Below are positions 1 to 34,639 of a DNA stretch of 34,639 bases, piece after piece. Where the stretch lies: the NCBI GenBank assembly GCA_030608005.1, contig JAUWIX010000013.1, forward strand, positions 1 through 34,639, read 5' to 3'. Source of the stretch: Dehalococcoidia bacterium (GTDB lineage: Bacteria > Chloroflexota > Dehalococcoidia > Dehalococcoidales > BS750m-G39). The position numbers and the translations under genes are program-made. Numbering within the stretch: position 1 is the stretch's first letter; every line of letters begins with the position of its first letter. The notes beneath the pieces are model-generated. The model had not been told where the DNA came from, did not search any database, and saw only the letters and a list, made by a program, of their open reading frames with translations.

Positions 1-296
1 ACTCTCGTTTCTATAGCATCTCTCTCCATCATCATAGCATTGAGGATAAGTCCTTGGCGTATAAGTATATTAGCTGCTATAGTGTCATTCCAAAAGCGAA
101 CTCCAAGATCAACTATGCTCTGGTCAGTTTTGCTTGCTCGGTCTTTCTCAAGCAAAAGACTGAGACATGTTGCTAAATACGTAAGAGCTCCTTCAGATAT
201 TGCTGTAGTTTCGCCAAGCAAATTGCTGATTTTACCGCTAGTAACAGTGGGGTCTTCATTAACAATACCCTTGAGTATCTTTAATGGTCTTGGCAT
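1..296 (-). CDS. Hypothetical protein, 3' end cut by window edge
   Basis: This open reading frame has no stop inside the window, so the ORF track missed it. It runs leftwards from an ATG at 296 (product begins MPRPLKILKGIVNEDP) off position 1, giving 98 readable codons. The start is well supported by a strong Shine-Dalgarno stretch (GAGGTGAGGAGGTGAG) just upstream. The visible part is mostly helical, with a hydrophobic helix around residues 38-48 and a segment reading LIRQGLILNAMMMERDAIET. I do not recognise the family and cannot assign a function. The plus-strand ORF at 40-396 is its antisense shadow. It lies downstream of trpS in the same direction, separated by a repeat copy. Confidence 0.6.
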   Translation of the reverse strand, partial: MPRPLKILKGIVNEDPTVTSGKISNLLGETTAISEGALTYLATCLSLLLEKDRASKTDQSIVDLGVRFWNDTIAANILIRQGLILNAMMMERDAIETR

Positions 297-372
297 CTCT
301 TGCTCACCTCCTCACCTCTTCGTTCTGCTTTCCATTTCTCTCAACCATCTTACCACTGAATGCCGTTTTCCT

Positions 373-463
373 AAAAGGGGTTCAAAGGGGCGTTAGCCCC
401 TTAAAAAAATATCTTCCCCCTCTCCTATCAAGGAGAGGGGGATAAAGGGGGTGAGGTAGATTA
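373..463 (-). repeat. Two-palindrome intergenic repeat, copy 1 (inverted)
   Basis: This is one copy of the window-wide repeat, in the opposite orientation to all the others. Read on the minus strand it runs from a cctcaccccc box through the palindrome CCCCCTCTCCTT-gat-AGGAGAGGGGG, then a T-rich spacer, then a second hairpin AAGGGGCTAACGCCCCTT. It fills the gap between trpS and the truncated gene at the left edge. The second hairpin lies downstream of trpS and could act as its terminator; that is inference. Confidence 0.8.
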
Positions 464-466
464 AAA

Positions 467-1441
467 CTAAAGGAGCCCCATCTTCTGCTTGACCTCGTTG
501 AGGGTCTCCCTGGCAATAGCCTGGGCTCGGTTTGCGCCATCAGCCAGAACATCTTTTACATGCTGAGGTTTAGCGGCAAAGACAGCCCGCCGTTCCCGGA
601 AGGGTTTAAGGGCGGAATTAATCTTCTGAGCCAGAAGCATTTTGCAATCAACACAGCCAATCTTGGCCGAGCGACACTGGCCAGCTATATCACCTAGCTG
701 CGAGGGATTAAAATACCCCTGTAGGCGGTAAATATTACATATCTCAGGGTGGCCGGGGTCAGTGCGGTACTGGCGGGCGGGGTCGGTAACTGCCGTCATC
801 ACACGCTCTATAGTCTCTTCAGGCGAAAGGGCTATCTCAATGTCATTTCTCAGTTGCTTACTCATCTTCTCTTTACCATCAAGCCCCAATACCAACGGAA
901 AGGAGGTGAGCTTCGCCTGAGGCTCAGGAAAGGTATTGCCAAATAGATTGTTAAAGCGGCGAGCAATCGCCCTGGCCATCTCTAAATGAGGCAACTGGTC
1001 TTCGCCTACAGGTACAACCTCAGCTTTATAAAGCACGATATCGGCGGTCATTAGCACAGGATAACCCACCAGCCCATAGTTTATATTTTGAGGCTGGATT
1101 TTCGCTTTCTCCTTAAAGGTGGGCACACGCAGCAACCAGCTCAAGGGAGTAACCATGCTGAGTAGTGTGTGTAACTGCATTACCTCAGGGACATGGGACT
1201 GGACAAAAAGGATGCTTTTCTGAGGGTCGAGCCCAGCCGCCAGCCAGTCGAGCACCATTTCATATATATCTGTTTGCAAGCTACTGGTAACTTCCAATGT
1301 GGTGAGAGCATGGACATCAACGATGCAATAGATGCAATCATACTCATCCTGCATGCTAACCCAATTTTGTAAGGCTCCCAAGTAGTTCCCCAGGTGCTGC
1401 CTGCCGGTGGGACGAGCCCCAGAAAACACACGACGCTTCAT
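467..1441 (-). CDS. trpS: Tryptophanyl-tRNA synthetase
   Basis: This class Ic aminoacyl-tRNA synthetase charges tRNA-Trp in the cytoplasm. At 324 residues it has the usual length of bacterial TrpRS. The N-terminus reads SGARPTGRQHLGNYLGAL, containing the HIGH-type signature as HLGN (residues 17-20), and the KMSKS loop appears as GKEKMSKQ near residue 190. A Cys-rich segment (CRSAKIGCVDCK) lies around residue 250. The ATG at 1441 follows GAGGAGGCTTAA, a good Shine-Dalgarno sequence. A loose promoter (TTGTCC, 18-nt spacer, TACACT) can be drawn upstream but is weak. It appears to be monocistronic, with repeats on both sides. The assignment is secure. Confidence 0.97.
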   Translation of the reverse strand: MKRRVFSGARPTGRQHLGNYLGALQNWVSMQDEYDCIYCIVDVHALTTLEVTSSLQTDIYEMVLDWLAAGLDPQKSILFVQSHVPEVMQLHTLLSMVTPLSWLLRVPTFKEKAKIQPQNINYGLVGYPVLMTADIVLYKAEVVPVGEDQLPHLEMARAIARRFNNLFGNTFPEPQAKLTSFPLVLGLDGKEKMSKQLRNDIEIALSPEETIERVMTAVTDPARQYRTDPGHPEICNIYRLQGYFNPSQLGDIAGQCRSAKIGCVDCKMLLAQKINSALKPFRERRAVFAAKPQHVKDVLADGANRAQAIARETLNEVKQKMGLL

Positions 1442-1498
1442 TTAAGCCTCCTCAAGGGCAAAGTGTAGCATAAAAGAGGATATGAGGACAAGGTTGCT

Positions 1499-1586
1499 TA
1501 TTGACCTCACCCCTCGAAGAGTCTTCGACCTTTACCCCCTCTCCTTGAAGGGGGGAAGAGAGCTAGAGAGGGGCAAAAACCCTATT
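1499..1586 (+). repeat. Two-palindrome repeat, degenerate copy 2
   Basis: This decayed copy begins with acctcacccc and carries an extra GAAGAGTCTTC palindrome, then ccccctctccttgaaggggg and a remnant of the second arm (gagaggggcaaa). Together with the next copy it occupies most of the 460-bp gap between trpS and the carbonic-anhydrase-like gene. I see no coding sequence or RNA gene in that gap. Confidence 0.6.
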
Positions 1587-1636
1587 GGGCGGGTGGGAAG
1601 TAAGACTTCAATTCTCTGCACTTCACCCACTTTAAA

Positions 1637-1731
1637 TTTACTTAGCAACCCACCCCCTTAATCCCCCTCCCTTACAAGGGAGGGGGATAGTTTTTATAGA
1701 AGAGGGGCTAGCGCCCCTCTTAAACACCCCG
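1637..1731 (+). repeat. Two-palindrome repeat, copy 3
   Basis: A well-formed copy: cacccccttaatccccctcc, the first palindrome CCCCCTCCCTTacAAGGGAGGGGG, a T-rich spacer, and the second hairpin AGAGGGGCTAGCGCCCCTCT. Downstream (about 1732-1850) lies G-rich non-coding DNA with a small AGGCgaaGCCT hairpin and a short tandem acaggggga motif. I saw nothing else there apart from the promoter listed next. Confidence 0.8.
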
Positions 1732-1849
1732 CTTGGTTATCAGCCCCTTGTCATTACAGGCGGGGAGGAAAATAAGAGAGTTTTAGAGGCGAAGCCTATG
1801 AGGGCGGGGTGGTGGGAAGCAAGAAAACAGGGGGACACAGGGGGATAGG

Positions 1850-1877
1850 TTGACTGCCCGCAGGCTGAGCCTATAAT
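1850..1877 (+). promoter_or_regulatory. Sigma-70-type promoter for the carbonic-anhydrase-like gene
   Basis: TTGACT at 1850-1855, a 16-nt spacer, and a perfect TATAAT at 1872-1877. The ATG at 1902 lies 24 nt beyond the -10 box, leaving a short leader that contains the Shine-Dalgarno GAAGGGGG. The match is read directly; promoter activity is inferred. Confidence 0.7.
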
Positions 1878-1901
1878 ATGAGGTAACCGAAGGGGGTAAA
1901 A

Positions 1902-2426
1902 ATGATTAGAAGCCTGGGGGACAAGACACCCAAAATAGCTGAGTCAGCCTTTGTCAGCGAAGCAGCCTATGTTATTGGTGATGTAGAAATTGGTGAGAAC
2001 TCAAGCGTGTGGCCGGGGGCAGTAATCAGGGGAGACTTTGGTAGCATAAAAATTGGCAACAATACTGCTATAGAAGATAACTGCGTTATTCATTCAGGGA
2101 CGCTTTCCGCTCCTATTGAGAACCTTATCATTGGAGATGAAGTGCATATAGGGCATGGCGCTGTTATTAATTGCCACAAGATTGGAAACAACGTTCTCAT
2201 CGGCATGAATTCCACCATCCTCCATGACGCTGAAATCGGGGATTTCTGTATAATTGGAGCTGGTTGCCTGGTTAGGCAGGGGATGAAAATCCCAGACAAC
2301 TCGTTTGTTGCTGGTGTTCCCGGAGAAATCAAGGGAAAGGCATCACCACAGCAATTATGGTGGGTAGAGAAAGCACCGCAAATCTATGCTGAATTAGTCA
2401 AGCAATATAAGGAGCAAGGGCTTTAG
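1902..2426 (+). CDS. Gamma-carbonic-anhydrase-like hexapeptide-repeat protein
   Basis: A 174-residue left-handed beta-helix protein of the YrdA/PaaY/Cam-like group. The hexapeptide register (IGDVEIG, IGNNTAIEDN, IGDEVHIGHGAVI, IGNNVLIGM, IGDFCIIGAG) fills most of the chain, followed by the family's terminal helix (KASPQQLWWVEKAPQIYAEL). His residues in VIHSG, HIGHGAVINCH and ILHDAEI are where metal ligands lie in gamma-carbonic anhydrases, so Zn/Fe/Co binding is plausible. Many relatives have no proven carbonic anhydrase activity and some are acyltransferase-like, so the substrate is left open. It has its own promoter and converges on argS with a 12-bp gap. Confidence 0.88.
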   Translation: MIRSLGDKTPKIAESAFVSEAAYVIGDVEIGENSSVWPGAVIRGDFGSIKIGNNTAIEDNCVIHSGTLSAPIENLIIGDEVHIGHGAVINCHKIGNNVLIGMNSTILHDAEIGDFCIIGAGCLVRQGMKIPDNSFVAGVPGEIKGKASPQQLWWVEKAPQIYAELVKQYKEQGL

Positions 2427-2438
2427 CTACTAAATGCT

Positions 2439-4097
2439 TCACATTCTCTCCGGTGTTGTCATCCCCATGAGGCGGAGAGTTCTAGCCAGCACAATCTTGG
2501 CTGCCTCCACCAGCCTGAGGCGAGCCTTGGTCAATGCCTCGTTCTGAGAAACGACGCGGCACTGCTTATAAAAGCTGTGAAACAGGGTAGCCAAATCCTG
2601 GGCATAATAGGCGAGATGGTGAGGTTCCAGGGTATGAGCTACCACCTCAACCATCTCGGGTAAAAGCAGCATCTTCCGGATTAAAGCCAACTCAGGCTCG
2701 GTGGTCAGCAAAGAAACATCCCCGTCGGCATAGTCAATCCCCCTCTGCTGAGCCAGTCGAAGGATGCTGGCAATACGAGCATGAGCATACTGGACATAGT
2801 AGACAGGGTTATCGGCTGACTGTTTCTTGGCTAATTCCAAATCAAAGTCCATTTGACTATCGGCGGAGCGAGAGGCAAAGAAGAAGCGGCAAGCATCAGC
2901 TCCCACCTCGTCTACCACCTCACGCAGGGTAATAATATCACCGCTGCGCTTGGAAATCCTGACCAACTCGTCACCGCGATGCAAGGTAACCATCTGAGAG
3001 ATTATCACCACCAGCCTCTCAGGGGCGATGCCCAGGGCAGCAACCACCGCCTTCATCCGAGATATATGCCCCTGATGGTCAGCCCCCCAGATATTGAGCA
3101 CCTTATCAAAGTTGCGCTCCAGGAACTTGTTATAGTGATAAGCAATATCTGAGGCGAAATAGGTAGGAGAACCATCGCTACGCACCACCACATTGTCCTT
3201 ATCCTCACCCAGGGCAGTAGATACAAACCAGGTAGCGCCTTCCTTCTCCCCGATATAGCCTCCCTGGCGCAGGAGCGACATTGCTCTATCATATTGCCCG
3301 TTATCAAACAAGCTCTGCTCACTGAACCAGACATCAAAGCTCACCCCTAATAACTCCAGGTCGCTCTTGATTAGCTCTATGAGCTTAACCAAACCTATAT
3401 GCCCCAGTTGGGATAGCGCTTCTTTCGGCGGCAGGGAGAGAAACCTGTCTCTCTCCTCAGTAATAATCTCCTTAGCCAGGTCAATCATATAGCTGCCAAG
3501 GTAACCATCAGATGGCATCTCGGCATCAATGCCCAAACACTGCTGATAGCGAGCATAGAGCGAGCGATAAAAGGCGTCTATCTGGCTACCAGCGTCATTA
3601 ATATAATACTCCGTCTCCACCCTGTAGCCAGCAGCGGCAAGGACATTAGCCAAGGTGCTACCCAGAATAGCACCACGACCATGCCCCACATGGAGGGGTC
3701 CGGTGGGGTTGACGCTAACAAATTCCAACTGCACTCGGCTTCCCTGCCCAAGGTCAATATTGCCATAGGAATCACCAGCCACCAGAATTGAATCTATCTG
3801 CTTGGTCAACCAATCGCTGTTGAGGGTGAAGTTGATAAACCCTGGTGGCGCCACAGCAATACTACCAATCTCGGGACTGGGGGCTATAAGCGCTACCATG
3901 TCTTGAGCAATGGTTAACGGGCTGAGCCCAGTAGCCCGGGCTAATTTCAAGGGGAAACTTGAGGCATAGTCTCCATATTCCGGGTTCTGAGGGTGCTCTA
4001 CAGTAACCTCAGGTAAGGCGACCGAAGGCAGCTTGCCCAACTCCTGTGCCTGGCTCGCTGCCTGCGTTAGTAGCTCTATAAGTCTTTGCTTAATCAT
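2439..4097 (-). CDS. argS: Arginyl-tRNA synthetase
   Basis: This class I synthetase attaches arginine to tRNA-Arg. It has 552 residues, normal for the family. The N-terminal Add1-type domain contains the typical [16 protein letters not shown] stretch. The HIGH motif is HVGH (residues 136-139) inside [18 protein letters not shown]. The catalytic core continues with [16 protein letters not shown], and ISKRSGD occupies the KMSKS position, as is common for ArgRS. The C-terminus is the anticodon-binding DALR domain, ending [12 protein letters not shown]. Its ATG lies two nucleotides after the hicA stop (TAA-CA-ATG), so it is very probably co-transcribed with hicBA and may depend on translational coupling. 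Confidence 0.97.
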
Positions 4098-4099
4098 TG

Positions 4100-4333
4100 T
4101 TATTCTACTAGCAGCTTTTGGAAGTCTTCTCTGCTGAGGTTAGCATCCCTTAGTATGCTCGCTAGCACCTTTGGGTGCAATACCTTGCCTTTGTGATAGG
4201 GTACAGTAACTCTTTTACCAGTTGAACTCTTGTAAATCTTGTGGCTGCCGCTCTGTCGCGCTAGAGCAAAGTCTACCTTTGCCAACACCCTTATTATTTC
4301 GTCAGCGGTGACCCTGGGTAACCTCTGGCTCAC
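4100..4333 (-). CDS. hicA: HicA-type mRNA interferase toxin
   Basis: A 77-residue protein matching the HicA/YcfA double-stranded-RNA-binding-like toxin family. The N-terminus ([27 protein letters not shown]) and the motif [20 protein letters not shown] contain the Gly-Ser-His core whose histidine is catalytic in known HicA toxins. It overlaps hicB by 4 bp (ATGA) and is followed two bases later by argS. HicA toxins cleave mRNA and are silenced by HicB. It is slightly longer than the smallest HicA proteins but looks intact. Confidence 0.88.
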
Positions 4334-4554
4334 GCCGTTACCTCTATGTTAGACAGGCTCACAATCTCTGAAGTTGCAACTGGTTCGTTGTTGGCTAGCC
4401 TATCCTCAACATGGAGTTTTATGGCATCTTTTATATTCTCGATGACCTCCTCGAAGGTCTCCCCTTGGGTATAGCAACCCTGCAACTCAGGACAATAAGC
4501 AAAGTAACCCTGCTTATCTTTCTCTACCACCACAGCAAAATGATAATTCCCCAC
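4330..4554 (-). CDS. hicB: HicB-type antitoxin
   Basis: A 74-residue protein with the HicB partial RNase-H-like fold signature: FAVVVEKDKQGYFAYCPELQGCYTQGETFEEVIENIKDAIKLHVE. The C-terminal DNA-binding domain found in longer HicB proteins is absent, as in the short 'UPF0150' type, so autoregulation may be weak or use another factor. Order is antitoxin then toxin with a 4-bp overlap. The start is preceded by GAGGCAAAGGTGGGGA. An extended -10 promoter lies about 60 nt upstream. Confidence 0.85.
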   Translation of the reverse strand: MGNYHFAVVVEKDKQGYFAYCPELQGCYTQGETFEEVIENIKDAIKLHVEDRLANNEPVATSEIVSLSNIEVTA

Positions 4555-4609
4555 CTTTGCCTCCTAATATGAGCCCCAGCTTTTTGAATTTATTCTAAGC
4601 TACCTTTAT

Positions 4610-4625
4610 GCCCAAATTATAGCAC
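4610..4625 (-). promoter_or_regulatory. Extended -10 promoter for hicB-hicA-argS
   Basis: On the minus strand the sequence reads TGTGCTATAAT (TATAAT at 4621-4616), an extended -10 (TGn) box. No convincing -35 is present at 17 nt, which fits extended -10 promoters. The identical TGTGCTATAAT string recurs at 26680-26690 downstream of a repeat copy. Activity is inferred. Confidence 0.5.
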
Positions 4626-4660
4626 AATGGTAGTTAAAAAGGATAACACGAGATTGTTTT

Positions 4661-4747
4661 ATTAACCTCACCCCCTTAATCCCCCTCTCCTTCCCAAGGA
4701 GAGGGGGAAGAGAAGAAAAGAGGGGCGAAGCCCCTCTTAGATGCCCC
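4661..4747 (+). repeat. Two-palindrome repeat, copy 4
   Basis: A canonical copy: attaacctcacccccttaat, palindrome CCCCCTCTCCTTcccAAGGAGAGGGGG, and hairpin AAGAGGGGCgaaGCCCCTCTT. It lies between the HEPN operon (upstream on the minus strand) and hicB. On the minus strand the second hairpin is followed by TTTTCTTCT, so it could terminate the HEPN operon. Confidence 0.85.
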
Positions 4748-4781
4748 ATTTAAGTTGATTAGTTATGAGTTGAGGATAACA

Positions 4782-5579
4782 CTACTGTACCCAAGGGATT
4801 AAATCCTTCTTGCCAGTCATTTGCCTCTGCCATTGAGTAAATCTAAGTTTTACCGCTTTAATATTAGTATCATCGAGCGGATTCATATGACAAACAACGC
4901 ATCGAGATTTATAGACTTCATCAACGAACTGTGTGAACCACTCTATAGAAGGGATAATGTCAGGGACAATGTCTTTTTGTACTTGTCTAACTAAAGCAGG
5001 TAGTTGGGCAAGGTCAAGATAATCTATTGGACGAGCACCTCTTCTTTGATGCCAAGAGTTCTTCTTTTCATCGGACATTCGCTCACTGACCTTATCTTTT
5101 AATTTTCCAGCTTTTAAATCCCACCAATTATTACCATAGCGGTTAGTCATAAGGCGGTCAATGACTTCACGGATTGAATTTTCCAGAACATAAAGAAGAG
5201 GATATATTGCTGCCATATCCCTAGCTTCTAATAGCTTCCTTTTTTCTAGGATAGGGTCAGTAACTGTGAATTCCTTAGGAAATACAACAAATAGCTGTTT
5301 CTTTTCCGCCTCCCTCTTTCCTCTGCGAGCTAATTTAGCTATTATTGTTGTATCTTGAGTTATATGAGAAATTTGCTGTATGATACCTCTTACGCGATTA
5401 ACAGTATCTCTATCAAGATATTTGTCTAGGATAATGCCTTCCCACTGAGCGATTATATAGGTAGCGTCTTCCGTAGTGACTGCGTATTGTCTTTTTAATT
5501 TCTGCACTCGCTGAGAAAGCGCTTGCGGAGTGACATTGAGTTTTTTAAGCAATGCCTTACGGAGTCGTCTGTTTATCAC
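4782..5579 (-). CDS. Swt1-family HEPN domain protein, putative RNase
   Basis: A 265-residue protein. The N-terminus (LRKALLKKLNVTPQALSQRVQKLKR) looks like a helix-turn-helix or coiled leader. The region around residues 125-250 resembles the HEPN fold of Swt1-type proteins: YPLLYVLENSIREVIDRL, then NNWWD, then HQRRGARPIDYLDLAQLPALV. Near residue 230 is RCVVCH, an R-x4-H spacing like the catalytic RxxxxH of HEPN ribonucleases, although the usual Asn after Arg is replaced by Cys. It starts at a GTG that overlaps the preceding HTH gene by 23 bp, so it is the last gene of a three-gene operon. I infer an RNA-targeting effector or toxin-like role; a regulatory role without nuclease activity is the alternative. 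Confidence 0.6.
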   Translation of the reverse strand: MINRRLRKALLKKLNVTPQALSQRVQKLKRQYAVTTEDATYIIAQWEGIILDKYLDRDTVNRVRGIIQQISHITQDTTIIAKLARRGKREAEKKQLFVVFPKEFTVTDPILEKRKLLEARDMAAIYPLLYVLENSIREVIDRLMTNRYGNNWWDLKAGKLKDKVSERMSDEKKNSWHQRRGARPIDYLDLAQLPALVRQVQKDIVPDIIPSIEWFTQFVDEVYKSRCVVCHMNPLDDTNIKAVKLRFTQWQRQMTGKKDLIPWVQ

Positions 5580-5835
5580 TGGGTATTACCTCTTCAGAAG
5601 GTTTAACTGCTTTACCCTTTCCAGTTTGAACTTTCTTTTTGATATTACTTAATTCAGCACTGACTATCTTCGGCGTAGTTCCTATTAGATCTGCAATTTC
5701 TTTGGGACGAAAACCAGCGCCAGAAAGGAGATTAATCTTCTCCCTTTGTTTCAACTCACTTGTGACTAACAAAGCCAAAAGCTTACTAATTCGCTGTAGT
5801 TCTTGTAAGGTTTCAGTGTCCTTTTGCTCATTCAT
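5557..5835 (-). CDS. Small HTH protein (sigma-region-4-like), second of pair
   Basis: The ORF track extends to 5931, but the ATG at 5835 (MNEQKDTETLQELQR) is preferred because it overlaps the previous stop by only 8 bp. The 92-residue product has an N-terminal amphipathic helix (LQELQRISKLLALL) and a helix-turn-helix of sigma-70 region-4 or ROK/LuxR style, FRPKEIADLIGTTPKIVSAEL, ending in a basic tail. It aligns by eye with the upstream gene over the HTH (..I..I..TTP..V...L...KKK), so the two look like ancient paralogues. It overlaps the HEPN gene downstream. Possible roles are antitoxin, operon repressor, or partner of the HEPN protein; none is proven. Confidence 0.65.
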   Translation of the reverse strand: MNEQKDTETLQELQRISKLLALLVTSELKQREKINLLSGAGFRPKEIADLIGTTPKIVSAELSNIKKKVQTGKGKAVKPSEEVIPSDKQTTP

Positions 5836-6082
5836 TAGATTCCACCTTCTTCTTACTCTTTGCAGTCGCTGTCCTGCTTTTCTTTTTAGCCTCTGCCAAT
5901 CGAGCATAAACTGTGCCTGGGGTCGTATCAACTATTTTAGAAATTAGATTTGCATCTAAACCTAAAGCAGCAAGCGTCATAATAGCTTCAGTCTTAGTCT
6001 TTTTCTCAATAGATTTGCTTGCTAGCAATCGAACTACCGCATTGAGTTTCTTATCAATACTAATTAATACTTGTTCTTCCAT
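5828..6082 (-). CDS. Small HTH protein (sigma-region-4-like), first of pair
   Basis: The track start at 6235 is inside recG and cannot be right. The ATG at 6082 (MEEQVLISIDKKLNAVVRLL) follows AAGGAG with 7-nt spacing and lies about 50 nt from a strong promoter. The 84-residue product has an N-terminal helix (KKLNAVVRLLASKS), an HTH (LDANLISKIVDTTPGTVYARL) and a Lys-rich tail (KKKSRTATAKSKKKVE). It is paralogous to the next gene. It heads the operon HTH-HTH-HEPN. A DNA-binding regulator that controls its own operon is the simplest reading. Confidence 0.65.
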   Translation of the reverse strand: MEEQVLISIDKKLNAVVRLLASKSIEKKTKTEAIMTLAALGLDANLISKIVDTTPGTVYARLAEAKKKSRTATAKSKKKVESNE

Positions 6083-6135
6083 TATTCCACTCCTTACATA
6101 CAAAGTAACCAAATATGAATTTGCAATATAATTAT

Positions 6136-6163
6136 ATAATACACTATTTGTAGGAAATGTCAA
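6136..6163 (-). promoter_or_regulatory. Near-consensus promoter of the HTH-HTH-HEPN operon
   Basis: On the minus strand TTGACA (6163-6158) is followed by a 16-nt spacer and TATTAT (6141-6136), embedded in TATTATATAAT. It lies in the gap after recG, so the accessory operon is not dependent on recG transcription. The A/T-rich leader down to 6082 carries the AAGGAG ribosome binding site. Confidence 0.75.
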
Positions 6164-6207
6164 GTATAATGCACAAGTTTCGATGGGGATTTCAGAATAT
6201 GGAAAAC

Positions 6208-8667
6208 CTAGCTCCATTCGCCACCCTTCTGCCACACCTGAGCTAGCTCTTTAGCCAGGAGATGGTGCTCAGGCTTTTCTAAACCGGGGTCTATTTCGAA
6301 GAGTCTTATTGCCTCACTACGAGCCAGCTCCAACAGAGCCACGTCAGAGAGCTTAGCCATGCGGAGGTCAGGAAGTCCGCTCTGCCTGGTGCCAAAGAAC
6401 TCCCCTGGACCCCGCAGCCTCAGGTCCTCCTCAGCCAATTGAAAGCCGTCCTGAATCTTCTCTATTAAATCCAGGCGCTCCCTACCTATCTCTGAGGGGT
6501 TTTGGGCTAACAGCATGCAGTAACTCTGCTCCTGCCCCCGCCCTACCCGACCACGAAACTGGTGCAGTTGCGATAGACCAAAACGGTCAGCGCTCTCCAC
6601 CAGCATCACGGTAGCATTGGGTACATCTATGCCCACCTCTACCACCGGGGTTGACACCAGCACATCCAGCTCGCCGGAGCGGAAGCGATGCATTACCTTA
6701 TCTTTTTCCACAGCCGGCATACGTCCGTGAATCAAGCCTAACCTCAGCTCAGGGAAGACCTCCCGGGACAGACGCTGATATTCAGCCACCGCCGCCTTAG
6801 CCTCAATAACCTCTGATTCCTCAACCAGGGGACAGATAATAAATGCTTGATGACCCTCAGCCGCCTGACGACGCAGAAAAGCATAGGCGCTATCCCTCTG
6901 GGCTGGCTTAAGCCATTTGGTCTTTATCACCTGTCTCCCCGGGGGGAGTTCGTCAATAACCGAGAGGTCAAGGTCACCATACAGGGTTAAGGCTAAGGTT
7001 CTGGGGATTGGCGTAGCCGTCATTACCAGCACATGGGGGTTAAACCCCTTCTGCCGTAGTGCTGAACGCTGGGCGACACCAAATCGGTGTTGTTCATCGA
7101 CCACAGCTAAACTCAAATGGTGGAACTCCACCTCCTTCTGAATAAGGGCATGGGTTCCGATAACAATATCAATATCTCCGCTCGTGATACGCTGCTGGAT
7201 TTCCTGCTTCCTAGCCTGGTTTATGTCACCAATAAGTAGCGCCACAGTAAGGGGATGAGATAAAAGCCCGGAGTAACTACGCAGGTTGTCTTCCCCTGCC
7301 ACTTGATGACCGGCTCTAGACATGAGCTGACAAACATTAGCGAAATGCTGCTCAGCCAGAATTTCAGTAGGCGCCATGAATGCCCCCTGATAGCCATTGG
7401 CAGCAGCAACAAGCAAGGCTGACGTAGCCACTATTGTCTTGCCACTGCCTACCTCTCCCTGCAACAGTCTGGACATCGGTCTTGGTTTCTCTAAATCAGC
7501 CAATAGCTCCCCAAGCACTCTGTGCTGAGCAGAAGTTAGCTCAAAGGGCAAAGTGCTTAGAAAAACATCCAGCACCGCTGTCTTAGCACTAAAAGGATTG
7601 CCCGGCTGGCTCTCCTGCCAGTCGTGTTTTCTTCCCAGCACTCCTAATTGAAGGATAAAGAGTTCGTCAAAAGCCAGACGAAGTCTTGCCCCATCCTTGG
7701 CTGCTTCATCCTCTGGGTAGTGAGCCTGACTTATCGCCTGAGGCAGGTCAAACAGGTGGCACCGCCGTCTCAACTCTGGGGGCAAAAAGTCCTCTACCTG
7801 CCATGCCCACTGGTCTACCACCTGTTTCATCAGTTTCCTTACCTGCCGAGGGCGCAGTCCCTGAGTAAGGGGATAGAGAGGAACCAGGCGCCCGGTATGA
7901 ATCAACTCTCTATCCTCCAATAGCTCCCACTCCGGGGATTCAAACACATGCCGCCCACCGAACAGGCTTACCCTGCCACTAAGAACTATTCGGGTATTAG
8001 TTGACAGCTTCCTCGCCAGGTAGGGATTATTAAACCATACCACCCTGACATTGCCTGTCTCATCGCCGACAATAGCCTCAGTGCCCCGCCTACCACCGAG
8101 CATAGTCACCTGAGCCTGCCACACATTAGCCATAATAGTTTGCTCCTCCCCCTCGGTAAGCTGGGAGATATATTTCCTTTGGCTATAGTCAAGGTGACGG
8201 TGGGGGAAGAAGTAGAGCAAGTCCCGAATGGTTTTCACACCCAAACGGTTGAACTTGGCAGCCAGACTGGTGCTAACCCCTCTAAGGGCGGTGATGGGGG
8301 AATTGATAGATTGACTAGCCACCACCCTCTGCCCCCTTGCTACTGGGGACGAGGGCACAATGCCTTCTTTTGGCAGCTTGACCTCGCCCTTTTCTAATTC
8401 AGACAAAAAAACGAACACCCTATTCGCCCACTCTTTGCGCTGCTGCTTGGTCAAAGAGGCATAATTAGAATCGACCAGTTGAAGTCTATGAAACTGGCTC
8501 AAAAGCTGGGGGTTAGTTATCGATTCTATGGCTTGACCTGCCCAGCGACGAAGGAATCTATCCAAACCACCGATTACCGCTGAATCTACATAACCCTTTT
8601 CATGCTCGAGCTCAAGAATCTTGCGCAGAGGCACGACATTTATTGACACGACTTGGTCTCCATCCAC
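6208..8667 (-). CDS. recG: ATP-dependent DNA helicase RecG
   Basis: This branched-DNA translocase remodels stalled replication forks and Holliday junctions. At 819 residues it is longer than E. coli RecG (about 690) because of an N-terminal extension (VVPLRKILELEHEKGYVDSA) before the OB-fold wedge domain. Helicase motifs are intact: LLQGEVGSGKT (Walker A, about residue 405), VVDEQHRFG (DEQH box, about residue 520), VMTATPIPRTL, STPVVEVGIDVPNA and QFRGRVGRG. The C-terminal TRG-like region GPGEFFGTRQSGLPDLR is present. It starts with GTG directly after the stop of the preceding DegV gene (TAG-GTG), implying co-transcription with the FakB/FakA cluster. Confidence 0.96.
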   Translation of the reverse strand: MDGDQVVSINVVPLRKILELEHEKGYVDSAVIGGLDRFLRRWAGQAIESITNPQLLSQFHRLQLVDSNYASLTKQQRKEWANRVFVFLSELEKGEVKLPKEGIVPSSPVARGQRVVASQSINSPITALRGVSTSLAAKFNRLGVKTIRDLLYFFPHRHLDYSQRKYISQLTEGEEQTIMANVWQAQVTMLGGRRGTEAIVGDETGNVRVVWFNNPYLARKLSTNTRIVLSGRVSLFGGRHVFESPEWELLEDRELIHTGRLVPLYPLTQGLRPRQVRKLMKQVVDQWAWQVEDFLPPELRRRCHLFDLPQAISQAHYPEDEAAKDGARLRLAFDELFILQLGVLGRKHDWQESQPGNPFSAKTAVLDVFLSTLPFELTSAQHRVLGELLADLEKPRPMSRLLQGEVGSGKTIVATSALLVAAANGYQGAFMAPTEILAEQHFANVCQLMSRAGHQVAGEDNLRSYSGLLSHPLTVALLIGDINQARKQEIQQRITSGDIDIVIGTHALIQKEVEFHHLSLAVVDEQHRFGVAQRSALRQKGFNPHVLVMTATPIPRTLALTLYGDLDLSVIDELPPGRQVIKTKWLKPAQRDSAYAFLRRQAAEGHQAFIICPLVEESEVIEAKAAVAEYQRLSREVFPELRLGLIHGRMPAVEKDKVMHRFRSGELDVLVSTPVVEVGIDVPNATVMLVESADRFGLSQLHQFRGRVGRGQEQSYCMLLAQNPSEIGRERLDLIEKIQDGFQLAEEDLRLRGPGEFFGTRQSGLPDLRMAKLSDVALLELARSEAIRLFEIDPGLEKPEHHLLAKELAQVWQKGGEWS

Positions 8668-9615
8668 CTAGGCGAATAGCCGTGGGCAAGAAAACCTCAA
8701 CCTTGGTATATGTAAAGAGGGCAAAGAAATTCGCTTTCTGGAGGGCTCGCCTTCGCCAGCATCCTGCCTGATACTGCTCGCCTTCTCCCTCAAGGCTAAA
8801 ATCAAAGTCCCGGGACCACCATGAACCCCTAACGCTGGTCCCAGCCTAGCTATATGAATCCGTTCCCGGTCAAAGATAGAGGCTATGCGCTCCTTGAGTG
8901 AGCCGGCTTCATCAGGTGTGGTGCTATGAACAATGGCTAATTCCTGGATATTCAAGGTGTTCTTTACCAGGTCAAATAAACGGTCTATGCCTTTGGAGCG
9001 GGTACGGGCTAAACCAGCTTGAACAAGCTCACCATCCCGCATGGTAATTAAGGGCTTCACATTAAGCAAAGTGCCCACCATTGCCCTGGCTTTACTAATA
9101 CGCCCACCTAAAAGCAGGTATTTAAGGGTATCAAAAACACCGAATAGGCGAATACTAGGAATAGTCTGCCTTACCTCCTCCATTACCGCCTGCAAGCTTT
9201 CTCCCGCCTCAGCCAATCTGGCAGCCGCCATAGCTATCAACCCTAAGCCCATAGACGTTGAAAGCGAGTCTACTACCTCAATTTGGCAACCTGCCTTTAC
9301 CAGCTCCCTGCCCTGTAACGCTGAGTTATGGGTGCCGCTTAATTTGCTGGTAACCTGGATGGAGACTATCTCATCGGTCTCCTTTGACAGCTTACTGTAG
9401 ACATCGGCGAAGTCGGCAGGCGTAGGCTGGGAGGTAGATGGATGAACTGGGCTCTCCACTAATTTTTGGTAAAATTCATCCTCGCTTATGTCCACCCTAT
9501 CCCGGTAGACCTTTTCTCCAAAGCGTAGATAGACTGGCACCACGGTAATCCCCAGCTCCTGAGCCAATTGGACCGGGAGGTCAGCAGTGCTATCGGTAAC
9601 AATCTTGACTGTCAT
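8668..9615 (-). CDS. DegV/FakB-family fatty-acid-binding protein (copy 1, with basic C-terminal tail)
   Basis: A DegV-fold protein of 315 residues beginning MTVKIVTDSTADLP. Residues T61-S62 (in TSQPTP) and S93 (in SKLSGTH), plus the late HGGPGT motif, match positions that bind the fatty-acid carboxylate in characterised FakB proteins. It is the most canonical of the three copies. Unlike typical members (about 280 residues) it ends in an extra Ser/Arg/Pro-rich basic tail of roughly 35 residues (SRKRISLPSLHIPRLRFS). It is followed immediately by recG and preceded by another FakB 28 bp away. The likely role is delivering exogenous or recycled fatty acids to FakA for acyl-phosphate formation. Confidence 0.88.
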   Translation of the reverse strand: MTVKIVTDSTADLPVQLAQELGITVVPVYLRFGEKVYRDRVDISEDEFYQKLVESPVHPSTSQPTPADFADVYSKLSKETDEIVSIQVTSKLSGTHNSALQGRELVKAGCQIEVVDSLSTSMGLGLIAMAAARLAEAGESLQAVMEEVRQTIPSIRLFGVFDTLKYLLLGGRISKARAMVGTLLNVKPLITMRDGELVQAGLARTRSKGIDRLFDLVKNTLNIQELAIVHSTTPDEAGSLKERIASIFDRERIHIARLGPALGVHGGPGTLILALREKASSIRQDAGEGEPSRKRISLPSLHIPRLRFSCPRLFA

Positions 9616-9643
9616 AAAAGCCTCCTACCCTTGCTTAATAGCT

Positions 9644-10483
9644 TTATCTATCCCCCAATATAGCTACCAACAGGAGACCGGGACCGGTATGTGTCCCGAT
9701 TACGGGGGTCATTTTTGAGCGGTAGATGCGCTCTGTGGGAAATATAGGGCTGAGCCGCTCAACCAGCGCCTCGGCTTCAGCAGGACAGTCAGTATCCTCT
9801 ACCGCCATCTCCTCAATATGGGAATAGCTCATAGCAAAGTCATATAAATAGTCTATTGCCTTAGCCCGGGAGCGGGTTCTGCCAGCAGGCTCAACCAACC
9901 CATCTTTTATGGTTATAATAGGATTTATCTTAAGCATTGACCCCAGCAAAGCCTGTGCCTTGCCGATACGCCCTCCCCTTTTGAGATACTCCAGGGTATC
10001 AAAGGCGGCACGAAAATCTACACGAGGAATGGTGTTTCGGGTTAGAGCTATCACCTCATCAAGGCTAGCCCCAGCGTTTGCTGCCTTAGCCGCAGTCATA
10101 ACTACGAATCCCTCTGCCATAGTAGCCCATTGCGAATCAACTACTTCTACCCGGCATTTCCGCTTCATTAGCCCTATACTTTGTAACGCCACCTCAAAGG
10201 TAGCACTAAGCTTGGAGCTAAGAATAATAGCCAGGATTTCATCCGTCTCTTCAGCTAGCTTATTATACGCCTCGGCAAAGGCTCCAGGCGACGGCACTGA
10301 AGTAACCGGTAGGGCTTTAGTGTACCTCAGCTTACGGTAGAACTGCTCAGCAGTCAGGTCAATGCCATCACGGTAGACCTTTTCGCCAAAACGGACATTT
10401 AGTGGAATGGCGGTAATGCCCAGCTCCCCAGCCACCTGAGATGGCACATCAGCGACGCTATCGGTAACAATCCTGACTGTCAT
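9644..10483 (-). CDS. DegV/FakB-family fatty-acid-binding protein (copy 2)
   Basis: 279 residues starting MTVRIVTDSVADVP. It retains T61-S62 (VTSVPSPGAF), S93 (SSKLSATF) and a late THTGPG motif, so a bound fatty acid is expected. The segment after VDS reads QWATMAEGFVVM, unlike copy 1 (LSTSMGLGLI), and resembles copy 3, so copies 2 and 3 appear to be the more recent duplicates. It lies 5 bp from copy 3 and 28 bp from copy 1. Different pocket residues suggest a different preferred acyl chain; that is inference. Confidence 0.88.
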   Translation of the reverse strand: MTVRIVTDSVADVPSQVAGELGITAIPLNVRFGEKVYRDGIDLTAEQFYRKLRYTKALPVTSVPSPGAFAEAYNKLAEETDEILAIILSSKLSATFEVALQSIGLMKRKCRVEVVDSQWATMAEGFVVMTAAKAANAGASLDEVIALTRNTIPRVDFRAAFDTLEYLKRGGRIGKAQALLGSMLKINPIITIKDGLVEPAGRTRSRAKAIDYLYDFAMSYSHIEEMAVEDTDCPAEAEALVERLSPIFPTERIYRSKMTPVIGTHTGPGLLLVAILGDR

Positions 10484-10488
10484 AGCTA

Positions 10489-11328
10489 TTATTTATCTCC
10501 CAGCACAGCTACCCCCAGAACCCGGGGACCAACATGCGCTCCAATTACTGGGCTCACCTTAGAGCGGTAGATGCGCTCTTTGGGAAATTTGGAACTAAGC
10601 CGCTCGGTCAGCTCATCTGCCTCATCAGGGGTGGTGGCATGCTCTACCGCCATCTCGTCAATATGGGAAAAGCTGGCAGCAAAGTTATATAAGTAATCTA
10701 TCGCCTTAGCCCGGGAGCGCTCCCTGGCAAAAGGAAACACTTCACCGTCTCTTAAACCGAGGACAGGGCTCACCTTGAGCACCGACCCCAGAAAAGCCTG
10801 TGCCTTACCAATGCGCCCGCCCCTTTTAAGGTATTCCAGGGTGTCCAAAACCATACGAACATCCACCCGGGGGATATTGAAGTGAGCTAGAGCCACCACC
10901 TCATCAAGGCTAGCCCCAGCGTCTGCTGCCTTAGCCGCAGCAATAACTATCAAACCCTGCGCCATAACAGCCCACAAGGAATCAACCACCTCTACTCGGC
11001 ATTTCCTCTTCATTAGCTCTTTAGCTTGTAGGGCTGCCTCATAGGCGGCACTGAGCTTATGGGAATTAGTAATGACAGCGATTTCGTCTGTCTCCTCAGC
11101 CAGCTTATTATATATATCAACGAACATGTCAAGGGGTGGTACTATGGTAGTGGGAAAGGTTTTGCTGTGCATCAGCTTATGGTAGAACTGGTCAGTGGTT
11201 AGGTCAACGCCATCGCGGTAGCTCTCAGTGCCAAAGAGAACATTTATCGGGATTACAGTAATTCCCAGCTCTCCAGCTACCTCAGAGGGTATGTCACCCA
11301 GACTATCGGTAACAATTTTGACTGCCAT
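10489..11328 (-). CDS. DegV/FakB-family protein (copy 3, diverged binding motif)
   Basis: The track begins at 11361, overlapping fakA. The ATG at 11328 (MAVKIVTDSLGDIP) aligns with the starts of the other two copies and follows GGGGAGGGTCC, so it is preferred (279 residues). T61 and S93 are kept, but the second residue of the TS pair is Ile (TTIVPPLDMF), and the usual late GPG is GPR (AHVGPRVLG). These changes suggest altered ligand choice or reduced kinase-partner function. It lies directly downstream of fakA (16-bp gap). Confidence 0.85.
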   Translation of the reverse strand: MAVKIVTDSLGDIPSEVAGELGITVIPINVLFGTESYRDGVDLTTDQFYHKLMHSKTFPTTIVPPLDMFVDIYNKLAEETDEIAVITNSHKLSAAYEAALQAKELMKRKCRVEVVDSLWAVMAQGLIVIAAAKAADAGASLDEVVALAHFNIPRVDVRMVLDTLEYLKRGGRIGKAQAFLGSVLKVSPVLGLRDGEVFPFARERSRAKAIDYLYNFAASFSHIDEMAVEHATTPDEADELTERLSSKFPKERIYRSKVSPVIGAHVGPRVLGVAVLGDK

Positions 11329-11344
11329 AACAGGACCCTCCCCT

Positions 11345-12979
11345 TTACTCCACAGAAACAATATAGTTATAGTGAGGCTGACCGCCTGGAACTACCTCAA
11401 CCTGAAGTTGGGGGTGTTGTTGACGAATGGTGACGCCGACCTGCTCCGCTTCAGCCGGCTTGGTATCAGCCCCGTGGTAGATGGTAATCACCTCAGCGGA
11501 ATCTAAATCTACCCTAGCCAGCACCTCATTAAGAACAGCATCTGTCTTATCACCCACGGCTACCAGGTCTCCATCCAGAAAGCCGATTGCCTGTTTCTTC
11601 TTGATGTCCAATCCACCTAGCCGAGTTGAGCGTATAGCCCGGGTAATTTCAATAGACTTTACTGCTGATTTCGCTCTGTTCATATTCTGAGTGTTCGTTT
11701 CCAGGTCAGCCTCATAATCAAAGGCTAAAAGAGCAGCTACTCCCTGCGGGATTGTTTTGGCGGGCACCACTTCAATTGTTTTGGTGGTCAAGGACTGGAC
11801 TTGATTAGCGGTAAGCACTATATTTTTATTGTTAGGCAAAATAATAACCTTTTCCGAAACCACTGAGTCCACAGCCTGGAGCAAATCCTTGGTGCTGGGG
11901 TTCATTGTCTGTCCCCCGTGCACAATAGCTGTTGCTCCGAGGCTGGTAAAAACATTACTTAGACCCTCCCCAGCAACCACAGCCACAATAGCAATATCAA
12001 CCGCTGGCATCCTCTCCCTGCGCATCTCCAAGAAATCCCGGTACTGCTCATCCATATTGCGTATATTTATCTGATGCAAAGTGCCCAGGGGAATAACATA
12101 GCTCATAATATCACCAGGGTCTAAGGTATGAATATGAACCCTGACTGCTGAGTTGTCACCAACTACAATCACAGATTGCCCTCTCTTTTCCAGCCTCTTC
12201 CTAAGCTTATCAGGGTTAAGCCTTTGCCCCTTAATCACAAAATTAGTGCAATACCCGTAGGGCACTTCCTCTGCGCCCACCATTTGTGGCACTTTAGCAA
12301 TGAGTGGTACGCTACTGGCGATCATCCAGGGTCTGCGTAGCTTCAACTGCTCTACCTCGCCTTTAAGGTAGTGGAGAGCACCCTCCAGAATGGTATATAA
12401 ACCTTGCCCCCCAGCGTCCACCACCCCCGCTTCCATCAACACAGGCAGAAGACTAGGGGTATTAGCCACCGACTCCTTGGCAGCACCGACTGTAGCTTCC
12501 ATAACCGAGACTACATCATCACTAACATTAGAAGCATGCGCCTGGGCAGCCGATGCCGCCTCTCTAATTACGGTAAGGATAGTCCCTTCTACGGGATTGC
12601 TTAACCCTTTATACGCCACCGTTGATGCCTGTAGTAAAGCAGCAGCCAGTTCACTGCCAGTAAATGACTCCTTCTGTGCCAAACCCTGTGCCAAACCCTT
12701 CCAAATCTGGGACAGAATTACCCCGCTATTGCCCCGAGCCCCCATCAGTGCCCCCCTAGACATAGCTTGAGCTACGCTTGAAGCACTACCCTCAGAAGCT
12801 TGATAGGCTTCCTCCATAGAGGAACGCATGGTAAGCAGCATATTAGTCCCTGTATCTCCATCAGGCACCGGGAAGACATTCAGGGCATCAATATCTGCGG
12901 CGCTCTTCTCCAACCAGTCAGTGGCGGCAGCAAACATTTCCCTTAAATCTTGCCCAGTGATAGAATCGGCTTGTCCCAT
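11345..12979 (-). CDS. fakA: DAK/DhaL-domain fatty-acid kinase subunit (FakA-like)
   Basis: A 544-residue protein of the FakA/YloV type. The N-terminal DhaL ATP-binding domain carries NVFPVPDGDTGTNM (residues 34-47), whose aspartates bind Mg-ATP, followed by RGNSGVILSQ and DAGGQGLY. The middle (VPYGYCTNFVIKG..VVGDNSAVRVHIHTLDPG) is the domain with the essential Cys and the His-x-His pair of this family. The C-terminal DegV-like domain has ILPNNKNIVLTA. In known systems FakA phosphorylates fatty acids held by FakB. Here one kinase precedes three FakB genes in a single operon. Its start follows AAGGATAGGATAAG. Confidence 0.92.
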   Translation of the reverse strand: MGQADSITGQDLREMFAAATDWLEKSAADIDALNVFPVPDGDTGTNMLLTMRSSMEEAYQASEGSASSVAQAMSRGALMGARGNSGVILSQIWKGLAQGLAQKESFTGSELAAALLQASTVAYKGLSNPVEGTILTVIREAASAAQAHASNVSDDVVSVMEATVGAAKESVANTPSLLPVLMEAGVVDAGGQGLYTILEGALHYLKGEVEQLKLRRPWMIASSVPLIAKVPQMVGAEEVPYGYCTNFVIKGQRLNPDKLRKRLEKRGQSVIVVGDNSAVRVHIHTLDPGDIMSYVIPLGTLHQINIRNMDEQYRDFLEMRRERMPAVDIAIVAVVAGEGLSNVFTSLGATAIVHGGQTMNPSTKDLLQAVDSVVSEKVIILPNNKNIVLTANQVQSLTTKTIEVVPAKTIPQGVAALLAFDYEADLETNTQNMNRAKSAVKSIEITRAIRSTRLGGLDIKKKQAIGFLDGDLVAVGDKTDAVLNEVLARVDLDSAEVITIYHGADTKPAEAEQVGVTIRQQHPQLQVEVVPGGQPHYNYIVSVE

Positions 12980-13045
12980 CTTATCCTATCCTTGCCAGAT
13001 TATTTATCATCCTCACCCTTGCCAAGCTGGCTTGGCTATGGTAGT

Positions 13046-13051
13046 ATTATA
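13046..13051 (-). promoter_or_regulatory. Candidate -10 box for fakA-fakB-recG operon
   Basis: TATAAT on the minus strand in the 119-bp region between the divergent fakA and rpmB genes. A -35 is poor (TTAAAT at 17 nt). On the plus strand TACAAT at 13060-13065 could serve rpmB, again with no clear -35. TTGACAGTCAA (13075-13085) is an inverted repeat next to the rpmB ribosome binding site. All three are tentative. Confidence 0.35.
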
Positions 13052-13098
13052 ACAATAGCCTACAATAAATTTAATTGACAGTCAAAGGGGAAAAGATA

Positions 13099-13287
13099 TT
13101 GAAATGCGCTCTATGTGGCAAATCGCCTCAATTTGGTAACAATGTAAGCCACTCTAAACGTCATACCAAGCGTAGCTGGGTGCCTAATATTCATCCGGTT
13201 ACTCTCATCATAGATGGTAAGCCAAAAAGACTAAACCTGTGCACTAGATGCCTGCGCAATCAGCATAAAATGGCTAAAGTAGGCTAG
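13099..13287 (+). CDS. rpmB: 50S ribosomal protein L28
   Basis: The track starts at a TTG at 13075, but L28 proteins begin close to the first Cys-x2-Cys. The second TTG at 13099 gives MKCALCGKSPQFGNNVSHSK and sits 8 nt after AAAGGGG, so I prefer it (62 residues). The sequence has the L28 hallmarks: VSHSKRHTKRSWVPNIHPV and the paired CALC and CTRC motifs of a zinc-binding L28. It belongs to the large ribosomal subunit near the E site. Its last 14 bp overlap the end of the convergent rpe gene. A TTG start for a ribosomal protein is unusual. Confidence 0.9.
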   Translation: MKCALCGKSPQFGNNVSHSKRHTKRSWVPNIHPVTLIIDGKPKRLNLCTRCLRNQHKMAKVG

Positions 13288-13945
13288 CCCGGAGTTCTGC
13301 CAGGGCTTCGTTTACTGTCTGTCCCAAGCCAAACACTGCTGCTCCAACTACTAGCACCCTAGCTCCTGCCTTTACCACTCTGGGGGCAATCCCAGCATTG
13401 ATGCCACCATCCACCTCCAGCTCAGCAGTTAAACCCCTTTCATCTAGTTCAGCACGCAGGCGGGCTACCTTATCCAGCATAGCCTCAATAAAGCTCTGCC
13501 CGCCAAAGCCAGGATTGACCGTCATCACCAGGACCAAATCAAGGGAGGAAAGAACCTCCCTAAGCGCGTCTATAGGTGTGCCCGGGTTGAGAGCAACCCC
13601 TGCCTTAACCCCCAATCCCTTAATCACTTGCACCGCTCGGTGAATATGGGGACAGGCTTCTATATGAACGGTGATAATGTCAGCCCCAGCATCGGCAAAT
13701 TGACTGATTTGATGCTCTGGTGCCTCAATCATAAGATGGACATCCAGAGGGAGATTTGTCCAGTGACGAATGGCAGCCACCACTGGGGCACCAATGGTTA
13801 TTTGGGGGACAAAATGCCCATCCATAACATCTACATGAATATAATCAGCGCCGGCTTTAGTGACTTCAGCTACCTGCTCACCAAGGCGACTGAAATCGGC
13901 GGAGAGAATAGAGGAGGCAAGCTTGACCTGAGGGCTACTTTTCAC
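13274..13945 (-). CDS. rpe: Ribulose-phosphate 3-epimerase
   Basis: Interconverts ribulose-5-phosphate and xylulose-5-phosphate in the pentose phosphate pathway. The TIM-barrel motifs are complete: LASSILSADFSRLG, YIHVDVMDGHFVP (metal His and Asp), LDVHLMIEAPEH, VLVMTVNPGFGGQ and LEVDGGINAG. The track start at 13960 is a TTG that lies on the Shine-Dalgarno itself. The GTG at 13945, 8 nt after GGAGG, is the better start (223 residues). It overlaps the end of argH by 11 bp, so it is translationally coupled to the arginine cluster. Its 3' end overlaps rpmB. Confidence 0.95.
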   Translation of the reverse strand: MKSSPQVKLASSILSADFSRLGEQVAEVTKAGADYIHVDVMDGHFVPQITIGAPVVAAIRHWTNLPLDVHLMIEAPEHQISQFADAGADIITVHIEACPHIHRAVQVIKGLGVKAGVALNPGTPIDALREVLSSLDLVLVMTVNPGFGGQSFIEAMLDKVARLRAELDERGLTAELEVDGGINAGIAPRVVKAGARVLVVGAAVFGLGQTVNEALAELRASLL

Positions 13946-15323
13946 CCCTAAAACCTCCAATTGTTTTCTTGGCAGTGGCTAACGCCCGCTCTACTTGCTT
14001 TGGGGCAGTGCCGCCGATAATATCCCTAGCGGCAATAGATGATTCTATAGTAATGGAGTAAACATCCTGCTCAAATAGGGGAGAAAAAACCTTATATTCA
14101 GCGAGGCTGAGCTCAGCGAAGGGTTTATCTTTTTCCATAGCGTAGCTTACCAGCCTAGCCACCAGAGCATGGGCGGTGCGGAAGGCTTCCCCCTTCTTGA
14201 CCAGATAGTCAGCTAGGTCAGTGGCTAAGATATAACCTTGCTCAACCGCCCGCCGGGTATTTTCTGGTTTAACCTGTAGGGTTTTAACCATCCCAGTGAA
14301 TACCTCCAGGGTGGATAGCAGGGTATCTACGGTATCAAAGAAACCCTCTTTATCCTCCTGCATATCTCTATTATAGGACAGGGGGAGAGCCTTCATAGTG
14401 GTCAGCAGAGCCATGAGCCTGCCATAGACCCTTCCCGTTTTACCTCGAGCCAGCTCGGCAACATCAGGGTTCTTCTTCTGGGGCATAATGCTTGAGCCGG
14501 TGGCATAAGCTTCATCAAGCTCAATAAAGTTGAACTCAGCAGAAGACCATAGAATAATCTCCTCTGCCAGTCTGGAGAGGTGCATCATAGTCAGACTGGC
14601 TGCCGCCTCATACTCCAATACGAAATCCCTATCTGAGACAGCGTCAATACTATTTTGGCTGAGCTGGCTGAAGCCAAGCTGGCGAGCTAGGAACTCTCTA
14701 TCAATATTTTTGTAGGCAACGCCAGCTAGAGCACCGCTGCCCAGGGGCATAACATCGGTGCGCTTCAGACAGTCGCTGAATCGGTCGGCATCACGCTGGA
14801 GCATCTCAAAATAGGCTAGAAGGTGATGAGCCAGCAGAACCGGCTGTGCCGGCTGTAAATGGGTATATCCGGGGATAATTATATCTTTATTGGCTTCAGC
14901 TAGGCTGATGAGAACCCGCTGAAGTTCCCTCAGCTTGGCCAGGGTGTCTGAGATTGCCTCCCTGGCAAAAAGGCGCAAGTCCAGAGCCACCTGGTCATTC
15001 CTGGAGCGAGCGGTGTGGAGCTTTCCCCCCACCTCACCCACCTTCTCCAGTAAGCGAGCTTCAATATTCATATGGATATCTTCCAATTCAGGCTTGAACT
15101 GAAACTTGCCCTGCTCTATTTCTTCCCTGATTGAAGCCAGCCCGCTGATAATAATCTCAGCCTCTTTGTCTGAGATTATGCCCTGCTTTGCCAGCATCCG
15201 GGCGTGGGCAATGCTGCCAGCAATGTCATAGGGGTACAGGCGCCAATCAAAGGGGATAGAAGCAGTATATTCAGCTACCAATTTATCGGCAGGCTTATGA
15301 AAACGACCGCGAATATGGCTCAT
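13935..15323 (-). CDS. argH: Argininosuccinate lyase
   Basis: Last step of arginine synthesis: argininosuccinate to arginine plus fumarate. The fumarase/aspartase superfamily signature GSSIMPQKKNPD is intact, as are TARSRNDQVALDLRL and TGTYHLQPAQPV-type segment YTHLQPAQP. The track start at 15359 gives 12 additional residues. The ATG at 15323 (MSHIRGRFHKPADKL) follows AGAAGG with 5-nt spacing and matches the usual length, so it is preferred (462 residues). The upstream ATG at 15359 comes 3 nt after the stop of the restriction-enzyme gene, so an insertion may have been tailored to keep argH translated. Confidence 0.95.
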   Translation of the reverse strand: MSHIRGRFHKPADKLVAEYTASIPFDWRLYPYDIAGSIAHARMLAKQGIISDKEAEIIISGLASIREEIEQGKFQFKPELEDIHMNIEARLLEKVGEVGGKLHTARSRNDQVALDLRLFAREAISDTLAKLRELQRVLISLAEANKDIIIPGYTHLQPAQPVLLAHHLLAYFEMLQRDADRFSDCLKRTDVMPLGSGALAGVAYKNIDREFLARQLGFSQLSQNSIDAVSDRDFVLEYEAAASLTMMHLSRLAEEIILWSSAEFNFIELDEAYATGSSIMPQKKNPDVAELARGKTGRVYGRLMALLTTMKALPLSYNRDMQEDKEGFFDTVDTLLSTLEVFTGMVKTLQVKPENTRRAVEQGYILATDLADYLVKKGEAFRTAHALVARLVSYAMEKDKPFAELSLAEYKVFSPLFEQDVYSITIESSIAARDIIGGTAPKQVERALATAKKTIGGFRGEK

Positions 15324-15362
15324 ATTAACCTTCTCATGCGGTTCTCTTCCATAGTTCATCCT

Positions 15363-16208
15363 TTAAGATAAAGTTATACCTAGATGCAGGTTGATTTTAT
15401 TCTCCAGTAGGGCTATGAAGTTATCAAGTTTTGGTGTTGGTTGCTTCGTGAAAGCTGTGAGAAGGTTGTCTATTGTAGAGGATCTCTTATCAACTAATTT
15501 TAAATGATAGTTGTCACTCTGCCTTGATAAATCATAAATAAAGAAAGAGGTACTATTTTGTGGGTTGTATTCTAGGTTAACTAAATTAAATCTATTAACT
15601 GTATTTTGAAAAATATACGGAGGACACACCCAAACTATCTTTTTCTGCCATTTCTCCAGAGTTTGCCCCTTATATAATATCTGCGTGTATGCCAATTTTA
15701 TTGTATTGTATGTGTTCATCCCGTAATTATATCTTCTCGCTGAAACATCTTCCCCATTAAGGAAATCCTTTAAGGCATTAACCAATTTACCCGTGTTTGT
15801 TGTAGAATCTGATTGGAATTCCACGATACAAAAATCCTCAACCTTGTTACTGATTGGTTTATGTTTAACTAACACGAAATCGAATGTTCCAACCGCTGTC
15901 AACCCAACTTCTTTAAACAAGAGTATATTGTTAGCCCCGCCTAAGAATTCGTTACATATGTCAATAAACACTATGTCATCTTGCAGAAATCTGTGAGGAC
16001 ATATTGGAATTGAGTTCCCCATATGTAGCACAGAACATACTCCCATAGGGTAAGACAGCATTCGACTTTGCTTATCGCACTTTTTATCCATAAATGGGCA
16101 CCAATATTTAGCCCTATTCTGTTGAGCTCCTTGCGTTGAAATATCAACGGGATACCCGAAGATCTCTACGGGATGATGACTGTTTTTTGGTTGAAGCATC
16201 TCTGACAT
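15363..16208 (-). CDS. NotI-like type II restriction endonuclease
   Basis: A 281-residue protein resembling R.NotI. The N-terminal part has four cysteines (C37, C44, C58, C70: YWCPFM, KKCDK, GVCSV, IPICPHRFL), as expected for the iron-Cys4 site of NotI. A PD-(D/E)xK-type active site is visible as D110 (GTFDFVL) and E130-x-Q132 (IVEFQSD), the unusual E-x-Q variant reported for NotI. The gene is A/T-richer than its neighbours and lies 3 bp behind a DNA methyltransferase gene. A rare 8-bp G/C target like GCGGCCGC is possible but not demonstrable here. It stands between argG and argH, indicating horizontal acquisition. Confidence 0.8.
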   Translation of the reverse strand: MSEMLQPKNSHHPVEIFGYPVDISTQGAQQNRAKYWCPFMDKKCDKQSRMLSYPMGVCSVLHMGNSIPICPHRFLQDDIVFIDICNEFLGGANNILLFKEVGLTAVGTFDFVLVKHKPISNKVEDFCIVEFQSDSTTNTGKLVNALKDFLNGEDVSARRYNYGMNTYNTIKLAYTQILYKGQTLEKWQKKIVWVCPPYIFQNTVNRFNLVNLEYNPQNSTSFFIYDLSRQSDNYHLKLVDKRSSTIDNLLTAFTKQPTPKLDNFIALLENKINLHLGITLS

Positions 16209-16211
16209 CGT

Positions 16212-17804
16212 CTATCTCTGAAGGATTACAATTTCTTCTGGCAAGGGGATTTTATGATTAGTACTCCTACGTATTCTAAATAGCTCTTTCCTACAATTGT
16301 TATAACCTATACTCTTTGCCAAAGTAATTAGAATGTCACCCACAGGAATCAATACCCCTTTGACAGTTTGTTCGCCTACTACTAACAGGAAATGCCCACC
16401 ATTTGTTAATAGCGGATAGATTTCTCTCATACATAGGTACATATCGCCAAAATATTCCCTAACCATCCTTGGGTAATCAAACCCCCAATTCTTATCCTTA
16501 GTTTGTTCGTAAATCTTATCAGCTACATCACTTATCTCGCTGAAGTGTTGTACTACCTTTGCTGAGTCGCTCTCTTTGAATATAAGCTTCGTACTGCTCT
16601 TAACCATTTTACGCTTCAATTTTTGTATATCAGCCATACTATTGACAAAATCTAATAGGTAGAGCTCCAGTCTAGTTTGTCTAGTGTATTCCAGATCATT
16701 AGGATAAGGTGGAGACGTAATAATAAAATCAATGGAGTTATTATCTATATATTTTTGTGTATTCAAACAAGTATCATTTATAACTTTTGACCTGCCAAAA
16801 TGATTATATTGCTGTATTAGCTTCAAATCATCGTACATGCGTATGACAGTTTCACTAAATATACCCCAGAATTCTCCCTTTTCTCTAAAGGGATAAAAAG
16901 TAGTGCCTGGGCACAATGCGACATAAGAAGCTTCGAAGCAAGACCTTGACAAGGCAAGTAGGAGAAGTTCCCTTACCCTTTCGTCCTCAACATTAAGTAT
17001 TATACGTTTGAGTATAGAAACTTCCCTTTGCAAAACTGGACTTAACCATTGATTTATTTCCTTTTTAGGCATCTTTGCTATTGATTTATCTAAGAACTCA
17101 ATGTGGCCTAGATCCTTAACCTCGATTAGAAATTTCTCGGCAACTAATACGACTTCTTTTTTGAGTCTTTCCAAGTTTATATCCCAAGTCGTCTTCACTT
17201 TGGATACGAACGCCATAAGAGGATTAGTATCAAACCCGACGGCATCTATATGCAACATATTCGCAGCAACTAATGTTGTTCCACTTCCACAGAAGGGGTC
17301 TAGTACCAAACAACCTTTTTGAATATTGTATTCCCTAATCTTATTTTCAATCAGCCGGTAAGGGAAATCTTCAAGATAGCCATACCATTTATGGATTATG
17401 CCATGCTTATTAACTTCACTGATATTCTGTCTCTCCAAGAACAACATCAATTGAGTTGGTTGATTATTAAAGTTATCAATAAGAGTCTTCGAATAGTGTT
17501 TATGAGTAGTGTCGCTCTTCTCTATTACTTTCTGAAAGAGATCAAGTCTATCTTCGGGTACGGAGAATAAAGAAGGCTGATCAGGGTAGCCTATTAGGAA
17601 TCGTTTCTGAATGAGTGCCTTAATAGCACCTAAGAGTATCTTACTCGATTTTGGGTAATCGGTAAGTTCAGCGAGTTCCTCAAGAGATGTACCTTCCAAC
17701 TTGCTTATGTTCAAATATATTCTTTCCAAAACTTGTGCTTGCAGAAAAGGGAGATTGTTTGGTGAACGTGTGCTTGTATTTTTGTTTTCTATAAACTCAA
17801 CCAT
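16212..17804 (-). CDS. DNA methyltransferase of the R-M pair (probably N4-cytosine)
   Basis: 530 residues. An N-terminal region of about 120 residues looks like a winged-helix/TRD-type segment (LEELAELTDYPKSSKILLGAI). SAM-binding motif I is VLDPFCGSGTT (169-177), followed by AVGFDTNP. Catalytic motif IV is IITSPPYPND (363-367). Motif I precedes motif IV with about 190 residues between. SPPY together with a NotI-like partner suggests N4-methylcytosine, but adenine methylation cannot be excluded. It protects the host against the adjacent nuclease. The gene follows argG by 70 bp, with TTGACA (17853-17848) in the gap but only a poor -10, and a perfect TCCTGCAGGA palindrome just downstream that could be an operator. 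Confidence 0.85.
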   Translation of the reverse strand: MVEFIENKNTSTRSPNNLPFLQAQVLERIYLNISKLEGTSLEELAELTDYPKSSKILLGAIKALIQKRFLIGYPDQPSLFSVPEDRLDLFQKVIEKSDTTHKHYSKTLIDNFNNQPTQLMLFLERQNISEVNKHGIIHKWYGYLEDFPYRLIENKIREYNIQKGCLVLDPFCGSGTTLVAANMLHIDAVGFDTNPLMAFVSKVKTTWDINLERLKKEVVLVAEKFLIEVKDLGHIEFLDKSIAKMPKKEINQWLSPVLQREVSILKRIILNVEDERVRELLLLALSRSCFEASYVALCPGTTFYPFREKGEFWGIFSETVIRMYDDLKLIQQYNHFGRSKVINDTCLNTQKYIDNNSIDFIITSPPYPNDLEYTRQTRLELYLLDFVNSMADIQKLKRKMVKSSTKLIFKESDSAKVVQHFSEISDVADKIYEQTKDKNWGFDYPRMVREYFGDMYLCMREIYPLLTNGGHFLLVVGEQTVKGVLIPVGDILITLAKSIGYNNCRKELFRIRRSTNHKIPLPEEIVILQR

Positions 17805-17874
17805 AGCAAAGCAATCCCTAATTAATCGGATAGTTTCCTGCAGGATATGTCAAGACCAAACACATGTTGATATA

Positions 17875-19107
17875 TTATACTACCTTTTCCTCCAAACTGC
17901 TGATACCCTGTGCCTGAGCCTGGGTTCTGGCCGGTAATCCCCAGATGTGGATAAATCCAGGGGAGGCACTCTGGTCAAACTGGTCGCCTTTATCATAGGT
18001 AGCCAGACCATAGTTATATAATGACTTTGGTGACTTGCGCCCGACGACAGTTGAATGCCCCTTGAGTAGCTTTATCCTTACTGTCCCGGTAACATAGCGC
18101 TGTGAGCTGAGTATGTAGGCAGAGAGGTCCCTATTTAGCTGGCTAAACCAGAGACCGTTGTAAATAAGGTCGGCATATTCCACAGCCACCTTTTGCTTAA
18201 AACGCAGTTGTGCCTTGGCTAGGGTCATCGCCTCCAAAGCCTGGTGCGCCTGTAGTAATACTGTAGCTGCCGGCGCTTCATAAATCTCCCTTGATTTTAT
18301 CCCCACCAGCCTATTCTCTAAATGGTCAATCCTACCTACCCCGTGCTCACCAGCTAACTGGTTCAGCCGCTGGATTAAGCTAACGCCATCCATTTCCTGC
18401 CCATCAATGGTAATCGGGATGCCCTGTTCAAAGCCAATCTCTACATAGCCTGGCTCATCTGGAGCCTTGTCAGGAGACTTTGTCCAGACAAAGACATCAG
18501 CAGGTGGCTCAACCCAGGGGTCCTCAAGAACCCCACACTCAATACTCCTCCCCCACAGGTTCTCATCAATGGAATAGGGGCTAGCAGCAGTAACAGGCAC
18601 CGGAATCCCATAACGCTGAGCATAGTTGATGGTTTCTTCCCGGGTCATGCCCCATTCCCGAGCTGGGGCGATAATTTTGAGGCTGGGTGCTAAGGCACTG
18701 ATGCTCACCTCAAACCTCACCTGGTCATTCCCCTTGCCGGTGCAGCCATGAGCTACGGCTGAAGCCCCCTCCTTTAGGGCGGTATCCACCAGCAACTTAG
18801 CCATTAACGGACGAGATAGGGCTGTAGCCAAAGGGTATTGTCCCTCATAGAGGGCGTCCGCCTGTAGGGCGGGGAAGATAAAATATTTGACCAATAACTC
18901 CTTGGCATCCTCCACCAGCGCCTTCACTGCGCCGATATCGAGCGCCTTCTGACGAACAGCGGAAAAATCTCGCTCATTGCCCACATCAACATTAAGGGCA
19001 ATAACATCCAGGTTATACCTCTCTTTGAGCCATCTGATAGCTACTGATGTATCTAACCCACCACTATAAGCCAGTACTACTTTATCACGCTTAATTGGAA
19101 CTATCAT
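17875..19107 (-). CDS. argG: Argininosuccinate synthase
   Basis: Joins citrulline and aspartate with ATP to make argininosuccinate. 410 residues, family-typical. The N-terminal PP-loop is AYSGGLDTSVAIRWL (residues 13-27). Other conserved pieces are HGCTGKGNDQVRFE, PVTAASPYSIDENLWGRSIE and the C-terminal LYNYGLATYDKGDQFD. The ATG at 19107 follows GAGGTGATGTT. It is separated from argH by the R-M pair and from argD by an exported hydrolase and a repeat copy. Confidence 0.97.
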   Translation of the reverse strand: MIVPIKRDKVVLAYSGGLDTSVAIRWLKERYNLDVIALNVDVGNERDFSAVRQKALDIGAVKALVEDAKELLVKYFIFPALQADALYEGQYPLATALSRPLMAKLLVDTALKEGASAVAHGCTGKGNDQVRFEVSISALAPSLKIIAPAREWGMTREETINYAQRYGIPVPVTAASPYSIDENLWGRSIECGVLEDPWVEPPADVFVWTKSPDKAPDEPGYVEIGFEQGIPITIDGQEMDGVSLIQRLNQLAGEHGVGRIDHLENRLVGIKSREIYEAPAATVLLQAHQALEAMTLAKAQLRFKQKVAVEYADLIYNGLWFSQLNRDLSAYILSSQRYVTGTVRIKLLKGHSTVVGRKSPKSLYNYGLATYDKGDQFDQSASPGFIHIWGLPARTQAQAQGISSLEEKVV

Positions 19108-19219
19108 AACATCACCTCAGTTTGCTATATACAGCAAGAAGGGTACTATGTCCTCCCATATAAACTAGCTTATACCTATTCAGGTACTTACTGCAAAGCT
19201 TGACACTAACTAAACTGTT

Positions 19220-19325
19220 TATCAACCTCACCCCCTGTATCCCCCTCTCCTTCAAAGGAGAGGGGAAAGGATAGGTTTTGAAGGGGCTTTGCCCCTTCAA
19301 TCTTCCCCCTAAACGCCCCCCAAAC
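19220..19325 (+). repeat. Two-palindrome repeat, copy 5
   Basis: Acctcaccccctgtatcccc, palindrome CCCCTCTCCTTcAAAGGAGAGGGG, and hairpin AAGGGGCTTTGCCCCTT. It lies between the hydrolase gene and argG. The track ORF 19112-19300 is this repeat read through plus leader sequence; it is not regarded as a gene. Confidence 0.85.
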
Positions 19326-19338
19326 TAATAACTTATCG

Positions 19339-20244
19339 CTATTCAATCCCAAAATTTTGTCTTAAAAAGTTTGTAATTTGAGAACAAACCTCAGGATATT
19401 GCCACCAGTAGTCGTGCCCCGGTGCTGCTATATAGTGAGGAGCGGTGCCAAAATCGTCCTCTGGCTCAGATAAACCAAACCAATTTTTCAAGTAGCCCCA
19501 AGCTATACCAAGGAAATCCCCCTGACAAAAGGAATCGGGGATTATCCCGTTACCAGTCAGCACCAGCGTCCTGTCCAACATAGTAGTCTGATGCCAGAAA
19601 GGAGGACCTGTCTGAATGCTATAAACCCGTGGATTATCCTCAAGAATTTCCATTGCGCCATCAGTGATAACAGCGCCAGTGCTCTCACCAGCCAGGATAA
19701 TCTTAAGGTCGGGAATATGGCTGGTGAGAAACTCGGCGCTACAGGCTAAATCCTTAGCCTTTGATTGGTAGCCAGTGAGCATTTCCCCAACCTCATCCAG
19801 GCGCCCCTGAAAACTGTCAGCCACCCGCAGATAGTTCAACTCCAATGAGGTATAACTTAAGCCTTCCAGCTCAGATTCAACGCCGTTAAAAATACTCCAC
19901 CAACCCGGTGAATCCTCCACCAAATTCCACCCCCAACCACCCGAGTTAAAGACAATAACAAAATCCTTATCCTCAGCCTCCAAATATATTGCCAATAGCT
20001 GATTGACAAAATCATCACATTTCTCCTGGCAATCTCCGAATAGCTCCATAGCTAACCCAGTGGCATCATCTATCACCGATTGTGGTACAGTCGAAATGTC
20101 AGTAAGGGTTAAGGGGAGACCTTCAGCCCCAATCTCACAGGTTACCCCAGACTCGGAATATGAGGCGGCCAGCACCACCATACCAAGCAACAGGACTAAG
20201 CCTAACGCTATTACTATCCCAAGCCGGCGAATCTTACTTGCCAT
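19339..20244 (-). CDS. Exported alpha/beta-hydrolase-like protein
   Basis: 301 residues with an N-terminal hydrophobic segment (IVIALGLVLLLGMVVLAAS, residues 10-28) after basic residues, either a signal peptide or a membrane anchor. The nucleophile elbow G-E-S-T-G (186-190) follows a beta-strand (LKIILA), and H277 (APGHDYW) sits where the catalytic His would be. Aspartates near 237-243 are candidates for the acid. The strand DFVIVFNSGGWGW may hold the oxyanion hole. It is thus a likely serine esterase or lipase acting outside the membrane; the substrate is unknown. Cysteines at 36, 72, 76, 168, 240 and 287 could form disulfides. Lying between argD and argG, it is a guest in the arginine cluster. 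Confidence 0.6.
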   Translation of the reverse strand: MASKIRRLGIVIALGLVLLLGMVVLAASYSESGVTCEIGAEGLPLTLTDISTVPQSVIDDATGLAMELFGDCQEKCDDFVNQLLAIYLEAEDKDFVIVFNSGGWGWNLVEDSPGWWSIFNGVESELEGLSYTSLELNYLRVADSFQGRLDEVGEMLTGYQSKAKDLACSAEFLTSHIPDLKIILAGESTGAVITDGAMEILEDNPRVYSIQTGPPFWHQTTMLDRTLVLTGNGIIPDSFCQGDFLGIAWGYLKNWFGLSEPEDDFGTAPHYIAAPGHDYWWQYPEVCSQITNFLRQNFGIE

Positions 20245-20267
20245 TTAAACCTCTCACTATTTTGTCT

Positions 20268-21455
20268 CTAGCTGATAACGCTGGATAATGCGCTATCTAA
20301 AATGCCCAATGCCTCATCAACCTCCTCAGTCCCGATAATAAGGGGAGGCATAAGGCGCAAGGCGTTGGGCTTCAGTCGGTTAACCAATAAGCCCCGAGCA
20401 AGGCAAGCCATTACTAATGACTGGGCGATATCACTGCCGAACTCCATAGCCACCAACAACCCACGCCCACGAACATCAGTAATAAGCTGAAATTTCTGCT
20501 TCATCTCTTCCAGCCCGTTGATAAGATACTGTCCCACCGTCTTTGCCTTCCCGGCTATATCATTATCAATAATAAATTTTACTGTAGCATAGCCAGCAGC
20601 ACAGGCTAAGGGATTACCACCAAAGGTAGAGCCGTGGTCCCCGGGAGCGAACACTGCCACCCTCTCCTTAGCCAGAATAGCCCCAATGGGCACGCCACTG
20701 GCTAAACCCTTAGCTAATGTCATTATATCAGGTTCAATGCCATATTGCTCGTAAGCAAAGAGGGTTCCGGTTCGACCTATGCCAGTTTGAATTTCATCCA
20801 GAATGAGCAAGATACCCTTTTGCTCACACCAAGCTCGTATGGCGGTCAAATAGCTATCATCAGGCAGGTTAACCCCACCCTCCCCCTGCACCGGTTCCAG
20901 CATCACGGCACAGGTTTGCTCGGTAGTGGCTGACTTTATGGCTCCAACATTATTATACTCCACATTGACAAAGCCAGTGGGCAGAGGAAGATATGGCTGT
21001 TGGAATTTAGCCTGACCGGTAGCCGCCACCATAGCTAAAGTGCGACCATGAAAGGAACCCGAGGTGGTAATAACCTCATAGGCTCCACCCAGATAGCGCT
21101 GCCCATAACGCCGGGCTAACTTTACCGCCCCCTCATTAGCCTCAGCGCCGCTATTGCAAAAAAAGACCTTATCCAGACAGCTATTCTGGACTAAAAGCTC
21201 GGCCAAGCGAATCTGAGGAATAGTATAGAACTGGTTGGAAGCCTGAATAAGTATATGTGCCTGTTCGGTCACCGCTTGGGTAACCACCGGGTGGCAGTGC
21301 CCCAGACTATCCACTGCCCAGCCACCGAGAAAGTCAAGGTATTCCCGCCCATCTTCATCCCACACCCGTGCTCCCTGTCCCCTGACTATGGTTAAGGGTA
21401 CACGCTCGAAAGTTTGCATAAAGTATTGGTGCTCAAGCTCCTGCCAGAGACTCAT
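20268..21455 (-). CDS. argD: Acetylornithine aminotransferase
   Basis: PLP-dependent class III aminotransferase converting N-acetylglutamate semialdehyde to N-acetylornithine. 395 residues. Visible hallmarks are the PLP phosphate-binding NSGAEANEGAVKLAR (101-115), GSFHGRTLAMVAATGQ, LILDEIQTGIGRTG (with PLP-nitrogen Asp220) and the Schiff-base Lys249 in MTLAKGLASGVPIGA. The C-terminus has LRLMPPLIIGTEEVDEAL. Related ornithine and GABA aminotransferases are hard to separate by sequence, but the argJ-argB-argD context decides it. Its start follows GGGAGAAAGGCG. Confidence 0.95.
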   Translation of the reverse strand: MSLWQELEHQYFMQTFERVPLTIVRGQGARVWDEDGREYLDFLGGWAVDSLGHCHPVVTQAVTEQAHILIQASNQFYTIPQIRLAELLVQNSCLDKVFFCNSGAEANEGAVKLARRYGQRYLGGAYEVITTSGSFHGRTLAMVAATGQAKFQQPYLPLPTGFVNVEYNNVGAIKSATTEQTCAVMLEPVQGEGGVNLPDDSYLTAIRAWCEQKGILLILDEIQTGIGRTGTLFAYEQYGIEPDIMTLAKGLASGVPIGAILAKERVAVFAPGDHGSTFGGNPLACAAGYATVKFIIDNDIAGKAKTVGQYLINGLEEMKQKFQLITDVRGRGLLVAMEFGSDIAQSLVMACLARGLLVNRLKPNALRLMPPLIIGTEEVDEALGILDSALSSVIS

Positions 21456-21490
21456 TTTCCCACGCCTTTCTCCCTATTTAGTGAGGGTTT

Positions 21491-21655
21491 ATTCTACCTC
21501 ACCCCTTAGATATTTACTTAGCAACCCTCCCCCTTTAAGCACCCAGAAAAATCTTTGATTTTCCTGGGGACCCGCTTTATCCCCCTCCCTTACAAGGGAG
21601 GGGGAAGATTTGTTTTTGAGAGGGACTTTGCCCCTCTAAAACTCCTCTCATATAA
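21491..21655 (+). repeat. Two-palindrome repeat, composite copy 6
   Basis: A composite copy between argD and argB. It starts ctacctcacccc, then contains an extra hairpin CCCAGAAAAATC-ttt-GATTTTCCTGGG (21542-21568) not found in other copies, then the standard CCCCCTCCCTTacAAGGGAGGGGG and GAGGGACTTTGCCCCTC arms. The inserted hairpin may be a nested element or a terminator-like structure. Confidence 0.75.
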
Positions 21656-22453
21656 TTACTTCCCTATGGTGGTGCCACCACCACCTCCTCCTCCTCCTCC
21701 TTCCATTTCATTGAGCAAGGCGTGCCGCTGCCGACCATCTATGATGCGAGTAGTTGAAGTGCCAGACAAAGCTCTCAGGCAGGCTTTAATCTTGGGAATC
21801 ATCCCCCCTGAAGCCACACCTGAAGCCACCAGAGCTTCAGCTTCATCAGGTGATAGACGAGACAGCAAATTGCCTGATTGGTCACAGATACCAACTACAT
21901 CGGTCAAAAAGATAAGCCTCTCGGCACCAATGGCGGCAGCAATTTCACCAGCTACAGCATCAGCATTGATGTTAAGCACCTGCAGCGCTTTATCTGGCTT
22001 ATCAGTAGCATGAAGGCTAACCGGAGCAATTACCGGGATATAGCCAGACTTTAGTAGTGCTTCTAGGGGAGCGGGATTTACTTTCGCCACCGTGCCAACA
22101 TAGCCCAGCTCCTCGTCCTTAATCCTGCCTTGAATGAAAGCTCCGTCCACGCCGCTAATACCTACCGCATTTCCACCCAAGCTATTGATAGCAGCTACAA
22201 TCTCCTTATTGACCAGTCCAGCCAGCACTGAAATCACCACCTCAAGCGTGGCCTCATCGGTTACCCGCTCGCCGTGGACAAATCGGCTAGAAATCCCTTG
22301 CTTTTCAAGCCAATCGGTTATCAGTTTACCACCGCCATGGACTACAACCAATGATTTACCCTGCTGCTGGAGATAAACTATGTCCTCAACAGTGGTACCC
22401 AAGGTGGCACCACCGAGCTTAACTACGATAATGGAATTATTTATTAACCTCAC
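21656..22453 (-). CDS. argB: Acetylglutamate kinase
   Basis: Phosphorylates N-acetylglutamate, the committed step of ornithine synthesis. Core motifs are IIVVKLGGATLG, VVVHGGGKLITDWLEK, NINADAVAGEIAAAIGA and LIFLTDVVGICD. The ORF runs upstream to 22540, but its first 29 codons are a translated repeat copy (PSPLKERGIKGVRLIN resembles the same translation of copy 5). The GTG at 22453, on the repeat's boundary, gives VRLINNSIIVVKLGG, close to the usual start-to-motif distance (265 residues), and is preferred. The C-terminus ends with nine consecutive glycines (MEGGGGGGGGGTTIGK) encoded by a GGA/GGT triplet tract, replacing the usual G-x-GT ending. Confidence 0.9.
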   Translation of the reverse strand: MRLINNSIIVVKLGGATLGTTVEDIVYLQQQGKSLVVVHGGGKLITDWLEKQGISSRFVHGERVTDEATLEVVISVLAGLVNKEIVAAINSLGGNAVGISGVDGAFIQGRIKDEELGYVGTVAKVNPAPLEALLKSGYIPVIAPVSLHATDKPDKALQVLNINADAVAGEIAAAIGAERLIFLTDVVGICDQSGNLLSRLSPDEAEALVASGVASGGMIPKIKACLRALSGTSTTRIIDGRQRHALLNEMEGGGGGGGGGTTIGK

Positions 22454-22530
22454 CCCCTTGATCCCCCTCTCCTTCAAAGGAGAGGGGGAAATACAGATTC
22501 TGAAGGGGCGAAGCCCCTTCACTCTCCCCT
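22441..22530 (+). repeat. Two-palindrome repeat, copy 7, overlapping the argB 5' end
   Basis: Attaacctcacccccttgat, palindrome CCCCCTCTCCTTcAAAGGAGAGGGGG, and hairpin GAAGGGGCgaaGCCCCTTC. On the minus strand this occupies the argJ-argB gap and reads in frame into argB. The reverse complement of its cacccccttgatcc end supplies the likely GTG start and purine-rich upstream sequence. Confidence 0.85.
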
Positions 22531-22543
22531 TAATAAACAAAAA

Positions 22544-23761
22544 TCAGGTCATGTAGCGACTGTTAATAGTTACATATTCCTCAGACAGGTCGCAACCCCA
22601 GGCGGTGGCTTTGCCGGAGCCCAGGTTAAGGTTCAAATTTATAGATACCTCTCTTCCCTTTAATAGCTGGATTACACTTCGCTTACTAAAGGGCAAGGGT
22701 CTGCCCGCCTTTACCAACGGGATATCGCCAATATAAAGGTCAGTCTTTGATTCCACCATCTCCACCCCACTCCGCCCCACCGCCGCCATAACCCGCCCCC
22801 AATTAGGGTCAGCGCCATGAACCGCCGCCTTCACCAGGAGCGAGGTTACCACTGTTCTGGCAGCCAGCCTAGCTTCAGCAAGACCGGGGGCACCAACGAC
22901 AGTTACCTCAATAAGCTTAGTCGCCCCCTCACCGTCACGAGCAATACATTTAGCCAAATAGATACAAACTTGCTCAAGGGCTTGCTGAAAAGCATCAGCC
23001 CGCTCACTACCTGATGACACTGGCTCGCTTTCTGCCAGTCCATTAGCCATTATAAGCACCATATCATTAGGGCTGGTATCGCCATCAATAGAAATCATAT
23101 TAAAGGAGATGTCCACCGCCTTTTTCAGAGCCGATTGGAGAAAATCTATTTCTACGGCGGCGTCGGTGGTGAGGAAGCAAAGCAAAGTTGCCAGATTGGG
23201 GTGAATCATCCCTGAGCCTTTGGCTACCCCACCAATGGAGAACTTATTGCCATCTTTCTTGACCGCCACCGCCGTTTCCTTAGCTAAGGTATCAGTAGTC
23301 ATCATCGCCTTTGCCAGCTCATGACCACCATTACGAGAAAGGATAACCTGTTCTATACCACTTCTTATGCGCTTCATCGGTAGCGGCAGACCAATCACCC
23401 CGGTGCTGGCAACCAGGACATCCTCAGGCAATATTCCGATGCCCTCGGCGGTTAGCTTTGCCATCTCAGTGGCATGGGTAAGACCCTTTCCACCGGTAAA
23501 GGCATTGGCACAACCGCTATTTACCACCACTGCCAGGGCTCTCCCTTGTTGTAGCCTTTGCTGACACAAAACCAACGGGGCTGCCTTAATACGATTGGTG
23601 GTAAATAAACCTGTAGCCACACAGGGCGCCTCAGAAAAGAGGATGCCAAGGTCTAGTTTATCTCTGGCTTTTTTACTTATCCCGGCGCAGGTAGCACCGG
23701 CAAAAAAACCCTCAGGCGAAGTAACACCGCCTTCAGGAATGAACTCAATTTCGGCTTCCAC
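22544..23761 (-). CDS. argJ: Bifunctional ornithine acetyltransferase / N-acetylglutamate synthase
   Basis: Recycles the acetyl group from N-acetylornithine to glutamate, and in bifunctional forms also makes N-acetylglutamate from acetyl-CoA. 405 residues. The self-cleavage site is visible as KGSGMIHPNLATLLCFLTTD, with Thr192 as the new N-terminal nucleophile. VVNSGCANAFTG, STGVIGLPLP, DGDTSPNDMVLIM and GADPNWGRVMAAVGRSG are all conserved. It starts with GTG, without a Shine-Dalgarno, just 9 nt after a -10 box. It is the first gene of the arginine cluster in this window; argC is not present. Whether it is mono- or bifunctional cannot be told by eye. Confidence 0.95.
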   Translation of the reverse strand: MEAEIEFIPEGGVTSPEGFFAGATCAGISKKARDKLDLGILFSEAPCVATGLFTTNRIKAAPLVLCQQRLQQGRALAVVVNSGCANAFTGGKGLTHATEMAKLTAEGIGILPEDVLVASTGVIGLPLPMKRIRSGIEQVILSRNGGHELAKAMMTTDTLAKETAVAVKKDGNKFSIGGVAKGSGMIHPNLATLLCFLTTDAAVEIDFLQSALKKAVDISFNMISIDGDTSPNDMVLIMANGLAESEPVSSGSERADAFQQALEQVCIYLAKCIARDGEGATKLIEVTVVGAPGLAEARLAARTVVTSLLVKAAVHGADPNWGRVMAAVGRSGVEMVESKTDLYIGDIPLVKAGRPLPFSKRSVIQLLKGREVSINLNLNLGSGKATAWGCDLSEEYVTINSRYMT

Positions 23762-23770
23762 TATAAATAA

Positions 23771-23799
23771 ACTATACCATACTGGATAGAGCTAGGCAA
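23771..23799 (-). promoter_or_regulatory. Promoter of the arginine cluster (argJ)
   Basis: On the minus strand TTGCCT (23799-23794), a 17-nt spacer, and TATAGT (23776-23771). Only 9 nt separate the -10 box from the GTG of argJ, so transcription should begin 0-4 nt before the start codon. No ArgR-type operator was recognised. Confidence 0.6.
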
Positions 23800-23810
23800 T
23801 GATTATCTAT

Positions 23811-24012
23811 CAACCTCACCCCCTTAGGTTTTTGTTAGTAACCCTATCCCCCTTTATCCCCCTTTATCCCCCTTCCCCTTATCAAGGGGAAGGGGGAAGT
23901 TAATTAAAAAGAGGGGCTTCGCCCCTCTAAAACTCCCCTTAATTATTGCTCCAGAGTAAGGAGAGGGGGAAGAATGGTTTTTTGAAGGGGGCAGAGCCCC
24001 CTTCATACTACC
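23811..24012 (+). repeat. Two-palindrome repeat, double copy 8
   Basis: Two units in tandem. The first has CCTTCCCCTTatcAAGGGGAAGG and GAGGGGCTTCGCCCCTC; the second has aaggagaggggga and a GGGGGCAGAGCCCCC hairpin, ending ctgataaacgctctatgg. A roughly 125-bp section (23838-23972) is nearly identical to 24671-24794, aside from one extra ccccctttat unit. It fills most of the 330-bp gap between argJ and the next gene. A weak -10 (TAGAAT, 24052-24057) lies beyond it. Confidence 0.85.
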
Positions 24013-24093
24013 CCTGATAAACGCTCTATGGTAGAAATTTATGTATAGTGATAGAATGTTTGAAACGTGTTGATAAGGAGGCTTAAAGCAGAA

Positions 24094-24657
24094 ATGGAAT
24101 TAAAGACAGTCTATTTTGAAAAGCCGGGTAGGGAGAATACTGAGGAGGTGCTCCGCACCGCTAAACAGCGGGCGGAGGAATTGGGTATCAAAACTATACT
24201 GGTAGCATCCACCAGAGGCGATACCGCAATAAGAGCTACAGAAGTCTTCAACAAGTCAAGGGTCATCGTGGTCAGCCACTCTACTGGCATACGTGAGCCC
24301 AATACCCAGGAATTCACCGAGGAGAATAGGAAAATAGTTGAGAGTAAGGGGGGCACCATACTTACTGCTACCCATGCCTTTGGTGGACTGAGTCGCGCCA
24401 TGCGTAAGAAATTCAATATGTTTGTTCTGGGAGAGGTAATCGCCGATACCCTGCGTATTTTTGGTCAGGGGATGAAGGTAGTTTGTGAGATATCAATGAT
24501 GGCTGCCGACAGTGGACTGGTGCGCACCGATGAGGATGTTATTGCTATCGCTGGCAGCAGCCGAGGCGCCGATACTGCCATAGTGCTGAAGCCGGTCAAC
24601 ACCCACGACTTTTTCGACCTCAAGATTAAAGAGATTCTGTGCAAACCCCACTTCTAA
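24094..24657 (+). CDS. Stand-alone pyruvate-kinase C-terminal (alpha/beta) domain protein
   Basis: The track begins at a GTG at 24067, but AAGGAGG lies inside that extension; the ATG at 24094 (MELKTVYFEKPGRENTEEVL) is preferred, giving 187 residues. The chain resembles the isolated PK_C domain: AKQRAEELGIKTILVASTRGDTAIRATEVF, VIVVSHSTGIREPNTQEF, then GTILTATHAFGGLSRAMRKKF and DEDVIAIAGSSRGADTAIVLKP. In pyruvate kinase this domain binds allosteric effectors and contains no active site. Free-standing forms occur in archaea and some bacteria, with unknown role. It is flanked on both sides by nearly identical repeat blocks. Confidence 0.7.
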   Translation: MELKTVYFEKPGRENTEEVLRTAKQRAEELGIKTILVASTRGDTAIRATEVFNKSRVIVVSHSTGIREPNTQEFTEENRKIVESKGGTILTATHAFGGLSRAMRKKFNMFVLGEVIADTLRIFGQGMKVVCEISMMAADSGLVRTDEDVIAIAGSSRGADTAIVLKPVNTHDFFDLKIKEILCKPHF

Positions 24658-24663
24658 TATTTA

Positions 24664-24842
24664 TTTTATGGTAACCCTATCCCCCTTTATCCCCCTTCCC
24701 CTTGCCAAGGGGAAGGGGGAGGTTAATTAAAAAGAGGGGCTTCGCCCCCCTAAAACTCCCCTTAATTATTGCTCCAGAGTAAGGAGAGGGGGAGGTTATT
24801 TTTTTAAGGGGCTAACACCCCTTTGACCCTTTCATCACCTAC
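24664..24842 (+). repeat. Two-palindrome repeat, double copy 9
   Basis: A near duplicate of copy 8 on the other side of the PK_C-like gene: CCTTCCCCTTgccAAGGGGAAGG, GAGGGGCTTCGCCCCCC (one arm base changed), then the same ttaattattgctccagagta link, aaggagaggggga and AAGGGGCTAACACCCCTT. It lies directly downstream of the PK_C-like stop codon and may terminate its transcript. Confidence 0.85.
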
Positions 24843-24884
24843 CTTGCAATCTGGAGCTAGCACAGGTAAACTTAATCTCGGATT

Positions 24885-25646
24885 ATGAAAATCATACGCT
24901 TTGCCATTGACAATAAGGTCAAATATGGCATTTTAGAAGGCGAATCTATTCAGGCTATTGAGGACAAGCCTTTCCGCTACATTAAACCCTCTGACCACTA
25001 CTACCAGATAAGCGAGGTTAAACTCCTCTCCCCATGCACCCCCTCTAAAATAGTGGCTCTGGGGCTTAACTACCACAGCCACGCCAAAGAAATCAATGCC
25101 CCCCTCCCCAATGCCCCCCTGATTTTCCTCAAACCTTCAACGGCGGTAATAGGACCGGAGGAAAATATTAGCTACCCCTCCAGCTCACATAGAGTTGACT
25201 ATGAGGGTGAGCTGGGGGTGGTCATTAAGAAACCAGTGTGGCTGGTATCAGAAGAGGACGCACTGGACTATGTCCTGGGCTACACCTGCTTTAATGATAT
25301 TACCGCCCGCGACCTGCAGTACCACGATAAGCAGTGGACTCGAGCCAAGAGTTTTGACACCTTTGCCGCCGTGGGACCCTGTATTGAGACTGAACTAGAG
25401 CCGGGAAACGTTGTTTTAGAGACATACCTGAATGGGGAACTCAAGCAGCAAGCCAACACCAGCGACCTTATCTATTCCGTGCCGGAACTGATAAACTTTA
25501 TCTCCCATGTAATGACCCTAGTGCCGGGGGATATTATCGCTACCGGAACGCCCAGCGGCATTGGACCGATGTATCCCTGCAATACGGTAGAGATAAAGAT
25601 AGAGGGAATAGGCACGCTGAGGAATTATGTAGTCAAAAAGGAATAG
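24885..25646 (+). CDS. Fumarylacetoacetate hydrolase (FAH) family protein
   Basis: 253 residues, matching the small FAH-family enzymes (acylpyruvase, 2-hydroxyhepta-2,4-diene-1,7-dioate isomerase, oxaloacetate tautomerase/decarboxylase). The N-terminal cap domain is short. The catalytic core includes IVALGLNYHSHAKE, PLIFLKPSTAVIGP, the metal-binding VDYEGELGVVI (Glu-x-Glu) and GYTCFNDITARDLQ (Asp), then KSFDTFAAVGPCI and LVPGDIIATGTPSGIGP. All metal ligands are visible, so it is probably active with Mg or Mn; the substrate cannot be chosen between family options. No catabolic neighbours support aromatic degradation. Confidence 0.9.
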   Translation: MKIIRFAIDNKVKYGILEGESIQAIEDKPFRYIKPSDHYYQISEVKLLSPCTPSKIVALGLNYHSHAKEINAPLPNAPLIFLKPSTAVIGPEENISYPSSSHRVDYEGELGVVIKKPVWLVSEEDALDYVLGYTCFNDITARDLQYHDKQWTRAKSFDTFAAVGPCIETELEPGNVVLETYLNGELKQQANTSDLIYSVPELINFISHVMTLVPGDIIATGTPSGIGPMYPCNTVEIKIEGIGTLRNYVVKKE

Positions 25647-25663
25647 AGGGTAATTGTTGAACA

Positions 25664-25771
25664 TCACCCCCTTAATCCCCCTCTCCTTGGGAAGGAGAGG
25701 GGGAGGTTGTTTTTTGAAGGGGCTTACGCCCCTTTGACCTTCCCTGATAAAAGAGTTGTATGGTAAAGGGT
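25664..25771 (+). repeat. Two-palindrome repeat, copy 10
   Basis: Cacccccttaatccccctct, CCCCCTCTCCTTgggAAGGAGAGGGGG, T-rich spacer, AAGGGGCTTACGCCCCTT, then the conserved right end ccctgataaaagagttgtatgg. A TGgTAGAAT extended -10-like string follows at 25781-25789. Confidence 0.85.
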
Positions 25772-25824
25772 TGGAGACGGTGGTAGAATGTGTGAAAAGC
25801 TTTTTAAACCATGCATAATTAGTA

Positions 25825-25853
25825 TTGACAAATATTACCTGTGGGGTTATAAT
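25825..25853 (+). promoter_or_regulatory. Perfect consensus promoter of the toxin-antitoxin pair
   Basis: TTGACA (25825-25830), 17-nt spacer, TATAAT (25848-25853): a full sigma-70 consensus. The toxin's GTG begins 5 nt after the -10 box, so the transcript is expected to start at or within about 2 nt of the start codon and would be leaderless. Confidence 0.85.
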
Positions 25854-25858
25854 TTATT

Positions 25859-26209
25859 GTGTACTATATTGACTACTATACGGAGCCCAGCGGGCGCAAA
25901 CCTGTTGCTGAGTGGCTCAATAGTTTAGATAAGAAAACACGCGAGTATATGCGAGACAAAGTAGTTCGGTTACAGCAAAATGGGCTTATGCTCCTTAATA
26001 CCAGTATGATGAAACCTATAAAAGGCTGCGGTGGTCATTTTTATGAGCTAAAATATAGCAATTATAGGATTGCAGTATATCACGATACAGCAAGAGATAT
26101 ATTCATTCTCTTACACGGGTTTAAGAAAGAGCGAAGACGAGAGCCAATAGAAATTAGGACAGCATGTTCCAGACTCCGTGAATACCAATCGAGGAGGCAA
26201 ATCCCATGA
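25859..26209 (+). CDS. RelE/HigB-type (Gp49-like) toxin
   Basis: 116 residues of the phage-derived Gp49-like / HigB family: YYTEPSGRKPVAEWLNSLDKKTREYMRDKVVRL, then MMKPIKGCGGHFYELKYSNYRIAVYHDTARDIFILLHGFKKE. The YELKY, RIAVYHD and LLHGFKKE blocks are typical of ribosome-dependent mRNA interferases, with a basic C-terminus. It starts with GTG; no Shine-Dalgarno exists because the promoter -10 box directly precedes it. The last 4 bp overlap the antitoxin gene (ATGA). Toxin-first order is typical for higBA. Confidence 0.85.
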   Translation: MYYIDYYTEPSGRKPVAEWLNSLDKKTREYMRDKVVRLQQNGLMLLNTSMMKPIKGCGGHFYELKYSNYRIAVYHDTARDIFILLHGFKKERRREPIEIRTACSRLREYQSRRQIP

Positions 26210-26547
26210 CTAGGACATTTGAGAGTGACCTAAAACAGGAACTTCAAGACCCAGAGTTTGCAAAAATGTTTGGGGCAGCTCAGGCAAAATCTAGTTTTGC
26301 AATAACTTTATCTAAAGCCAGAGCAAAATTAGGTCTGACACAAAAAGGACTTGCTACCAAGGTAGGTGTGTCTCAAGCATATATAGCTAAACTAGAGGGA
26401 GGAGAAGCAAATCCAACGCTGGAAAGGATTGGCAGCCTATTGGCAATCCTTGGACTGAGTCTTACCACGGGTACGACTACACTATCACCATATCCTGAGA
26501 CTTTACCTCGGGAAACGGTGTCACCAAAAACGGCGACTAAGGTATAG
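26206..26547 (+). CDS. HigA-type XRE antitoxin
   Basis: 113 residues. An N-terminal region (FESDLKQELQDPEFAKMFGAAQ) resembles the antitoxin segment of HigA/XRE antitoxins paired with Gp49-like toxins. Residues about 39-85 form an XRE-type HTH: ARAKLGLTQKGLATKVGVSQAYIAKLEGGEANPTLERIGSLLAILG. The Ser/Thr/Pro-rich tail (TTTLSPYPETLPRETVSPK) is unusual for its length. It probably neutralises the toxin and represses the upstream promoter. GAGGCAAATCCC precedes its ATG. Confidence 0.88.
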   Translation: MTRTFESDLKQELQDPEFAKMFGAAQAKSSFAITLSKARAKLGLTQKGLATKVGVSQAYIAKLEGGEANPTLERIGSLLAILGLSLTTGTTTLSPYPETLPRETVSPKTATKV

Positions 26548-26553
26548 GTTTTT

Positions 26554-26670
26554 CTACCTCACCCCCTCAGTCCCCCTCTCCTTGAAAATTTGGGAAGGAG
26601 AGGGGGAAGTTTGTTTTTTAAAGGGGCTAACGCCCCTTTAACCCCTGATAAAAGAGATGTGTGGCAAAGG
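26554..26670 (+). repeat. Two-palindrome repeat, copy 11
   Basis: Cctcaccccctcagtccccc, CTCTCCTTgaaaatttgggAAGGAGAG (an enlarged loop), spacer, AAGGGGCTAACGCCCCTT and the right end cccctgataaaagagatgtg. The track ORF 26559-26741 on the minus strand is only this repeat read in frame. Confidence 0.85.
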
Positions 26671-26679
26671 CTAATAAGC

Positions 26680-26690
26680 TGTGCTATAAT
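26680..26690 (+). promoter_or_regulatory. Extended -10 box (TGTGCTATAAT) after repeat copy 11
   Basis: TGTGCTATAAT identical to the candidate hicB promoter. It lies 90 nt upstream of the three-gene operon and could be an additional promoter carried by, or next to, the repeat's right end. Confidence 0.4.
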
Positions 26691-26723
26691 GTTGATGGAA
26701 AAAGTAACGGGTGATTTGAAATA

Positions 26724-26753
26724 TTGACAGTTTGACAACAAACATTATATATT
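26724..26753 (+). promoter_or_regulatory. Candidate promoter of the three-gene unknown operon
   Basis: TTGACA at 26724-26729, then a second TTGACA 8 nt on (26732-26737), followed by the A/T-rich TTATATATTAAT. TATATA or TATATT falls at 16-18 nt from the first TTGACA. The gene's ATG is at 26782 with GGAG six nt before it. Confidence 0.55.
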
Positions 26754-26781
26754 AATTGCATTATTTGCATTGGAGAGTGCC

Positions 26782-27087
26782 ATGGCAAAGAAAACAAAAA
26801 AGAGTTTGGAAACTGAACATCACGAAGTGTCAGTGCCATCGATGTACTCAAATACATTTGGAATAGGCTCTACTGATACAGAGGTTGCTATAAACTTTGG
26901 CTTGTCTACACTCAGTTATTTTGAACCCCATGATGATGAGGATGTTCCAGTTGCCCGCATATTCTTATCTTGGGAGGTAGCTGAGAGCCTAGCAGAAACT
27001 CTAAGAGATGTATGTGAGAAGCATAAAAAACCTCAAAAGCCAAAGCGAAAGAGTAAAACTAAAGGGGAAGGAGGTTCAGGCAGGTAA
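26782..27087 (+). CDS. DUF3467-like small protein
   Basis: The track's TTG at 26770 lies on the ribosome binding site; the ATG at 26782 (MAKKTKKSLETEHHEVSVP) is preferred, 101 residues. The core MYSNTFGIGSTDTEVAINFGLSTLSYF, then VARIFLSWEVAESLAETLRDVCEKH, resembles DUF3467 proteins, small domains of unknown function with the pattern 'Y-N-x-F/V ... E-x-x-x-D/N-F-G ... R-hydrophobic-x-x-S'. The C-terminus is a Lys-rich tail (KKPQKPKRKSKTKGEGG). It is first in a tightly packed operon: its TAA overlaps the next ATG by one base (TAATG). Confidence 0.55.
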   Translation: MAKKTKKSLETEHHEVSVPSMYSNTFGIGSTDTEVAINFGLSTLSYFEPHDDEDVPVARIFLSWEVAESLAETLRDVCEKHKKPQKPKRKSKTKGEGGSGR

Positions 27088-27536
27088 TGGCAGTCGATGC
27101 ATGTAAATTTAGCCATATGATGTTATACAGTCCCCGAATCAAGGCTCCAGAATATGCGAAATCAGGACTTCGCGGACATTTGAAGGGAAGTAGTCAGTTG
27201 CCAGCTAGAATTGAGAGGGAGACTCACTTCATAATTGTAGGTACAACCAAGGGCAGCTTTAAATCCGCAGAAATCAAAGGGGGGATAGGAACTATAAGCT
27301 TTAGCCGAAAGCCAGCACATTTACAGATGCCTTTTGTATCGAGGCAGCGGTTATTTGAAAGTAGGATTGAACAACTTGAAGAGCGATTTAACAAACTTGT
27401 TAGTAGCACATGGGGTTATTTGTTCAGTGAAAGAGATATCGAAGAGATGAGAGACCTATCTAAAGGTATGTTAGAAGGCAGCAAAAAGATGCGAGAGTTA
27501 GCCGAGCAATTACAAGAAGCGGATGACGAGGGTTGA
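27087..27536 (+). CDS. Hypothetical protein, second gene of unknown operon
   Basis: 149 residues; I do not recognise it. The N-terminal half is beta-rich by pattern (THFIIVGTTKGSFKSAEIKGGIGTISFSRK). The C-terminal half is helical and charged (SRIEQLEERFNKL, then RDIEEMRDLSKGMLEGSKKMRELAEQLQEADDEG), likely a coiled coil that could mediate oligomerisation or binding to the next protein. No signal peptide or membrane segment. The start overlaps the previous stop by one base, and the stop overlaps the next start by four, so the three products are probably made in matched amounts. Confidence 0.6.
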   Translation: MAVDACKFSHMMLYSPRIKAPEYAKSGLRGHLKGSSQLPARIERETHFIIVGTTKGSFKSAEIKGGIGTISFSRKPAHLQMPFVSRQRLFESRIEQLEERFNKLVSSTWGYLFSERDIEEMRDLSKGMLEGSKKMRELAEQLQEADDEG

Positions 27537-28090
27537 GCAAGAAGTCAGCCAATTTAGATAGACAGATAAAGTGCATTAAAGATTGTATTGAGGAGCTCAA
27601 GCAGCAAAGACATCGATTTGAGCTCCTTATGATTATATTACGTAACAGTCAGCAAGTTTTAGACCAGTGGACTATGCAGTACATCGGACTCCTAGAGATG
27701 AAGCGTGAGGTCGGACTCAAGTTAATCTTATTGCCGCAAAAAGAGAGGGAATCGTTAAAGGAAGTTTTGGGTTCTAAAACATTAGAAGAGCACGATAATA
27801 TTATTGATGAATCGATTTCACAACTAGTGTCAGAAGGTAGAATATTAACAATTGCGGAAATGGAAACAGCATTGGCAAAGATTGATGCACTAATTGTAGA
27901 ATTAATTACTTGTGTTAACCGAATACAGCAAGGGGAAAAGGCAGCAACTCGTAGTGCGAAAGAGATTATCCTCAAAAAGGTAGCACCAATTGGCCTTGGA
28001 CTCGCTTTAGTTGGTGTAGATATACCTTCACAAAGCTGGCCTACGGTTATAGGCGGTACTTATATAATATATACAGCTAGCATGAATTGA
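27533..28090 (+). CDS. Hypothetical coiled-coil protein with hydrophobic C-terminus
   Basis: 185 residues, unrecognised. It starts at a TTG within TTGA overlapping the preceding TGA; no other in-frame start lies nearby. Residues 1-60 are helical (LDRQIKCIKDCIEELKQQRHRFELLMIILRNSQQVLDQW), with further helices to about residue 150. The C-terminus (VAPIGLGLALVGVDIPSQSW, then VIGGTYIIYTASMN) is hydrophobic enough for membrane insertion or hairpin packing. It ends the operon and converges on mutS with a 32-bp gap. Confidence 0.55.
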   Translation: MSKKSANLDRQIKCIKDCIEELKQQRHRFELLMIILRNSQQVLDQWTMQYIGLLEMKREVGLKLILLPQKERESLKEVLGSKTLEEHDNIIDESISQLVSEGRILTIAEMETALAKIDALIVELITCVNRIQQGEKAATRSAKEIILKKVAPIGLGLALVGVDIPSQSWPTVIGGTYIIYTASMN

Positions 28091-28122
28091 GAACGAGGGA
28101 CGCAACCTGCCTTAATGAACCC

Positions 28123-30708
28123 CTACCCCTCCCTTGCCTTCTTCTGCAGTTCGTAGAGTTTGGTGATGGCTTCCAGCGGAGTCAAGGAGTTAATGTCCAG
28201 CTTCTCAAGCTCCTCTATCAGCGGTGACTTTTGCCCTAAAAGTGGTAACTGTTGTGGCACAGCCTCTTTGCGTCGGCGGCGACCTTTGAGTGAGCGTTTA
28301 GCTAAAGTTTTTTGGCTATCCCCTTCTAGCTCTTCCAAAACCTCCTGGGCACGGTGCACCACCGATTTGGGCAGCCCGGCTAGCTTGGCTACATGGATGC
28401 CATAGCTCTTGTCAACGCCACCAGGTACAATCTTATATAAAAAGGTAACCTCCCCACACTCCTCAGCTACGGCAACATTGAAGTTCTTCACCCTGGGCAG
28501 GAAGCTGGCTAGCTCCACCAGTTCGTGATAGTGGGTAGCAAACAGGGTCTTTGCCCCCAGCCTGGGATAAGAATGAATATACTCGGCAACGGCGCGGGCA
28601 ATGGAAAGTCCATCATAGGTGCTGGTGCCCCGCCCAATCTCATCTAAAATGATTAGTGAGCGTGGGGTGGCATTATTCAGGATATTGGCTGTCTCCACCA
28701 TCTCTACCATAAAGGTGGATTGACCCGCCGGCAGGTCTTCCCTGGCACCAATTCGGGTAAAGATTCGGTCGACCAGGCAAATAGTGGCTGATTCAGCGGG
28801 GACAAAGCTGCCAATCTGAGCCAGAAGCACAATTAAGGCTACCTGCCGCAGGTAGGTTGATTTGCCCGACATATTAGGACCGGTGAGGACGATAAGCTGG
28901 GCGTCATCGTTGGATAGATAGGTATCATTGGACACAAAGCTACCCTCAACCAGACTCCTCTCCACTACCGGGTGGCGTCCCTGTGAAATAACGAGCTCAT
29001 TGTCCGTGGTCAACTCAGGGCGGACATAGCTATGGCGCACTGCTACCTCAGCCAGACTGGAGAAAACATCTACATCAGCCAGGGCATTGGCTGAAGCCGA
29101 AATGCGCTCGCCGGATGCCCCTACCTGGTGACATACCTGACGAAATATTTGAGCCTCAAGCTCAGCAATTCTGTCCTGGGCATTCAAAATCAGCGACTCA
29201 TACTCCTTTAGCTCCGGGGTGAAGAAGCGCTCGCCACCGACCAGCGTCTGCTTCCTGATATAGTCCTGAGGCACCTGAGGAAGGTTGGACTTAGATACCT
29301 CAATATAGTAACCAAAGACCTTATTAAAGCCCACCTTCAGCGACTTAATCCCGGTTCTCTCTCGCTCCTTGCGCTCCAGGTCAGCCAGGTATTGCTTGGC
29401 ATTTCTAGATGTCTGGCGAAGGCTATCCAACTCCTCAGAGAAACCCTGCCTCACTACACCACCCTCATCCAGACTGCCCGGCTGCTCCACTACAGCCCGG
29501 GAAATCAAATCCACCACCTCAGGGCAGGGCTTTAGCCCATTCTTCAGCCAATTTATTGAGCTTCCAGACTCAACCACCTGCCGAAGCTTTGGTATAACCT
29601 CCAGGCTTCGGCGCAGGGCAACCAGCTCACGCGGGGCGGCAATATCGCCCTTTATCCGGTTAATCAAGCGCTCAAGGTCAGCCACCTCTCCCAGCAAGGA
29701 GATGGTCTGATTGCGAGCCAGGACATGAGCATAAAACCAGCCGATGGCATCCTGCCTCTTGTTCAGCTCGGCTATATCAAGCAGGGGCTGACCAAGCCAC
29801 CGCCGTAACAATCTGCCCCCCATGGCGGTTCGGGTCAGGTCAATAATTGACAGCAGTGAGCCAGCAATAGTTCCAGAGCGGCTGCTGTAGAAAAGCTCCA
29901 GGTTTCTCTGGGTTTGCACATCCAGCGCCATAAAAGAATCGGTGGAGTAGGTAGTGAGCCGGGTTAACTGCCCCAGAACCCCTTTCTGGGTTTCCTGAAT
30001 ATAGTGAATAATAGCGCCGGCGGCCCCGAGCGCCAGGGGTAGATGGGCACAACCATAGCCGTCAAGGGTAGCTACGCCGAAATGGTCGAGCATTGTTTGA
30101 CAGGCTACCTCCAGCTCAAACCAGTAGTCGTCAAGGCGAGTCACCGAAGCAGCCAGCCCCAAATCAGATAAGTCCGAGCTTTCTGCCGTGATAATCTCCG
30201 AGGGCTTGAGTCGCTCCAGTTCAGGAACAGCGCGGTGAAATGGGACCTGGGCAGTGGCGAACTCGCTGGTGGTTATGTCAACATAAGCCAGCCCTACCGC
30301 CTCCTCATCCAGAACCAGGCTGACCAGATAGTTATTGCTCTTGCTATCAAGGAGGCTGGGCTCAACCACCGTGCCTGGAGTTACCACGCGAATGACTTCA
30401 CGCTGGACCAAGCCTTTACCGGGAGCGGGCTGGGTTATCTGCTCACAGATAGCCACCTTATAGCCACGATTGATTAGCCGAGCCAGATAGTTATCCAGGG
30501 CATGATAGGGGATGCCAGCCATAGGCACCCGATACCCCCTGCCCATCTCCCTGGAGGTGAGGACAATCTCCAGCTCCCGAGAGGCAAGTTTGGCATCCTC
30601 GTCAAAGGTCTCATAGAAATCGCCCAAGCGGAAGAAGACAATAGCCTGAGGATACTTTCGCTTAATCCTGAGGTATTGCTGCCGGATAGGGGTTGAGCCT
30701 TCTTTCAT
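28123..30708 (-). CDS. mutS: DNA mismatch repair protein MutS
   Basis: Recognises mismatches and starts mismatch repair. 861 residues, normal for MutS1. The mismatch-contacting motif is GDFYETF (F31-x-E33). The ATPase has LTGPNMSGKSTYLRQVALI (Walker A, about residue 607), the LSTFM-type switch GQSTFMVEMVETANIL, IILDEIGRGTSTYDG (Walker B) and LFATHYHELVEL. The C-terminal helical tail (SPLIEELEKLDINSLTPLEAITKLYELQ) matches the dimerisation region. No mutL lies in the window. A -10-like TAGAAT in a duplicated hairpin segment precedes it. Confidence 0.98.
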   Translation of the reverse strand: MKEGSTPIRQQYLRIKRKYPQAIVFFRLGDFYETFDEDAKLASRELEIVLTSREMGRGYRVPMAGIPYHALDNYLARLINRGYKVAICEQITQPAPGKGLVQREVIRVVTPGTVVEPSLLDSKSNNYLVSLVLDEEAVGLAYVDITTSEFATAQVPFHRAVPELERLKPSEIITAESSDLSDLGLAASVTRLDDYWFELEVACQTMLDHFGVATLDGYGCAHLPLALGAAGAIIHYIQETQKGVLGQLTRLTTYSTDSFMALDVQTQRNLELFYSSRSGTIAGSLLSIIDLTRTAMGGRLLRRWLGQPLLDIAELNKRQDAIGWFYAHVLARNQTISLLGEVADLERLINRIKGDIAAPRELVALRRSLEVIPKLRQVVESGSSINWLKNGLKPCPEVVDLISRAVVEQPGSLDEGGVVRQGFSEELDSLRQTSRNAKQYLADLERKERERTGIKSLKVGFNKVFGYYIEVSKSNLPQVPQDYIRKQTLVGGERFFTPELKEYESLILNAQDRIAELEAQIFRQVCHQVGASGERISASANALADVDVFSSLAEVAVRHSYVRPELTTDNELVISQGRHPVVERSLVEGSFVSNDTYLSNDDAQLIVLTGPNMSGKSTYLRQVALIVLLAQIGSFVPAESATICLVDRIFTRIGAREDLPAGQSTFMVEMVETANILNNATPRSLIILDEIGRGTSTYDGLSIARAVAEYIHSYPRLGAKTLFATHYHELVELASFLPRVKNFNVAVAEECGEVTFLYKIVPGGVDKSYGIHVAKLAGLPKSVVHRAQEVLEELEGDSQKTLAKRSLKGRRRRKEAVPQQLPLLGQKSPLIEELEKLDINSLTPLEAITKLYELQKKAREG

Positions 30709-30711
30709 CTC

Positions 30712-30746
30712 AAGCCTATTCTACTAGAATTTCAGGCTAAAAAGAA
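30712..30746. repeat. Duplicated hairpin segment, copy A (upstream of mutS)
   Basis: AAGCCTATTCTACTAGAATTT... with ATTCT-act-AGAAT and AGCC/GGCT inverted arms. Matches 31422-31456 at about 32 of 35 positions. On the minus strand it contains TAGAAT, a potential -10 for mutS. Confidence 0.75.
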
Positions 30747-30757
30747 ATAAGGGGGTT

Positions 30758-30953
30758 TATCTACCTCATCCCCTTTAGGTTTTTATCTGGTGACCCCATC
30801 CCCCTTTATCCCCCTTCCCCTTATCACGGGGAAGGGGGACTAGTTATATAAGAGAGGCTTCGCCTCTCTTCAACTCTCCTTTGGTCTTTTCCTCCTTCAA
30901 AGGAAAGGAGAGATATAGAAAAGAGGGGCTTCGCCCCTCTTGACACCTGCCTA
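30758..30953 (+). repeat. Two-palindrome repeat, double copy 12
   Basis: Cctcatcccctttaggtttt leads into CCTTCCCCTTatcACGGGGAAGG and GAGAGGCTTCGCCTCTC, then a second set CTCCTTcAAAGGAaaGGAG and AAGAGGGGCTTCGCCCCTCTT. It belongs to the same subtype as copies 8 and 9. It fills the mutS to cyclotransferase-like gap, and I see nothing else there. Confidence 0.8.
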
Positions 30954-30972
30954 CGAGTAATAACAAACAATT

Positions 30973-31377
30973 TTACCTGAATAGCTCCCAGTCTCTATAG
31001 CCCTGCTGAATAACAGCCAGATACTCCTGTGACGGCTGTGTTTCTTCCAATCGTCCCGCTCTGATATAAGTAACTGCTTTTACAGCGTTACCATCCTCAT
31101 CAAATACGGTAACATTTAGCCTGTTGTAGCTCCGGGGGCAGTCCTCATAGGTGTCCAGTCGTCTCATGTCTTTTTCGGAGACTTCATAGATAGCGCCGAG
31201 AACTTTGTCGCCCCGAGACAGCATAATAGTAGCGTAGCCACCACGCCACTGCCGCGACCAGCCGACAAATATCAGCTTATAGTTAAGCAGGGTAGTCACA
31301 AACATAGGCTTACTCTCTGGCGCACGCTCCCGCATCTGCTTTTTATTCAAATTAGAAGCATAGGCAAAGTAATACAC
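30973..31377 (-). CDS. Gamma-glutamylcyclotransferase-like (AIG2/GGCT fold) protein
   Basis: 134 residues starting with GTG (product MYYFAYASNLNKKQM). The N-terminal YFAYASNL corresponds to the YGSNL substrate-binding loop of the GGCT superfamily. GAIYEVSEKDMRRLDTYEDCP holds the Glu expected to be catalytic, and YNRLNVTVF and AVTYIRAG match later strands. Members release 5-oxoproline from gamma-glutamyl compounds, though many act on other amide substrates, so the precise reaction is open. The Shine-Dalgarno is weak (GGAGG is 15 nt from the start). Confidence 0.82.
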   Translation of the reverse strand: MYYFAYASNLNKKQMRERAPESKPMFVTTLLNYKLIFVGWSRQWRGGYATIMLSRGDKVLGAIYEVSEKDMRRLDTYEDCPRSYNRLNVTVFDEDGNAVKAVTYIRAGRLEETQPSQEYLAVIQQGYRDWELFR

Positions 31378-31421
31378 TGGTTCTCTCTGTTTCCTCCAAG
31401 AAACTTATACTTCCATAACCA

Positions 31422-31456
31422 AAGCCTATTCTACTAGAATTTTGGGCTAAAAGGAA
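31422..31456. repeat. Duplicated hairpin segment, copy B (upstream of the cyclotransferase-like gene)
   Basis: AAGCCTATTCTACTAGAATTTTGGGCTAAAAGGAAA compared with copy A; differs at about three positions. Both copies stand between a minus-strand gene start and a two-palindrome repeat. Confidence 0.75.
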
Positions 31457-31459
31457 AGG

Positions 31460-31503
31460 GGAGGTTTATTAAAAAGAGGGGCTTCGCCCCTCTTAGACTC
31501 CCT
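31460..31503 (+). repeat. Two-palindrome repeat, half copy 13
   Basis: Only the second arm remains: AAAAAGAGGGGCTTCGCCCCTCTT, preceded by ggggaggtttatt. The first palindrome is missing. Confidence 0.75.
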
Positions 31504-31527
31504 CAAAAATAACTTCGGAATAAAGTT

Positions 31528-31538
31528 AGTGGTATAAT
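31528..31538 (+). promoter_or_regulatory. Extended -10 promoter of the lipoprotein gene
   Basis: AGTGGTATAAT, with TGG directly before TATAAT (31533-31538) as an extended -10. No good -35. The lipoprotein ATG lies 46 nt downstream with AAGGAG six to seven nt before it. Confidence 0.5.
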
Positions 31539-31584
31539 ATATAGAAAGGTGTAGAACTGTCCTCCAGCCAATAAGGAGATTCAA

Positions 31585-31960
31585 ATGAGAACAAGGCAGA
31601 CCCTACCGCTTATCTTGTTATTCATGGTATTGCTCATAGTAGGGGCTTGTGCCACAGAATCACAAACACAGCCGACTCCCACTCTACCTATTGATAAGCC
31701 ATACCTATCACCCCAAGAAGCCATAAGCATAGCCCAGGAACATAGTATAAACTCCCCTCTCAACATTTACGAGAGACAAGCCAGTATGTATGCCAAAAGG
31801 GGTGGTACACAGGGCTGGAATGCCAGGATATACTGGGAATGGGAAGTGGACTGTAGAACTGCGCCTTCGTTCAGAGAGTAGGAGTCTAACGATTCACCGT
31901 TGGTCTGTGTTTGAAAGTAACATAACCGCAGTGTATGTTGGAGCGTTTAAAGGTAACTAG
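31585..31960 (+). pseudogene. Small lipoprotein gene broken by a single-base frameshift
   Basis: The first frame gives a lipoprotein signal peptide (basic MRTRQ, hydrophobic LILLFMVLLIVGA, lipid-attached C22), then PTPTLPIDKPYLSPQEAISIAQEHS and WNAR, before running to an early stop at 31881. From 31829 the +1 frame reads YTGNGKWTVELRLRSESRS and then HRWSVFESNITAVYVGAFKGN to a TAG at 31960, which looks like the genuine C-terminus. An extra base near 31825-31830 would explain this. The intact protein would be about 125 residues, an exported lipoprotein of unknown function. Sequencing error, real decay or programmed frameshifting remain possible. Confidence 0.7.
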
Positions 31961-32004
31961 CTACTTGAGCAATAACCAGATAACTTAAACAGGAAGAGGG
32001 TAAA

Positions 32005-32595
32005 TTGTCTGATATAGTCTTAGGGGCACTTATTGGGGTTGGCGCGGTCGTAATAGGCGCTATAATCACAGGATTTATTAATTACAGAAACGCTAAATTG
32101 CAACTGACTTATCAAGAAAGAGAAGCTCAGCGAAATAGACTTATTGAACCTAGAAAAGACCTCCTTCTCGATTTGAGGCACACCATTAGCGAGCTGGTAG
32201 ATTGTTCAAATAAGCAAGTGGCTATGATTGTTAGACTTGATAAAGCCTTCAACAAATATGAGGAGGGGTCTCTTGACAGGGAGCTAGAAATAAGGGAATT
32301 TGGTAAGGTTTCAGAGCGACTGAAGCAACTATCAGCACAGTTTGATATACTCCGTGGACAAGTAAGTGACAACAAACTTGACAACTTAATTGAAGCTGTC
32401 AAGGACATACAATACAAAGTAGACACGCAAAGAATGCCTCTTATAAGGTTTTTCAATAATCCTGGCACTGCGGATGCGAACACTCTTGAGTCTGCACTAC
32501 AGACAGATGAGTTTCTTCGTAAAACAGTGTGGAAGCAAGTCCTGCAAGTTAACAAACGGATTGAAGAGTTGTTAAGTGGGGAACCTTCCAGTTAA
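32005..32595 (+). CDS. Membrane-anchored coiled-coil protein, unknown function
   Basis: 196 residues from a TTG start four nt after AGAGGG. One N-terminal membrane helix (IVLGALIGVGAVVIGAIITGFI) is followed by a polar, helix-rich cytoplasmic-looking body: NAKLQLTYQEREAQRNRLIEPRKDLLLDLRHTISELVD and FGKVSERLKQLSAQFDILRG. Similar architecture (one membrane anchor followed by 'NYRNAKLQL..QERE' helices) occurs in many uncharacterised small bacterial proteins. It lies between the frameshifted lipoprotein and the convergent NfnB-like gene. No function is proposed. Confidence 0.65.
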   Translation: MSDIVLGALIGVGAVVIGAIITGFINYRNAKLQLTYQEREAQRNRLIEPRKDLLLDLRHTISELVDCSNKQVAMIVRLDKAFNKYEEGSLDRELEIREFGKVSERLKQLSAQFDILRGQVSDNKLDNLIEAVKDIQYKVDTQRMPLIRFFNNPGTADANTLESALQTDEFLRKTVWKQVLQVNKRIEELLSGEPSS

Positions 32596-32615
32596 TTCAT
32601 ATTCAAGCAGAAATG

Positions 32616-34010
32616 CTATCCCCTCAAATACTCATCTATATCGGCAGCGGCGTGCTTGCCGGCACCCATGGCGCTAATTACGGTGGCAGCGCCGGTAACT
32701 ATATCACCACCAGCCCAGACCTTGGGCTTAACCGTCTTACCGGTCTCCTCATCAGCCACCACTGTGCCCCACCTGGTTGTCTCCAGACCTTCAGTAGTAG
32801 CGGCAATGAGAGGATTGGGACGAGTGCCCAGAGCTACAATCACCACATCTACATCAATAATGAACTCGCTTCCCGGCTTGACAATAGGACGGCGCCGGCC
32901 ACTGTCATCAGGCTCGCCCAGTTCCATCTCATAGCACTCCATGCCAACCACCCAGTTCTGCTCGTTGCCCAGCATCCGCTTGGGATTAGTCAGTAGCTTA
33001 AACTCAATGCCCTCCTCCATGGCATTCTCCACCTCCTCACGACGGGCTGGCATTTCCACCTCAGAGCGGCGATAGACAATATAAACCTGCTCAGCACCAA
33101 GCCTGAGGGCACACCGGGCCGAGTCCATAGCCACATTACCGCCACCAATTACCGCCACCCTCCGCCCAACCTTTACCGGTGTATCATACTCAGGGAAGCG
33201 ATACGCCTTCATCAGATTGACCCGGGTCAGGAATTCATTTGCCGAATATATACCGTTAAGGTTCTCACCAGGGATGTTCAAAAACATGGGTAATCCAGCG
33301 CCAGTGCCGAGGAAAACAGCATAATAGCCACTATTCAGTAACTCGTCTATAGTTACTAATTTACCTATTACTGAGTCCAATTCAATCTTCACCCCTAAAG
33401 AGGCAACATAGTCGACCTCAGCCTGCACAATCTCTTTGGGTAATCTGAACTCTGGGATACCATACATTAGCACTCCACCAGCTACATGCAGCGCCTCAAA
33501 AATGGTAACGCTGTGCCCAAGCTTAGCCAAATCAGCAGCTGCAGTTAATCCGGCTGGTCCTGAGCCGACCACCGCCACCCGCTTACCGCTTGAGGAAGGT
33601 AGGTCTATCGCTATCGCAGCCCCCATATTAGCCCGCTCCCAGTCAGCCACAAACCGCTCCAAACGACCGATAGCGATAGGGGCACCCTTCTTAGCCAGGG
33701 AGCATGTTTGTTCGCACTGGGTCTCCTGAGGGCAAACCCGTCCGCAGATGCCAGGCAGGCTATTCTTACTTTTGAGTATCCTTACTGCTTCAGGCATATT
33801 GCCCTCACGGATAGCTTTGATAAAATCAGGGATATCCACCCCTACTGGACAGCCATCAACACAATTACGCTTCTTACACTGGATACAGCGGCTTGCCTCG
33901 GCTTTAGCCTGCTCTAAACTATAACCTAAAGCAACCTCGTTGAAATTTCTGCCTCGTATCTTGGGGTCTTGCCTGGGCATGGGCTCTCGGTTCAGATTAA
34001 GTTTCGGCAT
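32616..34010 (-). CDS. NfnB/GltA-like NADPH-dependent flavoprotein with two 4Fe-4S clusters
   Basis: 464 residues related to the glutamate synthase small subunit and NfnB. N-terminal Cys motifs CIQCKKRNCVDGCP (42, 45, 50, 54) and CGRVCPQETQCEQTC (89, 93, 99, 103) bind two 4Fe-4S clusters. The FAD site is VVGSGPAGLTAAADLAKLG (148-166), and the NADPH site VAVIGGGNVAMDSARCALRLG lies near residue 285. The adjacent FNR-like gene 23 bp upstream supports an Nfn-type (electron-bifurcating ferredoxin/NAD/NADP transhydrogenase) or sulfide-dehydrogenase-type complex instead of glutamate synthase, for which no large subunit is seen. Annotation pipelines often label it gltA. Confidence 0.88.
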   Translation of the reverse strand: MPKLNLNREPMPRQDPKIRGRNFNEVALGYSLEQAKAEASRCIQCKKRNCVDGCPVGVDIPDFIKAIREGNMPEAVRILKSKNSLPGICGRVCPQETQCEQTCSLAKKGAPIAIGRLERFVADWERANMGAAIAIDLPSSSGKRVAVVGSGPAGLTAAADLAKLGHSVTIFEALHVAGGVLMYGIPEFRLPKEIVQAEVDYVASLGVKIELDSVIGKLVTIDELLNSGYYAVFLGTGAGLPMFLNIPGENLNGIYSANEFLTRVNLMKAYRFPEYDTPVKVGRRVAVIGGGNVAMDSARCALRLGAEQVYIVYRRSEVEMPARREEVENAMEEGIEFKLLTNPKRMLGNEQNWVVGMECYEMELGEPDDSGRRRPIVKPGSEFIIDVDVVIVALGTRPNPLIAATTEGLETTRWGTVVADEETGKTVKPKVWAGGDIVTGAATVISAMGAGKHAAADIDEYLRG

Positions 34011-34033
34011 ATACCCTCACCTCAGATTTCTAT

Positions 34034-34639
34034 TCAGCGATGAATGCTTCTCTGCCATTGCTCAAAAGAACGCTTCTCTTCATCAAGGTAAATACGCTGG
34101 CGAGCAAAGAGTAGCTCCCAGTCTACCTGATGTCCATCAAAATCAGGACCATCAACACAGGCAAACTTGGTCTCACCGCCAACTGATACCCGACAACAGC
34201 CACACATGCCGGTGCCATCAACCATTATAGGGTTCAGGCTAACAATGGTTTTAACTCCAAAGGGCTCGGTGGTTAGAGCACAAAATTTCATCATGATACT
34301 GGGTCCAATAGCAACAACCCGGTCAACCTCCTCCTCACCTTCAAGTAGCTCCTTTAGTGGCTCGGTTACCAGCCCTTTGCGAGCATAAGAGCCATCATCA
34401 GTAGTAACTATGAGCTGGTCACTGACACTGCGTAGTTCATCTTCCCAAAAGATGAGGCTTTTGTTCCGTGCCCCCATAATGGAAATAACCTTATTACCTT
34501 TGTGCCTCATAGCTCTGGCAATAGGCATTATAGTGGCAACAGCAAATCCCCCGGCAACACAGACTACAGTGCCAAACTTCTCTATATGGGTGGGTAAACC
34601 TAGCGGTCCGATAAAATCAGCAATGAAATCGCCAGTCTG
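34034..34639 (-). CDS. NfnA-like ferredoxin-NADP reductase subunit, 5' end cut by window edge
   Basis: The track starts at an internal ATG (34528), but the frame stays open to the window edge and encodes family sequence there (TGDFIADFIGPLGLPTHIEK, then VVCVAGGFAVATIMPIA), so the true start lies beyond 34639. About 201 residues are visible. The FNR NAD-binding fold is present, and near the C-terminus MCGCCRVSVGGETKFACVDGPDFD supplies the 2Fe-2S ligands typical of NfnA/HydG-type reductases. Upstream of and co-directional with the NfnB-like gene, it should form the heterodimer that moves electrons between NADH, ferredoxin and NADPH. Confidence 0.88.
   Translation of the reverse strand, partial: QTGDFIADFIGPLGLPTHIEKFGTVVCVAGGFAVATIMPIARAMRHKGNKVISIMGARNKSLIFWEDELRSVSDQLIVTTDDGSYARKGLVTEPLKELLEGEEEVDRVVAIGPSIMMKFCALTTEPFGVKTIVSLNPIMVDGTGMCGCCRVSVGGETKFACVDGPDFDGHQVDWELLFARQRIYLDEEKRSFEQWQRSIHR

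Follow-up and report, generated by a model that had tools for sequence, protein, structure and literature searches.

A dispersed palindromic repeat probably provides the translation start of argB, and likely those of further genes, in Dehalococcoidales

In function, the nearest parallel to the repeat described here are the SAS/ESAS elements of Cluster K mycobacteriophages. SAS is a 13-bp sequence, GGGATAGGAGCCC, that occurs in 11–19 copies in the phage genomes and is followed by native start codons; like the present repeat, it contains a Shine-Dalgarno core that engages in extended pairing with 16S and lies shortly before the starts of unrelated genes, and about half of the copies have an inverted repeat immediately upstream (PMC3203893). 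Rickettsia palindromic elements (RPE) are about 150 bp long and encode a conserved peptide inside genes; they are short dispersed palindromes fused in frame with unrelated genes (reviewed in PMC10969869). The pneumococcal BOX elements are small interspersed repeats that overlap genes, encoding the stop codon of 36 genes and the start codons of some short transcribed open reading frames, which have neither a good Shine-Dalgarno sequence nor a known function (PMC3049150). In marine Beggiatoaceae, TAACTGA repeats immediately precede start codons, at the ribosome-binding site, with one orientation prevailing, and a translational role has been proposed for them (PMC4679880). REP/BIME elements with their RAYT transposases are a further example of abundant intergenic palindromes. 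REP elements are not known to serve as start codons.

The window, i.e., the entire stretch of 34,639 nucleotides analyzed here, is contig C6 of G000, the genome of an uncultured bacterium (1.12 Mb in 38 contigs) whose near relatives are MAGs titled Dehalococcoidia or Dehalococcoidales. The features relevant to the argJ-argB locus are the following:

22544..23761, minus strand: argJ, the upstream gene of the operon, with its stop codon at 22546–22544 (NF003802, 486 bits).
22437..22530, plus strand (consensus orientation): copy of the palindromic repeat in the argJ-argB gap, head at 22437 and tail at about 22530 (nhmmer match 22437–22520 to model positions 2–85; boundaries from 161 extended copies).
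22501..22521, no strand: second palindrome or hairpin, TGAAGGGGCGAAGCCCCTTCA, seen in the sequence, with a 9-bp stem in the RNA fold.
22462..22489, no strand: main palindrome or hairpin, TCCCCCTCTCCTTCAAAGGAGAGGGGGA, from the repeat search; its stem is 12 bp long in the fold computed for the argB leader RNA.
22450..22459, minus strand: extended Shine-Dalgarno sequence AAGGGGGTGA in the repeat head, from the duplex with the 16S 3' end.
22451..22453, minus strand: GTG, the candidate argB start of the original prediction, in frame and overlapping the extended Shine-Dalgarno sequence; another Shine-Dalgarno sequence lies 9 nt upstream in a hairpin arm.
22442..22444, minus strand: ATA, possible argB start whose Shine-Dalgarno sequence has the best spacing; the layout matches the forced ATA of ispD and of a phosphohexomutase gene.
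22439..22441, minus strand: AAT, the codon that corresponds to the native ATG or TTG start in repeat-free relatives, from the comparison of Dehalococcoidales argB loci.
21656..22453 (to 22444 if ATA is used), minus strand: argB, acetylglutamate kinase (TIGR00761, 229 bits; PF00696, 157 bits).

The argB frame on the minus strand is open from 22543 across the repeat into the kinase without a stop, just as the original prediction had it. Residues 39–263 of this long frame match the N-acetylglutamate kinase model TIGR00761 with 229.1 bits (cut-off 151.3), and kinase family models begin at residue 38–39. The gene is full length and under purifying selection, with dN/dS values of 0.09–0.20 against relatives and of 0.16–0.20 against the three nearest. 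At its 3' end a GGN microsatellite (window 21659–21700) encodes nine glycines followed by TTIGK, compared with QGKGTGTTIKK in L017 of G004, and a second repeat copy follows directly downstream of argB (21570–21645).

The repeat, too, proved to be real. A profile iterated from the window copies, with the consensus GTTATTTATTAACCTCACCCCCTTTATCCCCCTCCCCTTTTAAGGGGAGGGGGAAAAAGTTTTTTAAGAGGGGCTTCGCCCCTCTTAAACTCC, yielded 481 raw matches in G000, corresponding to 254 non-redundant copies of a dispersed palindrome of about 95 bp, and 228 of them span more than 60 model positions. With an RNA model, scored on at most 70 candidates per genome, the repeat was found in at least 49 of the 61 genomes surveyed in the order. 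Most copies in G000 are intergenic. With regard to the hallmarks of MITEs, i.e., terminal inverted repeats and target-site duplication, the ends are sharp in the 161 extended copies, but no duplication is evident in the family profile. TTTATTAA/TTAATAAA flank the ends of the argB copy and are not general across the family. The Rfam search of the window gave no match above the gathering score, and a literature search on repeats in Dehalococcoidia found no description of the family, though one may exist nonetheless. We infer that the repeat is a mobile element.

The two ends of the repeat differ, and we refer to the outer end as the head and to the other as the tail. In the outward direction the head reads AAGGGGGTGAGG-TTR-ATA, in its fuller form AAGGGGGTGAGG-TTG/TTA/TAG-ATA-AAY-AAY, with the consensus AAGGGGGTGAGGTTGATAAA or GGGGATAGGGTTGATAAA. 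It thus consists of an extended Shine-Dalgarno sequence followed by well-spaced UUG and AUA codons in frame, while a GUG is located inside the Shine-Dalgarno sequence itself. This arrangement, i.e., ribosome-binding site, 16S complementarity and upstream inverted repeat, corresponds in position to SAS and should work alike. However, the head does not match the 13-bp SAS consensus and resides in a bacterial chromosome instead of a Cluster K phage, so that the repeat is not a member of that family. Unlike SAS/ESAS, the repeat of about 95 bp is present in hundreds of chromosomal copies, carries the likely start codon itself and has displaced native ones. In contrast to RPE, nearly all copies are intergenic and contribute an initiation site; in contrast to BOX, a strong Shine-Dalgarno sequence is present and conserved housekeeping genes are probably started. 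The TAACTGA repeats differ in being heptameric direct repeats of little Shine-Dalgarno character, neither palindromic nor equipped with a start codon (PMC4679880). Unlike for REP/BIME, no match to the Y1/RAYT transposase (PF01797) was obtained in G000, a MAG about 87% complete, while control searches were positive. The repeat would serve as a portable module of translation initiation. None of SAS/ESAS, RPE, BOX and TAACTGA unites palindromes dispersed in a chromosome with an extended Shine-Dalgarno sequence and the replacement of native starts. The one clear internal insertion of the RPE type is a copy of about 31 residues lying in frame between the N and C domains of a SAM hydroxide adenosyltransferase gene (L123:11037-11957, minus strand); homologues lack the insertion, and most align in two pieces around it.

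The original prediction treated argB alone, but argB turned out to have many counterparts, in which the head follows a strict polarity. Within 50 bp of a repeat edge in G000, 55 gene 5' ends face the head and a single one the tail, compared with 33 and 31 gene 3' ends (p = 8e-10). For 5' ends, the bias is still apparent at 50–100 bp (40 versus 7) and fades beyond, with 29 versus 34 at 100–200 bp. In pooled stretches of G005, G015 and G038, 28 gene starts lie within 50 bp of a head and one of a tail (p = 0.005). Note that gene starts were called by a simple coding-potential method and that repeat copies shared by descent render counts across relatives non-independent. Gene 3' ends show no polarity, which speaks against transcription as the cause of an insertion bias. 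On its own, the polarity could reflect tolerance, with heads being harmless at gene starts, rather than benefit. The head also pairs better than native starts do: its outward strand has a median energy of −10.8 kcal/mol (199 copies) with the 16S 3' end CACCUCCUUU, compared with −7.0 kcal/mol for repeat-distant ATG genes, −3.5 kcal/mol for random sites and −1.5 kcal/mol for the tail. The 16S end GGATCACCTCCTTT was taken from G005 and five others; a 16S gene was not found in G000.

To locate the native start, argB loci of several dozen distinct relatives were compared, anchored at the N-S-I-I-V-V-K stretch. In the repeat-free close relatives (G001, G002, G003, G004 and others) the argJ stop codon is followed by about 15–30 nt and then by ATG or TTG, exactly where G000 has AAT (22441–22439), and the ArgB N-terminus reads M-G-K-V-I-V-V-K versus N-N-S-I-I-V-V-K in G000. 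The comparison shows that the native ATG or TTG of argB is gone in G000, and the original prediction that the repeat was recruited as translation start is well supported. Among the relatives compared, the insertion is confined to this one MAG; L020 and L016 are among others with apparent repeats or remnants in the argJ-argB gap, and these have kept the native TTG. L019, the argB locus of G012, is preceded by ATGGAGGTGAGGGTAATAGAT, which resembles a bare repeat head and may be an old remnant or chance. The GGAGGTGAGGGTAATAGAT before the core of L019 looks like the VRLIN of G000, but an ancestral origin of these residues was rejected as the main reading, since the nearer relatives G001, G002, G003 and G004 start one codon later; the stretch in L019 may likewise stem from an old head remnant.

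In-frame candidates in G000 are TTG 22540, GTG 22522, TTG 22477, GTG 22453, ATA 22444, ATT 22432 and then TTG 22402. Downstream of the repeat, the first canonical start is TTG 22402; it is located beyond the catalytic K-L-G-G, which would be missing from the product. With the exception of the distal AUU 22432, the repeat or its margin holds all in-frame starts before K-L-G-G. Taken together, the loss of the native start, the lack of a good alternative and the constrained, full-length gene mean that argB has to start in the repeat or at its edge, the one way out being AUU 22432. Rare use of AUU as a start codon is known, and the kinase core would be complete from there (M-I-V-V-K), the repeat then contributing nothing except distant upstream sequence. 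However, the Shine-Dalgarno sequence (AAGGGGG) is located about 20 nt away, far beyond normal spacing, pairing within −20 to −4 amounts to only −6.8 kcal/mol, and three residues present in relatives would be dropped. We consider this start very unlikely.

The original prediction also offered TTG 22540, which is in frame and would add 29 codons translated from the repeat. Re-initiation after the argJ stop at this codon or at GTG 22522, adding some 26–34 repeat-coded residues, has its attractions: the frame is open, TTG 22540 lies only 3 nt past the argJ stop, as suits termination-reinitiation, and the copy inside the SAM hydroxide adenosyltransferase gene indicates that a repeat peptide can be tolerated. 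On the other hand, TTG 22540 and TTG 22477 lack a Shine-Dalgarno sequence (+0.1 and +0.8 kcal/mol, respectively) and that of GTG 22522 is weak (−6.1 kcal/mol), while the family models begin only at the kinase core. Repeat-free relatives sharing the 29 residues were sought and none was found; all compared relatives lack such an extension and start just before the core. The open frame itself was rejected as evidence for a repeat-coded N-terminus, because the equivalent frame is open over about 27 codons by chance in many repeat copies. An upstream start is therefore unlikely.

This leaves two codons in the head. GTG 22453, put forward as the only plausible start near the kinase core, is indeed in frame and in the outer end of the repeat, and it stays one of two candidates, but GTG 22522, TTG 22477, ATA 22444 and ATT 22432 had been missed. 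The repeat-derived purines upstream of it are present; however, the bases that pair (GGAGAGGGGG, −11.1 kcal/mol) sit in the arm of the stable 12-bp hairpin with a mean unpaired probability of 0.17, and the GTG is itself part of the strongest Shine-Dalgarno sequence (22459–22450). Relative to ATA 22444, the same AAGGGGGTGA lies outside the main hairpin with a spacing of 8 nt between GGGGG and ATA, and it forms a 10-bp duplex with CACCUCCUUU of the 16S 3' end, with −14.6 kcal/mol for the argB copy and −15.1 kcal/mol for the consensus head. We give about even chances to initiation at AUA 22444, which would yield M-N-N-S-I-I-V-V-K; initiation at GUG 22453, yielding M-R-L-I-N-N-S-I-I-V-V-K, is a tentative second possibility. 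We lean towards the former because of the layouts at ispD and the phosphohexomutase gene, where an in-frame TAG excludes GTG.

Similar arrangements recur elsewhere in the order. UUG, GUG or AUA codons derived from the head likely start rluD, tgt, fumB, ispD and the phosphohexomutase gene, for which repeat-free relatives have ATG. In rluD, G000 uses a head TTG and 13 of 14 relatives have an ATG aligned to the ATA of the head, while G015 has a head GTG as in argB. A head TTG is also present in tgt of G000, G002, G005 and G006 and in fumB of G000; in fumB of G006 it is replaced by ATT after an in-frame TAG. In ispD of G000 and G001, GGGGGTGAGG-TAG-ATA is found without any canonical start, and the ATA aligns with the ATG of G008. 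The phosphohexomutase gene has a head ATA in G000, G001, G005, G015 and G016 (in four of the five with an in-frame stop just before), TTG in G007 and G008, and ATG at the ATA codon in the repeat-free G004 and G009. In atpG of G000 (L128:3571-3653), CTG GCT GAT follows directly behind the head, apparently with CTG as the start, and an in-frame stop within the head rules out upstream starts. Some insertions are likely shared by descent, and not all captures are independent. These cases also bear on the concern that the argB junction is an assembly or base-calling error of the MAG, a repeat of 254 copies being a classic site of mis-assembly. Since the argJ-argB order across the repeat agrees with that in relatives, and the head-to-start layout recurs at unrelated genes in independently assembled genomes (ispD in two, the mutase gene in five), an artifact is extremely unlikely.

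We thus consider it probable that a repeat copy replaced the native start of argB with its own Shine-Dalgarno sequence and start codon, and that the same capture took place at other genes of the order. The copy would have landed between argJ and argB such that codon 2 or 3 of argB now follows its head, with loss of the native ATG or TTG. Ribosomes would then bind AAGGGGGUGA just outside both hairpins and start at AUA 22444 or GUG 22453, so that argB translation begins in the repeat head, as suggested by the absence of good alternatives. The hairpins would take up the larger part of the 90 nt between argJ and argB and probably make this gap more compact.

AUA initiation has a precedent in Staphylococcus aureus, where mapping has placed the starts of infC and ccpN at AUA codons with extended Shine-Dalgarno motifs, citZ also starts with AUA, and non-canonical start codons gave lower initiation (PMC13009471). 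In G000, G001, G003, G006 and G016, ruvB (L335-L339) has ATA behind a strong Shine-Dalgarno sequence; an in-frame stop lies upstream, the interval contains no canonical start, and no obvious full repeat is involved. Given the mapped S. aureus starts and the ATA at ruvB, an AUA start at argB is credible, probably with reduced output. Conserved genes of the order such as ruvB (L335-L339) and ispD (L130:15177) seem to be AUA-started, and AUA is possibly a routine start codon there. Some genes named by eye lack ATG, GTG and TTG at the expected start and have a Shine-Dalgarno-like sequence before it: CTG is found in a purD-like (L155:10078-11350) and a cobU-like gene (L146:14663), ACG or ATT in a topA-like gene (L142:6649-8761).

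Whether the repeat constitutes an order-wide mobile initiation module appears evenly balanced. Its extended Shine-Dalgarno sequence would be strong enough for AUA, UUG and GUG, which would have allowed repeated replacement of AUG starts of housekeeping genes and made AUA routine, including at ruvB. Dispersed palindromic repeats are usually viewed as inert or as elements of transcription or RNA stability; here, one end matches the recognition sequence of the ribosome. Heads at the starts of essential-type genes would explain how the repeat could spread into operons of a streamlined genome and leave them expressed. Mis-annotated starts are predicted for many genes. Where the same gene has AUG in one genus and a repeat-derived UUG or AUA in another, natural replicates are at hand, and head-captured genes make AUA initiation testable. 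Elsewhere in the window (8668–11361), three tandem genes share related stretches (9425–9616, 10293–10484 and 11138–11329) with 66–73% identity and appear to be tandem paralogues.
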